From NCBI GenBank assembly GCA_027310725.1, contig DAIDAG010000044.1:1-64000 (forward strand): a stretch of DNA of 64,000 bases. The letters are read 5' to 3'. Below are positions 1-64,000 of the stretch, one piece after another. The notes below the pieces were generated by a model. The model made no database searches. It was not told where the DNA came from and saw only the letters and a list, made by a program, of their open reading frames with translations. Position numbers and translations under genes: made by a program. Within the stretch, counting starts at the first letter, position 1. Every line of letters begins with the position of its first letter. This DNA is from Sideroxydans sp. (GTDB lineage: Bacteria > Pseudomonadota > Gammaproteobacteria > Burkholderiales > Gallionellaceae).

Positions 1-76
1 AGAGGACTCGAACCTCCACAGTGTTGCCACCGCTAGGACCTGAACCTAGTGCGTCTACCAATTCCGCCATCTGGGC
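1..76 (-). tRNA. tRNA-Leu (CAG), 3' end cut by window edge
   Basis: Read on the minus strand, the sequence starts GCCCAGATGGCGGAATTGG and shows a leucine-type D arm, a 5-bp anticodon stem around the loop TTCAGGT (anticodon CAG), a long variable arm and a T arm with GGTTCGAGTCC. The 3' half of the acceptor stem lies beyond base 1. The long variable arm and the D-loop fit class II tRNA-Leu. It is transcribed divergently from rnr. Confidence 0.93.
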
Positions 77-81
77 ATTGC

Positions 82-110
82 TTGAGGGTGCGCACTTTAA
101 TTGCTATAGG
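82..110 (+). promoter_or_regulatory. Candidate rnr promoter
   Basis: TTGAGG (82-87) and TATAGG (105-110) are separated by 17 bp, each matching 4 of 6 consensus positions. A start point about 7 bases downstream falls at 116-118, so an rnr mRNA from here would have essentially no 5' leader. It overlaps the opposing tRNA promoter. Confidence 0.4.
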
Positions 111-122
111 ATTTTGTGTCAA
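94..122 (-). promoter_or_regulatory. Candidate sigma-70 promoter of tRNA-Leu
   Basis: On the minus strand there is a perfect -35 TTGACA (122 to 117), a 17-bp spacer and a -10 TAAAGT (99 to 94). This would start transcription about 10 bases before the tRNA. The -35 element lies on top of the rnr start codon region. Confidence 0.6.
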
Positions 123-2425
123 TGACGAAAAAGAAAAAAAACATCCGCGAACTCGACCCGTTTCTGGAACGCGAACGCGAACAATACGAACAACCCCTTC
201 CGAGCCGCGAGTTCATCCTGCAGATGCTTGCGGAAAAGGGCGTGCCGCTGGAACAGGACGAGTTATGCACCCTGTTGCAGATCGAACACGATGAAGAAGA
301 GCTCTTCCTGCGCCGCCTGCGTGCCATGGAACGCGACGGCCAGATCATGCGCAACCGCAAGCGTGCCATCTGCGTGGTGGACAAGCTCGACCTGATCAAG
401 GGCAAGGTGCAGGGGCATCCGGACGGCTTCGGCTTCCTGATCCCGGAAGACGGCAGTGCCGACCTGGTGCTGAGCGCCAAGGAAATGCACAAGGCGCTGC
501 ACGGCGATACCGTGATGGCGCGCATCGGCGGCGAGGACAAGCGCGGCCGGCGGGAAGCCAGCATCGTCGAGGTGCTGGAACCGGCCAATACGCGAGTGGT
601 CGGGCGTTTATACGAAGAGCACGGCATCCAGTTCGTGGTCGCCGAAAATCGCCGTATCAGCCAGGACTTTCTGGTTGCACCGGGCGAATCCGGCGGAGCG
701 AAGGCCGGGCAGGTGGTGATGCTGGAGATCATGCAGCAGCCTTCCAAGCATGCCCAGCCGATAGGGCGCATCGTCGAGGTGCTGGGCAACTATGCCGATC
801 CCGGTATGGAGATCGAGATCGCATTGCGCAAGCACGACCTCCCCAACGAATTCCCGCATGACGCCGAAAAACAGGCCAAGGCGTTCTCACCCGAAGTAAA
901 ACCGGCCGATTACGCCGGACGCGAGAGCGTAGCCCAGTTGCCGCTGGTGACGATCGACGGCGAGACCGCGCGCGACTTCGACGACGCGGTGTATTGCGAA
1001 CCGAACGGCAAGGGCTTCCGTCTGGTGGTGGCCATCGCCGACGTGAGCGCCTATGTGAAGTCGGGCGATGCGCTGGACCAGGAGGCGATCAATCGCGGCA
1101 ACTCGGTCTATTTCCCGCGCCGCGTCATCCCGATGCTGCCGGAAGAGCTTTCCAACGGCCTGTGTTCGCTGAACCCCAACGTCGAGCGCCTGTGCATGGT
1201 GTGCGACATGCAGATCAGCCTCGATGGCGAGATCGAGAAACATCGCTTCTATCCGTCGGTGATGTTCTCGCATGCGCGCCTGACCTACACGCAGGTCGCC
1301 GATATGCTGGCCAACCCGCAGGGTGAGAACGGGCAAAAATATGCCGAGGTTCTGCCGCACATCAACAACCTGTACAAGCTGTTCCAGACTTTGCTGCAGG
1401 CGCGCGAAAAGCGCGGTGCCATCGATTTCGAGACGGTCGAGACGCAGATGATCTTCAATGCGCAGGGCAAGATCGAGAAGATCGTGCCGGTGATACGCAA
1501 CGATGCGCACAAGCTGATCGAGGAATGCATGCTGGCGGCCAACGTCTGCGCGGCGGCTTTCCTGAAAGACCATGAACACCCCGTGCTGTACCGCGTACAC
1601 GAAGGCCCGACGCCGGAAAAACTGGAAGCGGTGCGCGAATTCTTCAAGGAGTTCGGCCTGCAACTGGGCGGCGGAGACGATCCACAGGCCAGCGATTATT
1701 CCAAACTGCTCAAGCAGATCAAGGGCCGTCCCGATGCGGGATTGCTGCAGACCGTGATGCTGCGTTCCCTGCGCCAGGCCGTCTATGCGCCGGAAAACCT
1801 CGGTCACTTCGGTCTCGGCTACGAGGCTTATGCGCACTTCACTTCGCCTATCCGCCGTTACCCGGACTTGCTGGTGCACCGTGCCATCAAGGCCGTGCTG
1901 GAAGGCAAGCAATACAAGCCCAAACTCAAGTGGGCGGAACTGGGCGTGCATTGCTCGATGACCGAGCGCCGAGCCGACGACGCCACGCGCGATGTGGAAG
2001 CCTGGCTCAAGTGCTTCTACATGCGCGACCATCTGGGCAGCGTGTTCGACGGCAGTATCTCGTCGGTCACCGGCTTTGGGCTGTTCGTGGCGCTGGACGA
2101 TCTGTATGTCGAAGGGCTGGTGCACGTGTCCGAACTCGGGGCCGATTATTACCACTTCGACCCGGCCAAGCACCAGATGCTGGGCGAACGCACCGGCAAG
2201 CGCTATCGCCTGGGCGACCGCGTGCGGGTGAAAGTGGTGCGCGTGGATATGGAAAGCACCAAGATCGATTTTGTGCTGGAAGGGGATACCGCAGCGCCAA
2301 GTGCCGGTTCGAGCCACGATAATGTCGATATCGGTGCATGGGGCGCGACCTTGCCCGGGAAGGCCAAGAAATCCGAGAAGAAGACTGACAAGCCCTCCGG
2401 CAAAGCGGGTAAACGCCATGGCTGA
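122..2425 (+). CDS. rnr: Ribonuclease R
   Basis: Processive 3'-5' exoribonuclease of the RNB/RNR family, acting in the cytoplasm on structured RNA and in rRNA and tmRNA quality control. About 767 residues. The N-terminus matches the RNase R start region ([12 protein letters not shown], then PSREFIL). It is followed by cold-shock-like RNA-binding segments, the RNB catalytic domain with the acidic cluster ARDFDDAVY near residue 285, an S1 domain (VTGFGLFV to KIDFVLEG) and a Lys-rich tail. A GTG at 116 in the same frame is an alternative start. Neither start has a clear Shine-Dalgarno sequence, and the candidate promoter suggests a leaderless transcript. The stop overlaps the rlmB start, so the two are probably co-transcribed. 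Confidence 0.95.
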
Positions 2426-3161
2426 GTCGCGAATCATTCACGGTTTTCACGCCGTCACCGCGCGCATCCGCCAGAATGCCGACAGCGTGTTGGAAGTATT
2501 CGTCGATACCCAGCGCCGCGACCCGCGCGCGCGCGACCTGCTCAAACTGGCGGAAAGTAACGGTGTGCGCGTCATTCAGGTGGACGGCAAACGTCTCGAC
2601 GGCATGGCTGGAAGCACCCGTCACCAGGGCGTTGCGGCGCGGGTGGATGCGGCGCAGAAAGTGCAGCACCTGGACGATGTGCTGGATACCCTGACCGAAC
2701 CGGCGCTGCTGTTGGTGCTGGACGGTGTGCAGGATCCGCACAATCTGGGCGCCTGTCTGCGCAGTGCGGACGCCTTCGGCGTGCATGCGGTGATCGCACC
2801 CAAAGACCGCGCGGTGGGCATCAATGCCACGGTTGAAAAAGTCGCCTGCGGCGCCGCGCAGACGGTGCCGTACATCACGGTGACCAATCTGGCGCGTACC
2901 CTGCGCGAGTTGCAGGAGCGCGACATCTGGGTGATCGGCATGGATGGCGAAGCGGAAACAAATCTGTATGATGTGCAGCACAAAGGCGCGGTGGCCTTGG
3001 TGCTGGGCGCGGAAGGCGAAGGCCTGCGCCGTTTGACCAAAGAGACCTGCGACCAGCTGGTGCGTATCCCGATGTTCGGCAGCGTGGAAAGTCTGAATGT
3101 CTCTGTGAGCACCGGGGTGTGTTTGTACGAAGCAAGAAGGCAAAGGGCAATCAAACAATGA
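2418..3161 (+). CDS. rlmB: 23S rRNA (guanosine-2251-2'-O)-methyltransferase RlmB
   Basis: SpoU-family (SPOUT) methyltransferase that methylates the ribose of G2251 in the 23S rRNA P-loop. The 247-residue product matches the family length. All three SpoU motifs are visible: [31 protein letters not shown] and [19 protein letters not shown]. The ATG at 2418 is chosen because the protein then begins [13 protein letters not shown], as RlmB proteins do; the longer reading frame upstream is an rnr shadow. It overlaps the rnr 3' end by 8 bp. The rnr-rlmB pairing is widespread in proteobacteria. Confidence 0.95.
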
Positions 3162-3179
3162 CGTGATAGGGGGATGGGG

Positions 3180-3392
3180 ATGCAGAAGTTCGATTTTTCG
3201 ATTCTGACTCGCGACGGTCAAAGAGTGGAAAGCGTGGTCATCGCTGGAAATGACGAGGCCGAAGCGGAACGCAAGCTGCGCCAGATGTATCGCTATTGCG
3301 AAATAGTGGGTTGCAATGCCAAGGGCGCAGGGGACGGCAAGGCCCAGCAAGTGATGTCGGTCGAGGATATCCTGTCGCTGATATCCAAGTGA
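3180..3392 (+). CDS. Small conserved-type protein of unknown function
   Basis: Encodes 70 residues starting MQKFDFSILTRDGQ. The ATG at 3180 is chosen because AGGGGG (3168-3173) sits 6 bases upstream; an ATG at 3174 would abut that sequence. The protein is soluble. Its N-terminal half looks like beta strands (FDFSILTRDGQRVESVVI), followed by a helix (DEAEAERKLRQMYRYCEI). It contains two cysteines but no pair motif. It follows rlmB by 18 bp and may be its last operon partner. No function is recognised. Confidence 0.7.
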   Translation: MQKFDFSILTRDGQRVESVVIAGNDEAEAERKLRQMYRYCEIVGCNAKGAGDGKAQQVMSVEDILSLISK

Positions 3393-3406
3393 TCCTCCGG
3401 CAGGCT

Positions 3407-4174
3407 TTACTCTATAAACCCGTCCGCCAGTAACTCTTTCAGCAGGTCGTTGTAATCATGCGCTCCGCGGCTCTCCGGCGCATGTTCGAAGACGGTTTTA
3501 TTCACTGCCGGACTTTCGGCCAGACTGACGTTCTCCGAGATGCGGGTGCGGCAGACATCGGCGCCGAAGTGCTCCTCAACCAGTTTCAGCACATCCCAAG
3601 CCATGCGTCGCCGGCCATCGAAGCGAGTGAGCAGATAACGGCGGTTGACGCGCCGTTTCAGAACCTGTTCCAGCGCGTTCAGGGTCTTTTCGATCTGGAG
3701 CGCGCCTTTGGTGGAGAGATGATCGGCCGAAATGGGAACGATCAATCCGGTGCAGGCGAAGATCGCATTCAACGACAGCACGCCGACCATCGGGTTGCAG
3801 TCGATCACGACCGGATTATCCTTGCCGCCGTAGCGTTCGGTCTGCAGCGCGCTGTTGAGCTTGTTCACCACATTGAAACCTTTGCCATACAGTGCATCCA
3901 CCTTGGAAAGCTCGGTGTGTGCAGGAATGACTTTGATCGAGCTGGATGATTCCTTTACCAGCTGGCACAAGGGACGGTTGTTTTGGAACATGCTCAGTAC
4001 TGTGTCGGCACCGGACTTCGCCGTGACGTTGGCGATGGCGCTGAGTTGTGCCTGCGGATCCAGGTCGATACCGTACGTCGCGCGACCGATACGCGACAAG
4101 GCGGCAGCGAGATTGACGGCGGTCGTGGTCTTGCCGACACCGCCCTTTTGATTGAAGACTGCAATGATGCTCAT
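3407..4174 (-). CDS. ParA/Soj-family ATPase (orphan)
   Basis: 255-residue deviant-Walker ATPase with the N-terminal motif FNQKGGVGKTTTAVNLAAAL and the ParA switch region DLDPQAQ. In plasmid and chromosome ParA proteins this ATPase moves cargo with ParB or an adaptor. Here no parB, cargo gene or centromere-like array is adjacent: the neighbours are the small unknown gene (convergent, 14 bp away) and a DUF1161 gene upstream. A role in positioning a protein complex or in chromosome segregation is possible but not shown. The ATG start at 4174 has no obvious ribosome binding site. Confidence 0.85.
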   Translation of the reverse strand: MSIIAVFNQKGGVGKTTTAVNLAAALSRIGRATYGIDLDPQAQLSAIANVTAKSGADTVLSMFQNNRPLCQLVKESSSSIKVIPAHTELSKVDALYGKGFNVVNKLNSALQTERYGGKDNPVVIDCNPMVGVLSLNAIFACTGLIVPISADHLSTKGALQIEKTLNALEQVLKRRVNRRYLLTRFDGRRRMAWDVLKLVEEHFGADVCRTRISENVSLAESPAVNKTVFEHAPESRGAHDYNDLLKELLADGFIE

Positions 4175-4232
4175 ACTGCGTGGATTCTAGCCGAAATCGG
4201 CGTCGTGGACGGGTGTATAACTTGTTGAAAGG

Positions 4233-4260
4233 AAAAGCCCAGCCCAACGGGGGGCTGGGC
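4233..4260 (-). terminator. Rho-independent terminator of the DUF1161 gene
   Basis: An 8-bp perfect GC stem (GCCCAGCC at 4237-4244 pairing with GGCTGGGC at 4253-4260) is followed on the minus strand by TTTTCC. It lies 12 bases beyond the DUF1161 stop codon. Confidence 0.8.
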
Positions 4261-4272
4261 CGACAAGCGGTA

Positions 4273-4539
4273 TCAATTGCGTTTGTAGATGATCTGCTTG
4301 GTATCGCCCTCGCAGGTGCCCACCACTTTCCCGTCCGTTTCCTTGGCGGGAGCAGCCGTAGCGCCGGATGCGGCGGTTGTCGCTGCGGCAGGCTGGGCGA
4401 CGGGAACGATTTCAAGGGAATACGAAGTGACGCCCTTGGCTTGCAGCTTGGCATCGATCTGTGCCTTGAGCTCGTCGCAAGAGGCGAAAGCGGAAACGGA
4501 GAAACCCAAAAGACATGCTGTAAGTAGTAATTTGCGCAT
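4273..4539 (-). CDS. DUF1161-type small periplasmic protein
   Basis: 88 residues with a clear Sec signal peptide (MRKLLLTACLLGFSVSAFA) and a mature part starting SCDELKAQIDAKLQAKGV, typical of DUF1161 proteins. These carry two conserved cysteines; here they are in SCDEL and GTCEGD. The middle is Ala/Thr-rich. The ATG at 4539 is preceded by TAAGGAG with good spacing, so the in-frame extension upstream, which runs through an intergenic repeat, is not coding. Function of the family is unknown; export to the periplasm is an inference from the signal peptide. Confidence 0.85.
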   Translation of the reverse strand: MRKLLLTACLLGFSVSAFASCDELKAQIDAKLQAKGVTSYSLEIVPVAQPAAATTAASGATAAPAKETDGKVVGTCEGDTKQIIYKRN

Positions 4540-4630
4540 ATATGGCTCCTTAGCTGGATTGAAAAAAACATCTGCCTTGCCAAATGCCCCGGACGCAGCG
4601 ATGCGTATTGATCCGGCACTCTTTATCCGA

Positions 4631-4728
4631 GAATCCGTTCGCATTGACCCTTCGACTATGCTCAGGACTAAAGGCTTTGTCGAAATGTGAACGGATTCTT
4701 GTGCGTCGACAGGCTCGGCACGAACGGC
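4631..4728. repeat. REP-like palindromic intergenic repeat
   Basis: The outer arms GAATCCGTTCGCATT (4631-4645) and AATGTGAACGGATTC (4684-4698) pair with one mismatch. Inside them TTCGAC and GTCGAA pair again. A third related unit, GTCGACAGGCTCGGCACGAACGG, follows at 4706-4728. The consensus TTCGACAGGCTCAGGACGAACGG is a widespread proteobacterial intergenic palindrome (family knowledge). It separates two minus-strand genes. Confidence 0.75.
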
Positions 4729-4759
4729 AATTAGGTTCAAAGCGTGCCGGATCAATAGT

Positions 4760-5257
4760 TCAGGGCATCAACTCCTCGATCTTGCGGTTCGCTCCCTGCA
4801 ACTTCTTGAATAGCGCAAGCAACAGCGCTTTATCCATATAAACGACTGCTTCACCCCGCAGGCGTTCGATACCGGTCTTGTTGATTTCAGCCGCGATCAC
4901 TTGCCCGTCTGCAACCACGGTTGCCGAGCGCGAAATGTTCTCGTTGGCGAAGTACATGCCTTCGCCGACGCATTCGCCGCTGCGTATCGTTCCGACGACC
5001 TTCTTGTTGTAATAAGCGGTGGCCGTGCCATAAAGCACGACGTAGAGGGCGTTCATATCCTCTCCCTCCCTGGTGATGCAGTCTTTCGCCGAGAATGTCC
5101 TTATCTCGGTCTGTTCCGAGATCGGCTTCAGCCATTCGCTGGGGATCGGATCGAAGAAAGAGCATTTGCGCAGTTCGTTGAAACGGTCTGCGGAGACCTC
5201 GTCAAGGCGCTTGGAATAACTGGCCAGACTGGTCTGGACGGCGTCGATTTCATTCAT
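4760..5257 (-). CDS. Cyclic nucleotide-binding (Crp-like sensor) domain protein
   Basis: 165 residues consisting of one cNMP-binding beta-barrel with a helical N-terminus and no DNA-binding helix-turn-helix. The core runs from FFDPIPSEWLKPI through REGEDMNALYVVLYGTA and the phosphate-binding-cassette position GECVGEGMYFA to a C-terminal helix. The cassette lacks the usual Arg-Ser/Thr pair at its end, so nucleotide binding is uncertain. The ATG at 5257 has GGGAG upstream (cagggagaaaaa), which decides against the longer frame. It may act as a stand-alone regulatory domain. Confidence 0.8.
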   Translation of the reverse strand: MNEIDAVQTSLASYSKRLDEVSADRFNELRKCSFFDPIPSEWLKPISEQTEIRTFSAKDCITREGEDMNALYVVLYGTATAYYNKKVVGTIRSGECVGEGMYFANENISRSATVVADGQVIAAEINKTGIERLRGEAVVYMDKALLLALFKKLQGANRKIEELMP

Positions 5258-5368
5258 TTTTTCTCCCTGTGGGTCATAAATTCCTGACACGATCTGGCAA
5301 ATATTTCGCAACTTACCACAAGCGCTGAAGAATGTGTTGCACGGCGCGATTGAGCTAAACTAGCCACT

Positions 5369-6214
5369 ATGAACCCGATCCCGGAATGGAACAAAGAGGC
5401 ATTGCTGCTCACACCTGCTTTTGCACCGTTGCACTCCATCATTACTCGCCTCGAACCGGATGAATTTCCAACCCTGCAAGACTGCAATGCGCTGCTGGCG
5501 GCGCAACGCCCGGCTGTTGCAGTGCATAGCGGGCAGCTTCTGAGCTTTGTGCCGCAGGAATACGGCAAATTGCCCTTCGATCTGCAATACGAACCGCGCT
5601 GTTTTCTGAAGGGAGAAGTGCCGACAAGAGCCAACAACTGGCATGACCTGCTCAATGCGCTGGTGTGGCTCGTTTTTCCGCAGGCCAAGGCTGCCATCAA
5701 CGCGCGCCATTTCCGGGCGCTGACCGGGACAGACGGCCCATCGGCGGCGAGCCAGCGCGGGGCCGTGCGCGATACCAGTACCCTGCTGGACGAATCGGGT
5801 GTCATCGTTGCCTATGCAGATGCGGAACTGGCCGGACTCCTGCGCGATTTCCGGTGGAAAGAACTATTCTGGCAGCAGCGCACGCAAGTGCTGTCCGGTA
5901 TGGGCTTTTATCTGTTCGGGCACGGCTTGTACGAAAAGGCGCTCCGCCCTTATACCGGCTTGACCGGGCAAGGTTTGCTCCTGCCGGTGGAACAGGAATT
6001 CTTTACCTGGCCTTGTAACCGGCAACTTGCCCATCTGGATACGTTACTTGCCGGCTACCTGAATTCGGGGGAACACTGCCGCAGCACGCGGGAACTGACC
6101 CCGGTACCTGTACTTGGTATACCGGGCTGGGCTGCGGATAATGAAAATGTAACGTATTACGACAATACTGGATATTTCAGAACGGGTAGACATGGACGCC
6201 ACGCAAACAACTAA
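5369..6214 (+). CDS. DUF3025-family protein
   Basis: 281 residues of the DUF3025 family, found mainly in beta- and gammaproteobacteria and of unknown function. Recognised from the N-terminus (W-NKEALLLTPAFAPL), the central NNWHDLLNALVWLVFPQAK segment with the invariant-looking N-W-HD-LNAL motif, and the later GHGLYEKALRPYTGLTG. It has no signal peptide or membrane segment and is probably cytoplasmic. Its last 23 bases overlap the start of the downstream outer membrane protein gene, implying translational coupling. Confidence 0.8.
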   Translation: MNPIPEWNKEALLLTPAFAPLHSIITRLEPDEFPTLQDCNALLAAQRPAVAVHSGQLLSFVPQEYGKLPFDLQYEPRCFLKGEVPTRANNWHDLLNALVWLVFPQAKAAINARHFRALTGTDGPSAASQRGAVRDTSTLLDESGVIVAYADAELAGLLRDFRWKELFWQQRTQVLSGMGFYLFGHGLYEKALRPYTGLTGQGLLLPVEQEFFTWPCNRQLAHLDTLLAGYLNSGEHCRSTRELTPVPVLGIPGWAADNENVTYYDNTGYFRTGRHGRHANN

Positions 6215-6959
6215 AGCCCGACTCTCCGCCTGCTTGGTCTGCATGCTGCTCGTCACTGTGCAGGCGGCAGCCGATGAGGCTTCACATGGCCTCGTGGGTG
6301 ATGTCGGCGCGGGAGCCTACTATACAGGCCGCATCGTTCGCGGCACGAGCGATGTGACCACTGTTCTGCCTTACGGCGATTTCGAATACGGCAGGATGTT
6401 CGCACGGGTCGATACGCTGGGTATCAAGACGCTGCAGATGGGGGACGGGTATCTGGAACTTGTGGGCAGGATCAGTCAGGACGGGTTCGACACGAATACC
6501 CCCGGCCTGCTGGGTCTCAGGAAACGGGAAACGTCCATTCCCCTGGGAGTCGGCACCTTGCAGGTGACCCCGGTGGGCGGCTTCATGGTGAATGCGTTCC
6601 ACGATGTGCGCCAGTCCCAGGGGCAACTGTTCGAGGCTATCTATGCCGCGGAACTCGACCTGCCGCAAGTGAGCTTCTATCCCCTGCTGGGAGCCGAATA
6701 TCAATCCAGCGACTATGTGCGTTATTACTACGGGGTCTCTGCCCAGGAAGCGGCAGCCAGCCAGTATTCTCTTTATCAGCCCGCGGGAGCGTTCAACGAC
6801 TTCATCGGATTGATCGCCGATATCAAACTGACCGACGACTACCATTTGAACGGATATGTGCGCCGCAAGTGGCTGGGTAACGGGATCGAACAGAGCCCTA
6901 TCGTCAATCAGCGTTACCTGGATACAGGCTACCTTTCCCTGAGTTACCGCTTTAAATGA
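6192..6959 (+). CDS. MipA/OmpV-like outer membrane protein
   Basis: 255 residues with a signal peptide (LSACLVCMLLVTVQAAA) and an amphipathic beta-rich mature part ending in LSLSYRFK. The pattern (GAGAYYTGRIVRG near the start, KLTDDYHLNGYVRRKWLG near the end, final Y-x-F) fits the MipA/OmpV family, whose members are outer membrane barrels; E. coli MipA binds peptidoglycan enzymes. The start overlaps the DUF3025 gene and the 3' end overlaps hpnE by 8 bp on the other strand. Substrate or partner is unknown. Family assignment is fairly sure, role is not. Confidence 0.75.
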   Translation: MDATQTTKARLSACLVCMLLVTVQAAADEASHGLVGDVGAGAYYTGRIVRGTSDVTTVLPYGDFEYGRMFARVDTLGIKTLQMGDGYLELVGRISQDGFDTNTPGLLGLRKRETSIPLGVGTLQVTPVGGFMVNAFHDVRQSQGQLFEAIYAAELDLPQVSFYPLLGAEYQSSDYVRYYYGVSAQEAAASQYSLYQPAGAFNDFIGLIADIKLTDDYHLNGYVRRKWLGNGIEQSPIVNQRYLDTGYLSLSYRFK

Positions 6960-8280
6960 CGGGTATCGCCGGATCTCTTCGTTGCCCGGTAATCAGCCGG
7001 GCACAGCGTATTCCGCTCAGCACTGCACCTTCCAGCGTGGCGGGGTAATCGCCCGCCGTGTAGTCGCCGGCCAGCAATATGTTGGACAGGGCGGTCTGTT
7101 GTGCGGGCCGCTGCAGGTCGGGAGCGCAGCAGAACGTGGCGCGCTTCTCGGCGATCACCCTGAACCATTCCGGTTGTTCGGTGATGCCGAACTCTTCGCT
7201 TAATTCGGCAATGACTTTCTGTGCCAATTGTTCCTGGCTCAACTCCTGATGGATACCTTCCGCGCTGATGACTGCCGCGAGCAGGCCTTTCTGGTCCGCG
7301 ATCTGCCCCTTGTCGAACAGCCATTGGCTGATCCGCCGGTGCAGGCCGAGCATCGGGTGCGGCAGGCTGACATGGGCGGGATACTGCAGATAGACGGTAT
7401 AGATAGGTTGATGATCCAGAGCCTCGATCTGCGCAACAACGTCGGTAAGACCGGCGACGGGGCGCAGCAATTTTGCGGCGACGGTTGCCGGTGCGGCGCA
7501 GATCACGTGGGAAAAGGCATGTGTTTCATTTGCTGAGACAAGTTCGATGCCTTCGTCTTTGGGGACGATGGCATCCACGCCGCAGGAGAGATACACCTTG
7601 CCCCCGTTCTGTTCGATGAATGCAGCAGCGCGTTGCGGGAACAGCGCGGTGAAGTCGATACGCGGCAGCAGCATGTCGCTGTCCGCACGGGTTCGATTCA
7701 AGGCGTCGCGCAGCACGTTCAACAATACTTGCGCGGAAGCCTTGTGAACAGGCGTATTCAGCGCGGCGATACACAAGGGTTCCCACAGTTTGAATGTCAG
7801 GTCGGCATCCTGCTTGTGTACCGCGAGCAGGTCGGTGACCGTCATGTCGCTGGATAATCGGAAATTCATGCGGCGCAGGGTGAGCATGAAGCGCACGGCT
7901 TTCATGCGCTCGTTCCAGGTCAGTCCGTGCGCCTTGAGCAGCGCGACCAGTAGGTGTAGCGGTGCGGGCAGGCGGGGTGCCTTGAGCGAGAAGTGGCCGT
8001 GCAGATCGAGTTGGAGCGGCAGCCGCAGGAAATCCTGCTCGATATCCCCGCCGACCTGCTCGATAAGGCGCAGGGTTTCGCGATAACAGCCGAGCAACAG
8101 GTGCTGGCCATTATCGAGCTGTGTGTCATTGTGCAGCACGCCACGCGCGCGGCCACCAAGTTGCCTGGCGCTTTCAAATACGGTGACCGGGATACCTTGT
8201 GCCGCGAGTTCAACAGCGGCTGCCATGCCGGCGTAACCGCCGCCGATGATGGCAGGGTTCAAAGCAGATTTCTCCCACAT
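6952..8280 (-). CDS. hpnE: Squalene-associated FAD-dependent desaturase HpnE
   Basis: 442-residue flavin amine-oxidase-type protein with an N-terminal dinucleotide-binding motif (IIGGGYAGMAAAVELA), an ESARQLGGRARG signature and a C-terminal FAD segment (LAGDYTAGDYPATLEGAVLSG). HpnE reduces hydroxysqualene to squalene, the last step of the HpnCDE route from farnesyl diphosphate to squalene for hopanoids. It lies downstream of hpnD across a 61-bp gap containing a C/T-rich repeat. No Shine-Dalgarno sequence is visible before the ATG at 8280. No squalene-hopene cyclase gene is in the window, so the cyclisation step must be encoded elsewhere. Confidence 0.9.
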   Translation of the reverse strand: MWEKSALNPAIIGGGYAGMAAAVELAAQGIPVTVFESARQLGGRARGVLHNDTQLDNGQHLLLGCYRETLRLIEQVGGDIEQDFLRLPLQLDLHGHFSLKAPRLPAPLHLLVALLKAHGLTWNERMKAVRFMLTLRRMNFRLSSDMTVTDLLAVHKQDADLTFKLWEPLCIAALNTPVHKASAQVLLNVLRDALNRTRADSDMLLPRIDFTALFPQRAAAFIEQNGGKVYLSCGVDAIVPKDEGIELVSANETHAFSHVICAAPATVAAKLLRPVAGLTDVVAQIEALDHQPIYTVYLQYPAHVSLPHPMLGLHRRISQWLFDKGQIADQKGLLAAVISAEGIHQELSQEQLAQKVIAELSEEFGITEQPEWFRVIAEKRATFCCAPDLQRPAQQTALSNILLAGDYTAGDYPATLEGAVLSGIRCARLITGQRRDPAIPVI

Positions 8281-8298
8281 AGGAGAAATGGCGTCTGT

Positions 8299-8336
8299 TC
8301 CCTCTCCCTAAGGGGGAGGGTTAGGGAGGGGGAGTT
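8299..8336. repeat. C/T-rich palindromic intergenic repeat between hpnD and hpnE
   Basis: CCCTCTCCCT and AGGGGGAGGG pair around a short loop, followed by TTAGGGAGGGGG. It resembles the CTCTCCC hairpins in the ccmC-ccmD insert at 58875-58928. It could weaken read-through into hpnE. Confidence 0.5.
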
Positions 8337-8341
8337 TCTGT

Positions 8342-9175
8342 TCAATTTCTGAGCCATGCCTTGAAAGCCAGCCAGAGCTTGAAGTTCGGCGTCAACGACA
8401 CGCGTTCTTTCAGCACATGGCAGCCGCTGGCGATGATTTCCTGCAGCGTGGCCTGATAGACGGCCGCCATGATGAGGCCGGCACGCTGCGCTTTGCGATC
8501 TACAGCGGGCAAATGATCGAGCGCCTGACGGTAGTAGCGTTGCGCCCGCTCGATCTGGAACGCCATCAGCTTCTGGAAATTCTCGGTCTCGCGAGCATTC
8601 AGGATGTCTGCGGCGGTGACGCCGAATTGTTGCATTTCATCCATCGGCAGGTAGATGCGGTTGCGCCGCGCGTCCTCGCCCACGTCGCGGATGATGTTGG
8701 TGAGTTGCAGGGCGATGCCGAGATCGTGAGCGTATTTCAGCGTCCGCCGGTCTGTATAGCCGAAGATCTCCACCGACAGCAGGCCCACCACCGAAGCGAC
8801 GCGGTAGCAATACAGTTGCAGCGACTTGAAATCCTCATAGCGCGTCTGTTCGAGGTCCATCTCCATGCCGTCTATGATCTCCAGCAGGTGTTCCTGGGAC
8901 AGGTTGAATTGCCGGACGATCGGAACCAGTGCCTGGGCCACCGGATGTTGTGGCTGCCCGCCATAAATGGCGGCGACTTCGCTACGCCACCAGTTGAGCG
9001 TGGTGCGCGCCACATTGGCGTCGGTACATTCGTCCACCACATCATCCACTTCGCGGCAAAAGGCATACAGCGCGGTGATGGCACGGCGCTTGTCCTTGGG
9101 CAGGAAGCGGAAGCTGTTGTAGAAGCTGGAGCCGCTGGAGGAGGCCTTGTCTTGGCAATATTCGTCGGGAGTCAT
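8342..9175 (-). CDS. hpnD: Presqualene diphosphate synthase HpnD
   Basis: 277-residue trans-isoprenyl diphosphate synthase (head-to-head type) that condenses two farnesyl diphosphates to presqualene diphosphate. Both aspartate-rich motifs are present: FCREVDDVVDE near residue 42 and NIIRDVGEDARRNRIYLP near residue 163. The start MTPDEYCQDKA followed by SSFYNSFRFLP is typical of HpnD rather than HpnC. It is soluble or membrane-peripheral. It sits between hpnC and hpnE on the minus strand, with a 125-bp palindrome directly upstream that leaves no clear ribosome binding site. Confidence 0.92.
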   Translation of the reverse strand: MTPDEYCQDKASSSGSSFYNSFRFLPKDKRRAITALYAFCREVDDVVDECTDANVARTTLNWWRSEVAAIYGGQPQHPVAQALVPIVRQFNLSQEHLLEIIDGMEMDLEQTRYEDFKSLQLYCYRVASVVGLLSVEIFGYTDRRTLKYAHDLGIALQLTNIIRDVGEDARRNRIYLPMDEMQQFGVTAADILNARETENFQKLMAFQIERAQRYYRQALDHLPAVDRKAQRAGLIMAAVYQATLQEIIASGCHVLKERVSLTPNFKLWLAFKAWLRN

Positions 9176-9300
9176 TTCAATTCAAAATCAAACGATAACT
9201 GCGTTGGCTGCGTCTTCTGCTCCTTGCCGTACTACTTTGTACTGTCTGCGTCGCCTCATCCTTGCCGCCTTGTTCTCGTTTGTTGTGAATTGAAATCATA
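9174..9300. repeat. Large imperfect palindrome between hpnC and hpnD
   Basis: The ends are inverted copies: ATTTCAATTCAAAATCAAACG on the left (from 9174) and, read in reverse, ATTTCAATTCACAACAAACG on the right (to about 9293). The centre contains GTAC-TACTTT-GTAC. The gene spacing here (133 bp) is otherwise unexplained. The sequence resembles repetitive intergenic elements of betaproteobacteria; this is from memory. Confidence 0.6.
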
Positions 9301-9308
9301 TTTCAATT

Positions 9309-10124
9309 TCAGAACCGCAAAGGTGCGCTCTTGGCCAGCATGATAACCCAGTCGAAAGGGCGCAATACGGGGCGGCGATGGAACACGTCGTAATCGGCGG
9401 CTGCAAGCTTGTCGAGAATGCGCAGTCCGCCGGCGATGATCATGCGCATCTCCAGCCCGATGCGGCCGCCGAGGATGGAGCCGAGAGGAGCGCCTTGCAG
9501 CATCAGGGCGCGCGCCCGGTCCGCTTCGAATTTCATCAGGGCACGCCAGGTGTCGTTGCCGATACCTTGCTTGATCTGATCTTCGCTTACGCCGAAGCGG
9601 GCCATGTCGTCCTGCGGCAGGTAGATGCGCCCGATGGCAAAGTCCTTTGCGACATCCTGCCAGAAGTTGATGAGCTGCAGCGCGGTGCAGATGGCATCGG
9701 AGTAGGCGATGTTGACGGGAGTGGCATCCTGGTAAAGGTGCAGCAACAGGGTACCGACCGGATTGGCGGAGCGGCGGCAGTAGTCCAGCAATTCGTCGTG
9801 ATCGGCGTAGCGCTTCTTCACCACGTCCTGTGAAAAAGCGTCGAGCAGGTCGAGGAACGGCTGCATCGGCAGGTCATGCGCCCTGATCTCGGTCGCAAGG
9901 TTGATGAACAGGGGTAGCCGGGGTGCTTCGCCCGCCGCGATGCGCGTCAATTCGCCGCGATACTCATCGAGTTGTCGCAGCCGTTCGCTGTCGGGCAGGT
10001 CGCCCTCGTCGGCGATGTCGTCCGCTGCGCGTGCGAAATGGTAAATCGCCGCCACCGGCTTGCGCAGCCGCCTGGGCATGAGGATGGATGCAACGGGAAA
10101 ATTTTCGTAATGGTCGACCGACAT
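9309..10124 (-). CDS. hpnC: Hydroxysqualene synthase HpnC
   Basis: 271-residue squalene/phytoene-synthase fold protein. In the HpnCDE pathway HpnC converts presqualene diphosphate to hydroxysqualene. Motifs: VDHYENFPVAS at the start, FARAADDIADEGD, and NFWQDVAKDFAIGRIYLP as the second aspartate motif. The ATG at 10124 overlaps the prmB stop (TGATG), so translation is coupled to prmB. A TTG one codon upstream is less likely. The HpnC-type N-terminus and its position first in the hpn trio fix the assignment. Confidence 0.92.
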   Translation of the reverse strand: MSVDHYENFPVASILMPRRLRKPVAAIYHFARAADDIADEGDLPDSERLRQLDEYRGELTRIAAGEAPRLPLFINLATEIRAHDLPMQPFLDLLDAFSQDVVKKRYADHDELLDYCRRSANPVGTLLLHLYQDATPVNIAYSDAICTALQLINFWQDVAKDFAIGRIYLPQDDMARFGVSEDQIKQGIGNDTWRALMKFEADRARALMLQGAPLGSILGGRIGLEMRMIIAGGLRILDKLAAADYDVFHRRPVLRPFDWVIMLAKSAPLRF

Positions 10125-11029
10125 CAACGCAGATCGTTCCGGTGCAGCATGAACACGTACTCGTCGCCCGCGCTCACTTCCAGCCAGATGAAAGGAAGTC
10201 CGGGGTAAGCGGACTCCAGCGCATCGCGGTTGTGTCCGATCTCGACAACGAGTACGCCGTTGTCGTTGAGGTGTTCGCCTGCGTGCTCGAGGATGTTGCG
10301 GGTGGCATTCAGGCCGTCCGAACCGCTGCCCAGCGCCAGCTTGGGTTCGTATTTGTATTCCTGGGGCAGCGTGGCGACCGAGAGCGCATCGACATAAGGC
10401 GGGTTGCTGATGATGAGGTCGTATTTTTTGCCCCCGAGCTTGGCAAACATGTCGGACTCGATCAGGGAAATGCGATCTTCCATGTCATAGTCGGTCACGT
10501 TGTACTGGGCGACATCCAGGGCGTCGGCAGACAGGTCGACCGCATCGACATGGGCATTGGGGAAGGCATGCGCCGCCAGGATGGCGAGACAGCCGCTGCC
10601 GGTGCACATGTCGAGTACAGCGCTTACCCGCTCCGCGTCGCCGATCCAGGGCGCAAGCTGTTCGCGCAACAATTCTGCGATGAACGAGCGCGGCACGATG
10701 ACGCGTTCGTCCACATAGAAGGACAGGTCGCCCAGCCAAGCCTGATTGGTCAGGTAGGCGGCGGGGATACGTTGCTCGGTTCGTCTCTCGACGATGTCGA
10801 GCACGTCGTACAGTTCGGATTGCGTCAGCCTGGCGTCCAGGAACGGATCAAGCCGGTCCAGCGGCAGATTCAGGGTATGCAGGATGAGGTAGGCGGCTTC
10901 ATCGTAAGCGTTGCCGCTGCCGTGGCCGAAAAACAACTCGGCCTCGTTGAAGCGGCTGACCGCGAAGCGCAAGCAGTCGCGTACTGTCTTGAGCGAAGCG
11001 CTCGCCTCTGAAAAATGATTGATGTCCAT
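10124..11029 (-). CDS. prmB: Ribosomal protein L3 N5-glutamine methyltransferase PrmB
   Basis: 301-residue HemK/PrmB-type class I methyltransferase. It shows the SAM motif VLDMCTGSGCLAILAA and the glutamine-methyltransferase signature SNPPYVDAL. PrmB methylates a glutamine of ribosomal protein L3; PrmA/PrmC paralogues differ in N-terminal region and neighbours. The ATG at 11029 has GGGAGAAG upstream. It lies 31 bp downstream of dapE and overlaps hpnC. Distinguishing PrmB from PrmC rests on overall similarity and on the absence of a neighbouring prfA. Confidence 0.9.
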   Translation of the reverse strand: MDINHFSEASASLKTVRDCLRFAVSRFNEAELFFGHGSGNAYDEAAYLILHTLNLPLDRLDPFLDARLTQSELYDVLDIVERRTEQRIPAAYLTNQAWLGDLSFYVDERVIVPRSFIAELLREQLAPWIGDAERVSAVLDMCTGSGCLAILAAHAFPNAHVDAVDLSADALDVAQYNVTDYDMEDRISLIESDMFAKLGGKKYDLIISNPPYVDALSVATLPQEYKYEPKLALGSGSDGLNATRNILEHAGEHLNDNGVLVVEIGHNRDALESAYPGLPFIWLEVSAGDEYVFMLHRNDLR

Positions 11030-11060
11030 CTTTAATCTTCTCCCTGTACGCCGGTGAACG

Positions 11061-12548
<1,488 letters not shown>

Positions 12549-12552
<4 letters not shown>

Positions 12553-13721
12553 GTGCCGGATCCCGGCACTTCGATATTGAGCTTGATGCCGTCGAATTTG
12601 ACCGCGGACGGGGCGGTCTTTTCTGCGGGGTTGGCGCTCGGGTCGTATGCCTTCATCTTGCTGGTTTGCGAGTAGTCGATCAGCGAAGACAGGTTGCTGG
12701 CCGAATCGGCATTGCGCAACGCATCCTCCTTGCTGATGTGGCCGGACTTGTACAGTTTGTACAGAGCCTGCTCGAAAGTCTGCGAACCCTGGGAGACGCT
12801 TTGTTCGATCGCGTCGCGGATCTGGTCGATCTGGTCGCTTTTGATCAGGTCGGCGACGAGTGCGGAATTCAGCAATACCTCCACCGCGGGAATCAGCTTG
12901 CCCTGCGGGTTGCGAATCAGGCGCTGGGAAATGACGGCGCGCAGGCAAAGCGAAAGGTCCGACAGGATGCTGTTGCGCGCATCGTAAGGGAAGAAATTCA
13001 CCATGCGGTTGAGCGCGTGGTAACTATTGTTGGCGTGCAGGGTGGACAGGCACAAATGGCCGGTTTGCGCAAAGATCAGCGCATGTTTGAGCGTTTCGCG
13101 GTCGCGGATCTCACCGACCATCAGCACGTCCGGTGCTTCGCGCATGGCACTGACCAGCGCGGCGCCGTAGTCCATCGTGTCGGTTCCCACTTCGCGCTGG
13201 TTCACGATCGATTTTCCATGGCGGAACATGTATTCGAGCGGGTCTTCGATGGTCAGGATATGTCCGCTCTGGGTCTCGTTGCGATGCTGGATCATTGCGG
13301 CCAGCGTCGTCGATTTTCCGGAGCCGGTGGCGCCCACCATCAATATCAGTCCCCGTTTTTCCATCACGAGTTCCTTCAGCACCAGCGGAAGGTTCAGCTC
13401 TTCCACGTTGAGCACGTCGCCGCGCACATAGCGGATGACCATGGCGACGCTACTGCGCTGCCTGAATACGTTGACCCGGAAGTTGCCGATGTTGGGGACA
13501 CGGAAAGAGAAGTTCATCTCCATGTTCAGCTCGTATTCGGCGATCTGCCGCTCGGTCATCATCTCGTAAACGATGCGTTTGACCGTCTCTTCGTCGAGCT
13601 TCTGGGCATTCACCGGCATGACCACGCCGTCGATCTTGATGTTGATCGGTGCGCCGACCGACAGGAACAGGTCGGAGGCCTGCTTTTCGGCGGCAAGTTG
13701 CAGCAGTGGCGTAATGATCAT
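12549..13721 (-). CDS. pilU: Type IV pilus retraction ATPase PilU
   Basis: 390-residue PilT/PilU family hexameric ATPase. Features: Walker A GATGSGKSTT, Asp box (ILTIEDPLEY), Walker B (VLMVGEIRDRETL) and His box (HLCLSTLHANN). The C-terminal extension beyond the PilT core, the N-terminus (MIITPLLQLAAEKQASDLFL) and the length are PilU-like. It assists PilT in pilus retraction at the cytoplasmic face. GAGGTGA lies before the ATG. It stands alone from other pil genes and shares an ATGA overlap with yffB. Confidence 0.92.
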
Positions 13722-13738
13722 GTCTTCACCTCAGAAGC

Positions 13739-13798
13739 AGGATTGTGGATTTGGGAATTGGGATTTGGCCAAATCCAAAATCCCGGTTCCTGAATCCT
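13739..13798. repeat. 60-bp palindrome, dispersed family A copy 1
   Basis: Two 30-bp arms meet at GGATTTGGCCAAATCC (13761-13776). The right arm read in reverse begins AGGATTCAGGAACCGGGATT and matches the left arm of 48903-48983 at about 27 of 30 positions. It fills the dapD-pilU gap on the minus strand. Confidence 0.75.
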
Positions 13799-13800
13799 AA

Positions 13801-14622
13801 TTAGATTCCGCGTAGCAATTCGTTGATGCCGACTTTGCCCAATGTCTTTGCATCCACTTTTTTCACGATGACTGCGCAGTACAAACTGTACTTGCCGTCG
13901 GCGGAAGGCAGACTGCCGCTAACAACGACGGAGCCTGCGGGAACGCGACCGTAGTGCACTTGACCGCTTTCGCGGTCGTAGATCTTCGTGCTTTGGCCGA
14001 TGAATACGCCCATGGAGATCACGGCGCCTTCTTCCACGATCACACCTTCGACGATTTCCGAGCGGGCGCCGATGAAACAGTTGTCTTCGATGATGGTGGG
14101 ATTGGCCTGCACCGGTTCCAGTACGCCGCCGATGCCTACGCCGCCGGAGAGGTGCACGTTCTTGCCGATCTGTGCGCAGGAGCCGACGGTGGCCCAGGTG
14201 TCGACCATGGTGCCTTCATCCACATAAGCGCCGATGTTGCAGTATGAAGGCATCAGAACCACGTTTTTGGCGATATAAGCACCGCGGCGGGCGGCGGCGG
14301 GCGGCACAACGCGGAAGCCGCCTTCGCGGAATTCCTTGGAATTGTAGTCGGCGAACTTGGAGGGCACCTTGTCGAAATAATTGGTGAAACCGCCCTTGAT
14401 GAAGGCGTTGTCTTCGATGCGGAAAGAAAGCAGAACGGCCTTTTTGACCCATTGATGGGTGACCCACTGACCGTCGATCTTTTCGGCCACGCGCAGCTTG
14501 CCTTTGTCGAGATATTCGATGACGGTGTCGATGGTCTCTTTCAACTGTGCGTCGACATTGCGCGGAGTAATGTCGGCACGGCGTTCAAAGGCTTCTTCGA
14601 TGATGGCTTGTAATTGGGGCAT
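13801..14622 (-). CDS. dapD: Tetrahydrodipicolinate N-succinyltransferase
   Basis: 273-residue left-handed beta-helix acyltransferase that succinylates tetrahydrodipicolinate in DAP/lysine synthesis. The hexapeptide-repeat region runs through [33 protein letters not shown] and [17 protein letters not shown]. The ending [15 protein letters not shown] matches DapD. AGGAAC lies upstream of the ATG. It follows dapC by 8 bp and is followed by the palindrome before pilU. Confidence 0.96.
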
Positions 14623-14630
14623 GGCGGTTC

Positions 14631-15824
14631 CTAGTTAAGTTTTTGAGTGAATTCGGCGATGCGTCGTGCAGCTTCCAGTGTTTCATCCAGGCCGGCGACC
14701 AGTGCCAGCCTGATGAAATTCCCTCCGGGATTGATTCCTTGCGCTTCGCGGGCCAGAAAGCTGCCGGGTAGAACGGACACATTATAGTCGCGGTGCAACT
14801 GTTGCGCGAAGGCGGTATCCGAGATGGGCGTCCTGACCCAGAAGTAGAAGCCGGCATCGGGCTTGGACACGGGCAGTACGGGCGCAAGCAGGGTGGTGGT
14901 CTTGGCAAACTTTTCGGCGTAAAGGTGGCGGTTGGCGACAACATGCGCTTCATCGTTCCATGCGGCGATGCTCGCGCTCTGGATCGCCGGATTCATCGCG
15001 CAGCCGTGATAGGTGCGATACAGCGCGAATTTTTCCAGCACTTTGGCATCTCCCGCGACGAAGCCGGAGCGCATGCCGGGTACATTCGAGCGTTTGGACA
15101 GGCTGGAGAATACGACCAGGTTTTTATAGTCTTCGCGTCCAAGTTGCCGGGCGGCCTGCAGCGCACCGAGCGGCTTGCTCTCGCCAAAGTAGATCTCGGA
15201 ATAGCACTCGTCCGCGGCGATGACGAATCCATAGCGGTCGCTCATCTCGAACAGATGCTTCCATTCTGACAGGGGCATCACATGCCCGTTCGGATTACCC
15301 GGCGAGCAGACATAAATGAGCTGCGTGCGTTGCCATACCGATTCCGGCAACTGGGCGGGGTTCATCGCGAAATTGTCTTCCGGCAATGTGTTGAGGAAGT
15401 GGGGCGTGGCGCCCGCAAGGAAAGCAGCGCCTTCGTATATTTGATAGAACGGGTTCGGACAGACCACGGCTGGTTCTGGCTTCGAGCGGTCTATCACTGC
15501 CTGGGCGAACGAGAACAGCGCTTCGCGACTGCCGTTCACGGGCAGGATTTGCGTCTTCGCATCCGGTGCCGGAATGCTGTAGCGCTGCGCCAGCCAGTTG
15601 GCGATAGCGGTGCGCAACGCGTCGCTGCCGATGGTTGTGGGATAATTCGCCAGTCCGTCCATTCCCGCAACAAGTGCATCCTTGATGAACTGGGGCGTAG
15701 CATGTTTGGGTTCGCCGATATGCAGACTGATCGGTTTGAAAGCGTTGCTGGGCGTCACTTCGCCCAACAATTTGGCCAGCTTCTGGAACGGGTAGGGTTG
15801 GAGGCGCTGTAAATCGGGATTCAT
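14631..15824 (-). CDS. dapC: Succinyldiaminopimelate transaminase DapC
   Basis: 397-residue fold-type I PLP aminotransferase. The betaproteobacterial DapC type is recognised from [15 protein letters not shown] at the start, the PLP-lysine region [19 protein letters not shown] and the C-terminal substrate-binding Arg in NFIRLALV. It transfers the amino group to N-succinyl-2-amino-6-ketopimelate, between DapD and DapE. The first gene of the minus-strand run; AGGAAAAC lies before the ATG at 15824. Confidence 0.92.
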
Positions 15825-15968
15825 GTTTTCCTAGCTTATTATTCCGGTCCTTTGACCGACTCAGGGTAAACCTGTCTGAAGTCGGGTAGGGAAACGAGCT
15901 GCTGTTGTCGATTTTGGGGAATCGCCACATGGCATTATCAGGGTTGCCGAATTATAAAGGCGTAACGA

Positions 15969-16856
15969 GTGTCCACAAAACAAAATCTGATGCCGATCGC
16001 CGGGATACTGAGCGGTTCGATGGTCTGGGGGCTGATCTGGTATCCCTATCGCGTATTGCAGGAAGCCGGCATATCGGGCGCAATGGCGACTTTTCTCACC
16101 TACCTGTTGGCGATGCTGTTCGGTGCATTCATGCTGCCGCGCGTGTGGCGCGAGCGCGCTTCCTTCGGTTGGTGGGCGTTGCTGCTGGTGTTGAGCGCAG
16201 GATGGGCGAATCTGGGTTACGTACTGGGGATGTTGCACGGTGAAGTGATGCGCGTGCTCCTGTTGTTTTACCTCGCGCCTGTGTGGACGATCCTGTTCTC
16301 ATTCTGGCTGCTGGGCGAACGGCTTAACCGCTATGGTTATTTCGTGATCATGCTGTCGCTGGGCGGCGGCATGGTGATGTTGTGGGATCCCGGCCTGGGC
16401 TTGCCGTTACCGCAGAATATCTCCGAGTGGCTAGGCCTTTCTGCCGGAATGGGTTTTGCGCTTTCCAATGTCACTTCGCGCCGTTCGGCGCATCTTAGCG
16501 TGGAAGTGAAATCATTCAGTCTCTGGCTGGGCACGACCGGGCTGACCTTGCCTTTCCTGATGTGGCAGGGAGAAGTGGCCGGCCAGGTTTCGGCGATTTC
16601 CGCCCCGACCTGGATGTTGCTGGCGATGATGGGGCTGGTGCTCTGCACGACCAGCTTTGCGGTGCAATATGGCGTGGCGCTTCTTGCGGCGAATCGAGCC
16701 GTGATACTGTTCCAGTTCGAGTTGGTGATTGCGGCGATTTCCTCGTATTTTCTCGCTAGCGAGACAATGGAATTGCGTGAGTGGCTGGGTGCGGCACTCA
16801 TCGTTTCCGCCAGTTTGCTTTCCGGGAGATTTTGTTCCGACAGCAGCCTGGGTTAG
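15969..16856 (+). CDS. EamA/DMT-family membrane transporter
   Basis: 295 residues with about ten hydrophobic helices in two EamA repeats. Examples are ILSGSMVWGLIW at the start of repeat 1 and LGLSAGMGFALSNVTSR in repeat 2, with PVWTILFSFWLLGERL in the conserved loop position. Substrate unknown; family members export metabolites or amino acids, or take up compounds. The start is GTG at 15969 with AAGG upstream. Transcribed divergently from dapC; the 144-bp gap holds an imperfect palindrome around 15855-15885. Confidence 0.85.
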   Translation: MSTKQNLMPIAGILSGSMVWGLIWYPYRVLQEAGISGAMATFLTYLLAMLFGAFMLPRVWRERASFGWWALLLVLSAGWANLGYVLGMLHGEVMRVLLLFYLAPVWTILFSFWLLGERLNRYGYFVIMLSLGGGMVMLWDPGLGLPLPQNISEWLGLSAGMGFALSNVTSRRSAHLSVEVKSFSLWLGTTGLTLPFLMWQGEVAGQVSAISAPTWMLLAMMGLVLCTTSFAVQYGVALLAANRAVILFQFELVIAAISSYFLASETMELREWLGAALIVSASLLSGRFCSDSSLG

Positions 16857-16899
16857 ACTGCGGTCAGATCAATAGCGGTCATTTTCGAAGCGATGCACG

Positions 16900-17835
16900 A
16901 TGCTGGAATTTTCGGACATGAAAAATAAACCCACTCCCTCGGATATCAGCACGTTGTTCAATAATGACGATCCCAAGGTCGTTTGGAAGAAGGCGACCGA
17001 TATTGTCCGGCGCATGAGTCCGGCTTACGATTTTACGCTTGCACAATCCGTTTACCGGGACGTCATGGCTTTGTTCCGTGGCGAATATCCCGGTTACAGT
17101 CCCATCAAGACTCTGTATCACGACCTGCCCCATACGCTGGAAGTATTTCTGTGCGGTGTGAGATTGATGCACGGCGTCCATGTGTCGGGTGATCCCCTGC
17201 AGGATGACGAGATCACGTTGATCATGTTGGCGATCATGATGCATGACGTGGGTTATGCGCAGCGCAAAGGGGAAGAGAGCGGGACGGGGGCGCAGTACAC
17301 GCAAACGCATGTAGGGCGCGGTATTGAATTCATGAGGCAATACTTTGCCGAGCACAAGCTTTCTGTGGCGATGGCGGATGCCTTGACTGGAATGATCATG
17401 GGAACGGAGCACAACCGGCCGTTTGCGCGAATCGATTTCAGCAATGAAAGGTCGCGTATGCTGGCTCGTATCGTCGCCACTGCCGATATCACCGGACAGA
17501 TGGCAGACCGCATCTATCTGGAAAAACTGTTGTTCCTTTACCTGGAATTCAAGGAGGCCAATTTCGGCAGCTATCAGAGCATGTACGACCTTTTGTGCCA
17601 GACCAACCGTTTTTACGAAATGACCCGTGAAAAACTGGACAGTGCGCTCGGAGGCATCTACAAGAAACTGGAATTTCACTTCAAAGACACGATGGGTGTC
17701 GATCAGAATTATTACTTGCTGGCCATCGAGAAGAACATGGCCTATCTAAACAAGGTTGTCACCAACGATCAGGCTGAACAACTTACGATGCTCAAACGGA
17801 ATGGCGTCGTCGAAAAATCGCTAAAGCTTGCATAG
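16900..17835 (+). CDS. HD-domain phosphohydrolase-like protein
   Basis: 311 residues with an HD metal-dependent phosphohydrolase core. The first histidines lie in YHDLPHTLEV, the HD pair in MMHDVGYAQ, and a later His in GTEHNRPFARIDF. The HDxxH/HD arrangement and helical content resemble 3',5'-cyclic nucleotide phosphodiesterases, so a role in cyclic nucleotide turnover is plausible. Not an HD-GYP protein. No signal peptide. An ATG at 16918 (MKNKPTPS) is an alternative start. It precedes the cytochrome locus by 180 bp, but an AT-rich promoter region in between suggests separate transcription. Confidence 0.75.
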   Translation: MLEFSDMKNKPTPSDISTLFNNDDPKVVWKKATDIVRRMSPAYDFTLAQSVYRDVMALFRGEYPGYSPIKTLYHDLPHTLEVFLCGVRLMHGVHVSGDPLQDDEITLIMLAIMMHDVGYAQRKGEESGTGAQYTQTHVGRGIEFMRQYFAEHKLSVAMADALTGMIMGTEHNRPFARIDFSNERSRMLARIVATADITGQMADRIYLEKLLFLYLEFKEANFGSYQSMYDLLCQTNRFYEMTREKLDSALGGIYKKLEFHFKDTMGVDQNYYLLAIEKNMAYLNKVVTNDQAEQLTMLKRNGVVEKSLKLA

Positions 17836-17930
17836 TGAATTGTATTTACGCTGGTATCGGGAATTGATCCCCAAGTTCCGGGCAATCTGGAGCGTTTCAT
17901 CTGCTGTATCCAAATACACGACAAATTTAT

Positions 17931-17957
17931 TTGTGAATTTATATTTATGCTTATAAT
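17931..17957 (+). promoter_or_regulatory. Candidate promoter of the porin-cytochrome operon
   Basis: A perfect TATAAT lies at 17952-17957 in a strongly AT-rich stretch (17915-18000) 76 bases before the first gene. TTGTGA (17931-17936) is a possible -35 element with a short 15-bp spacer. A consensus TTGACA at 17970-17975 lacks a matching -10. The region is unlike the GC-rich surroundings. Confidence 0.4.
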
Positions 17958-18032
17958 GTTGACGTAATTTTGACAAATATGACTATTTTAAGTCACTGAG
18001 CCCTGACCTGGGCGCTATTGAATATTCAGAGA

Positions 18033-18947
18033 ATGCCAATGACAACATTAGCCGCATCTCAGCCGCCTTTTGACAGGCGCAAGCAGCAAAGACAAAAGGA
18101 CCAGCCCAAAGACTATGGCTGGACACTATATTTGATAGTGGTCACCTTGTTGATGTTCGCGGGATATTTCGTTTCCTATGACCACCTGTACAAGCCCGGC
18201 GACAATATCGGCTACAACATAGGTCTGGCTGGCGGGATCATGATGTTGACTCTCCTGATCTATCCGCTGCGCAAACGGGTGGGCTTCATGAAAAACTGGA
18301 GTGTCCTGCCCAAGTGGTTCAAATGGCATATGGTTTTCGGCATACTCGGACCGGCCCTCATTATTTTTCATTCCACGTTTTATATCGCCTCGGTCAATGC
18401 GGGTGTGGCCATGGCATGCATGTTGTTGGTATCGGGCAGCGGAATATTCGGGCGCTTTTTCTATACAAAGATCCATAACGGACTTTACGGCCGGCAATCC
18501 TCATTTCAACAGTTGCAGGGCGACCTGGAAGGATCCGGGGACGTGAAATCCGTTCTCAGTTTCGCTCCCGAAATCGAGAAAAAGCTCGAAGATTTCCGCG
18601 ATCAGGTGCTGTCGTCCTCGAAGGCGGGAAAACTCAACGGATGGAATTTCATTTCTTTGGGCTTCAGGATCAAGTGGTTTTCCCGAACCCTGATCAGGGA
18701 ATTGGAAGACGCCATGTACGCGGATGCCAATGCGAAGCAATGGAACGAAGCGCAGATGAAGCGTCTCGACGAGCTTTTTTACCAGAACGAAAAATTCATC
18801 CGGACCTATCTTGTCGCCGTACGTGACCTGGCGCAATTCTCAACCTACGAGAAACTGTTTTCCTTATGGCATATATTCCATGTGCCCTTGGTTTACATGC
18901 TGGTATTCAGTGCGATCTGGCACGTTATTTCGGTTCACAAATATTAG
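18033..18947 (+). CDS. Predicted di-heme b-type membrane cytochrome of the porin-cytochrome locus
   Basis: 304 residues (starts at TTG 18018 or ATG 18039 are also possible; CAGAGA precedes the latter). Five hydrophobic helices lie at about 30-48, 59-77, 100-120, 123-142 and 282-300, with a long charged segment between helices 4 and 5. Helix 3 carries His99 and His113 (H-x13-H) and helix 5 carries His283 and His297 (H-x13-H). This is the spacing with which cytochrome b of the bc1 complex holds two haems. That makes it a likely quinone-facing b cytochrome passing electrons to the periplasmic c-type cytochrome 15 bp downstream. I do not recognise a named family; the haem assignment is an inference. 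Confidence 0.7.
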   Translation: MPMTTLAASQPPFDRRKQQRQKDQPKDYGWTLYLIVVTLLMFAGYFVSYDHLYKPGDNIGYNIGLAGGIMMLTLLIYPLRKRVGFMKNWSVLPKWFKWHMVFGILGPALIIFHSTFYIASVNAGVAMACMLLVSGSGIFGRFFYTKIHNGLYGRQSSFQQLQGDLEGSGDVKSVLSFAPEIEKKLEDFRDQVLSSSKAGKLNGWNFISLGFRIKWFSRTLIRELEDAMYADANAKQWNEAQMKRLDELFYQNEKFIRTYLVAVRDLAQFSTYEKLFSLWHIFHVPLVYMLVFSAIWHVISVHKY

Positions 18948-18962
18948 AAGGTCAACCGTCGC

Positions 18963-20738
18963 ATGAAATCGGCATTCATCAAGGTGTGCTCGCTGGCTTT
19001 CCTGGTCTTTTCGATCCATGCACATGCCGATTCTGCAAATGATCTGTTGATGCCCGGCCAGGTGATACAGGGGCATGTCAAATACGAGAGCGAATGCAGC
19101 AATTGCCACAAACCTTACGACAAGGCTGCCCAAGCGGGATTGTGCAAAGACTGTCACAAGGAGATCGCGAAAGACATAGCTGACAAAAATGGTTTCCACG
19201 GCCTGATGAAGGAAGAGCACCCATGCAAGGAGTGCCACACCGAACACAAGGGACGAGACGCACGCATTGCAAAACTGAACACGGTCAACTTTGACCACTT
19301 GACTACCGGTTTTGAATTGAAGGGTGCGCACTTGAGCAGCAAAGTCCTGTGCAAGGATTGCCACTCCCCGCAAAAGAAATACCGGCAAGCGCCCGTCAAA
19401 TGCATCGGTTGTCACGAAAAGGCGGATAAACACAAAGGTTCCCTGGGGCCGGAATGCCAGAACTGCCACGAGGAAAAAGATTGGAAAACGACCCATTTCG
19501 ACCACAGCAAAACCCATTTCCCATTGCTGGGCAAACATGCGGATGTGAAGTGCAAGGATTGCCATCCAGACAACAAGTTCAAGAACACTCCGCTTCAATG
19601 CAACGAGTGTCATAAAAAGGACGACAAGCACAAGGGGCACTTCGGACCCAAGTGTGAAACTTGCCATAACGAAAAGAGCTGGAAAGAAATCCTGTTCGAC
19701 CATGACAAGAAAACCAAATATCCGCTGCTCGGAAAGCATCGTGAAACAAAATGCGTCAGCTGTCACAAGGGAGATCTTTATAAGGAAAAACTGAAGACCG
19801 ACTGTGTTTCATGCCATCAAAAGGACGACAAGCACAAGGGCAAGTTCGGGCCGAAATGCGAGTCCTGTCATATCGAGCGCAGCTGGAAGGAAATCCCGTT
19901 CGATCATGACAGGAAGACCAAATTCCCGTTGCTTGGAAAGCATCGCGATGTGAAGTGCAACGATTGCCACAAGGGAGACTTGTATAAGGACAAGCTCAAG
20001 ATGGACTGCAATTCTTGCCACCAGAAAGACGACAAGCACAAGGGCAATTTCGGACCCAAGTGTGAAACTTGCCATAACGCAACGAGCTGGAAAGAAATCA
20101 TATTCGACCATGACAAGAAGACCGATTACCCGCTGCTCGGCAAGCACCGCGACACGAAATGCGTCAGTTGCCACAAGGGCGACCTGTACAAGGACAAGCT
20201 GAAGACATCCTGTTCCTCATGCCACGACAAAGACGACAAACATAAAGGCGAGGAAGGGAAAAAATGCGAATCCTGCCATCATGAGGATTCGTGGGAAAAG
20301 GCTGAATTTGACCACAGGATCTCGCGCTTCCAGCTTACCGGCCAGCACATATTGGCCCAATGCAAAAAGTGTCATCTGACGGTGGTATTTAAGGAGGCGA
20401 AGTCGGATTGCGCGTCTTGCCATGCGAAGCAAGACGTGCACAAACGTACCCTCGGCACTGCTTGCGAAACTTGCCACAACACTCGCGACTGGAAGAACTG
20501 GGATTTCGACCACGACAAGACCAATTTCAAACTTGACGGGAAGCACAAGGGACTCAAGTGTATCGATTGTCACAATACCCCGGTAAGCAATAAAGTGGTC
20601 TTGGCGGCAACCTGTGTCAGTTGCCATGAGAAAGACGACAAGCACAACGGCGATTTTGGAAACCAGTGCGATCACTGCCATGTCGGGCTGAACTGGAAAT
20701 CGATCAAGGTAGGGAGCCGGCGCTGGATAAACCATTGA
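18963..20738 (+). CDS. 24-heme periplasmic c-type cytochrome made of tandem tri-heme modules
   Basis: 591 residues: signal peptide 1-22 (ending IHAHA), three N-terminal CXXCH motifs, then seven tandem modules of 66-69 residues starting near residues 110, 179, 245, 313, 381, 449 and 515. Each module has three CXXCH motifs plus three conserved extra histidines (F-D-H, G-K/Q/A-H, D-K/V-H), enough for bis-His ligation of every haem. The total by eye is 24 CXXCH. The mature protein is very rich in Lys, Asp and His and has no lipobox, so a soluble periplasmic electron carrier is likely. AAGGT precedes the ATG. The arrangement matches the periplasmic cytochrome of the predicted PCC3 locus of iron oxidisers (recalled, not checked). 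Confidence 0.92.
   Translation: MKSAFIKVCSLAFLVFSIHAHADSANDLLMPGQVIQGHVKYESECSNCHKPYDKAAQAGLCKDCHKEIAKDIADKNGFHGLMKEEHPCKECHTEHKGRDARIAKLNTVNFDHLTTGFELKGAHLSSKVLCKDCHSPQKKYRQAPVKCIGCHEKADKHKGSLGPECQNCHEEKDWKTTHFDHSKTHFPLLGKHADVKCKDCHPDNKFKNTPLQCNECHKKDDKHKGHFGPKCETCHNEKSWKEILFDHDKKTKYPLLGKHRETKCVSCHKGDLYKEKLKTDCVSCHQKDDKHKGKFGPKCESCHIERSWKEIPFDHDRKTKFPLLGKHRDVKCNDCHKGDLYKDKLKMDCNSCHQKDDKHKGNFGPKCETCHNATSWKEIIFDHDKKTDYPLLGKHRDTKCVSCHKGDLYKDKLKTSCSSCHDKDDKHKGEEGKKCESCHHEDSWEKAEFDHRISRFQLTGQHILAQCKKCHLTVVFKEAKSDCASCHAKQDVHKRTLGTACETCHNTRDWKNWDFDHDKTNFKLDGKHKGLKCIDCHNTPVSNKVVLAATCVSCHEKDDKHNGDFGNQCDHCHVGLNWKSIKVGSRRWINH
19290..20708 (+). repeat. Seven in-frame tandem ~200-bp repeats in the 24-heme cytochrome gene
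   Basis: Units of about 198-207 bp encode the tri-heme module. Units 3-5 (residues 245-448) are the most alike, for example sharing KGDLYK(D/E)KLK and KDDKHKG, and they are also close at DNA level. The outer units have diverged, which suggests recent duplication in the middle of the array. Confidence 0.85.
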
Positions 20739-20843
20739 CGTTGATAACGGACCATTGCCGTTCGTCAGCCGGCTTTACCGTTCATGCTTTTGTCTCGCAA
20801 CCGATGAGCGGCCGAATGAAATTGCGGACACATACTACAATTG

Positions 20844-20872
20844 TTGACAGGTAAAAGTGCAGAAGCTATTCA
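20844..20872 (+). promoter_or_regulatory. Possible internal promoter before the 29-motif cytochrome gene
   Basis: A perfect TTGACA (20844-20849), a 17-bp spacer and TATTCA (20867-20872, 3 of 6) lie in the 183-bp gap between the two cytochrome genes. The -10 is poor, so this is a weak call. Confidence 0.3.
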
Positions 20873-20921
20873 CTGTTCGTAAATTAAATATGGATCGAAA
20901 ATTTGCAGCGAGGTGCCGATT

Positions 20922-23783
20922 ATGGATACGCCAACAACAAGTAACGTGATTGCCAGGATGCTGGTGGCTTTGATGTTCAGCTTTTCATTCTTCGCGACTG
21001 CAGCACAGGCGGTCACAGTCGAAAACTCTTTCGACCACTCGAAAACAGGATTTGTGCTCAGGGAAGTTCACGCAACGTTGAAATGCGAACAATGCCACGT
21101 CGACGGAATATTCAAGAACACTCCCAAGGACTGCGCAGGCTGCCACAACACCGGAACGAGAGTCGCCGCCCTTCCCAAACCGATAAACCATATACCCACA
21201 ACCTTTTCGTGTGACACCTGCCATATCAGCGCAGCCAGCTTCCTGATAAAAAGCTTCAGCCATGTCACCATAACCGGTCAATGCGCGACTTGCCACAATG
21301 GACAGTCGCTGGGTGTCGTGAGCAAACCGGCGAATCATTTCCCGACCCAGCAGCCGTGCGAGTACTGCCACAAAAATACCAGCACTTTCCTGAGCTACCA
21401 GGTCGATCACGTGGCGAATGGTTATGTCGGCAACTGTTTCCAATGCCACGGCGGTCCGGCAGGTGAACCCGGCCCGATCGGTACTTATCCCAACGTGGTC
21501 AGTTACAACGCTGCGACCCATTTCCCCTTGACATCCTTCGGCACGACTCCGCCGGACTGCAATGCCTGCCATACGGGCTACTCTACGTTCCTGGGAGCGA
21601 CTTTTGCGCATACACCGGGTTCCACCTGTACTTCCTGCCATCAGGGGCAATATGCCGGTGTGGTCTCGATCAATCGTTCGATACATATTCCGCTGCCGAC
21701 CGGGTCTACATGCGCCAGTTGCCATCCGGATCCCACGACGCAGGTACTCCCGACATTCCTGGGAGTGGCGTTCCACACAACCAGTATCGGTAATCCTCCT
21801 GCGGGCACTTGTGCGACCTGCCATAACGGCAGCTTTGTCTCGCAGAACGCCCAAACCAAAGGTGTAACCCATATACCGACTACTGCAGATTGCGGGACAT
21901 GTCATACCGGACCGAGCGGAACACCTGCCAACTCGACCTTGAACTACACAACCTTCCTGGACGCAAAATTCCACCAGACTACTTTGGGAAATCCCCCGAC
22001 TGTTACATGCTCCACCTGCCATAGCGGGGGCTATGTATCCGAAGGTGCGCAAACCAAGATTGCGGGCCATGTGATGACGACGTCGGATTGCGGCACATGC
22101 CACACCGCTTCGAATACCGCAACTTACACGACGTTCCTGGGCGCTACCTTCTCACACGTACCGGGAGTTTATGCATCGTTCCCCGGAGATGGATCGATTG
22201 CCACGCCGACCTGTTCGTCCTGTCACAATGGATCTACCGCTACCGGCAAGGTTGCTGGCCACATTGTGACAACGGCGGATTGCAATAGCAGCGGCTGCCA
22301 CAGTTCGACTTCTCCCAATACGACGGGATGTCCCAATTGCGTGAGTTTTACCGGCGTCATTTTCAACCATATCAATTCAACCACGGGATATACCTCGTTC
22401 GGCACGACCGCACCGTCACCGTACACCAAGCGTTGCGATAGCTGTCATAACGGAACAACGTTGCTGGCGCAGCCCGTTAGTGCGGGGCATATACCGACTT
22501 CAGGAGCGGATTGCGTTACGTGCCACACCCCGGCCAGCACAGGTTGTGCAAATGGCGGAAATTGCGCGACGTTCCTGAACGCGACACTTAACCACAGCAT
22601 CGTTGCAGCCGGATCTTGTGGAACTTGCCACCAGGGACAATATGCCGGTGTGGTCTCGATTAATCCCGCTATCCATATCCCGCAATCATCCGGGAATGCA
22701 TGCGATGTATGCCATACAAATGCGATTACCAATCTGCTCACGGCATTTCCCGCCAACCCGACATTCCTGAATGTGGTGTTCCACAAGACTTCACTGGGAA
22801 ATCCGCCAACAGGTTTGTGCTCGAACTGCCATTCCGGGACTTACGTCTCGCAAAATGCTCAGTCCGAAAGCAGTGTGATCACAAACCATGTGGCGACGAC
22901 GGCCGATTGCGTGACCTGCCATACCGCAACGAACACCGCCAATTACACTTCGTTCCTGGGGGCCGGCTTTACCCACTCGCCCGGAACCTATGCATCCTGG
23001 CCACCTGCGCAGCCGCCAACGCCGACCTGTGCGTCCTGCCACAATGGCGCGACAGCGACGGGTAAGAATGCCGGCCATCCGGTCACGGCTCTGGATTGCA
23101 TGTCATGCCACACTACGACTGTTCTACAGGGGTGTCCGACTTGTACACTTTTCGGAATACCGGCGGGAGTAATACACAACACCGCGCCATACAACACGCC
23201 CGGTACCTGCGTGACATGTCATAACGGCACGACTGCGATCGGGCTTTCCTCAGACACCGGACATATCCCGATCGGATCCGCGGGATGCGACCAATGCCAC
23301 TCGGTATATGACGGAGTCGGTTCCATCAACTTCAGCACGGCGGCCGTGTCTTCGATCTCCGTGAGTGGCGTGACGATGTACGGGATGAAGCATTCGGCTG
23401 TGACAGGGCGCTGCGACAGTTGTCACAACGGCTCTTATACCGGTCAGGGATTGTTTGGTGCTGTAACCAAGGTATCCAACCACATCCCGACGACGATCAT
23501 CAGCACTTCTGCCAACACGGACTGCACCAGTTGCCACTCGACGACGATCAATATCACGTCAGGGGCCGCAGACTGGGCAACCGGCGAGAGAATGAACCAC
23601 AATAATGCGATGGGCGGAGCGCCGAATTACTGCGTGACATGCCATCTTTCGGGTGTCACTTATTTCGAGCCAAATGCGCAAAAGCTCAGCCACAATGGGG
23701 CAAGCACATCCAAGGATTGTTCAAGTTCAAGCTGTCATAAACCGCTGGGCACCAAAGGGACTGCGTATTCGTCGTGGGATTGA
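20922..23783 (+). CDS. Giant multiheme c-type cytochrome, 27 CXXCH plus 2 CX4CH motifs, predicted surface-exposed
   Basis: 953 residues with a signal peptide (ALMFSFSFFATAAQA). By eye there are 27 CXXCH motifs and two CX4CH motifs (CNSSGCH and, near the C-terminus, CSSSSCH). Recurrent elements such as (T/S)FLGAxFxH, TCxSCHNG and GHIPT..DC.(T/S)CH show internal duplication. The body is rich in Thr, Ser, Gly and Pro and poor in Lys, in strong contrast to the periplasmic partner, which suits an exposed outer-surface protein. Only the first 50 mature residues (FDHSKTGF, then CEQCHVDGIFKNTP) resemble the partner's module. The ATG at 20922 is chosen for GAGGTG 6 bases upstream; a GTG at 20913 is also in frame. 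No lipobox. Probably the terminal reductase/oxidase of the conduit. Confidence 0.88.
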   Translation: MDTPTTSNVIARMLVALMFSFSFFATAAQAVTVENSFDHSKTGFVLREVHATLKCEQCHVDGIFKNTPKDCAGCHNTGTRVAALPKPINHIPTTFSCDTCHISAASFLIKSFSHVTITGQCATCHNGQSLGVVSKPANHFPTQQPCEYCHKNTSTFLSYQVDHVANGYVGNCFQCHGGPAGEPGPIGTYPNVVSYNAATHFPLTSFGTTPPDCNACHTGYSTFLGATFAHTPGSTCTSCHQGQYAGVVSINRSIHIPLPTGSTCASCHPDPTTQVLPTFLGVAFHTTSIGNPPAGTCATCHNGSFVSQNAQTKGVTHIPTTADCGTCHTGPSGTPANSTLNYTTFLDAKFHQTTLGNPPTVTCSTCHSGGYVSEGAQTKIAGHVMTTSDCGTCHTASNTATYTTFLGATFSHVPGVYASFPGDGSIATPTCSSCHNGSTATGKVAGHIVTTADCNSSGCHSSTSPNTTGCPNCVSFTGVIFNHINSTTGYTSFGTTAPSPYTKRCDSCHNGTTLLAQPVSAGHIPTSGADCVTCHTPASTGCANGGNCATFLNATLNHSIVAAGSCGTCHQGQYAGVVSINPAIHIPQSSGNACDVCHTNAITNLLTAFPANPTFLNVVFHKTSLGNPPTGLCSNCHSGTYVSQNAQSESSVITNHVATTADCVTCHTATNTANYTSFLGAGFTHSPGTYASWPPAQPPTPTCASCHNGATATGKNAGHPVTALDCMSCHTTTVLQGCPTCTLFGIPAGVIHNTAPYNTPGTCVTCHNGTTAIGLSSDTGHIPIGSAGCDQCHSVYDGVGSINFSTAAVSSISVSGVTMYGMKHSAVTGRCDSCHNGSYTGQGLFGAVTKVSNHIPTTIISTSANTDCTSCHSTTINITSGAADWATGERMNHNNAMGGAPNYCVTCHLSGVTYFEPNAQKLSHNGASTSKDCSSSSCHKPLGTKGTAYSSWD

Positions 23784-23807
23784 TTTGTTAATTGGCAAAC
23801 TTATGGT

Positions 23808-23836
23808 CCAAGCCGGCTTCAGCGAAGCCGGCTTGG
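23808..23836 (+). terminator. 13-bp perfect hairpin between the surface cytochrome and porin genes
   Basis: CCAAGCCGGCTTC (23808-23820) and GAAGCCGGCTTGG (23824-23836) pair perfectly around a 3-base loop, followed by ATGTTTTG. The T-run is short, so it may act as a partial terminator/attenuator or an mRNA-stabilising element rather than a full stop. The porin ATG is only 27 bases further on. Confidence 0.55.
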
Positions 23837-23863
23837 ATGTTTTGAAATCGAGCGGCACTAATC

Positions 23864-26395
23864 ATGTTCCGAATTAAATTGCATCGTCTGGCCTTGTCAT
23901 TTTTTGCGGTGATCCTGCTGGATATCGTGTCGCCTTATGCGTCTGCCGAGATCATCGATGACATCACCGTCCATCAGGATGCAAGCGGGGGGACGGATAC
24001 GGTAATCAAATTCACTGTCCCGATCCAATATCTCCGACATTTCCCCCAAGGCAAATCAAGTTCCACTTCGATCTATTTCAATATCCTTAATACCGTTCCC
24101 ATTGATGAATGGCAGGACTACGAATCGCACCGGACTCCTCCCTCCGACCTTGTTCAGGAGATCATGGTAACCACGCGTGACCGCGGTACCGGACCCAAGA
24201 TTCATATCACGTTCTATCGCCCTGCAGAATTCACCGTCGCAATGGGAGGCGACAATCAGACTTTGGTGATTCATGCCAAACCGGTCACGGCCCAACAAAA
24301 TAACGAAAGCAAACCGGCCCCGGGACAGTCCATTGTCATTCCGGTGCCAGTTGCAGCAGCACCGATCGCCGTTATCGCGGCTACTCCAAAATCCCCTCCG
24401 GTATCCGCGCCCTCTGCGGCAACTCCGGCGGTATCTGTCGCCAAGGAAATGCCGCCGGCACCAGCGCCGGCCACTGTTTCAGCGCCTGTGGCAGCATCTG
24501 CACCCGTCCCAGCGACAGCACCTGTTGCACCCTCTGGCGATATCACTGCGCCCAAAATAGTGCTGAAGCCTTCTTCATCGAAACCCATTCATATCCCGCT
24601 GGGTGGAAAAGACGGGCTCCCGCCCTTTCCCGAAATAGACCAGTACGTCCCGCAAGGAACAACGCCAGCGCCTGCAAACGCATCTCTGACCGACAAGATC
24701 GTGATTGCGAACAATCAGGCAGCCGCATTGATGGAAAATGGTGGAAATGCGCTTCTGACCGGCCAGACATTTGCCGCAATTGACTCGTTCAATCAAGTAC
24801 TCAATCTGCCTCCGAACAAATATACGGAAGACGCCCAATTATGGGTCGGGATCGCAAAGGAAAGATCGGGGCAATTATCCAAAGCCATCCTGGAATTCAA
24901 TTCCTATTTGAGACTTTACCCGGACGGAAAGTCTGCGAAATGGGTCAAGGACAGGCTCGCCAAGCTGAAATTATCCCAGCCGGCGCTTTTCGCTACCTTG
25001 GATAAACAATCCACCGCCCCAGCCAGAGCGCAAAACACCGAATTCCAGTATTCGGAATTCGGCAGTTTGTCGATGTATTACTATCAGGGGGCGAGTCAGA
25101 CCAACACCGTGGCGAGTGCAGGCGCCGTCCAGACGCCGACGAATTTTTCGCTCGTTGACCAGAAATCCCTGATAACGAATCTCAACATGACTGCAAGGTC
25201 ATACAACAACGAATATGACAATCGTCTGGTATTCCAGGACTTCTATGCAGCGAACTTTCTCCCGGGGCAACAAAACATTTCCATGCTGGGGGCAGCATAT
25301 TATGAAATGAGAGACCGGATCGTCGATTATTCGTTCAGGGTGGGTCGACAGTCGGGATTGGGAGGCGGGGTGATGGGCAGATTTGACGGCGTTTCCGCCG
25401 GTTATGGATTTGTCCCGAATTGGAGAGTGAATGTCGTGGCAGGCCAGTTGTCCGATTTCACCATTGACAGCAAACCCACCTTTTACGGAGCCAGTGTGGA
25501 TTTCGGTACCAAGAGCCAGCTGGGCGGCTCTGTTTACGGGATCACCCAACAGGTCAACGGCTTTACCGACCGAAGGGCAGTGGGCGGGAACCTGAGATAT
25601 TTTGACCAGAGATTCAACATCATGTCCATGGTGGACTACGACGTACTGTTCAAGGCGGTGAATATCTTTACAGTGCAAGGGACTTTGAATGGCGGAGGAA
25701 GCGGTACGGACTACAACTTCCTTCTGGATCGCCGCAGAAGCCCGGTCCTGGATATCAGGAATGCGATCAACGGCACCACTTCGACGATCGCAACCCTGAT
25801 GCAAAACGGTTGGTCCATGAGCGACCTGATCCTGTTGGCTGACCAGCGCACGACAGTTTCAAGCATGGCGCAAGTCGGCATGACCAATCACATGAGCGAG
25901 AAATGGTTCATCGGCACCGACTTCACCATTGCAAAGACGGCAGGTATGACTGCCAGTGGAACGCTACTGCCGGACGGAACCACCGGAGTGGAAGGGTTTG
26001 TACCTACGATCCCTTCCACGGGCAATACCTGGACGATCACCGAAAGAGCGACCGGACTGGGAGTTATCCGTCCGCAAGACACGACGAACTTCAGCGTGAG
26101 TTACTCCAGAGGCGCGCTGATCACTGCGGAAGGATTTCAGGCCAGCAACCACGTCGATCTGCAAGAAAAATGGACGCTTGACTCCACCTTCTTTCTGAAT
26201 CTCCAAAACGACAACACCGGCGGGAAAATGCACGATATCTCGCCAACGATCAGAGTGGCATACAAAATAAGAAGGAACCTGTCTGCGGACACGCAATTGG
26301 GTCTTGATTGGAACAAGACGTCGTCCAGCGTATTGCAATCCACTTCGACCGCATTGCGGGAATTTTTTGCGTTCGGCTTCCGCCTGGATTTCTGA
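23864..26395 (+). CDS. Large outer membrane porin of the porin-cytochrome conduit
   Basis: 843 residues. Signal peptide (to SPYASA); then a beta-rich N-terminal domain (about 28-145, IIDDITVHQDASGG onward) resembling AMIN-type domains; a Pro/Ala/Val linker (about 150-235); and a helical TPR-like segment (about 280-375, with NNQAAALMENGGNALLTGQ and AILEFNSYLRLYPDG). The remainder, from about residue 385, is amphipathic beta barrel ending in FGFRLDF, with the terminal Phe needed for outer membrane assembly. It follows the two multiheme cytochromes, so it is the likely sheath through which they make contact. It is not an evident MtrB/MtoB homologue: the N-terminal extension differs. Last gene of the locus. 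Confidence 0.82.
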   Translation: MFRIKLHRLALSFFAVILLDIVSPYASAEIIDDITVHQDASGGTDTVIKFTVPIQYLRHFPQGKSSSTSIYFNILNTVPIDEWQDYESHRTPPSDLVQEIMVTTRDRGTGPKIHITFYRPAEFTVAMGGDNQTLVIHAKPVTAQQNNESKPAPGQSIVIPVPVAAAPIAVIAATPKSPPVSAPSAATPAVSVAKEMPPAPAPATVSAPVAASAPVPATAPVAPSGDITAPKIVLKPSSSKPIHIPLGGKDGLPPFPEIDQYVPQGTTPAPANASLTDKIVIANNQAAALMENGGNALLTGQTFAAIDSFNQVLNLPPNKYTEDAQLWVGIAKERSGQLSKAILEFNSYLRLYPDGKSAKWVKDRLAKLKLSQPALFATLDKQSTAPARAQNTEFQYSEFGSLSMYYYQGASQTNTVASAGAVQTPTNFSLVDQKSLITNLNMTARSYNNEYDNRLVFQDFYAANFLPGQQNISMLGAAYYEMRDRIVDYSFRVGRQSGLGGGVMGRFDGVSAGYGFVPNWRVNVVAGQLSDFTIDSKPTFYGASVDFGTKSQLGGSVYGITQQVNGFTDRRAVGGNLRYFDQRFNIMSMVDYDVLFKAVNIFTVQGTLNGGGSGTDYNFLLDRRRSPVLDIRNAINGTTSTIATLMQNGWSMSDLILLADQRTTVSSMAQVGMTNHMSEKWFIGTDFTIAKTAGMTASGTLLPDGTTGVEGFVPTIPSTGNTWTITERATGLGVIRPQDTTNFSVSYSRGALITAEGFQASNHVDLQEKWTLDSTFFLNLQNDNTGGKMHDISPTIRVAYKIRRNLSADTQLGLDWNKTSSSVLQSTSTALREFFAFGFRLDF

Positions 26396-26433
26396 CGGGA
26401 TCCCGAAAACAGCCCCGTCCGGGCCAAGTCCGC

Positions 26434-27483
26434 TCAGGCCACCGTCACTGCCTTATCCAGATACACATCCTGAATCGCATTCAACAACGCCACGCCGTCC
26501 TGCATCGGCTTCTGGAACGCCTTGCGGCCCGAGATCAGCCCCATGCCGCCGGCACGCTTGTTGATGACTGCAGTGCGTACCGCTTGCTGCAGGTCGTTCT
26601 TCCCCGACTCGCCGCCGGAGTTGATCAGGCCTGCACGTCCCATATAGCAGTTCGCCACCTGATAGCGCACCAGGTCGATCGGGTGGTCGGTGGTCAGTTC
26701 GCTGTAGACCTTGGGGTGAGTCTTGCCGAATTTGATGGCGTTGTAGCCGCCGTTGTTCTCGGCCATCTTCTGCTTCACGATGTCGGCGTTGATGGTGACG
26801 GCAAGATGGTTGGCCTGTCCGGTAAGGTCGGCCGCGACGTGGAAATCCTTGTCCGCAGTCTTGAATGCCGGGTTGCGCAGATAGGCCCACAGGATGGTCG
26901 CCATGCCGAGTTCGTGCGCGTGCTCGAAGGCATCCGAGATTTCCTGTATCTGCCGGCGCGAATGCTCCGAGCCGAAGAATATCGTCGCACCGACTGCCAC
27001 GGCGCCCATGTCGAACGCCTGATCCACGCTGGCAAACAGGGTCTGGTCATAGATGTTGGGATAGGTCAGCATCTCGTTGTGGTTGATCTTCACCACGAAA
27101 GGAATCTTGTGCGCATAGCGGCGCGCCACCGAACCCAGCACACCCAGTGTGGAAGCGACCCCGTTGCAGCCGCCCTCGATGGCGAGCTTGACGATATTCT
27201 CGGGGTCGAAATAGATCGGATTGGGCGCGAACGATGCGCCGCCGGAATGCTCCACGCCCTGGTCCACCGGCAACAGGGAGAGATAGCCGGTATTGGCCAG
27301 CCGCCCTTGTCCGTACAAGGCCTGCAAACTGCGCAGGACGCCGGTCTTGCGGTCTTTCATGGCCACGACCCGATCCACATAATCCGGCCCCGGCAGGTGC
27401 AGCGTTTCTTTCGGTATCCCGGCACAGCGATGCTTCAACAGGTGTTCCGCTTCTTCGCCCAGCAATTGCTCGATGTTCGTCAT
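26434..27483 (-). CDS. fbaB: Class I fructose-bisphosphate aldolase (DhnA type)
   Basis: 349-residue Schiff-base aldolase of the archaeal/DhnA type, interconverting fructose-1,6-bisphosphate with glyceraldehyde-3-phosphate and dihydroxyacetone phosphate. Recognised from [32 protein letters not shown] and the phosphate-binding NSGGESG and [11 protein letters not shown] near the C-terminus. GGGAG lies before the ATG at 27483. It stands alone, convergent with the porin gene 38 bp away. In an autotroph it would serve gluconeogenesis and the Calvin cycle. Confidence 0.9.
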
Positions 27484-27804
27484 GATTTGGCTCCCGGGAT
27501 GGTTTGGAATGGCGCAACCAGTTTACTCCCAAGTACATGATTTTTGGTGCCCCGGATCAATCAGAGGTATGTATGCTCCAGCTGAATAAACATCATTCAT
27601 AATCAACAGCTTTTGTGTATTTTCAACGCAGGCAGCCAATATCGAGTTGTCGAGAATATTGCTGAAACTATTGCGTGGTTCGATTCTCGAAGAGTGACCT
27701 GCTCCAATGTAGCGTCGGAATTGGTTTTGATTATTCGATATTCCGACGAGCGGTTTATTGAGAGCAAGGAAGTGTGTATTAAACTGAATATTGATCAATC
27801 CAAT
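27484..27804. other. AT-rich intergenic region without a supported gene
   Basis: About 320 bases between fbaB and the lipoprotein gene, noticeably richer in A+T than the flanks. Short frames on both strands have no ribosome binding site or recognisable product. A 9-bp inverted repeat, CGTCGGAAT (27713-27721) and ATTCCGACG (27740-27748), is the only structure seen and could be an operator. Confidence 0.5.
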
Positions 27805-27881
27805 ATGAGGACATCAAAATTTTTTACTATCCGGGCTTTCGAGCCAACAAATCAGTTTTCAGCCTCGTCATTTGCGTCATA

Positions 27882-29312
27882 TTGACCTTGGCCGGCTGCG
27901 GGGGCGGCGGTGCGTCAGCACCGCCTGTCACGTTGAGCAGCATTGCCATCAGCCCGGATCCTGTTTATATCGGGGCAGGCACGACGCTCCAACTTGCAGC
28001 GACAGGAGCATATTCGAACGGGACCACCGCAGACCTGACTTCCAGTGTTACTTGGATGTCCGCCAACTCGTCGATTGCCAGTGTAGGAGCAACTGGTTTG
28101 GTTACATTGGGAACGGCTGCTACAGTCCCTTCCACTACGAGCATTAGCGCAACGTTTAACGGGGTGACTTCACCACCAGTAATTCTTACAGTCACACTTG
28201 CAGGCTCCAGTTCGACGAATGGGCTGCTTACACCTCGTTACGATCATACGGCCACGCTGCTGCACGACGGAACAGTATTGGTGGCGGGCGGGTACAACAC
28301 GGTTGCTCTGGCCAGTGCCGAGTTGTACACCCCGGGCTCGACGACGAGCACCGGGACGTGGACAGCAGCCGCAAATATGGCCGTGGGGCGTCGTGACCAT
28401 ACCGCCACACTGTTATCTACGGGCCATGTGCTGCTGATTGGAGGAGGGACGGCGTCGGGTGATCTCACCAGCGGTGAAATGTACACGCCTGTTTCGGGAG
28501 TCACGCCGGCAAGTTGGACAGCTTACCCCGGCATGCTTACACAAACGCGTTCTTACCATACCGCTACCCTGCTCAACAATTCCGCCAACTTGACAGCTAA
28601 CGGCAAGGAATTGGTACTGGTGGTTGGTGGAGGCCTGGCAAGTACGGCAGATCTGGTCGATCCATCCAGCCCCCCGGGGACTCGTGCAACGTCAGTACCC
28701 GACATTTGGCCACGGTACTCGCACACGGCCACTCTGTTGAATGACGGCACCGTGTTGGTCACGGGAGGATTTGATACTGCTTCTGCCAGTGTGCTTGCTC
28801 AAGCCGAGTTGTTCGCGCCAACCGGTGCCTCGGTCGTTGCCACCAGCCCTCTTACAACGCCGCGCTATTTGCACAGTGCCACACTATTGGCCAATGGCCC
28901 TGCATCTACCAACGGAAAAGTGCTGGTGGTGGGCGGTATAGACGCCATGGGTAACATTCTCGCCGGTGCCGAACTGTACGACCCTGTTGCCGGAACATGG
29001 AGTCCAACCGGCAGCCTTGCAGTCCCGCGCTTTGGCCACATCGCCACGCTGATGACTAGCGGTCCGAATATAGGCAAAGTCCTCGTGATGGGAGGCAGGA
29101 ATGCCAGCAATCCAACCCTGTCCAGCGCCGAGTTGTACGACCCAGGTACCGGGACATGGAGTGCAACGGCCAATCTGCAAAAGGGGCGCGCCGTGTTCAG
29201 TGCCACCTTGCTAAGCACAGGGCCTGATGCCGGCAGCGTTCTTGTGGTTGGGGGGGAAGGGACAGTCAACGGCAACTATGTCGTGCTCCCGGATGTCGAG
29301 CTGCATAATTAA
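27882..29312 (+). CDS. Ig-like/kelch-repeat lipoprotein with out-of-frame signal peptide
   Basis: As read, the frame opens only at TTG 27882, just before the lipobox LAGC, leaving no signal peptide. The codons upstream in this frame (to 27795) encode a good one but lack a start codon. An ATG at 27805 is one base out of frame; adding one T to the T6 run at 27820-27825 would join MRTSKFF to a 32-residue lipoprotein signal ending LTLAGC. The mature protein has a BIG2-like Ig domain (about 12-105) and then six or seven kelch-type repeats with R-x-x-HTATLL, VLVVGG and AELYxP motifs, forming a probable beta-propeller. It is likely an outer membrane-anchored, surface or periplasmic binding protein. 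Whether it is phase-variable, broken or a sequencing error cannot be told here. Confidence 0.75.
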   Translation: MTLAGCGGGGASAPPVTLSSIAISPDPVYIGAGTTLQLAATGAYSNGTTADLTSSVTWMSANSSIASVGATGLVTLGTAATVPSTTSISATFNGVTSPPVILTVTLAGSSSTNGLLTPRYDHTATLLHDGTVLVAGGYNTVALASAELYTPGSTTSTGTWTAAANMAVGRRDHTATLLSTGHVLLIGGGTASGDLTSGEMYTPVSGVTPASWTAYPGMLTQTRSYHTATLLNNSANLTANGKELVLVVGGGLASTADLVDPSSPPGTRATSVPDIWPRYSHTATLLNDGTVLVTGGFDTASASVLAQAELFAPTGASVVATSPLTTPRYLHSATLLANGPASTNGKVLVVGGIDAMGNILAGAELYDPVAGTWSPTGSLAVPRFGHIATLMTSGPNIGKVLVMGGRNASNPTLSSAELYDPGTGTWSATANLQKGRAVFSATLLSTGPDAGSVLVVGGEGTVNGNYVVLPDVELHN

Positions 29313-29411
29313 AGCCTTTCAGCGGGATAGCTGATGCCGGGTCTGGACGGACGCGACTGACGTCAAAGTGAGCCCCTTCGATGAGCATCATCGGTGTCAT
29401 CCGACTACCTG

Positions 29412-29417
29412 TATAAT
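29412..29417 (+). promoter_or_regulatory. -10 element candidate upstream of purT
   Basis: TATAAT at 29412-29417, 33 bases before the purT start. No convincing -35 at the expected distance was found. Confidence 0.35.
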
Positions 29418-29450
29418 TTTGGGTATTCCAACTTCACCGACTGATATCCC

Positions 29451-30656
29451 ATGAAAAATATCACCCTAGGTACACCACTTTCACCCTCTGCCACCAAAGT
29501 CATGCTGCTCGGCAGCGGCGAGCTGGGCAAGGAAGTCATCATCGCGCTGCAGCGCCTGGGTGTGGAAGTCGTCGCCGTGGATCGTTACGAGAATGCGCCG
29601 GGACATCAGGTGGCACATCGGGCGCATGTCATCAATATGGCGGACGGCGCGGCGTTGCGCGCCCTGATCGAGAAAGAAAAGCCCGATGTCATCGTGCCGG
29701 AGATCGAAGCCATCGCCACCGACATGCTGGTGCAGATCGAGAAAGAGGGCAAGGTACGCGTCATTCCGACCGCGCGTGCCGCGCAGCTCACCATGAACCG
29801 CGAAGGCATCCGCCGTCTGGCCGCCGAGACGTTGTGGTTGCCGACTTCCCCCTACAAGTTCGCAGACAGCCTGGAAGAAATGATCGCTGCCACTTCGGCG
29901 ATTGGCTTCCCGTGTATCGTCAAGCCGGTGATGTCGTCCTCCGGCAAAGGACAATCGAAGGTGGATAACGCCGGCGAAGTGAAGGCCGCGTGGGATTACG
30001 CCGCCAGCGGTTCGCGCGTGAACCAGGGCAGGGTCATCGTCGAGGGCTTCATTGATTTCGATTACGAGATCACCCAGCTCACTGTGCGTGCGATCGGCGA
30101 AAACGGCGAAACCGAGACCCATTTCTGCGAGCCCATCGGGCATGTGCAGGTACATGGCGATTACGTCGAAAGCTGGCAGCCGATGGCGATGTCCGCGTTG
30201 GCGCTACAACGTTCGCGCGATACCGCCAAGAAGGTCACCGACGAATTGGGCGGCCTGGGCATCTTCGGTGTCGAGCTTTTTGTGAAAGGCGACCAGGTCT
30301 GGTTCAGCGAAGTCAGTCCGCGCCCGCACGACACCGGCATGGTGACGATGTGTACGCAGCGCTTCAATGAATTCGAGCTGCACGCCCGCGCCATCCTCGG
30401 CTTGCCGGTCGACACGACGTTGCGTGCACCGGGCGCGAGTGCAGTGATTTACGGCCAGATGGACGAAAAGGGCATCGCCTTCAACGGAGTCGCCGATGCG
30501 TTGCGTGTGCCGGAATCGGACATACGCCTGTTCGGCAAGCCGGAGTCCTTCAAGAAGCGCCGCATGGGCGTGGCCCTGGCGAACGGCAAGGATACCGACG
30601 AGGCGAGGACGCGTGCCAAGCTGGCGGCGAGCAAAGTCATCCCCGTAAAGCTGTAA
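29451..30656 (+). CDS. purT: Formate-dependent phosphoribosylglycinamide formyltransferase
   Basis: 401-residue ATP-grasp enzyme that makes formyl-GAR from GAR, formate and ATP, the folate-independent version of purine step 3. Features: [20 protein letters not shown] at the N-terminus, ATP-grasp segment [15 protein letters not shown], and [20 protein letters not shown] with the metal-binding Glu residues, then [11 protein letters not shown]. Full length. It stands alone behind its own -10 element. Its 3' flank holds a solo copy of the hairpin repeat. Confidence 0.96.
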
Positions 30657-30681
30657 GTACCCGTTCGTACTGGTCCTGATG

Positions 30682-30738
30682 AAACTACTAGCCATTCGAC
30701 TAGGCTACAAAAAATCCGTAGCCAAGTCGCTGGTTATC
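30682..30738. repeat. Hairpin repeat family B, solo copy
   Basis: 57 bases, AAACTACTAGCC through CTGGTTATC, nearly identical to 58985-59040. The core stem is CGACT-A-GGCTAC / GTAGCC-A-AGTCG around an A-rich loop, with an A-A mismatch. It lies 26 bases after purT and just before the VOC gene. Confidence 0.75.
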
Positions 30739-30764
30739 AGGGCGAACGGCCATATGAGAACACT

Positions 30765-31139
30765 ATGATCACAGGTATCCAGCACGCGGCCTTCCTGACG
30801 AGCGATCTTGCCAGGTCGCGTGCATTTTACGAAGGAGTGCTCGGTTTGCGTGTTTCCGCCAGCCGTCCGCAGATGAGCTATGACGGCGTGTGGTACGACA
30901 TCGCGCCGAACCAGCAGATACACCTGATGCTGCTGCCTGACCCCGAGGCTGGCTTGCAGCGCCCGGCGCACGGCGGGCGCGACCGGCATGTCGCATTGGG
31001 TGTGCAAGACTTCGCACAATTGAAGAACAGGCTGGAGGCAGCCGGTATCGCTTATACGCAAAGCCAATCCGGCCGTAGTGCCTTGTTCTGCCGCGATCCG
31101 GACCAGAACGCGCTGGAATTCAACGAGGTCTCGGCCTGA
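30765..31139 (+). CDS. VOC (glyoxalase/bleomycin-resistance) family protein
   Basis: 124 residues forming one vicinal-oxygen-chelate unit: GIQHAAFLTSDLARSRAFYE, then the strand DRHVALGVQDF and FCRDPDQNALEFNEV at the end. His at positions 6 and 72 and the terminal Glu are in the usual metal-ligand places. The substrate cannot be told; members include lyases, dioxygenases and resistance proteins. Its stop overlaps the zapE ATG by one base, so the two are probably one operon. Confidence 0.85.
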   Translation: MITGIQHAAFLTSDLARSRAFYEGVLGLRVSASRPQMSYDGVWYDIAPNQQIHLMLLPDPEAGLQRPAHGGRDRHVALGVQDFAQLKNRLEAAGIAYTQSQSGRSALFCRDPDQNALEFNEVSA

Positions 31140-32281
31140 TGCGGCAATCGGCAATTGAAACAGGCACCAGCCCCAAAGCCTGGTATCAGACAGCGTGCGA
31201 GCGATCAGGCTTCGTTTGCGATGAGCGCCAAATCGCCGCAATCGACCAGCTGGAAACGTTGTGGCAGCAACTGGTCGAGTTCAAGAACAAGCGCAATCAA
31301 TTCCTTGGTCGCAGCCTGCTCAGTCCCGATGTGCCCAAGGGGCTGTACATCTGGGGAGGGGTGGGGCGCGGCAAGACCTTCCTGATGGACGGCTTCTATC
31401 ACTGCCTGCCGTACCGCCGCAAACGCCGCATCCATTTCCACAACTTCATGGTCGAAGTGCATCACGAGATGAAGCTGCTTGCGCGTGAAAGCGATCCGCT
31501 GATGGCACTGGCCGACAAGATCGAACGCTCCACGCGCCTGCTGTGCCTGGACGAGTTCCATGTGGATGACATTGCCGATGCGATGATCCTGGGACGTTTG
31601 CTATCGGCATTGCTGGAGCGCGGCGTGGTGCTGCTGACCACGTCCAACTATGCGCCGGACGATCTGTATCCGAACGGCCTGCAGCGCCAGAATTTCCTGC
31701 CTGCCATCGCATTGCTCAAGCGCGAATTGAAAGTGTTGCATCTCGATAGCAATACCGATTACCGCATGCTGCAGATGGAACGCGATCCGCTCTTCATGCT
31801 GTCAGCCGATCCGGCAACCGAAGGGCATATGGAGTCCTTGTTCCAGCGCCTCACGGCCGGCATGCATAGCGAAACGCATACTGTCCGGGTGAGGAGGATC
31901 GATATCCCGGTCAGGCGTACCGCACGGGAAGTGGTCTGGTTCGATTTCAAGGAACTGTGCGGCGGAAACCACGACCAGTCCGACTATCTCGAGATCGCCT
32001 ATCGTTATCCGACGATCTTCCTGTCCGGTATCCCGAAAATGTCTGCCGAGCTTGGGGCAGAGGCGAGGCGATTCACCTGGCTGATCGATGTCCTGTACGA
32101 CAACCACGTGAAGCTGGTGGCTTCGTTTGGCGCAGGGCTGGCTGAACTTTACGGAAATGACCGTCATGACAGCGAAGCGCAGCGCATCGCCAGCCGCCTG
32201 ACCGAGATGCAAACCCGGCACTATCTGGAATTGCCGCACCGCACGCGCGGTGTGACATTGGGCGAATCCCATTCCGGCTAG
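31139..32281 (+). CDS. zapE: Cell division ATPase ZapE (AFG1-like)
   Basis: 380-residue P-loop ATPase of the AFG1/LACE1 family. Walker A WGGVGRGKTFL (about 73-83), Walker B LLCLDEFHVDD, and the conserved RIHFHNFMVEVH and TTSNYAPDDLYPNGLQR. In E. coli ZapE acts at the Z-ring at late division under stress; in mitochondria AFG1 is a quality-control factor. Full length. It overlaps the VOC gene by one base. Confidence 0.93.
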   Translation: MRQSAIETGTSPKAWYQTACERSGFVCDERQIAAIDQLETLWQQLVEFKNKRNQFLGRSLLSPDVPKGLYIWGGVGRGKTFLMDGFYHCLPYRRKRRIHFHNFMVEVHHEMKLLARESDPLMALADKIERSTRLLCLDEFHVDDIADAMILGRLLSALLERGVVLLTTSNYAPDDLYPNGLQRQNFLPAIALLKRELKVLHLDSNTDYRMLQMERDPLFMLSADPATEGHMESLFQRLTAGMHSETHTVRVRRIDIPVRRTAREVVWFDFKELCGGNHDQSDYLEIAYRYPTIFLSGIPKMSAELGAEARRFTWLIDVLYDNHVKLVASFGAGLAELYGNDRHDSEAQRIASRLTEMQTRHYLELPHRTRGVTLGESHSG

Positions 32282-32295
32282 CGCACTTCCGCTGC

Positions 32296-35200
32296 CTATC
32301 CCTGCTTGTGTATGTAGGAAGTGAACTGATCCGCAGGCAAGGGCTTGCTGAAGTAATATCCCTGAACTTCGTTGCATCCCTGCAGGCGCAGGAAAGCCAG
32401 TTGACCGGCGGTTTCCACGCCCTCCGCGATGGTCTGCATGCCCAGGCTGCTGGCCATGTTGATGATGGCGGCGACGATTGCCTTGTCGTCCGGATCGTCG
32501 GTGATGTCATGCACAAACGATTGGTCTATTTTCAGCTTGTACACCTTGAAGCGTTTCAGATAACTCAACGAAGAATAGCCCGTGCCGAAATCGTCGATCG
32601 ACATGCGGATGCCCAAGGCATGGAGTTTATCCATCATCTCGACGGCCGCCTGAGGATCGTCCATGGCGACCGCTTCAGTCAGTTCCAGCTCCAGATGCTT
32701 CGGCGGCAAGCCCACTTCGTCGAGGATGCCGGTGACCAGTTCCGGCAGGTTGGGTTGGCGGAACTGGGCGGCAGAGAGATTCACAGCCATCACCATGGGC
32801 GGAAGCCCGCTATCCATCCAGTCTTTCAATTGTTTGATCGCAGTGCGCAGGACCCATTCGCCGATCTGGATGATCTGGCCGCTGTCCTCCGCGATCGGTA
32901 TGAACTCGGCGGGCGAGATCGCACCCAGTTCGGGATGCTGCCAGCGCAGCAGGGCTTCGGCACCCACGACGCGGCCATCCTGTATCAATATTTGCGGCTG
33001 ATAGTGCAATTGCAACTGGCCTCGTGCGCGTGCCTGGCGCAATGCATTGCCCAATTGCAGAGCGCGGGCAGAATGCGCCTGCATCTCCGGTGTGAAGAAA
33101 CGGAACGAGTCGCGGCCATCCTGCTTGACCCGGTACATGGCGGTATCCGCATTTTTTGAGAGCGTTTCGAAATCTTCGCCATCATAAGGATAGATGGCGA
33201 TACCGATCGAGCATGTGGCAACGAGCTCTTGCCGTTCTATCTGGAAAGGTCTGGAGATCGCCTCCATCAACTTTGTGGTCACATGAACCGCGCCCTTTTC
33301 ATCCGTGCCCGGCAAGATCAGAATGAACTCGTCTCCGCCCTGGCGGGATATGGTGTCTTCATCGCGCAACGTCGTTTTGAGTCGCGTTGCGACCTCTACC
33401 AAGAGCTGGTCGCCGACGGTATGTCCGAGCGTGTCGTTGATATCCTTGAAATGATCCAGGTCGAGGAACATGACCGTCAATTGTTCGCCGCTGCGCTGTG
33501 CCAGGCTGAGGGCGAATGTAAAGCGTTCATTGAGATGGATGCGGTTGGGCAGGCCGGTGAGTTGATCGAAATGCACCAGTTTTTCGATACGTTCCTCGGT
33601 CAGCTTTTTCTCGGTGATGTCTTCCTTGATCGCCAGATAGTGCGTCAACCGCCCGTCGGCCTGGCGCACCGGGGAGATCAGCATCGACTCGATGTATTCA
33701 GTGCCATCCTTGCGGCGATTGTTCAGTTCACCCTTCCATGTTTCGCCGCGGGTCAGATGCGCCCACATGTCTTCGTAAGTCGATTTTGGGGTCCGTCCGG
33801 ATTGCATGATGCGCGGATTCTTGCCGATCAATTCGGCCAGGCTGTAGCCGGTCACCTTGATGAAATTCGCGTTGGCGTACTCGATTTTTGCATCCAGATC
33901 GGTGATGACGATGCTGTTCGGGCTTTGCTCGACAGCCAGCGACAGCTTGAGCAGATCTTCTTCCAGACGCTTGCGTTCGGCTTCACCGGCAAATCGTTCC
34001 AGCGCAAAGCTCACGTCCATCGCCATCTCGAGCAGCAGGTTGCGCGCCGCTTCGTCGAAAGCATGTGCCTCACCTGCATACAAAGTCATTACGCCAACGA
34101 CGGCATCGCGGCACAAGAGCGGGATCGATGCCGATGCTCCCCACCCGAACCGGGTGCCGCGTTCGTGCCAGGGGGCGGTGGCCGGGTCATTCACGAAATC
34201 CTGACACCAATAGGGCTGGTTCTCCCGCAAGGCCGTGCCGGTCGGTCCGCGTCCGGCGGGATCGGCGGTATCCGTCGAGATATGGAGATTTTCGAGATAT
34301 TCCGTGCCCGAACCGAAGGAGGCGACCACTTTTACCTGCTTGCTCTCCTTATCTACCATGCCGATCCACGCCATTTTCATGCCGCCGAAATTCACGGCAT
34401 CGCGACAGATGATGGGGAAAAGCTCGGCAATATCGGAACAGCGGACGATGGCCTGGTTGCATTGGCTCAATGCGGCATAGAGTTTGGTGAGCCGCACTAT
34501 TTGCGCTTCGTTCGCCTTGCGTTGCGTGATGTCGCGCGCCAAGGCGATGAAATGCGGCACCGCCGTCTCAGAGGCCCGCATTCTGGAGACGGATAGATCG
34601 AACCAGAATTTTCCGCCGGGCAGGGAGAGTTCATACTCTTTTCCGCCCGACCAGCCGGTTTCATGCGCTTCGCGTATTGCGGACATGCAGATCCCCGCCA
34701 CCGCGGGAGGCATTACCTCGGCTATGCTTTTTCCCAAAAAGGCTTCTGCGGGGGCTGCCAGCAGATCATTGCGCGAAGAGTGGTATCTGAAAAAATGTCC
34801 GTCCAAGCCTACTTCGAAGAGCAAATCCGGTATGGCATCGAGCGTCGATTGCAGCTGGATATTCAAGGCCGAAAGCTGCTGAGTCCTTATTTTGATCTGT
34901 CTGCGCAAAACCACTGCACCAAGCAGCGACAACAGCAGCAAACTGCTGATAATAAGCAGGGCTTGCCAGAATGCGGGCGGAATGACGGGCGCCGGAATGT
35001 GGCCACCCCAGCTCTTCAGGATATTGAAATATTTGGAGTTCGGATCGGCAACCCAGACCGATAGGTTCCTGTCTATTCCGTTCAGCAGGTCCGGCCTGTG
35101 TCCCCGGGCTGTTACATAGAACAGGCGCACGGGCTGAAAAATGACCGGGGTTTCGACCAAGTGGTAATCGTGTTCATGAAAATCGCCGAACTCATGGCTG

Positions 35201-35742
35201 GAGATCGCCGCGTCTGCCCGGCCGGATTGGGCCAGCCGAAAGGCTTCTTCCAGGGTCCTGGTGGGGATCAGATGTGCTTTCAGGTCGAACCCCGCCAGCA
35301 TATCCTCGATCGCTTTTTCCTGGATGCCTCCTTCCAGCAAAGCGATGCGTTTGTTCCTGAGATCGAGGACGGAAGAAATGTTGCTGTTGTTGCGGCTGTA
35401 TAGTTGCGACCAGCTATAGAGGGCCGGGGTCTTGTGAAAATCGAAACGCAGGCTGCGTTCGGCCGAGTAGGCGATGTCGGGCATGAGGTCGATATCGCCT
35501 TCTTCGAGTTTCTTCAGGCAGTCTTCCCATTGACACGAAACATAGCTCAGTTGCCAGTCTTCCTTGTCCGCGACGGCTTTCAGGATATCGATCAGAATGC
35601 CGGATGCGGCTCCTTTGCTATCGGTGAAGACCTTGGGTTCGTTCTCATAGACACCGACACGTACTTCCGAAGCACCGGCATTTCCTGTCAGGCAAAGGAA
35701 ACCCAGGCAGAGGAGCGCACGCAGTATCGGCATCATGGTCAT
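32296..35742 (-). CDS. Membrane sensor SBP-PAS-GAF-PAS-GGDEF-EAL
   Basis: 1148 residues. Signal peptide, then a periplasmic solute-binding-protein family 3 domain (about 25-250, VRVGVYENEPKVF onward) and a single transmembrane helix (about 258-283). Then PAS (about 300-415), GAF (about 430-590), PAS (about 605-725), GGDEF (about 740-900, intact RQGGDEF) and EAL (about 910-1145, intact EALLRWQHPE and DDFGTGYSSL). It should sense a small molecule in the periplasm and alter c-di-GMP. Both catalytic motifs look intact, so synthase, phosphodiesterase or both are possible. Transcribed alone, with a small coiled-coil gene just upstream. The ligand is unknown. Confidence 0.9.
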   Translation of the reverse strand: MTMMPILRALLCLGFLCLTGNAGASEVRVGVYENEPKVFTDSKGAASGILIDILKAVADKEDWQLSYVSCQWEDCLKKLEEGDIDLMPDIAYSAERSLRFDFHKTPALYSWSQLYSRNNSNISSVLDLRNKRIALLEGGIQEKAIEDMLAGFDLKAHLIPTRTLEEAFRLAQSGRADAAISSHEFGDFHEHDYHLVETPVIFQPVRLFYVTARGHRPDLLNGIDRNLSVWVADPNSKYFNILKSWGGHIPAPVIPPAFWQALLIISSLLLLSLLGAVVLRRQIKIRTQQLSALNIQLQSTLDAIPDLLFEVGLDGHFFRYHSSRNDLLAAPAEAFLGKSIAEVMPPAVAGICMSAIREAHETGWSGGKEYELSLPGGKFWFDLSVSRMRASETAVPHFIALARDITQRKANEAQIVRLTKLYAALSQCNQAIVRCSDIAELFPIICRDAVNFGGMKMAWIGMVDKESKQVKVVASFGSGTEYLENLHISTDTADPAGRGPTGTALRENQPYWCQDFVNDPATAPWHERGTRFGWGASASIPLLCRDAVVGVMTLYAGEAHAFDEAARNLLLEMAMDVSFALERFAGEAERKRLEEDLLKLSLAVEQSPNSIVITDLDAKIEYANANFIKVTGYSLAELIGKNPRIMQSGRTPKSTYEDMWAHLTRGETWKGELNNRRKDGTEYIESMLISPVRQADGRLTHYLAIKEDITEKKLTEERIEKLVHFDQLTGLPNRIHLNERFTFALSLAQRSGEQLTVMFLDLDHFKDINDTLGHTVGDQLLVEVATRLKTTLRDEDTISRQGGDEFILILPGTDEKGAVHVTTKLMEAISRPFQIERQELVATCSIGIAIYPYDGEDFETLSKNADTAMYRVKQDGRDSFRFFTPEMQAHSARALQLGNALRQARARGQLQLHYQPQILIQDGRVVGAEALLRWQHPELGAISPAEFIPIAEDSGQIIQIGEWVLRTAIKQLKDWMDSGLPPMVMAVNLSAAQFRQPNLPELVTGILDEVGLPPKHLELELTEAVAMDDPQAAVEMMDKLHALGIRMSIDDFGTGYSSLSYLKRFKVYKLKIDQSFVHDITDDPDDKAIVAAIINMASSLGMQTIAEGVETAGQLAFLRLQGCNEVQGYYFSKPLPADQFTSYIHKQG

Positions 35743-35782
35743 AAGTCGCTACAGCAACTTGCCCGAATCCGAGCGCAGCAGT

Positions 35783-36175
35783 TTACGAACCGCTATGCAA
35801 ACGGGCATCGTAAGTCGACTGGCAAGCTGCATTGGCTGTCTCCAGCGCTTTTGCGGCTTCGTCCATGACGGCTGGCGGGATGGTGAACAGACCCGGTTTG
35901 TGCCGAACCGGCTTCTGGTTCTTGGCCAGAAAGTCTTCTTTGGCTTGTTCTGCGGTTGCTTTGCAAGACGTGAGGTCCGCCAGGATCGTTGCTTCGAATT
36001 TCGCCCTGGCTTCGGCCGCTGCCTTTGCCCTTGCCATCGCCTGGGCGCGTGCCTGCGCCATTGCTGCCCGCATCTCCTCGGCGGCCTTCAGTTCCTGTTT
36101 GTTCAGGTAGTCCAGATAACCCCATGTCCCGGCCGTAAGCACGATAAGCACGACAGCAACGATCTTTTTAAGCAT
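35783..36175 (-). CDS. Small membrane-anchored coiled-coil protein, unknown
   Basis: 130 residues: N-terminal membrane anchor (IVAVVLIVLTAGTWGYLDYL) followed by an Ala/Arg/Glu/Lys helix (about 28-65) and a tail with two Cys (SCKAT and ACQST) that could form a disulfide. A signal-anchor topology with the helix in the periplasm is likely. 40 bp upstream of the sensor gene on the same strand, so possibly co-transcribed. No family recognised. Confidence 0.65.
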   Translation of the reverse strand: MLKKIVAVVLIVLTAGTWGYLDYLNKQELKAAEEMRAAMAQARAQAMARAKAAAEARAKFEATILADLTSCKATAEQAKEDFLAKNQKPVRHKPGLFTIPPAVMDEAAKALETANAACQSTYDARLHSGS

Positions 36176-36318
36176 TTACTCCCCCCAAGTGATTGATATC
36201 AGCAGACATCATGATAAACCAATTCAGGCCGCTTTTGCCCGGCCGAAGCGCCGAGTTACGCAATCGATGAGCCCGGCATCCATTCCATCGCATTTTTGCG
36301 TGCCCCGATGCCCCGGTA

Positions 36319-37353
36319 TTACGGCGCCGGATTCGGATACAGCCTGTGCACCGCTTCTATTTTTTCCAGGATTTCTGCAGTTAGCGTCACCTCGGCGCTG
36401 GCGAGATTTTCCCTGAGTTGCTGCGGCGTAGTGGCGCCGAGAATGACGCTACCGGTGAACCAGCGGGTCCTGGCAAAAGCAAGCGCCATCGTTGCCGGAG
36501 CAAGTCCGGCTTCCTGCGCGATGCGCACATATTCCTTTGCGGCAGGTGGCAGGTTGGGCTTGTCATAGCGCTGGCCGAAGCCGGGAAAGAGCGTGATGCG
36601 TCCTTTCGCCGCCGGATCGGTGAAGTATTTGCCCGTGAGCCAGCCGAAGGCCAAGGGGCTGTACCCCAGCAGGCCGACTTCGGCGTGACGGCAAGTTTCG
36701 GCGAGCCCGCTCTCGAAAGTACGGTTCAACAGGTGGTAGGCGTTCTGGATGCTGACGATCTTCGGCAAACCGAGTTGCTCCGCGCAATGCACAAATTCGG
36801 AGACTCCCCACGGAGTTTCGTTGGAAAGGCCGATGTGACGGATTTTTCCGGCTTTGACAAATTCCGCGAGCACTTGCAGTTGCTCGGCGATAGGGGTGCT
36901 GTCGCGTTCCTGTGTCACGTCGTAACCGGTTGCGCCGAACATCGGGACATATCGATCCGGCCAGTGGAGCTGATACAGATCGATGTAATCGGTCTGCAAG
37001 CGGCGCAGGCTGCCGTCGACGGCCGCGGTGAGGTGTTCGCGGTTGATGCGCGGTGTTTCGCGTATCCATTTGAAGCCTCGTGCCGGGCCGGCGATCTTGG
37101 TGGCGACGATGAGTTTGTCGCGTTGCTGCAGCCTGAGCCAGGTGCCGACATGGCTCTCTGTGCGATGCGCGGTTTCGGCACGCGGCGGAACGGGGTACAT
37201 CTCGGCAGTATCGATGAAGTTGATCCCGTGCGACACGGCGAGATCGAGTTGCGCATGAGCCTCTGCCTCGCTGTTCTGTTCGCCGAAGGTCATCGTGCCG
37301 AGAGACAGGGCCGAGACGTTCAAGTCGCTGCCGCCCAATGTTCTGTATTCCAT
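36319..37353 (-). CDS. tas: Aldo/keto reductase, Tas type
   Basis: 344-residue NADPH-dependent aldo/keto reductase closely resembling E. coli Tas. LGTMTFGEQNSEAEAHAQLD and the tetrad region FIDTAEMYPVPPR (Asp and Tyr) are followed by VATKIAG (Lys) and DLYQLHWPDRY (His), with NADP-binding VILGATTPQQLRENL and the final RLYPNPAP. The physiological substrate is unknown. Monocistronic; 143 bp of featureless sequence lies 3' of it. Confidence 0.93.
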   Translation of the reverse strand: MEYRTLGGSDLNVSALSLGTMTFGEQNSEAEAHAQLDLAVSHGINFIDTAEMYPVPPRAETAHRTESHVGTWLRLQQRDKLIVATKIAGPARGFKWIRETPRINREHLTAAVDGSLRRLQTDYIDLYQLHWPDRYVPMFGATGYDVTQERDSTPIAEQLQVLAEFVKAGKIRHIGLSNETPWGVSEFVHCAEQLGLPKIVSIQNAYHLLNRTFESGLAETCRHAEVGLLGYSPLAFGWLTGKYFTDPAAKGRITLFPGFGQRYDKPNLPPAAKEYVRIAQEAGLAPATMALAFARTRWFTGSVILGATTPQQLRENLASAEVTLTAEILEKIEAVHRLYPNPAP

Positions 37354-37528
37354 GACTGCTCCTCAATATCCGGGTGAAGTTATTTTAATCCGTTCATCGT
37401 GCTAGCATCCGGTCATCATGGTGACTGTCCGGTATTCCGCGAATGTCTGGCAATTTGACAACGCTGTGTAAAGAATCGGCATTGCGTGCCGCAAACATCT
37501 ATTGGCGTGCCGTTAGTCGAGGGGTGAT

Positions 37529-38683
37529 ATGAAAAAAACAAGCATGATGCATTATCTGCCCGAGTTGGAAGGGGGCGTCATTGAGCACAAGCTGGCTGAA
37601 TTGCAGGCGATATACCCCAAACTCGGAGTTTGTGTGTTACTGCCGGAAGCCGAAAAGGACAAAGTCGGAGGGTTACAGTCGGCTTTTGCCGGGCGCAAGG
37701 TCCCGCTGATGGGGGCGATCTTCCCGGCGCTGGTCAAGGAAGGCCATTTTGTCACCCGCGGCGCGTGGCTGCTCTGCTTCAAGGAGATGCCGTATTTTGA
37801 GTTGATCGAGAACTTGCCTGAACAGGCGGCGGAAGCAGAACTGCTCGTGGAGAAGATCGCCGGCGACATACGGGCGCAAATCGACCGCACGCCGGACATA
37901 ACGCTGTTCATGCTGTTCGATGCCATGGTGCCGAACATCGGTACGTTGCTCGATAATCTGTACCTGCATCTGGCGAACCGCGTTCATTATGCGGGAGCGA
38001 ATGCGGGCAGCGAAACCTTCCAGCCGATGCCGTGCCTGTTCGACGGCGAGCGCATCGTGCAGAAGGGTGTGCTGCTGGTGTTGCTGAGGCAGAACAAAGG
38101 GGCGATCCTGGAACACGGCTATCAAACGAATCCGCATACCTCTTATGCGACTTCGACCAGCGGCAATTGCATCTCCCAGATCGATTGGCGCCCCGCTTTC
38201 GAGGTGTATCAGGAACTGGTGCGCGAGCATTATGGCGAAGAGGTCACGGCGGAGAATTTCTACCAGTATGGCGTTCATTTTCCGTTCGGCATCGTGCGCG
38301 CCAATCATCATGTCCTGGTGCGCATTCCGGTCATGCTGGCCGACGACGGCTCGCTGTTCTGTGTGGGTGAGGTGCCTGCCAATTCCGTCCTGACCCTGCT
38401 CAAGGCGCCGACCGTGCGCACGGTCGAGACGCTGCACAATGTGGCAGAAGGCCTGAAAGCCCTGAACGGGGAAATCGATGATGCCGAATTATTGTTGTTC
38501 TATTGTGCGGGGCGACGCTTGCATCTCGGGATACCGATGGCCACGACCGAACTGGAAGCCTTTGCCGGACTGACGCACGCGTCGCAGGTCGCCGGCGCGC
38601 TTTCGCTCGGCGAGATCGGCGGATCGACGGTGAATGGCTATCCGCTGTTCCACAATGCAACCTTGGTAGCTTCGTGCTGGTAG
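37529..38683 (+). CDS. FIST N/C-domain sensory protein
   Basis: 384 residues that look like a FIST_N plus FIST_C protein. GGVIEHKLAELQ and GLQSAFAGRKVPLMGAIFPA fit FIST_N; FCVGEVPANSVLTLLKAP and LFYCAGRRLHLG with the ending LSLGEIGGSTVNGYPLFHN fit FIST_C. FIST domains are proposed small-ligand (amino-acid-like) sensors in signalling proteins. No membrane segment. GAGGGGTG precedes the ATG. The stop is one base from the next start, so it is translationally tied to the GGDEF-EAL gene and probably its input module. Confidence 0.82.
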   Translation: MKKTSMMHYLPELEGGVIEHKLAELQAIYPKLGVCVLLPEAEKDKVGGLQSAFAGRKVPLMGAIFPALVKEGHFVTRGAWLLCFKEMPYFELIENLPEQAAEAELLVEKIAGDIRAQIDRTPDITLFMLFDAMVPNIGTLLDNLYLHLANRVHYAGANAGSETFQPMPCLFDGERIVQKGVLLVLLRQNKGAILEHGYQTNPHTSYATSTSGNCISQIDWRPAFEVYQELVREHYGEEVTAENFYQYGVHFPFGIVRANHHVLVRIPVMLADDGSLFCVGEVPANSVLTLLKAPTVRTVETLHNVAEGLKALNGEIDDAELLLFYCAGRRLHLGIPMATTELEAFAGLTHASQVAGALSLGEIGGSTVNGYPLFHNATLVASCW

Positions 38684-38684
38684 C

Positions 38685-40880
38685 ATGCAAAACGAAGACA
38701 TCCTGCCGGTGCTGTATGACCTTGTCGTCACCATCGGCAGCGAGATCAGCGTCAAACCCCTCCTGACGCGAACCCTGCAGCGCCTGCTCTATCACACCTC
38801 GTTTTCGGCCGGATTCATTTGTCTGGATGTTCCGGTGTGCAAGAAAGAGGACGGCCTGGTCGAAGTGCATCTCGATGCGGTGGTGGGCGATTTCGATCTG
38901 ATCGGGGTCATCGGCAAGCCCATTGCTCTGCCGTGTGCGCTCATTTGCGATCCGGCGGGGCGCAAGACAGAACAGGCGGCGTTATTGTCTGCGTTGCGCG
39001 CCACGCAGACGCAATACAGGTCTTTTCTCAGATTGCCGATCGACCATTGCGGTGTGATCGTACTGCTTGCGGGAGAGATGCCGGAAACAAATCTTCCCCT
39101 GACGACGATGTTGCAACCCGTACTGGCGCACCTGGCGAAGGCCGTCGTGCTGTGCCGCAACAACGATGCCCATACCAGCGGATTGGTGAATCAGCGCGAC
39201 TTGCTGGAAAAGGTATTCGAAAGCAGTTATTCCGGAGTGATGATCACCGATGCCGGCGGACACATCATCGAGATCAACCCCGCATTCACCCGCATCACGG
39301 GTTACGAATCGCAAGAGGTATATGGCAAGAATCCGCACCTGCTGGCTTCCGGGCGGCATGACCACGAGTTTTACCGGGAAATGTGGGCCGACATTGAAAG
39401 CAACGGGCATTGGGAGGGTGAGATCTGGAATCGGCGCAAGAACGGCGAGGTTTATCCGGGCTGGCTGAACATCGACTCGGTGCGAGACAAGAACGGCGAA
39501 CTGCTCTATTACTTCGGCATGTTTTCCGACATCAGCACACGCAAGGAAGCCGAAGCGCAGATTCACCAACTGGCTTTCTACGACCCCCTGACCAGGCTGC
39601 CGAACCGCCGCCTGCTGATCGAGCGTCTGCAGCAGGCTTTTTCCGTCGGGGCGCGTAACGGGCAACACGGCGCGGTATTGTTCATCGACCTGGATAATTT
39701 CAAGACGCTCAACGATACCAAAGGGCATGATATCGGCGACCAATTGCTGTCCGAAGTGGCGGAGCGGCTTAATGCCTGCGTGCGCGACGGCGATACGGTC
39801 GCGCGGCTGGGCGGCGACGAATTCGTGGTGGTTCTGGAGGCGTTGAATACGGCCTCGGACGAAGCGGCAGCGCAAGCGGATACGGTTGCCGAAAAGATAC
39901 GCGATGTCCTGGGCCGGCCCTATCAGTTGGGCAGGCACACCCACTACTCCACGCCGAGTATCGGAGTGGTGCTGTTTCTCGGTCATCGGCAAAATCTGGA
40001 CGATGTGATGAAATTCGCCGATACCGCGATGTACCAGGCGAAGACCGCCGGACGCAACACCATTCGTTTTTACGATCCTGTGATGCAGGCGGCTATCGAG
40101 GCGCGTGCCCAACTCGAAGAAGACTTGAGGCATTCCCTGGAGCTCCGGCAGCTGTGTCTCTACTACCAGATACAGATGGATAACCGGAATCGTCCCGTGG
40201 GTGCAGAAGCGCTGTTGCGCTGGCAGCACCCCGAACGGGGGTTGATCTCCCCGGCACAATTCATTCCGATGGCTGAAGAGAGCGGACTCATCATACCGAT
40301 CGGGCTTTGGGTGTTACAGACCGCGTGTGCGCAACTCAAGGCCTGGCAGGGCGATGCGCGGACACAACGTTTGACAATGGCGGTGAACGTCAGTGCGAAA
40401 CAGTTCCGCAGCCCGGATTTCGTTGCGCAAGTTGAAAGCACACTGGCGGAGATGAACGCGAAGCCGGCGCTGTTGAAGCTCGAGTTGACGGAAAGTATCG
40501 TGCTGGAAGACGTAGAAGGGACCATAGCCAAAATGCGCGAGCTGAAGAGGGTGGGTGTGAGCTTCTCGATGGACGATTTCGGGACGGGCTACTCTTCGCT
40601 GCAATATCTGAAACGCCTGCCGCTGGACCAGATCAAGATCGACCAGTCCTTTGTGCGCGACATCGTTACGGATTCCAATGATGCCGCAATCGTGCAGACC
40701 ATCATCGCGATGAGCGAGGTACTGGGACTGAGCGTGATAGCCGAGGGTGTGGAGACGGAGGCGCAGCGCGAGTTTCTGGATTTGCGCGGATGCCACGCTT
40801 TTCAGGGTTTCCTGTACGGCCGGCCGGCACCGCTGCAGGATTTCGAGGCGAGACTGAGAGAGATCAATGTCAACGTATAA
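38685..40880 (+). CDS. PAS-GGDEF-EAL c-di-GMP enzyme
   Basis: 731 residues: an N-terminal alpha/beta region that may be a degenerate GAF domain (about 1-165), PAS (about 175-300, SYSGVMITDAGGHIIEINPA), GGDEF (about 305-470, RLGGDEFVVVLE) and EAL (about 480-725, EALLRWQHPE and DDFGTGYSSLQYL). Both active sites look intact. No membrane segment, so cytoplasmic. It follows the FIST gene by one base and overlaps the HD-GYP gene by 14 bp. Confidence 0.9.
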   Translation: MQNEDILPVLYDLVVTIGSEISVKPLLTRTLQRLLYHTSFSAGFICLDVPVCKKEDGLVEVHLDAVVGDFDLIGVIGKPIALPCALICDPAGRKTEQAALLSALRATQTQYRSFLRLPIDHCGVIVLLAGEMPETNLPLTTMLQPVLAHLAKAVVLCRNNDAHTSGLVNQRDLLEKVFESSYSGVMITDAGGHIIEINPAFTRITGYESQEVYGKNPHLLASGRHDHEFYREMWADIESNGHWEGEIWNRRKNGEVYPGWLNIDSVRDKNGELLYYFGMFSDISTRKEAEAQIHQLAFYDPLTRLPNRRLLIERLQQAFSVGARNGQHGAVLFIDLDNFKTLNDTKGHDIGDQLLSEVAERLNACVRDGDTVARLGGDEFVVVLEALNTASDEAAAQADTVAEKIRDVLGRPYQLGRHTHYSTPSIGVVLFLGHRQNLDDVMKFADTAMYQAKTAGRNTIRFYDPVMQAAIEARAQLEEDLRHSLELRQLCLYYQIQMDNRNRPVGAEALLRWQHPERGLISPAQFIPMAEESGLIIPIGLWVLQTACAQLKAWQGDARTQRLTMAVNVSAKQFRSPDFVAQVESTLAEMNAKPALLKLELTESIVLEDVEGTIAKMRELKRVGVSFSMDDFGTGYSSLQYLKRLPLDQIKIDQSFVRDIVTDSNDAAIVQTIIAMSEVLGLSVIAEGVETEAQREFLDLRGCHAFQGFLYGRPAPLQDFEARLREINVNV

Positions 40881-42102
40881 CGTCAATCTGCATGAGGCCG
40901 TCTACTCCTTGTCGGACGCGCTTGATCTGGTAGGCGTCACGCATATCCATCACGGCAAACGCGTTGCCTACATGGCGACCGAGTGCGGCAAGCAACTGGG
41001 CTGGAAGGGGGCTCGCCTGGACGAGCTTTTTCAGGCAGCCATCTTGCACGACAGCGGGGTATCCAGAACCACGGTGCATGCCAGACTGACCCAGCTGGCA
41101 TGGGAGGACGAGGCGGATCATTGCAGGCTCGGCGCCGAATTGCTGGCCGGCAGCCCTTTATTGAAACACTTGTCGGATACCGTGCTGCACCACCATACGC
41201 ATTGGAGTGTACTCAAGGATCTGGATCTGCCGCCGGAGGTCAAGCTGCGCGCAAACTGCATCTACATGGTTGACCGGGTGGATGTGCTGGCGTTGGGTTA
41301 TCAGGTCGGCGGGGAAGATATCCTGCTGGGCAAGGATGAGATCAGGCACAAGATATTCGAACGTCGCGGCGACTGGTTCTGCCCGGAGCTGGTCGATGCT
41401 TTTATGGAGATATCCGGCTCCGAAGCCTTCTGGTTCACGCTGGAGAGCGACGATGTCAACGCGTATCTGGCGACCTGGTTGTCGCATTTTCCGGATCAGA
41501 CCATGGAGTTCCATGAGTTGCGCAGCCTGGTGCATGTCTTCTCATGTATCGTCGATGCAAAAAGCCCCTTCACCAAACAGCATTCCGATGGTGTCGCCAA
41601 ACTTGCTCGACATATCGGCGGCTTGTTCCGGCTGCCGGAAGCAACCTGCGAAATGCTGGAGTTGGTCGGCTTGTTGCACGATATAGGCAAGTTACGGGTA
41701 CCGGATAGCCTGCTGGAGAAGCCGGGTAAGCTGAATGATGCCGAGATCGCCATCATGCGGCGGCACAGTTTCGATACTTACAGCATTTTGAAAAACATCA
41801 AGGGGTTGGAGCAGATCAGCTTGTGGGCGTTACAACATCATGAGCGGATGGACGGCACGGGCTATCCATTTCAATCCAAAGGCACCGATCTCTCTTTGGA
41901 AGCGCGTATCGTCGCTGTGGCAGATGTATTCCAGGCGCTGGCACAAGCGCGTCCTTACCGGGGGCCGCTGGAGCTGCAGGTGATAATGACCTTTCTCAAG
42001 CTGGAAGCCGAGGGAGGCAAATTGGACGAGAAAGTGGTCGCGACAGTGGGGGCGAACCTGCAGGGATGTTGGCAAGCCGCTGCAGGACACATGCAGTTGT
42101 AA
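40867..42102 (+). CDS. Tandem HD / HD-GYP c-di-GMP phosphodiesterase
   Basis: 411 residues with two HD modules. The N-terminal one (about 25-130) has HHGKRVAY, ILHDSGVS and LHHHTHW but no GYP motif. The C-terminal one (about 215-400) has the full HD-GYP signature: HDIGKLRVPDSLLEKPGKL, MRRHSFDTY and HHERMDGTGYP. HD-GYP enzymes hydrolyse c-di-GMP to pGpG or GMP. It is the third gene of the FIST/GGDEF-EAL/HD-GYP run and overlaps the preceding gene, so opposing activities are co-expressed. Confidence 0.9.
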   Translation: MSTYNVNLHEAVYSLSDALDLVGVTHIHHGKRVAYMATECGKQLGWKGARLDELFQAAILHDSGVSRTTVHARLTQLAWEDEADHCRLGAELLAGSPLLKHLSDTVLHHHTHWSVLKDLDLPPEVKLRANCIYMVDRVDVLALGYQVGGEDILLGKDEIRHKIFERRGDWFCPELVDAFMEISGSEAFWFTLESDDVNAYLATWLSHFPDQTMEFHELRSLVHVFSCIVDAKSPFTKQHSDGVAKLARHIGGLFRLPEATCEMLELVGLLHDIGKLRVPDSLLEKPGKLNDAEIAIMRRHSFDTYSILKNIKGLEQISLWALQHHERMDGTGYPFQSKGTDLSLEARIVAVADVFQALAQARPYRGPLELQVIMTFLKLEAEGGKLDEKVVATVGANLQGCWQAAAGHMQL

Positions 42103-42113
42103 ACCGCCCCTTA

Positions 42114-42533
42114 TTACCCGTGCGTATTGGACTGTGCCGAGAACTGCGTCAACTCTACCAGCGGTGCCGGCTGCCAGCCGGGCTTGCGATGTTCGGCCAC
42201 GACATTGGTGAAGATGCCGCCGCGCACGTAGAACTTGGCGGTCAGGCGCATGAAGCGGGGTTGTATGGCGGCGACCAGATCGTCCAGTACGCGGTTGGTC
42301 ACATCCTCGTGGAAATGCCCTTCGTTGCGGAACGACCAGATATAGAGCTTCAGGCTCTTCAACTCCACGCATTTTTCGTCGGCGATGTAATCCAGGATCA
42401 GGGTGGCGAAGTCGGGCTGGCCTGTTTTGGGGCACAAACAGGTGAATTCCGGGATCTCCATGTGGATGTGGTAGTCCCGTTTGGGCTGCGGGTTGGGAAA
42501 AGTTTCCAATGTCTTAGTGGGTTGGCTGGTCAT
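42114..42533 (-). CDS. queF: NADPH-dependent preQ0 reductase QueF
   Basis: 139-residue short (type I) QueF of the tunneling fold, reducing 7-cyano-7-deazaguanine to preQ1 in queuosine synthesis. The catalytic Cys region is [14 protein letters not shown]; the substrate motif is [20 protein letters not shown]. No other queuosine gene is in the window and no preQ1 riboswitch was recognised upstream. Divergent from smc with a 60-bp gap. Confidence 0.95.
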
Positions 42534-42593
42534 TTGGTGAGGTGCCCGGGTTCAGTTAGAATGCGGCGCATTATATCGTCAGCCTGAATCAAA

Positions 42594-45500
42594 TTGCGTC
42601 TCGCACATATAAAGTTAGCCGGTTTCAAGTCCTTCGTTGATCCCACCCACATCTCCCTGCCCGGGCAGCTGGTGGGTATCGTCGGTCCGAACGGCTGCGG
42701 CAAATCCAACGTGATCGACGCACTGCGCTGGGTGTTGGGCGAGTCCCGTGCCTCGGCTTTGCGCGGCGAATCCATGCAGGACGTCATTTTCAACGGTTCC
42801 GGTAACCGCAAACCGGTGGCGCGTGCCAGCGTCGAACTGGTGTTCGACAATTCTCTGGGCAAGGTCGGCGGGCAGTGGGCGACTTATGCCGAGATCTCCA
42901 TCAAGCGCGTCCTGCAGCGCGACGGCGATTCCAGCTACTACATCAATAATCAATCCGTACGCCGCAAGGACATCACCGATATCTTCCTCGGTACCGGAGT
43001 CGGCGCGCGCGCCTACGCAATCATCGAGCAGGGCATGATCTCGCGCATCATCGAGGCCAAGCCGGAAGAGTTGCGTGTTTTCCTTGAGGAAGCGGCCGGC
43101 GTTTCCAAATACCGCGACCGTCGCCGCGAGACTGAATTGCGCCTGGGCGATACGCGCGACAACCTGTTGCGCGTTTCCGACATTCTGCAGGAACTCGACA
43201 AGCAACTGGTACATCTGGGCGAACAGGCAGAAGTGGCCAAGACCTATCGTGAGCTGGAAGCGCGGCGCGAGACCACGCAACGCCTGTTATGGCTGGTGAA
43301 CAAACAGGAAGCCGAGTCGCGTCGTGTGCGTTTTGCGCAACAGGTGGAAAAGACCAGGAACGACCTCGAAGCCGAAATCGCCAGGCTGCGCGAAGTGGAG
43401 AGCAAGCTGGAAACCGCCCGCAGCGAGCACTTCGGCCTGTCCGACGCGCTGCATGCCAAGCAGGGCGAGCTGTACGCGACCAATGCCGAAGTGGCGCGGC
43501 TGGAACAGCAGATCGCCTTCCTGGTCGAGCAGCGCAACCGGCTTTCGCAACAGATACAGAACGGCGAACGCCAGATCGCGCAGCAGCAGACTCAGTTGCA
43601 AGGGCTGCGTACCTTGCGTGCACACTGGCAGCAACAGCAGGAAGATGCGGTCGTGCGCGTGGCGGTATGCGAGAACCGCAGCGAGGCCGAAGCGCAGAGC
43701 CTGCCGCAGGTCGAAGAGGCGGCGCGCGCGGCGCAGGATCGTCTCGGCACGATGCAGCGTGAGCAGATGCTGGTCCAGCAGCAATTGCAGATATTCGAGA
43801 CCCAGCGCGGGCATGTGCAGGGCAATGTGCAGCAACTGGACAGCCGCCGTTCGCGCCTGATGCTGGAACGCGACAATTTGCCCCAGACTGACGTCGGCTT
43901 GCTGGAGCAGAACCAGCAACAACTGATCGAGATGCAGAATGAATACGAGATGCAGCAACAGCAACTGGCGGAATTGCAGGAGCGTTTGCCGCTGGCCGAT
44001 GCCGAGCGCCGCAGACAGCGCGATGCCGTGCAGGAACTCGAGCGGCAACTGGCGAAGACCGACGCGCGACTGAACGCCCTGCAACAGCTGCAGACACAGC
44101 TCGATAACGACAAGAACCTGAAGGCTTGGCTGACGCGGCACCAATTGGATAGTGCGCCGCGCCTGTGGCAGTCCATCCGCATCGATCAGGGTTGGGAAGA
44201 CGCGCTGGAGTCGGTGTTGCGCGAGCGCATCAATGCTCTGGCGCTGCCGAACCTGGAAGATGCTGCAGGCTGGAACGATGCACCGCCGGCCAAGCTGGCC
44301 GTGTATGCGGCGGATGGCTCGCGCCCGAACAATACGCCTGTGCATGCCGGTCTGACGCCGCTGGCGAGCTACGTGCACTGTCAGGATATGCAAGCTGCGC
44401 CGGTGGTGGCGGATTGGCTGGCAGGGGTGTATGCCGTTGCCGGCCTGGACGAGGCATTGAGCCAGCGTGCCAATCTGCCTGCCGGCTCCTGGCTGGTGAC
44501 GGCGCAGGGCCATCTGGTCGGTGCGCACAGCGTGCTGTTCCATGCACCGGACAGCCAGTTGCATGGCGTGCTGGCTCGCCAGCGCGAGATCGAACAGTTG
44601 CAGCAGGAAACGCAGCTACGCAGCGAAGCGCTGGAGCACGGAAAGCAACAGTCCGCGCTGGCCGAAGAGGCCTATCGCTCCGTCGAAGGGCGCATCGCAC
44701 CCTTACGCAATTCAAGCAGCGACCTGCAGCAGCGCCAGCACAGCGTGCAGATGCAGATCCTGAAGCTGACCCAGGCCAACGAACGCACGCAGGAACGCAA
44801 CGTGCAGATCGCGCAGGAACTGGAAGAACTGGCGGACCGCATCGCGAACGAGCAGCGCCAGATGGAGGAGATCGCCGAGCAGACGGCGATACAGCGCGAG
44901 AAGCTGGCATCGCAGCAGATGGAAAGCGATCAGGCACGGCAGCAGTCCGGCTTGCAGGACAATCTGTTGCGCGAACAGCGCGATCGCGCGCAAAAGGCGC
45001 AGCACGAGTTGCAGGAAGCACGTTTTTTTGCCAAGACTTGTGCGGAGAAACTATCCGACCTCGAACAAAACCTGAAGCAGCATGGCGAGACGCTGACGCA
45101 ACTGGAAGAGGCATTGGCGCACAGCCGCAACGAGCAGGCCAACCTGAGCGAAGGCGAAGCCGATATCCAGCTGCAGGGCGCTTTGCAACAACGCCAGGTG
45201 CATGAGCAGGCATTGGCCGAAGCGCGCAACACGCTGGAAAATGCCACGCTGAATCTGAACCGCATGGAGCAGGAGCGCATGGCCTGCGAGCAGAAGCTGC
45301 ATCCGCTGCGCGAGAAGGTCGGCGAGATCACGCTGAAGGAACAGGAAGCGCGGATCCAGTTCGAACAGTGGGCGGAACAACTGCAGGGTGTAGACGAAGA
45401 ACCGTTGCTGCCGCTGATCGAGGGCGCCAAGGCGGGCGGGCTACAGAACGAATTGACGCGTTTGGCCAACGAGATCACCGCGCTGGGCGCGGTGAATCTG

Positions 45501-46124
45501 GCAGCGCTGGAAGAGTTGCAGTCGGCGCAGGAGCGCAAGACCTATCTGGATGCGCAGGCCAAGGACTTGAACGAGGCGATCGAGACCTTGGAAGACGCGA
45601 TCCGCCGCATAGACAAGGAATCACGCGACCTGTTGATGGCGACCTACGAGGAAGTGAACCGCCATCTGTCCGAACTGTTCCCGATCCTGTTCGGCGGCGG
45701 CGACGCGAAACTGGTGCTGACAGGTGAAGAGATCCTGGACAGCGGCGTGCAGGTGATGGCACATCCGCCCGGCAAGAAGAACGCTTCCATCCATCTGCTG
45801 TCCGGCGGCGAGAAGGCACTGACCGCCATTGCCCTGGTTTTTTCGCTGTTCCAGCTCAACCCGGCGCCGTTCTGTGTGTTGGACGAGGTGGATGCACCGT
45901 TGGACGACACCAACACCGAACGATTGTGCAAACTGATCCAGAAGATGTCGGACAAAACGCAGTTTGTCTACATCAGCCACAACAAGATCACCATGGAGAT
46001 GGCGCAGCAGCTCATCGGCGTCACCATGCAGGAACGCGGCGTATCCAAGGTGGTGTCGGTGGATATCGAAGAGGCGTTGAAGTTGCGCGAAGACAGCGGT
46101 GGTAAAACCGCTGTTGCAGCTTAA
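42594..46124 (+). CDS. smc: Chromosome segregation protein SMC
   Basis: 1176-residue structural-maintenance-of-chromosomes ATPase. Walker A GPNGCGKSNVIDALRW (about 31-46), two long coiled coils separated by a hinge (about 510-660), the ABC signature LLSGGEKALTAIAL, and Walker B CVLDEVDAPLDDTN near the C-terminus. The start is TTG at 42594: the protein then begins MRLAHIKLAGFKSFVDPT, as SMC should, and a stop codon three codons upstream rules out an earlier start. scpA and scpB are not nearby. It converges on the DUF4124 gene with a 4-bp overlap. Confidence 0.96.
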   Translation: MRLAHIKLAGFKSFVDPTHISLPGQLVGIVGPNGCGKSNVIDALRWVLGESRASALRGESMQDVIFNGSGNRKPVARASVELVFDNSLGKVGGQWATYAEISIKRVLQRDGDSSYYINNQSVRRKDITDIFLGTGVGARAYAIIEQGMISRIIEAKPEELRVFLEEAAGVSKYRDRRRETELRLGDTRDNLLRVSDILQELDKQLVHLGEQAEVAKTYRELEARRETTQRLLWLVNKQEAESRRVRFAQQVEKTRNDLEAEIARLREVESKLETARSEHFGLSDALHAKQGELYATNAEVARLEQQIAFLVEQRNRLSQQIQNGERQIAQQQTQLQGLRTLRAHWQQQQEDAVVRVAVCENRSEAEAQSLPQVEEAARAAQDRLGTMQREQMLVQQQLQIFETQRGHVQGNVQQLDSRRSRLMLERDNLPQTDVGLLEQNQQQLIEMQNEYEMQQQQLAELQERLPLADAERRRQRDAVQELERQLAKTDARLNALQQLQTQLDNDKNLKAWLTRHQLDSAPRLWQSIRIDQGWEDALESVLRERINALALPNLEDAAGWNDAPPAKLAVYAADGSRPNNTPVHAGLTPLASYVHCQDMQAAPVVADWLAGVYAVAGLDEALSQRANLPAGSWLVTAQGHLVGAHSVLFHAPDSQLHGVLARQREIEQLQQETQLRSEALEHGKQQSALAEEAYRSVEGRIAPLRNSSSDLQQRQHSVQMQILKLTQANERTQERNVQIAQELEELADRIANEQRQMEEIAEQTAIQREKLASQQMESDQARQQSGLQDNLLREQRDRAQKAQHELQEARFFAKTCAEKLSDLEQNLKQHGETLTQLEEALAHSRNEQANLSEGEADIQLQGALQQRQVHEQALAEARNTLENATLNLNRMEQERMACEQKLHPLREKVGEITLKEQEARIQFEQWAEQLQGVDEEPLLPLIEGAKAGGLQNELTRLANEITALGAVNLAALEELQSAQERKTYLDAQAKDLNEAIETLEDAIRRIDKESRDLLMATYEEVNRHLSELFPILFGGGDAKLVLTGEEILDSGVQVMAHPPGKKNASIHLLSGGEKALTAIALVFSLFQLNPAPFCVLDEVDAPLDDTNTERLCKLIQKMSDKTQFVYISHNKITMEMAQQLIGVTMQERGVSKVVSVDIEEALKLREDSGGKTAVAA

Positions 46125-46573
46125 TCGCAGCTGGAGCTGATTGTTTTGCGGGCATCCTCCAGGCGTTGTGCGCGCGTGGCATCATCCATAAAAGAGGGAT
46201 TGCCGTTGGCATCGTAAGTAACGATACGCGGGCTTTGTTCCAGCGCCTGGGAGCTTTCGCGTGCAGCAGCACAGTTTTTCTTCTTGGCTTCGGTCTCCGC
46301 ATCCTTTTGAGCCTGTTTTTGTGCGGCTTCTTCTTGTGCCTTCTTGGATTTTTTCATTTCAGCCTCGCGTTCGGCGGCACTCTTGGGGGAGTGGGCGGCA
46401 GGAGCTTCCGCACGTTCTTTGCCCGCGATGTTGCGCACGGTTTCGGTCGTTACATCGGGAGGCGGGGTATCCGAGTAATGCACTTTCCCTTCGGCATCCA
46501 CCCATTTGTTCAGTGCGGCGTGGGCATTCAGGGACAGTATCGACAGTGCGATAACGAAAAGATAGTGCTTCAT
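46121..46573 (-). CDS. DUF4124-domain exported protein
   Basis: 150 residues: signal peptide (KHYLFVIALSILSLNAHA), then the DUF4124 core (ALNKWVDAEGKVHYSDTPPP) and a charged, Lys/Glu/Ala-rich helix with four cysteines overall in the C-terminal part (NCAAARES, SSSCD). DUF4124 proteins are common in beta/gammaproteobacteria, exported and of unknown role. GGAGG lies before the ATG at 46573, which decides against the longer frame. Confidence 0.85.
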   Translation of the reverse strand: MKHYLFVIALSILSLNAHAALNKWVDAEGKVHYSDTPPPDVTTETVRNIAGKERAEAPAAHSPKSAAEREAEMKKSKKAQEEAAQKQAQKDAETEAKKKNCAAARESSQALEQSPRIVTYDANGNPSFMDDATRAQRLEDARKTISSSCD

Positions 46574-46711
46574 GAGGTCATCCTCCAAGATTGATGGTCG
46601 CGAAACTAGCTGTTAATTTGCCCCGCGTCAATTTATGATAGCGCCCGGGTTTTAACCTGGCTACTAATCTCAGAAGTCCGGGAACGACTACCAGCGGAGT
46701 TGCAAGCCGAA

Positions 46712-47383
46712 ATGTCACGTACACAATCGCAGGCAGGAATCAATCAGGATTATTTCCAGATAGAAAAGAATCAGGAACTGGTACTCCGATTGTTTCGTTC
46801 CTATTACCGAGCGCACCAGAATTCAGGAAAACTGTTCGACGACCTGCCGGATTTTTTCCTGGTCAAGCCGATCGACCTTAAAAATGCAGATTTGACGACG
46901 CGGCCTTCCGACAAGCTGATAATTGACGACTGCGTGAATCGGGCACAGGAGCGCAGGGGATATGTCGGAGTCAGCAAGCGGAAGAATCCCAAGCTGAACT
47001 ATTATTGGCTGGAGCTGGCCGTACTTCCGTTCGTGTTGGGTGACCCCGTGTCGGAGAACAACAAGAACGAGTTCTTCTACGTTCTGAGCAATTTCATCGA
47101 ATACACAAAACGGCATCCCAAAGTCTACGGGGATATCACCGCCGAGATCGATTCCGACAAGGATCTGGCGTTGATGCTGAAAGAGATCAACAGGCAAGGC
47201 ATCAGCCTTGGGGAATTGTTGCAGGTCTACCCCCAGGAGATGCTGGTCCAGTTTAACGCGAACTGGCCGATCAGCGAAGTGAACAAGCTGTTGATGACAC
47301 TGAAAGACAACGATCAGAGCTGGTGTGAAGTCTTTTTCGAGTATCTGATCTATGTCATGGGCAGAAAGGGCAAGGGCGGCTAA
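46712..47383 (+). CDS. Unknown protein upstream of guaB
   Basis: 223 residues from the ATG at 46712 (GGAG at 46695-46698 is rather far; TTG 46700 is an alternative). Soluble, mostly helical by appearance, charged, with RSYYRAHQNSGKLFDDLPDFF near the start and FNANWPISEVNKLLMTLKDN near the end. No cofactor, nuclease or membrane motif seen. It lies 60 bp before guaB, which has its own promoter candidate. I do not recognise a family. Confidence 0.65.
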   Translation: MSRTQSQAGINQDYFQIEKNQELVLRLFRSYYRAHQNSGKLFDDLPDFFLVKPIDLKNADLTTRPSDKLIIDDCVNRAQERRGYVGVSKRKNPKLNYYWLELAVLPFVLGDPVSENNKNEFFYVLSNFIEYTKRHPKVYGDITAEIDSDKDLALMLKEINRQGISLGELLQVYPQEMLVQFNANWPISEVNKLLMTLKDNDQSWCEVFFEYLIYVMGRKGKGG

Positions 47384-47388
47384 TCGCA

Positions 47389-47418
47389 GTGAGACCGCTG
47401 CGCAAGTTTTGATATAAT
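47389..47418 (+). promoter_or_regulatory. Candidate guaB promoter
   Basis: TATAAT at 47413-47418 is preceded by GTGAGA (47389-47394, 4 of 6 to TTGACA) with an 18-bp spacer. The -10 is perfect and lies 26 bases before the guaB ATG. Confidence 0.5.
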
Positions 47419-47443
47419 GCGCTCTTTGCAGAGGAAGGTTCCC

Positions 47444-48904
47444 ATGCGTATTACCCAAAAAGCCCTCACCTTCGACGATGTACTGCTGCTTCCGGCACAT
47501 TCCAACGTCTTGCCGCGCGACGTCAGCCTGCGTACACAGCTAACCCGCAATATCACCTTGAACATACCGTTGCTGTCTGCGGCGATGGACACCGTCACCG
47601 AGGCACGCCTGGCGATCGCCCTGGCGCAGGAAGGCGGCATCGGCATCGTACACAAGAACATGACCGCCAAAGAGCAGGCGGCACAGGTCTCAAAGGTCAA
47701 GCGTTTCGAAAGCGGCGTGGTGAAGGATCCCATTACCATCGCGCCGAATATGACTGTGCGCGATGTGCTCAATCTGACCCGGCAGCACAAGATATCCGGC
47801 TTGCCGGTGCTGCAAGGCAAACAGGTCGTCGGTATCGTGACCAACCGTGACCTGCGTTTCGAAAGCAATCTCGACCAGTCCATCACCAATATCATGACGC
47901 CGCGCGAAAGGCTTATCGTCGTCAAGGAAAACGCCAACCGCGACGAAGCGCGCAACCTGATGCACAAGCACCGCATCGAACGCGTGCTGGTCGTGAACGA
48001 TGCGTTCGAACTGTGCGGGCTCATCACGGTGAAAGACATCCTGAAATCCAGCGAACACCCCCTGGCTTGCAAGGACCATTACGGTCGTTTGCGCGTCGGC
48101 GCAGCGGTGGGAGTGGGTGAAGGAACCGAAGAGCGCGTGGCGTTATTGGTCGAGGCGGGCGTGGATGTGCTGGTGGTGGATACTGCCCACGGCCATTCCC
48201 AGGGCGTGCTGAGCCGGGTGCAGTGGGTCAAGAAAAACTATCCCAAGGTCGATGTGATCGGCGGCAATATCGCGACCGCAGCCGCGGCCAGGGCGCTGGT
48301 CGACCACGGTGCGGACGGCGTCAAGGTCGGTATCGGTCCCGGATCGATCTGCACCACGCGCATGGTGGCCGGTGTCGGCGTTCCCCAGATCACTGCTATC
48401 CAGAATGTGGCGGATGCCCTGGCGGATTCCGATGTACCGCTCATTGCCGACGGCGGAGTGCGTTTTTCCGGCGACATTTCCAAGGCGATCGCGGCCGGTG
48501 CGCATGCCGTCATGCTGGGTGGACTGTTTGCGGGCACCGAAGAAGCGCCGGGCGATATCGAGTTATACCAGGGGCGTTCCTACAAATCCTACCGCGGTAT
48601 GGGCAGTCTGGGTGCGATGCAACAAGGTTCCAGTGATCGCTACTTCCAGGAAAACGAGGGCAACCAGGACAAGCTGGTTCCGGAAGGCGTCGAGGGGCGT
48701 GTACCCTACAAAGGCAGCGTACTGGCTGTGATACACCAATTGCTGGGAGGTCTGCGCGCGAGCATGGGTTACCTGGGCTGCCCCGATATCACTACCGTGC
48801 ATGCCAAAGCGGAATTCGTCGAGATCACCTCTGCCGGTATTCGCGAATCGCATGTGCATGACGTGCAAATCACCAAAGAAGCGCCGAACTACCACATAGA
48901 CTAG
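47444..48904 (+). CDS. guaB: IMP dehydrogenase
   Basis: 486-residue IMP dehydrogenase, oxidising IMP to XMP, the committed step to GMP. N-terminal [16 protein letters not shown], paired CBS domains (about 95-205), catalytic Cys loop [17 protein letters not shown], and flap/K+ site ending in [12 protein letters not shown]. The ATG at 47444 has GAGGAAGG upstream and gives the family N-terminus; the longer frame is not needed. guaA follows after an 87-bp palindromic gap, probably in one operon. Confidence 0.96.
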
Positions 48905-48983
48905 GATTTTGGAACCGGGATTTAGGATTTGGGGAGGAGACTCCTGGATTCGCCTAATTCCTAAATCCTAAATCCAACATCCT
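48903..48983. repeat. 81-bp palindrome, dispersed family A copy 2, in the guaB-guaA gap
   Basis: The left arm AGGATTTTGGAACCGGGATT (from 48903, overlapping the guaB stop) and the right arm, which in reverse reads AGGATGTTGGATTTAGGATT, form a long imperfect stem around GGAGGAGACTCC. The left arm matches the right arm of 13739-13798. Confidence 0.75.
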
Positions 48984-48991
48984 GAGAAACC

Positions 48992-50572
48992 ATGCACAAA
49001 AAAATCCTAATACTCGATTTCGGTTCCCAATACACCCAGCTCATCGCCCGTCGCGTGCGCGAAACTCATGTCTATTGCGAGTTGCATCCGTGGGACATGA
49101 CAGAGGCGGATATCAAAGCTTTCGATCCCGCTGGAGTCATTCTATCCGGCGGCCCGAATTCGGTTTACGAGGATGAGACGCCCAAAGCGCCGCCTGTCGT
49201 GTTCGAGTTGGGTGTGCCGGTGCTGGGTATTTGCTACGGCATGCAGACCATGGCGGCACAACTTGGCGGCAAGGTCGAGAGTGGCAAAGTACGCGAGTTC
49301 GGTTATGCCGAGATTCGCGCTCACGGACATTCCAGATTGTTCGACGGTGTTCAGGATAAAACCAATGCGGCAGGTCACGGCTTGCTTGACGTATGGATGA
49401 GCCACGGTGACAAGGTGACGGCGCTGCCGCCCGGTTTCTCTGCCATTGCTTCCAATGCCGCGACACCCTATGCTGCGATGGCGGACGAAGCGCGCCGTTT
49501 CTATGGAGTACAGTTCCATCCGGAAGTCACCCATACGTATCAAGGCAAGGCTATCCTGGCGAGATTCGTGCACGATATCTGCGGTTGCGGGCAGGACTGG
49601 AACATGCCGGACTACATCGTCGAGGCGGTGGAGAAGATACGCGCGCAAGTGGGTAATGAAGAAGTCATTCTCGGCCTGTCCGGCGGCGTGGATTCTTCCG
49701 TGGCGGCGGCGCTGATCCATCGCGCCATCGGCGACAAACTGACCTGCGTGTTCGTGGACAACGGCCTGCTGCGCCTGCACGAAGGCGAGCAGGTGATGGA
49801 GACTTTCGGCAAGAATCTGAACATGAAAGTCATCCATGTGGATGCCAGCGGCGAATTCATGAAGCATCTTGCCGGCGTGACCGACCCGGAACAGAAACGC
49901 AAGATCATCGGACGCGAATTCGTCGAAGTGTTCCAGCGCGAGTCCGCGAAACTGAAACAGGCCAAATGGCTGGCCCAAGGCACCATCTACCCGGACGTGA
50001 TCGAATCCGCCGGAGGGAAAACAAAGAAGGCCCACACGATCAAGTCGCACCACAACGTCGGCGGGCTGCCGGAATCCATGCACCTCAAATTATTGGAACC
50101 TCTGCGCGAGTTGTTCAAGGATGAAGTGCGCGAGCTTGGCGTGGCATTGGGTTTGCCGGCAGACATGGTTTACCGCCATCCGTTCCCGGGGCCGGGCCTG
50201 GGCGTGCGCATCCTGGGCGAAGTGAAAAGGGAATATGCCGAATTGCTGCGTCGCGCCGATGCCATTTTCATCGAAGAGCTGCGCAACACCCGGGATGCCA
50301 GCGGCAAAAGCTGGTATGACCTGACCAGCCAGGCTTTCACGGTGTTCCTTCCGGTGAAATCGGTCGGCGTGATGGGTGACGGGCGCACCTACGAATGGGT
50401 GGTGTCCTTGCGTGCCGTGCAGACGCAGGACTTCATGACGGCGCACTGGGCACATTTGCCTTACGAGCTGCTGGGCAAGGTGTCGAACCGCATCATCAAC
50501 GAGGTGCGCGGCATCAACCGTGTGGTCTACGACATCTCGGGCAAGCCGCCTGCCACCATTGAGTGGGAGTGA
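48992..50572 (+). CDS. guaA: GMP synthase (glutamine-hydrolysing)
   Basis: 526-residue two-domain amidotransferase that aminates XMP to GMP. Class I glutaminase domain (about 1-200) with GICYGMQTM (catalytic Cys) and FHPEVTHT (His-Glu); ATP pyrophosphatase domain with the PP-loop [16 protein letters not shown]-terminal dimerisation domain ending [18 protein letters not shown]. Full length. It lies downstream of guaB. Confidence 0.97.
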
Positions 50573-50615
50573 CGCGTGATCTTGCTGCGGCGCAGATAGG
50601 AACTTAAGATCCGGC

Positions 50616-53591
50616 ATGCGTCCTTCCGCAATCTACCGTAGGACAGATGTGCCCGGGTTGCTTGGATTCGGGGCGGTGTATGCGCTGCTCATCAAACTCA
50701 ATCTCACCTATCTCACCAGTGACGGAAATATTTCGCCGGTTTGGCTGCCCAGCGGATTAGGTCTCGCCGCATTGTTGATAGGCGGGAAAAAATACTGGCC
50801 CGCCATTCTTGTTGGCGCAATGGCGACCTATCTGGCTGTCGGGCGTTCTCTTCCGGTCGCATTCTGTATCGCATCGAGCAATACCATCGAGCCCCTTCTT
50901 GCGGTGTGGCTGCTTTCGCGCATCAGGCGTTTCGACCCGAAACTGCAATTTTCGGGAGATTATCTTTGGCTGATTTCCATCGGGGCTCCCGTTGCGGCGC
51001 TGGCCGCATTCATAGGCGCTGCCGGCCTGACGATGGCAGGCATTCTGCCCCGTGACGCCATCGTTCTGGAATGGATGTCCTGGTGGCGCGGAAACCTGTT
51101 TGGTATCGCAATACTCACACCCGCCTTGCTGATCTGGCGCAATTGGCCGGCGGGCTGGACAAGAGGCACCGGCAGGGGCTTTGAGGCGTTGATGTTCATC
51201 ATGCTTGCGTTCCTGACAAGCCTGGTGGCTTTTCATGGCTGGACGCCCCAATCCGTATCCGGCTTCCCCTTGGGGTATCTGATGTTCCTGTTTGTCAGCT
51301 GGGGAGCGCTCCGCTTCGGGCGGCATGGCGTTACGCTGATACTGTTGATGTCGGCGATACAGGGAATCCTGGGTTCCCTGGACGGTGTGGGTTTTTTTGC
51401 CACGGATATCAATACCGGATTGGCGAATTTCTGGCTGTTCATGATGAGCATGACCGTCGTCGGGATCGTGCTCTCGACCACGATCCTGCACCACCGGCGT
51501 GATGCCGGGGCCTTGCGCGAAAGTGAGTCGAGGCTGCATGAGATCCTCGATCATGCGCCTGTCGGTGTCTGGCTGGTCGGACCGGACGGGAAATACCGGT
51601 TCGTGAACAGGCGCTTTTGCGCCTCCACAGGCATTCCGGAAAGCGCATTTTTGAACACCAAACACTTGCCTGATCTTTTGGGCGAGGAGGTTGCGGCGAA
51701 TTTCCTGGCTTCGGATCGTACCTGCCTGACCCAGGACGCGCCCTTCGTCTCGGTCGAACCGATCACGCTGGTGGACGGGAAATCGCATCAGTTGGAGATC
51801 ACCAAGTCTAAGCTGCGCGATACCAAAGGCGAAGTGGTCGGCGTCATCGGTATTTCCGTGGATGTCACCGCACGCAAACAGGCCGAAGAGGCACTGCGCG
51901 AAAGCGAGGCACTATGGAGTTTTGCGCTTGAAGGCGGCGGCGATTGCGTGTGGGACTGGAACCTGCAAACCAACGAAGTATTGCTTTCAAAGGGTGGCAA
52001 GGGCATGTTCGGGTTCGCCGACGACGAAATCGGCAACAGCATGACGGAATGGAATGCGCGCGTTCATCCGGACGACATTGCCCGTTTGCTGGCCCATATC
52101 GGGGATTTTTTCCGCGAAAAACGTGACAGGTTCGCCGCCGAATATCGCGTACGCTGCAAGGACGAGAGCTGGAAATGGATTTTGACCCGCGGCATGGTGG
52201 CGCATCGCGCAGACGATGGCACGGTGGTGCGCATGATCGGCACGCACACCGACCTGACCGAGCGCAAGCAGGCTGAAGAGACCATCCAGCGCCAGGCAAA
52301 CTACGATGCGCTCACCCAGTTGCCCAATCGTCACCTTTTCCGCGATCGTCTGGAACAAACCATCAGGGCATCCAAGCGTGACCATTCACCGTTTGTACTC
52401 CTGCTGATCGACCTCGATCATTTCAAGGAGGTCAACGATACCATGGGGCATGATGCCGGTGACTTCTTGCTGGTGGATGCCGCACAACGCATCCAGCACT
52501 GCATGCGCGAATCCGATACGGTGGCACGCATGGGAGGGGATGAGTTCGTCGTGATCCTGCCGGACATCAGCGATACCGCGAGTATCGAGCGGATTGCGAT
52601 GGCGATCATCGAAAAGCTGGCCGCCCCTTTCCTGTTGGGCGAAGAGAAGGCTTTCATTTCCGCCAGCATCGGCATCACGCTTTATCCCAACGATGCAGGG
52701 AGCATGGAAACACTGCTGAAGAACGCGGACCAGGCGATGTATGTCGCCAAAAATCTGGGACGCAACCGTTTCAGCTATTTCACGCCCGTATTGCAGGAGA
52801 ACGCGCAGAAGCGCATGCGCCTGGTCAACGACCTGCGCGACGCCCTGGCGTCCGGCCAGTTCTGCGTGTATTACCAGCCTATCGTTGAACTGGCGACGGG
52901 AGATATCCACAAGGCCGAAGCGCTGATCCGCTGGATGCATCCCAAACGCGGCATGGTAAGTCCTGCCGAGTTCATTCCGCTGGCAGAAGAGATAGGCATG
53001 ATCGTCGAGATCGGCGATTGGGTGTTGCGGCAGGCAATGCATCAGGTGAAGCGTCTTCAGGCGAGCCACCACAAGGGTTTCCAGATCAGTGTCAACAAAT
53101 CCCCGGTGCAGTTCCACAACGACAATCCGCAGAAGACCGCGGAATGGCTGAATGAATTGGATCAGAACGGATTGCACGCGAGCAGCCTGATCGTGGAAAT
53201 CACCGAAGGCGTTTTGCTGGACGATGCGGGCCATATCAAGGACAGCCTGCTGGCCTCGCGCGATGCCGGTATCCAGGTCGCGATCGACGATTTCGGCACG
53301 GGCTATTCTTCCCTGGCCTACCTCAAGAAATTCGACATCGATTACCTGAAGATCGACCGGTCTTTTGTGAATAATCTGGGCAACGAGACCGACGATATGG
53401 CTTTGTGCGAGGCGATCATCGTCATGGCACACAAGCTCGGGTTGAAAGTCATTGCCGAAGGCGTCGAGACCGAACAGCAGCGCGATATGCTGCAGCATGC
53501 CGGATGCGACTATGCGCAAGGGTTCCTGTTTTCAAAGGCGATTCCGGCGCAAGAGCTTGAGGCCTTGTTGCAGAAGAACAAAGCCCCCTGA
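50616..53591 (+). CDS. MASE1-PAS-PAS-GGDEF-EAL membrane c-di-GMP enzyme
   Basis: 991 residues. About eight transmembrane helices (about 12-295) in a MASE1-type sensory domain (ISPVWLPSGLGLAALLIGG), then PAS (about 305-425), a second PAS of the PAS_3 type (about 430-555), GGDEF (about 565-725, RMGGDEFVVILP) and EAL (about 735-985, AEALIRWMHP, DDFGTGYSSLAYL). Both catalytic motifs appear intact. The MASE1 ligand is unknown. It is followed 220 bp later by the coiled-coil gene on the same strand. Confidence 0.9.
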   Translation: MRPSAIYRRTDVPGLLGFGAVYALLIKLNLTYLTSDGNISPVWLPSGLGLAALLIGGKKYWPAILVGAMATYLAVGRSLPVAFCIASSNTIEPLLAVWLLSRIRRFDPKLQFSGDYLWLISIGAPVAALAAFIGAAGLTMAGILPRDAIVLEWMSWWRGNLFGIAILTPALLIWRNWPAGWTRGTGRGFEALMFIMLAFLTSLVAFHGWTPQSVSGFPLGYLMFLFVSWGALRFGRHGVTLILLMSAIQGILGSLDGVGFFATDINTGLANFWLFMMSMTVVGIVLSTTILHHRRDAGALRESESRLHEILDHAPVGVWLVGPDGKYRFVNRRFCASTGIPESAFLNTKHLPDLLGEEVAANFLASDRTCLTQDAPFVSVEPITLVDGKSHQLEITKSKLRDTKGEVVGVIGISVDVTARKQAEEALRESEALWSFALEGGGDCVWDWNLQTNEVLLSKGGKGMFGFADDEIGNSMTEWNARVHPDDIARLLAHIGDFFREKRDRFAAEYRVRCKDESWKWILTRGMVAHRADDGTVVRMIGTHTDLTERKQAEETIQRQANYDALTQLPNRHLFRDRLEQTIRASKRDHSPFVLLLIDLDHFKEVNDTMGHDAGDFLLVDAAQRIQHCMRESDTVARMGGDEFVVILPDISDTASIERIAMAIIEKLAAPFLLGEEKAFISASIGITLYPNDAGSMETLLKNADQAMYVAKNLGRNRFSYFTPVLQENAQKRMRLVNDLRDALASGQFCVYYQPIVELATGDIHKAEALIRWMHPKRGMVSPAEFIPLAEEIGMIVEIGDWVLRQAMHQVKRLQASHHKGFQISVNKSPVQFHNDNPQKTAEWLNELDQNGLHASSLIVEITEGVLLDDAGHIKDSLLASRDAGIQVAIDDFGTGYSSLAYLKKFDIDYLKIDRSFVNNLGNETDDMALCEAIIVMAHKLGLKVIAEGVETEQQRDMLQHAGCDYAQGFLFSKAIPAQELEALLQKNKAP

Positions 53592-53811
53592 TTTTCATTC
53601 ATCCATAAATCGGGAATCCATGCGGTCTTCCGCATCGGGCCTGAATGCACACATTCCGGATATCGTGATAGAGGCTTTGCAAGCCGCAAACCTCTCCGTT
53701 TCATGAAATGGACTGTATTTCTGCTTTTATTCCACCCTTTAGCGCGAGACCGAACTGTTACTTTAGCGTCGAGCCGATGCCTTGGGTATCAATAAGCGAA
53801 AGAGGTGGAAC

Positions 53812-56415
53812 ATGTCAGCACTGAAAAATATCCGGTTGGTTTCTTCCCGTGGCGAAGAAAGCCCCATCGAATCGGAAGCGATACTTGAATCGCGCGGACG
53901 CGTCGAAGCGGAGATAGAAGCGCAGCTGGCGGTACAGGCCAGAACCCGCGCCGAAGCACATGCACGAGCCATTTTGCAGGGAAAAGTGCGGCAGGAAAGC
54001 GAGCTTACCGAGCAAATAGAGGCGCGCACGCGCGCCGAATCCGAAGCGACCGGGGAAGTTAAGGCGCGCCTTGATCTGGAACGCGAGTTGGCAGCTGCCG
54101 CTTACGCCAGAAAGAAGACCGAGGAACTTTTGACCGGTGTGGTGCGGGAGAAGCTGGAAGCGGAAAGACAGGCACAGGCCGAAATGGAACAGCGCCTGGC
54201 CGCCGAGCAGCGTGTACGCAAAGAACTGGAACAACAAGCAGAAGCGGATCGTGAAGCGGCCCTGTTGGCGCAAGAAAAAGCCCACACGGAACAATTGCTG
54301 ACTCAGGCAGTGCAGAACAAGCTCAAGTCCGAGAAAGAGGCGATGGCGATGATCAACGCGAAGCTGGCTGCCGAAGAGTCCGCACGAGAAGCGATGAACG
54401 CCCGCGTACGGGCCGAGATGCTGGTGTTGGCCGAAAAGCAAGCCCGCGTTGCTGCCGAGCTGGATGCCGAGCGCGCCGCGATGGCGCGTGCGGACGAAGA
54501 ACGCAAAGCAGCCAGGGAAGTCGAACTACGCATACAGATCGAACGACAGGCGCAGGCGGAAGCATCCGCGCGCGTTGCCGCGGAGCTGCAAACGACCGAG
54601 ATTGCCAGAAAGGCCGTCGCGACGGAACAAGAAGAACGTCTGGCTGCTGAACGCAAGCTGCAGGCGGAACAAGAGATGTTGAAGCTGCTGGAATCGCGTG
54701 TAGAAGCAGAGCAACAAGCCATCAAGGAACGCGAGGCGGCCAATGCGCTCCTGAAGCAGATCGAACTGGAAGCCCGGGACTTGCTGGCTGCGGAAGAACA
54801 AGCCAAGCGTGCAGCCGAGGTCAAATTGCAGGCGGAACGCGAGTTGACCGCGATGGCGCAGCAGCGGGCCGAGGCCGATATGCGTGCTTCGCATGCCATC
54901 GAATTGCAGGTGCATGCCGAAACAGAAGCAATAGAGCAGGCAAACCGGCGCTATGAGATGGCGGAATGCGCCAGAAGTATCGCCGAAGGCAAGGCTGAAA
55001 TGGAAGCCGGGCTTTTTGCACAGGAACAGGCGCAGGCCCGGGCGGACGAGTTGGCTGCCCGTGAGCTTCAAAAGAAACTGGAGGCCATCAACGCAGCCCT
55101 GCCTTTGGCCGAACAACGCGCACGCGCGATGGTGGAATCCTGCCTGGCTGAAGAAGGGAGACTGGCTGCGGAACAGGCTGCCTTGGAGGCTTTGCAAAAG
55201 CGTGCCGATGCCGAGCGTCTCGCGGAAGAGGCGGTCAGACAAAGACAGGCATCGGACGAGGAAGCAGCCCGGATTGCAGAGGCCAAATTGTCCGTCGAGA
55301 ACGCTGCCATCGAACAGATCACCTTGCGCATGGATGCCGAGTTGCGTGCCATCGAAGCCGATAATGAATGCATCGCGGCCGAAGTGCGCGCGCAGGAGGC
55401 TGCCGCCGCCAAACTGGCGATGTCGGAAAAAATGATCGCAGCAGCGAGGGAGAAGGAAGAGCTGGAGATTCGTGCATCCAACATGGCAAAGTTGAAAACC
55501 GAATCACTGGCGCTCGCCATCAAATCCGAGGAAGAAACGATGCAAGCCGATGCGCGCGCCGCGATGCAGGCACGCCAGCGTATCGCTGCAGCAGAGGAGA
55601 CCAGGCGTCGCATTGAAGAGCGTGAACGCCAGGAGACTGCACAATTGTTGTTGGATCAGCAGAACAGGGATGCGGAAGAGCGGGCTGCAGCCGAGCGTGT
55701 TGCAGCACTGGTGAGCAGGCGCATCGCGGTTGCCGAAGAAAACAAACTGCTTGTCGCAGAGCGCGAACGTGAGGAGGCGACCAGGTTGGAACTGGAGCAA
55801 CGGAACCAGGCCCTGGAACAACAGTATCTTCTGTTGTCACAACAGAATCGGGAAGCCGAAGAACGTCTGGTTGCCGCTTGCAATGTACGCATCGAAGCAG
55901 AACGTTTGGCTGTCGAAGCGACAGAAGGTCGCATCGCCGCCGAGCAACAGGCCGCCGAATTGACGCGCAGGAGAGATTTCGCAGAATTGCTGGCACACCA
56001 GGCCGTCAACGAAAAGATGGCAATGCAGGAGCAGGCCATCGCTGCGTTACGCCAGAGCGAGGAACTGGAGCGCGGCCTGACCGACAAGGTGAAAGAAGAA
56101 TTGCATCAGGCCAAGACCCAGCTGGAAACCGGGAAGCTGCTGCAACGGCTGAGCAAGACGCACCGGATCAATCGCTTCTCTCAAGTCGCCTTGTCTGCGA
56201 TGTTGTTGCTTGTGGCGGGCATGTGGTTCGGGGGAGCGGGTTCGAACGCCAGGACGGAGAACACCGCGAACAACGGGAAGATAGTCGTTGCACAATCCGC
56301 ACCTGAAAGGCGGGCAAGCGAACCAGCAGATCTGGGTAACCTGAAACTATCTGCCAATTTGGGCAATTCATCTTCGATACAGGGAGCTCAGGGGGCGGCT
56401 GAAAAAGAGTTTTAG
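53812..56415 (+). CDS. 867-residue Ala/Glu/Arg coiled-coil protein with C-terminal membrane anchor
   Basis: Starts MSALKNIRLVSSRGEE (ATG 53812, AGAGGTGG upstream). Residues of about 30-785 form an almost continuous charged helix rich in Ala, Glu, Gln and Arg with few breaks. Parts repeat at about 55 residues: the stretch starting KKTEELLTGVV is echoed 55 residues later by KAHTEQLLTQAV. One hydrophobic segment (about 798-815, VALSAMLLLVAGMWFGG) is followed by a short polar tail with no further domain. Topology is therefore a long cytoplasmic rod tethered to the inner membrane by its tail. A scaffold or spacer role is inferred; no enzyme domain is present and I do not recognise a family. Confidence 0.8.
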   Translation: MSALKNIRLVSSRGEESPIESEAILESRGRVEAEIEAQLAVQARTRAEAHARAILQGKVRQESELTEQIEARTRAESEATGEVKARLDLERELAAAAYARKKTEELLTGVVREKLEAERQAQAEMEQRLAAEQRVRKELEQQAEADREAALLAQEKAHTEQLLTQAVQNKLKSEKEAMAMINAKLAAEESAREAMNARVRAEMLVLAEKQARVAAELDAERAAMARADEERKAAREVELRIQIERQAQAEASARVAAELQTTEIARKAVATEQEERLAAERKLQAEQEMLKLLESRVEAEQQAIKEREAANALLKQIELEARDLLAAEEQAKRAAEVKLQAERELTAMAQQRAEADMRASHAIELQVHAETEAIEQANRRYEMAECARSIAEGKAEMEAGLFAQEQAQARADELAARELQKKLEAINAALPLAEQRARAMVESCLAEEGRLAAEQAALEALQKRADAERLAEEAVRQRQASDEEAARIAEAKLSVENAAIEQITLRMDAELRAIEADNECIAAEVRAQEAAAAKLAMSEKMIAAAREKEELEIRASNMAKLKTESLALAIKSEEETMQADARAAMQARQRIAAAEETRRRIEERERQETAQLLLDQQNRDAEERAAAERVAALVSRRIAVAEENKLLVAEREREEATRLELEQRNQALEQQYLLLSQQNREAEERLVAACNVRIEAERLAVEATEGRIAAEQQAAELTRRRDFAELLAHQAVNEKMAMQEQAIAALRQSEELERGLTDKVKEELHQAKTQLETGKLLQRLSKTHRINRFSQVALSAMLLLVAGMWFGGAGSNARTENTANNGKIVVAQSAPERRASEPADLGNLKLSANLGNSSSIQGAQGAAEKEF

Positions 56416-56714
56416 GGTTGCTTCGTGGGACCGGGGTAGAACGCCCCGATTCCGGTTGCCGAATTTGCGATGCCAGCCGGAAAGAAATTCCCGATCTTTT
56501 TCATTGCACATTCGATGTGATTGTTTTTGTGGACACTATTTCGAAAGTGCGGCGGTACGCCTGCAATCAACCCGGTTCGAAAAGTTTGGTCTTGTGCAAG
56601 TTCTCGATGTGGTTATTCTCTGGGAGCCTTGTTTGTCCTGATTCGGTTGGTTGAGTGAAGCCCCCCGTTTAATCGTATATAATTCCCCGCTGTTCATTTT
56701 GGGTTTTTCCCTAC
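56416..56714. other. Intergenic region before the ccm operon
   Basis: 299 bases with no supported gene; a 78-codon frame (56418-56654) has no ribosome binding site or recognisable product. A perfect TATAAT lies at 56678-56683, 31 bases before ccmA, and is the likely -10 of the ccm promoter; TTGAGT (56651-56656) is too far upstream to be a good -35. Confidence 0.5.
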
Positions 56715-57329
56715 ATGCTGGAAGTCGGCAATCTCGCGTGCAGTCGCGGCGATCATCGGTTGTTTTCCGGATTGAGTTTTACGCTGCATCCCGGACAAAT
56801 CATGCAGGTACAGGGAGCGAACGGTAGCGGCAAGACCAGTTTGCTGCGTACCCTGTGCGGTTTCATCCAGCCGGACGAGGGCCAGATCTTCTGGCGCGGC
56901 AAGCGTGTTCGCGAACTGGGCGAGGATTACTTCGCGGAACTGTTGTACCTGGGGCACTTGAACGCCATCAAAGACGAGTTGAGCGCGCTGGAGAATCTCC
57001 AAATGAGCGCGGGATTGGCGGGTTATACGGTGAGCGAGCAGCAAGCCGTCTCCGTATTGCGCCGCATGGGGTTGCAGCGTCGCGAACATCTGCCGGTTCG
57101 GGTATTGTCGCAAGGGCAGAGGCGCAGGGTGGCGTTGGCGCGTTTGCTGACCAGCGATGCGCATTTGTGGATACTGGATGAGCCTTTGACCGCACTGGAT
57201 GTGGGGGCTGTGGGCCTGATGCAGGAACTAATCGGCGAGCATCTGTCGAACGGGGGCATGACGATCTTCACCACGCACCAACCGTTGCAAGTGGCGGGCG
57301 TGCAGATGCTTCAGTTGGCGCTGTCATGA
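56715..57329 (+). CDS. ccmA: Haem exporter ATP-binding protein CcmA
   Basis: 204-residue ABC ATPase of cytochrome c maturation System I, which drives release of holo-CcmE from the CcmC complex. Walker A QGANGSGKTSLLR, ABC signature LSQGQRRRVALAR and Walker B LWILDEPLTALD are all present. First gene of the ccm operon. Followed by a 94-bp gap that in most relatives is absent or very short. Confidence 0.95.
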   Translation: MLEVGNLACSRGDHRLFSGLSFTLHPGQIMQVQGANGSGKTSLLRTLCGFIQPDEGQIFWRGKRVRELGEDYFAELLYLGHLNAIKDELSALENLQMSAGLAGYTVSEQQAVSVLRRMGLQRREHLPVRVLSQGQRRRVALARLLTSDAHLWILDEPLTALDVGAVGLMQELIGEHLSNGGMTIFTTHQPLQVAGVQMLQLALS

Positions 57330-57423
57330 CACGGTGCGCGAAAGCGATGGGTGCGGGAATGACAGCATTGCACTTCCTCCCGCAATCGGCTGGCTTCGCC
57401 AGTAACGTGTCGGAAGTGCGGTC
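57330..57423. repeat. Short intergenic insert between ccmA and ccmB
   Basis: Bounded by GTCATGA at both ends (57323-57329, which includes the ccmA stop, and 57421-57427, which includes the ccmB ATG). It shares blocks in the same order with the ccmC-ccmD insert: ACACGGTGCGC, GTGCGGGAATGAC, CCCGCAATC-GCTGGCTTCGCCA, CCAGTAACGT and CGGA(A/G)GTGCGGTCATGA. It looks like the large insert without its hairpins and family B arms. Confidence 0.7.
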
Positions 57424-58107
57424 ATGAAGAAGCTCTCGCTGTTGGGTTTGCTGGGATTGGTGATCCGGCGCGATCTGTTGCTGGCGATGCGTCGCCGTGC
57501 CGATGTGCTGACCACGCTGATCTTTTTTGTGATGGTGGTGAGCCTGTTCCCTCTGGGGGTCGGGCCGGAACCGGAGATGTTGCGCAAGATGGCCTCCGGC
57601 GTGGTATGGGTTGCGGCACTGCTGTCCTCCATGTTGTCGCTGCCGCGCATGTTTTCGGCGGACTATCTGGACGGAACGCTGGAGCAGATGCTGCTGGCTC
57701 CGCAGTCGCTCACGGCTTTGGTGCTGGGCAAGATCGTGGCGCACTGGATGCTGTCCGGCCTTCCCCTGGTGCTGATTGCGCCGGTGCTGGGATTGCAGTT
57801 CGATATGTCGCTGCAGGCGTTGTGGATGCTGGTGGTCGCGCTGTTGCTGGGAACGCCCATACTGAGCATGATCGGGGCTATCGGTGCGGCGCTCACGCTG
57901 GGACTGCGCGGCGGCGGTGTGCTGGTGTCGTTGCTGGTGTTGCCGCTGTGTATCCCGGTGCTGATCTTCGGCGCGGGTGCAGTGGATGCGGTAAACAGCG
58001 GGATGAGTGCTGTTTCCAACTTGTCGCTGCTGGGGGCATTCATGTTGTTCGCCCTGGTGTTTACGCCGTTCGTGGCGGCGCAGGCGTTACGTATTTCTAT
58101 GGAGTAG
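57424..58107 (+). CDS. ccmB: Haem exporter permease CcmB
   Basis: 227-residue membrane protein with six hydrophobic helices, the permease partner of CcmA. The N-terminal LGLVIRRDLLLAMRRRADVL and the loop LPRMFSADYLDGTLEQMLL are CcmB signatures. It works with CcmC and CcmE in haem handling at the periplasmic face. ccmC follows after 4 bp. Confidence 0.94.
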   Translation: MKKLSLLGLLGLVIRRDLLLAMRRRADVLTTLIFFVMVVSLFPLGVGPEPEMLRKMASGVVWVAALLSSMLSLPRMFSADYLDGTLEQMLLAPQSLTALVLGKIVAHWMLSGLPLVLIAPVLGLQFDMSLQALWMLVVALLLGTPILSMIGAIGAALTLGLRGGGVLVSLLVLPLCIPVLIFGAGAVDAVNSGMSAVSNLSLLGAFMLFALVFTPFVAAQALRISME

Positions 58108-58111
58108 AGAT

Positions 58112-58849
58112 TTGGCAATCAACTGGTTCAAATACTCGGCACCCACCACCTTTTACGGTCTGGCAGGCAAGCTGATTCCATTTTTTGCGTGGCCCTCTGC
58201 GATCTTGTTCGTCATCGGGCTCTATATCGGTTTCTTTGTTGCCCCCACCGACGCAGTGCAGAGTGAAGCCTATCGCATCATGTTCATACATGTTCCGGCT
58301 TCCATCCTGTCCATGTTCATCTACCTCATCATGGCGGGTTACGCGGCACTGGGGTTGATCTTCAAGACACGGCTCTCTGCCATGATGGCACAAGCTCTGG
58401 CGCCGACCGGCGCGCTGTTCGCCTTCATCTCGCTATGGACAGGTGCCCTGTGGGGCAAGCCGATGTGGGGCGCGTGGTGGGTGTGGGATGCACGCCTGAC
58501 TTCCGAATTGATTCTGCTGTTCCTGTATCTGGGCTTCATTTCCCTGCATGCCTCCATCGACGATATCCGCCGTGCGGACAAGGCCAGCGCCTTGCTTGCC
58601 ATCGTCGGCTCCGTCAACGTGCCGATCATCTATTTCTCGGTGAAGTGGTGGAACACGCTGCACCAGGGTTCCACCATCAAGTTCAGCGGAACCAGCATGC
58701 ACATCGCGATGCAAGAGGCCATATTTGCGTTATTGGCAGCCTGCTGGCTGTACGTCATTGCCATGAGCTTGGCCAGGGTGAGAAGCATTATCCTGGAACG
58801 CGAAGCCAATACGACCTGGGTGAACAGCCTGCCGGAGGTGCGGTCATGA
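58112..58849 (+). CDS. ccmC: Haem-handling protein CcmC
   Basis: 245-residue six-helix membrane protein that loads haem onto CcmE. Tryptophan-rich WWD signature WGKPMWGAWWVWDARLTSE, with haem-ligand histidines in IMFIHVPASILS and WWNTLHQGS. The start is TTG at 58112 with GGAG 7 bases upstream; the longer frame overlaps ccmB in a different frame and is not coding. The tail ends in EVRS, and those 17 bases (CGGAGGTGCGGTCATGA) recur at 59183-59199, just at the ccmD start. Confidence 0.93.
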   Translation: MAINWFKYSAPTTFYGLAGKLIPFFAWPSAILFVIGLYIGFFVAPTDAVQSEAYRIMFIHVPASILSMFIYLIMAGYAALGLIFKTRLSAMMAQALAPTGALFAFISLWTGALWGKPMWGAWWVWDARLTSELILLFLYLGFISLHASIDDIRRADKASALLAIVGSVNVPIIYFSVKWWNTLHQGSTIKFSGTSMHIAMQEAIFALLAACWLYVIAMSLARVRSIILEREANTTWVNSLPEVRS

Positions 58850-59195
58850 CACGGTGCGCCAGCCCTCTATCCAACTTTCCCCCAAGGGGGGAAAGAGCAA
58901 TCGCCTCCTCTCCCGTAAGCGGGAGAGGATTGAGGAGAGGGGGGGCGACGAGTGCGGGAATGACCGCATCGCACCTCCTGGATAAAACAACTAGCCATTC
59001 GACTAGGCTGCAAAGAGCCGCAGCCAAGTCGCTGGTTATCCCGCAATCTGCTGGCTTCGCCATAACCAGCCACTTGGCAGCTTGCTGGCTTAGTGGATTG
59101 GCTAGTAGTTTTACCAGTAACGTACCCGCAAGGGGTAGGCCGATGGGATCCCCGCTGCTGCGCAGCGACCCATTCGCTCTGTCGGAGGTGCGGTC
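58850..59195. repeat. Large non-coding insert between ccmC and ccmD
   Basis: 346 bases without a gene. The 17-bp CGGAGGTGCGGTCATGA occurs at both ends (58833-58849 and 59183-59199). Inside are two strong hairpins: CTTTCCCCC-AA-GGGGGGAAAG (58875-58895) and CCTCTCCCG-TAAG-CGGGAGAGG (58907-58928). The family B palindrome then follows at 58985-59111. In the inferred ancestral layout the ccmC stop and ccmD start overlapped as ATGA. Confidence 0.75.
58985..59111. repeat. Hairpin repeat family B, paired inverted copies
   Basis: The left arm 58985-59040 (AAACAACTAGCC to CTGGTTATC) is nearly identical to the solo copy at 30682-30738. The right arm 59062-59111 is an inverted, more diverged copy (in reverse AAACTACTAGCCAATCCACT). 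Each arm folds on itself: the left core stem is CGACT-A-GGCTGC / GCAGCC-A-AGTCG. The spacer is CCCGCAATCTGCTGGCTTCGC. Confidence 0.75.
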
Positions 59196-59381
59196 ATGAA
59201 CTGGTCTGAATTTTTTGCCATGAACGGTTATGCCTTCTACGTATGGGGATCATACGGCGTGGCTTTGTTCGTGTTGGGTGTCGAGATATTGCTGGTACGC
59301 AACCGCAGGAAAAATGCTCTGCGCGAGTTGCGGCTGATGCGCGATGAAATGGGTGACGACAAGACAGGAGAAGCGGCATGA
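59196..59381 (+). CDS. ccmD: Haem exporter accessory protein CcmD
   Basis: 61 residues with one transmembrane helix ([20 protein letters not shown]) and a charged cytoplasmic tail ([18 protein letters not shown]). CcmD stabilises the CcmABC-CcmE complex. Its ATG lies in the right-hand copy of the 17-bp repeat, with GGAGG 7 bases upstream. The stop overlaps ccmE (ATGA). Confidence 0.92.
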
Positions 59382-59863
59382 CGCCCAGGAAGAAGAGATT
59401 GATGTTCATTGTGGCAGGCCTCGCGCTGGTTGGCGCGGCGGTAGGTTTGGTGCTGTTTGCGCTGAAGAATAACGTCAGCCTGTATTTCACGCCGACCCAG
59501 GTCTATAACAAGGAAGCGCCGCAGGGGCGTAGCTTTCGTATCGGCGGACTGGTTGAAAAGGGCAGTCTGCAGAGAGAGAAGGACGGCTTGACTGTGCATT
59601 TCATGATCACGGACACTACCAGGACCATGCCCGTGGTCTATGTCGGCATCCTTCCCGACCTGTTCAAGGAAGGCAAAGGCGTTGTCGCCCAGGGCAAGCT
59701 GGAGGATGGCAACGTATTCCGCGCCGAAGAAGTGCTGGCCAAACATGATGAAAATTATATGCCGCCTGAAGCCGCCGATGCATTGAAAAAAGCGGAAGCT
59801 GCAAAAACCGCAACGGCTCAGCCGGGCAACGCTCCGTCCGTCGCCTATCCCGTAACCAAATAA
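59378..59863 (+). CDS. ccmE: Haem chaperone CcmE
   Basis: 161 residues: N-terminal membrane anchor ([20 protein letters not shown]), a small beta-barrel (OB-like) periplasmic domain and the haem-binding His in [13 protein letters not shown]. It carries haem covalently from CcmC to CcmF/H. The tail after the PPE motif is Ala/Lys-rich. Full length. Confidence 0.95.
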
Positions 59864-59880
59864 TTTTTGAGAGCCTCAGC

Positions 59881-61866
59881 ATGATTCCAGAGATCGGTAA
59901 TTTCGCACTCATCGTCGCCTTGTTTCTTTCCCTCATTCAGGGGGCGATGCCCATCATAGGAGCGGCACGCAACAATCCCGTGATGATGGGAACGGCACGC
60001 ACATTGGCGTTCGGCCAGTTTGTCATCGTCACGGTCGCCATCGGCTGTCTGGTTTACTCCTTCGTAGTCAACGACTTTTCTGTGTTGTACGTGGCCGAAC
60101 ATTCCAATTCGCAATTGCCGATACAGTATCGCGTGGCAGCCCTTTGGGGCGGCCATGAAGGTTCGTTGTTGCTGTGGACGTTCATCCTCACTGTGTGGAC
60201 GGTTTCTGTCGCCACGTTCAGCCGTCATCTGCCGCAAGAGATGGTGGCACGTGTGATCGGCGTGATGGGGCTCATTTCCACCGGCTTTCTGCTGTTTATG
60301 CTGCTGACATCCAATCCGTTCGATCGCCTGCTGCCTGCAGCGATGGATGGGCGCGACCTGAATCCGCTGTTGCAGGATCCGGGATTGGTGATCCATCCGC
60401 CGATGCTGTACATGGGATACGTCGGTTTCTCGGTTGCATTCTCGTTTGCGCTGTCGGCCTTGTTGGGCGGCAAGCTCGATTCCACCTGGGCGCGCTGGTC
60501 GCGCCCATGGACTACCGTGGCTTGGGTGTTCCTGACCATCGGTATCGCGCTGGGTAGCGTTTGGGCATATTACGAACTGGGCTGGGGCGGCTGGTGGTTC
60601 TGGGATCCGGTGGAGAATGCCTCGTTCATGCCCTGGCTGGTGGGCACGGCACTCATCCATTCCCTGGCTGTGACGGAAAAGCGCGGGGCGTTCAAGAGCT
60701 GGACGGTCTTGCTGGCCATCGCCGCATTCTCGCTCAGTCTTTTGGGGACGTTCCTCGTGCGCTCGGGTGTGCTGACTTCGGTGCACGCTTTCGCGACCGA
60801 TCCCAAGCGCGGCATTTTCATTCTTACTTTCCTGGTCGTGGTCATCGGCGCGTCCCTGCTGCTGTTCGCATGGCGGGCGCCCAAGATCGGGCTGGGCGGC
60901 AAGTTCGACCTCATCTCGCGCGAGTCCATGCTGCTCACCAACAACGTATTGTTGTCCGTGGCTTCCGCTTCAGTGTTCCTCGGAACGCTGTATCCGCTGT
61001 TCATGGATGCGCTGGGTTTCGGCAAACTTTCCGTTGGCCCTCCTTACTTCAATGCCGTGTTCGTTCCCTTGATGGTCCCCTTGGTGATGATGATGGGCCT
61101 GGGTCCGATCGCCCGCTGGAAGCATGCCAGCGTGCCGGACATTTGGCAGCGTGTGCGCTGGGCGCTGGGCGCCAGCATGGTCATCGCCTTGCTGTTGCCC
61201 CTGGTCATGGGTAAATGGACGCCGCTTATCGCGCTCGGATTGTTGCTGGCCGCCTGGGTCGTCACCACATCTCTGTTCGATCTGCGCAAGCGCATCGCCG
61301 GTTCCGGCGATCTGCTGCAGCGCTTAAAGACGCCTCCCCGCAGTTACTACGGCATGTTGCTGGCTCACCTTGGCATTGCCGTGTTCATTATCGGCGTTAC
61401 GATGGTTAAAGGTTATGAGACCGAACGCGACGTCCGCATGGATGTCGGCGACACGGTCGAGGCGGGCGGATATGAGTTCAGGTTCGATGGTGTGATCGAT
61501 GTGCCCGGCCCCAATTATGTGGCATCACAAGGCCGGGTGACCGTCAGCAAGGGCGGCAATCTGGTGACTGAATTGCACCCTGAAAAACGCGCGTATAACG
61601 CTTCCGGGATGCCGATGACCGAAGCATCCATCCAGCCCGGCTTGACGCGGGATCTGTACGTTTCGCTGGGCGAACCGATTCCCGGCACCACTGCCTGGGC
61701 CGTGCGCGTCTATATCAAGCCTTTCGTGGACTGGATATGGTTCGGTTGTCTGATGATGGCTATGGGTGGCGTATTGGCGATCAGTGACCGTCGCTATCGT
61801 ATTCATGCACGCAAAACGCAGGCCGCCAGCGTGGGCGGAGAGCAATTGAGGGAGAAGACAGCATGA
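59881..61866 (+). CDS. ccmF: Cytochrome c haem lyase subunit CcmF
   Basis: 661-residue polytopic membrane protein. The WWD motif is in YYELGWGGWWFWDPVENASF; haem-ligand histidines lie near VIHPPMLYMGYVGF and in the later GTALIHSLAV. CcmF with CcmH/I joins haem to apocytochrome CXXCH motifs. GAGCCTCAGC precedes the ATG without a strong Shine-Dalgarno sequence. It overlaps ccmG (ATGA). Confidence 0.95.
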   Translation: MIPEIGNFALIVALFLSLIQGAMPIIGAARNNPVMMGTARTLAFGQFVIVTVAIGCLVYSFVVNDFSVLYVAEHSNSQLPIQYRVAALWGGHEGSLLLWTFILTVWTVSVATFSRHLPQEMVARVIGVMGLISTGFLLFMLLTSNPFDRLLPAAMDGRDLNPLLQDPGLVIHPPMLYMGYVGFSVAFSFALSALLGGKLDSTWARWSRPWTTVAWVFLTIGIALGSVWAYYELGWGGWWFWDPVENASFMPWLVGTALIHSLAVTEKRGAFKSWTVLLAIAAFSLSLLGTFLVRSGVLTSVHAFATDPKRGIFILTFLVVVIGASLLLFAWRAPKIGLGGKFDLISRESMLLTNNVLLSVASASVFLGTLYPLFMDALGFGKLSVGPPYFNAVFVPLMVPLVMMMGLGPIARWKHASVPDIWQRVRWALGASMVIALLLPLVMGKWTPLIALGLLLAAWVVTTSLFDLRKRIAGSGDLLQRLKTPPRSYYGMLLAHLGIAVFIIGVTMVKGYETERDVRMDVGDTVEAGGYEFRFDGVIDVPGPNYVASQGRVTVSKGGNLVTELHPEKRAYNASGMPMTEASIQPGLTRDLYVSLGEPIPGTTAWAVRVYIKPFVDWIWFGCLMMAMGGVLAISDRRYRIHARKTQAASVGGEQLREKTA

Positions 61867-62390
61867 TGCGTTTCATTTTGCCGTTGGTGATTTTTCTGGT
61901 CCTGGCGGGTTTCTTGTACGTCGGGTTGGGACTCGACCCGCACGAAGTTCCCTCGCCGCTGATTGACAAGCCTGCGCCGACATTCAACCTGCCGCAGTTG
62001 CACAACACCGCGAAGAACTTCACCCCGGAAGAAATGAAGGGCAAGGTCTGGCTGCTTAACGTCTGGTCTTCCTGGTGCGTCTCGTGCAAGGAAGAGCATC
62101 CGGTACTGTTGTCGTTGTCGCAGCAAAATATCGTTCCGCTCTACGGCCTGGACTACAAGGACAAGAAGGAAGATGCAGAGGCCTGGTTGCGTCAGGCTGG
62201 CAACCCCTACATTTTGAGCGCAATGGATAGAGACGGGCGCATCGGCATCGACTATGGCGTCTACGGCGTACCGGAGACCTACGTCATCGATAAGCAGGGC
62301 GTCATCCGCTACAAGCAGATAGGGCCGGTCACGCAACAAAACCTGAACGAGAAAATATTGCCTATGGTTGCGGAGTTGGAGCGCAAATGA
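61863..62390 (+). CDS. ccmG: Thiol:disulfide interchange protein CcmG/DsbE
   Basis: 175-residue membrane-anchored thioredoxin-like protein (anchor IFLVLAGFLYVGLGL) that keeps apocytochrome cysteines reduced. The active site is WCVSCKEEHP, where WCPTC is more usual; the cis-Pro loop is YGVYGVPETYVID. Overlaps ccmF and ccmH by 4 bp each, so all three are translationally coupled. Confidence 0.94.
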   Translation: MMRFILPLVIFLVLAGFLYVGLGLDPHEVPSPLIDKPAPTFNLPQLHNTAKNFTPEEMKGKVWLLNVWSSWCVSCKEEHPVLLSLSQQNIVPLYGLDYKDKKEDAEAWLRQAGNPYILSAMDRDGRIGIDYGVYGVPETYVIDKQGVIRYKQIGPVTQQNLNEKILPMVAELERK

Positions 62391-62848
62391 GAAAACTGTT
62401 AATTCTGTTGTTCTGTTTGTTGCCAGTATTCTCCTATGCGGGTGAAGCGAAAGACCTTGCGGCCGATCCTGTGCTGGAAAAGCGCATGATCGGACTGGCA
62501 GAGAGGCTGCGTTGCCTCGTTTGCCAGAACGAATCCCTGGCGAGCTCTCATGCCGAACTGGCCGAAGACCTGCGCCAGGAAGTGCGCGAGATGATGCTGA
62601 AGGGTAAAAGCGACCAGGAGATCATCGACTATCTCGTGGCCCGTTACGGTGATTTCGTGTTGTACGATCCTCCGATGAAACGCTATACCTTGTTGCTCTG
62701 GTTCGGTCCGTTCGCGATGTTGCTGCTTGGCGCCGGAGTGCTGGTATTCCAGGTACGCAGACGTCGCCGAACCGTTCAGGAAACCGTGCTCACTCCCGAA
62801 GCGCAACAACGCGCCGCCTCCTTACTCAACGAAGAAGGTAACAAATAA
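62387..62848 (+). CDS. ccmH: Cytochrome c maturation protein CcmH (CcmL type)
   Basis: 153 residues: signal peptide (LLILLFCLLPVFSYA), the conserved redox motif RCLVCQNESLASSHAELA, three-helix bundle, and a C-terminal transmembrane helix (LLLWFGPFAMLLLGAGVLVF). It presents reduced apocytochrome to CcmF. Here it is the short form, with the TPR part as a separate ccmI gene. Confidence 0.94.
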   Translation: MRKLLILLFCLLPVFSYAGEAKDLAADPVLEKRMIGLAERLRCLVCQNESLASSHAELAEDLRQEVREMMLKGKSDQEIIDYLVARYGDFVLYDPPMKRYTLLLWFGPFAMLLLGAGVLVFQVRRRRRTVQETVLTPEAQQRAASLLNEEGNK

Positions 62849-64000
62849 ATGACTTTATTCTGGTTCATCTGTGCGGCATTATCGATCGTCGCCATCCTGT
62901 TTGTCGCAATACCGCTGTGGCGCGGCATTTCCAAAAGCAATTCCGTAGAGCGCGATGCCGCGAATCTGGAGATATTGCGCGACCAGATCACCGAGATGGA
63001 TAACGACCTGAAAAATGGGCTGCTCACCCCCGAACTGCACGAGCAGGGCAAGCGAGAACTGCAGGCACGTCTGTTGGATGAAGTGGGTGATTCCAAAGGC
63101 GAAGAAGTATCCAATAAACCGCATCCGCTGAAGATCACGGCTGTCGTACTGGCGGTGCTGTTGCCGCTCGCCTCGGTCGGGTTGTATCTGAAAATAGGGA
63201 ACCCGAATGCCCTGCTGCCGCAGCCTGCGTTTAGCGGCGGCGGTATCGTGCGTGATGAGGCAAGCCTCAAGGCACTGGAGGAAAAGTCGGCCCAGAACCC
63301 TAACGATCCGGAAGTGTTGTTCATACTGGCACGATCCTATGTCGAGCTCGGCCGCTATGCCGATGGTGCGAGGAAGTACGACAGCCTGACCAGACTCGTC
63401 CCGAATGAGGCCGCCCTGTGGGCCGATTACGCCGATGCGCTGGCGATGACGCACAGTACGCTTGTCGGGGCACCAACCAAATTGCTGGATCGCGCACTGG
63501 AGATCGACCCGAATCTTGCGAAAGCACTCGCGCTGTCGGGAACCGCCGCGATGGAGCGCGGGGATTATGCTGCCGCCCTCGTGTATTGGGGGAAACTGTT
63601 GAAGCAGATCCAGCCAGGAAGCGAAGATGCAAAAATGATCGAAGAAGGCTTGCAACAGGCACGCCAGATGCTTGCCCAGAGCAAGGGTGGCAAGGTCGCT
63701 CCTGCACTTGAACAGATCAACGAACCACCCGCCACTGCACAGGCGGCGGCAGGCAAGGAGCGCATCACCGGAACCGTGAACTTGAGCGACGCATTGAAGA
63801 GCCAGGCGGACCCGGAGGATACGGTATTCGTGCTGGCACGGGCGGCAGAGGGGCCAAAGATGCCGCTGGCGATTCTCCGCAAGCAGGTCAAGGATTTGCC
63901 GGTCAAGTTCAGTTTGGACGATAGCATGGCCATGTCGCCGGCCATGAAAATGTCCAACTTCGACCAGGTGGTCGTCGTGGCGCGCGTCTCGAAATCAGGC
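62849..64000 (+). CDS. ccmI: Cytochrome c maturation TPR protein CcmI (3' end beyond window)
   Basis: At least 384 residues, open to the window end. Two N-terminal membrane helices (FWFICAALSIVAILFVAIPL and ITAVVLAVLLPLASVGLYL) flank a short cytoplasmic loop with the leucine-zipper-like RDQITEMDNDL. A periplasmic TPR domain (about 135-280, DPEVLFILARSYVELGRY) and then a beta-rich C-terminal domain (ITGTVNLSDAL onward) follow, as in the fused CcmI/CycH type. It holds apocytochrome C-termini for haem attachment. The ATG directly follows the ccmH stop. Confidence 0.92.
   Translation, partial: MTLFWFICAALSIVAILFVAIPLWRGISKSNSVERDAANLEILRDQITEMDNDLKNGLLTPELHEQGKRELQARLLDEVGDSKGEEVSNKPHPLKITAVVLAVLLPLASVGLYLKIGNPNALLPQPAFSGGGIVRDEASLKALEEKSAQNPNDPEVLFILARSYVELGRYADGARKYDSLTRLVPNEAALWADYADALAMTHSTLVGAPTKLLDRALEIDPNLAKALALSGTAAMERGDYAAALVYWGKLLKQIQPGSEDAKMIEEGLQQARQMLAQSKGGKVAPALEQINEPPATAQAAAGKERITGTVNLSDALKSQADPEDTVFVLARAAEGPKMPLAILRKQVKDLPVKFSLDDSMAMSPAMKMSNFDQVVVVARVSKSG

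Follow-up and report, generated by a model that had tools for sequence, protein, structure and literature searches.

Many extracellular electron transfer systems pose the question of how their electrons get through the periplasm. Four consecutive genes of Sideroxydans sp. bring that question into focus, and it can be asked what kind of conduit they encode, how such a conduit would span the envelope and in which direction it would carry electrons. The window, the whole stretch of 64,000 nucleotides that was analysed, comes from a draft genome. An ORF check of it found four intact open frames, encoding an inner-membrane protein (IMP), a periplasmic cytochrome (pMHC), an outer cytochrome (eMHC) and a porin, at the places given in an earlier note made from the sequence (Table 1). 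The IMP frame named there, from TTG (18018-18947, 309 aa), is open as claimed, and by eye the ATG at 18039 is the likelier start; the eMHC frame runs from a GTG (20913-23783, 956 aa), and inspection favours the ATG at 20922, preceded by GAGG. The 24 CXXCH motifs of the pMHC were all counted again, and the 29 motifs ascribed to the eMHC are valid only with CX4CH included, because 27 CXXCH and 2 CX4CH were found. Together, the motifs of the two proteins amount to 53 c-type haem sites per protein set. Decay or disuse of the four genes in their host is highly improbable: the genome is only a 65% complete draft, which leaves some room for the idea, but all four frames are open, and the proteins of the three genes that follow the IMP are still 86-96% identical in the nearest relative (L059).

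Table 1. Features of the locus, in positions of the window.
Feature	Position	Strand	Remarks
IMP, five-helix inner-membrane protein	18039..18947	+	SGXXG and two WX3HX13H; putative quinone-side partner with two b haems
pMHC, periplasmic cytochrome	18963..20738	+	591 aa; eight c7-type modules of three haems each, with 24 CXXCH in all
204-bp tandem repeat, 3.1 copies	19615..20239	.	central three-haem modules of pMHC
eMHC, Thr/Ser/Ala/Gly-rich cytochrome	20922..23783	+	27 CXXCH and 2 CX4CH; no lipobox
Strong hairpin in eMHC-porin gap	23807..23837	+	possible attenuator or mRNA stabiliser
PCC3 porin	23864..26395	+	843 aa
N-terminal beta domain, porin residues 31-140	23954..24283	+	AMIN-like by eye only
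Pro/Ala-rich disordered linker, porin residues 143-270	24290..24673	+	
TPR/YfiO-like helices, porin residues 275-379	24686..25000	+	
Outer-membrane barrel, porin residues 395-842	25046..26389	+	about 21 predicted strands

Rfam matched nothing in 17500-27000, and promoter and terminator patterns are as frequent as in shuffled sequence. Strong hairpins occur in the pMHC-eMHC gap of 3 of 78 loci against 1.9% in shuffles, by a strength threshold that was fixed after the first hairpin results were known.

The PCC3 kind was named in 2017, and the available part of that paper (He et al. 2017, PMC5566968) describes an IMP of ~300 aa that crosses the membrane in five helices and bears WX3HX13H in TM3 and TM5 and SGXXG in TM4, median haem numbers of 34 outside and 21 in the periplasm, a Thr/Ser/Ala/Gly-rich eMHC, and an outer-membrane barrel that is not homologous to MtrB. 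The earlier note had recognised PCC3 here, and its identification agrees with this account in gene set, order, haem numbers and IMP motif. The window IMP carries WX3HX13H at both expected places and SGXXG, and its five helices, as the note had them, appear as five hydrophobic stretches that coincide with those of an AF2 model; the 29 and 24 haem motifs and the composition of the eMHC (assessed by eye) agree as well, and the porin is, with modest confidence, a barrel-like protein of a non-MtrB type. Judged by its sequence, the locus is an ordinary, textbook PCC3 of a kind already known, and what is new here is the anatomy of PCC3 across relatives, namely the haem modules, the porin arm and the first module of the eMHC.

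A near twin with 24 and 28 haems has been published from Sideroxydans lithotrophicus ES-1 (Slit_1446-1449), which has the same gene order, five-helix IMP of ~300 aa and 24-haem pMHC. Genome G050 is presumably that of ES-1, since it has three consecutive Cyc2-like genes and two PCC3 loci; it shows 81, 86, 68 and 64% identity to the window over the four proteins, and its eMHC differs in having 28 CXXCH and 1 CX4CH, against 27 and 2. For a wider comparison, 126 loci (L057-L096, L109-L188 and L050-L055) chosen by IMP match were fetched; they are a subset of the IMP matches, all other than the window locus, and some are paralogues or near-copies. Enough sequence was present in 115, and 11 had too little downstream; the short ones include L138, as well as L085, L134, L159 and L167 (24, 24, 21 and 18 haems). 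The 106 downstream cytochromes counted include the second half of a split pMHC (L081). A multihaem gene lies directly downstream of the IMP in 110 of the 115 loci, and where more than 9 kb follow (78 loci), a second multihaem gene is found in 76 and a porin in 75, all of this co-occurrence being conditional on an IMP because the loci were found by IMP similarity. Scattering of the four genes would, by the earlier note, have spoken against its reading; in relatives they stay together.

No solved structure in the PDB matched the AF2 model of the IMP (pTM 0.64) at E <= 0.001, no Pfam family matched the window protein, cytochrome b561 was matched weakly by 2 of 19 IMPs, and PHROGs matched neither IMP nor porin. 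A search of PDB sequences with an IMP profile returned only two receptor fusions, at E 0.007 and 0.05, which we regard as chance matches. Four histidines, H97, H111, H281 and H295, are invariant in every one of the 124 IMPs that are 240 aa or longer, with H111 placed by the model just beyond the end of helix 3. They make it probable that the IMP binds two b haems in the membrane and passes electrons to or from quinones, and a path from quinone to cell surface, as first suggested in the note, is plausible on the same ground.

In the pMHC, a haem spacing of 17-18-33 recurs beyond chance, and Cytochrome_C7 is the top Pfam family. The cytochromes of Geobacter known as 'nanowires' (GSU1996-like) are c7 polymers, and they too have three-haem c7 modules in series; the PCC3 proteins differ in having 6-9 modules and in sharing their locus with genes for a porin and a membrane protein. 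Among complete pMHCs from the relatives' loci, 109 of 110 have 18, 21, 24 or 27 haems. The sole non-multiple of three, L081, is split into two frames with 10 and 12 motifs. An earlier count had given 100 of 102, with L081 and L138 as exceptions; L138 is read as 24, because the first of its 25 motifs lies upstream of the signal peptide. A near-copy of L050, L056, whose pMHC frame has 7 motifs in 226 aa, stands outside the counts. Parsimony places 23 changes of haem number on a quick IMP tree of 100 rows (L081 left out, L138 entered as 24), in which 39 of 97 inner branches are unresolved, and at least 10 of these changes are forced by well-supported (starred) branches. As far as the predicted proteins tell, the periplasmic wire of relatives becomes longer or shorter only in steps of one complete module of three haems.

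The rule could be a mutational by-product, in which recombining 204-bp in-frame repeats add or remove modules under no length constraint, and the tandem repeat within the window pMHC gives this reading some force, enough to keep it a real if lesser possibility. It accounts for the steps of three, but not for the narrow range: outside 18-27 there is only one split gene among the 110 complete pMHCs, whereas eMHC motif numbers in the 82 paired loci run from 10 to 68. Over those same loci, the coefficient of variation of haem number is 8.9% for pMHC against 59% for eMHC.

The porin was described in the earlier note as an 843-residue barrel; the length is right, and the strands of the barrel are modelled at residues 395-842 only, giving the barrel a share of ~450 residues that the beta domain, linker and TPR-like helices precede. 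The model is weak (pLDDT 65.7, pTM 0.42). Foldseek matched it to generic outer-membrane porins in the PDB (best E 1.1e-9, TM-scores low), and the sequence found nothing better than E 0.095 among solved structures. In BcsC-type exporters (Foldseek rank 37), too, TPR helices in the periplasm precede a barrel in the outer membrane; the porin stands apart from them by a low TM-score (0.26 by target), no shown sequence kinship and another cargo. A first porin set had been found with a full-length profile, arm included, and the test was repeated with a barrel-only profile on loci outside its training set. Among the 58 porins it found, the TPR-like part is present in 57, the one exception (L187) being a 396-aa broken frame, and the beta domain in 46. 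That domain gave no significant hhalign match to AmiC or PilQ AMIN profiles, in a test where the AmiC-PilQ positive control failed too. Of 10 porins with long arms, picked by eye out of fourteen, 8 have a peptidoglycan-binding SPOR domain that scores above the Pfam cut-off, as do 2 of 8 others, and in several distant porins this domain sits in the stretch that corresponds to the linker of the window protein.

At the start of the eMHC, a module of the pMHC type was found, with its best match before residue 130 in 84 of 91 relatives; the window protein resembles a pMHC module there, and the module claim rests on the relatives. A pattern check found no lipobox in the window eMHC. Lipobox-like patterns are present in 13 of 91 eMHCs, and therefore some may be lipid-anchored. 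No solved relative was found by sequence in the PDB at E <= 0.01. As a separate observation, pMHC and eMHC haem numbers are weakly correlated (Spearman -0.24, p 0.03, related rows), and no use was made of this.

Taken together, the locus probably encodes a complete PCC3 electron conduit, predicted to run through IMP, pMHC, porin and eMHC. Beyond the electron exchange of the IMP with quinones, the eight three-haem modules of the pMHC would form a wire that spans the periplasm. The porin would set its barrel in the outer membrane and extend its beta domain, linker and TPR-like helices into the periplasm, as an arm that may hold the wire and probably touches the cell wall. The first module of the eMHC, placed in or under the barrel, would be the hand-over point, and the remainder would extend from the cell as an antenna whose length varies. 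The periplasmic gap is ~20 nm. More tentatively, the conduit can be pictured as wall-anchored and fitted with a periplasmic ruler, in which a restriction to 6-9 modules lets one rigid pMHC bridge IMP and barrel, the arm, which in several distant relatives includes SPOR, fixes the assembly to peptidoglycan, and the eMHC docks its first module within the barrel, leaving its other parts free to evolve. Should the rule of three haems be a matter of span, PCC3 would offer a natural bridge made of one molecule, adjustable in length by deletion or addition of whole modules, and therefore the ruler idea is testable. The porin arm is likewise a concrete, testable candidate for cell-wall attachment.

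With MtrCAB and MtoAB this conduit shares the plan of a barrel with a periplasmic and an outside cytochrome, and the window eMHC matches the Pfam MtrC/MtrF domain II/IV model. The differences lie in the pMHC, a 24-haem polymer of c7 modules and not a decahaem protein of MtrA/MtoA type, in an eMHC that lacks a lipobox, in an operon that includes its own inner-membrane partner, and in the porin: Pfam and NCBIfam, which contain models of MtrB/PioB-type porins, gave no match of that type at E <= 0.1. Unlike Cyc2, a monohaem cytochrome fused to a porin, the window porin has no CXXCH.

Electron flow may be inward, fed by a reduced donor, or outward, towards an acceptor. That the conduit serves specifically as an Fe(II) oxidase system is rather unlikely. 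The host lineage favours this, the nearest named locus being from Sideroxydans sp., and among 150 genomes sampled from the window's family 65 have IMP homologues; but these also occur in 44 of 369 genomes sampled at class level and 8 of 398 at phylum level, and PCC3-type IMPs are thus not confined to Gallionellaceae, the family that the note had named for PCC3. Also in favour, a Cyc2-like protein of G050, presumably Cyc2 itself from its N-terminal haem motif and place, was matched in all four other congeners tested. The window's own genome gave no Cyc2 match, which goes against an Fe(II) oxidase, and no MtoA-type match over cut-off in a search without positive control; at 65% completeness both say little.

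It is also doubtful that the conduit exports electrons, or moves them in both directions, and so acts as a sink or capacitor towards, for example, oxides, humics or partner cells. The eMHC match points to it in that the MtrC/MtrF family is known from outward electron transfer, but a haem-domain match carries no direction information. The number of haem sites per set would suit storage, an idea also put forward in the available part of PMC10734462. Expression in ES-1 bears on both readings, and leaves the note's 'probably for Fe(II) oxidation' unsupported: the available part of PMC8788666 reports downregulation of both PCC3 clusters on Fe(II), with expression higher on thiosulfate than on Fe(II), which fits a sink. 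The ES-1 proteome with magnetite also speaks against an Fe(II) oxidase, as the eMHC of the twin stands at 0 in all columns shown, with its porin and IMP at middle percentiles (PMC12016527, in part). For CL21, an excerpt of PMC12442390 reports that PCC3, cyc2 and mtoA were expressed with or without iron oxidation, and, in favour of Fe(II), that the IMP of PCC3 copy 2 was significantly up when cells could oxidise iron.

The earlier note had read four adjacent genes as a member of PCC3, a published class of porin-cytochrome conduit, and in this it was right: the locus is a complete, ordinary member. According to He et al. 2017 (PMC5566968), PCC3 combines a porin, many-haem outside (eMHC) and periplasmic (pMHC) cytochromes and a five-helix inner-membrane protein (IMP) whose helices 3 and 5 each bear WX3HX13H and whose helix 4 bears SGXXG; the window locus has these sequence features. 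All four open frames were found where the note had placed them, on the + strand, but two of the starts, those of the IMP and the eMHC, probably lie slightly further in. The 24 haem motifs claimed for the pMHC are all CXXCH, and the total of 29 for the eMHC stands as 27 CXXCH plus 2 CX4CH. The intergenic gaps are 15 bp, 174 bp (measured to the eMHC GTG) and 80 bp, and a convergent class I fructose-bisphosphate aldolase gene lies behind the porin gene.

Coordinates of features in the window and on other contigs of its genome
Feature	Sequence	Position	Remark
HD-domain protein gene	window	16900-17835	upstream of the PCC3 operon
IMP, probable start	window	18039	ATG
eMHC, probable start	window	20922	ATG
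Strong hairpin	window	23807-23837	eMHC-porin gap
Kelch and Big_2 domain protein	window	27882-29312	
L057	C29	1-4121	second PCC3-like locus, 4.1-kb contig
L058	C10	77817-78707	IMP homologue without any cytochrome gene

Of 150 genomes sampled from the window's family (Gallionellaceae, going by the named loci), 65 have homologues of the IMP, 4 of them only in the form of weak partial matches (E from 1e-4 to 6e-4). An alignment search at E <= 1e-15 gave 17/300 for the order, 44/369 for the class and 8/398 for the phylum; the window's own genome is counted in each of the four tallies. A complete predicted PCC3 is reported in 26 Gallionellaceae genomes (PMC10734462). The closest named locus belongs to a Sideroxydans sp. 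metagenome assembly, with an IMP 94% identical. Among 126 IMP loci fetched, 115 were long enough to judge, and the genes are not scattered: a multihaem gene adjoins the IMP in 110, and where more than 9 kb lies downstream (n = 78) a second multihaem gene is present in 76 and a porin in 75. The other five of the 115 comprise three IMPs without cytochromes, one with a cytochrome 3.8 kb off and one followed by porin frames alone. In some loci (L074, L079, L127 and L130) there are two genes for outside-type cytochromes, placed ahead of or behind the porin. The window's genome, a 3.03-Mb draft in 80 contigs that is 65% complete, holds two additional IMP copies, L057 and L058; the L057 pMHC has at least 18 haem motifs and runs off the contig end.

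The pMHC is built in steps of three haems. Its haem spacing is almost constant (16, 27, 42, then repeating units of about 17, 18, 33, ending about 33, 18, 18), and the 110 complete pMHCs have 24 haems in 51 cases, 21 in 46, 27 in 10 and 18 in 2, the sole exception being a gene split into two frames. The 106 downstream cytochrome genes of the same loci leave remainders of 0, 1 and 2 on division by three in 49, 29 and 28 cases. On an IMP tree (n = 100) parsimony counts 23 changes of haem number, every state a whole triplet, and the starred branches force the 24-haem state to change at least 10 times. Across the 82 loci where pMHC and eMHC are both complete, the coefficient of variation of haem number is 8.9% for the former versus 59% for the latter. 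The central modules of the window's pMHC form a 204-bp tandem repeat; recombination between repeats can explain the three-haem steps, but on its own leaves the narrow range of six to nine modules unexplained. At about 8 Å per haem, as in cytochrome filaments, a 24-haem pMHC would reach about 190 Å, close to the width of the periplasm. That it could span the periplasm was already suggested in PMC5566968 and PMC10734462. He et al. describe repeats each with at least one haem site, the main text of PMC5566968 containing neither "triheme" nor "multiples of", and the main text of PMC10734462 uses "triheme" of Uet proteins.

At the outer end, a profile of the pMHC module finds its best placement before residue 130 in 84 of 91 eMHC frames, as a hand-over module might. 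Only 13 of the 91 show a lipobox-like pattern, and therefore most eMHCs are probably held by the porin rather than by lipid; no lipobox was seen in the window's eMHC. The L155 eMHC frame, which meets a contig end, has at least 108 haem motifs (100 CXXCH, 8 CX4CH); the largest haem number known to He et al. in 2017 was 85 (PMC5566968).

The porin had been described as an 843-residue barrel. An AF2 model of modest confidence puts the outer-membrane barrel, of roughly 21 strands, only at residues 395-842, preceded by an arm comprising a beta domain (31-140), a disordered linker and TPR-like helices (275-379). Foldseek returned generic outer-membrane barrels with low TM-scores. Profiles of the arm, derived from a set of 36 porins, were applied to the porins of L109-L188. 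The TPR-like part was recovered in 57/58 porins found with the barrel-only profile and the beta domain in 46/58 (26/27 and 16/27 for the class-level relatives within them), with 57/57 and 46/57 for the full-length profile. SPOR, a peptidoglycan-binding domain, exceeded the Pfam cut-off in 8 of 10 porins chosen by hand from class-level relatives and in 2 of 8 others, both titled gammaproteobacterial, and did not do so in the window's porin. The whole words AMIN, TPR and peptidoglycan are absent from the main texts of PMC5566968 and PMC10734462, and the library searched yielded no paper on a porin-cytochrome with a SPOR domain, nor one joining multiheme, peptidoglycan-binding, TPR and porin with two further terms. 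The anatomy across relatives (three-haem rule, porin arm and hand-over module), not found written down in the literature searched, makes the periplasm-bridging idea testable.

In the IMP, numbered from the ATG at 18039, H97, H111, H281 and H295 occur in 124/124 sequences, H146 in 119 and H278 in 116. The idea of a di-haem b protein comes from He et al. (PMC5566968), and a fold search with the IMP model neither supported nor refuted it. Three loci (L058, L071 and L083) carry an IMP homologue with the window IMP's seven histidines and no cytochrome alongside. Downstream of the L058 homologue, Pfam identifies two U32-peptidase genes and an SCP2 gene, the UbiU/UbiV/UbiT pattern of anaerobic ubiquinone synthesis; the genes behind the L071 IMP have the same lengths (343, 301 and 150 aa). 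This arrangement is a hint that the IMP may have a quinone-linked role.

Probable Fe(II) oxidation, the function proposed in the earlier note, did not find support in the publications consulted: both PCC3 clusters of Sideroxydans lithotrophicus ES-1, with 17/21 and 24/28 haems, are reported as downregulated with Fe(II) (PMC8788666). Fe(II) as substrate is a possibility and not a finding. PMC12442390 describes PCC3 function as untested. In the ES-1 proteome (PMC12016527), the porin and IMP of the window locus's near twin, the 24/28-haem cluster (Slit_1446-1449), lie at mid percentiles, the pMHC lower and the eMHC at 0.

The hairpin in the eMHC-porin gap is a possible intra-operon attenuator. 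At a threshold chosen after a first look at the hairpin data, 34/78 loci have a strong hairpin behind the eMHC stop codon, versus 0.8% in shuffles, and 3/78 have one behind the pMHC; stem sequences in the eMHC-porin gap differ between loci. Upstream, the HD-domain gene has the same place in six sister loci (L059 and L061-L065). The Kelch and Big_2 protein was not found in one of four near relatives and is 71-92% identical, at the same position, in the other three, with further partial matches on contig C24 of the window's own genome.
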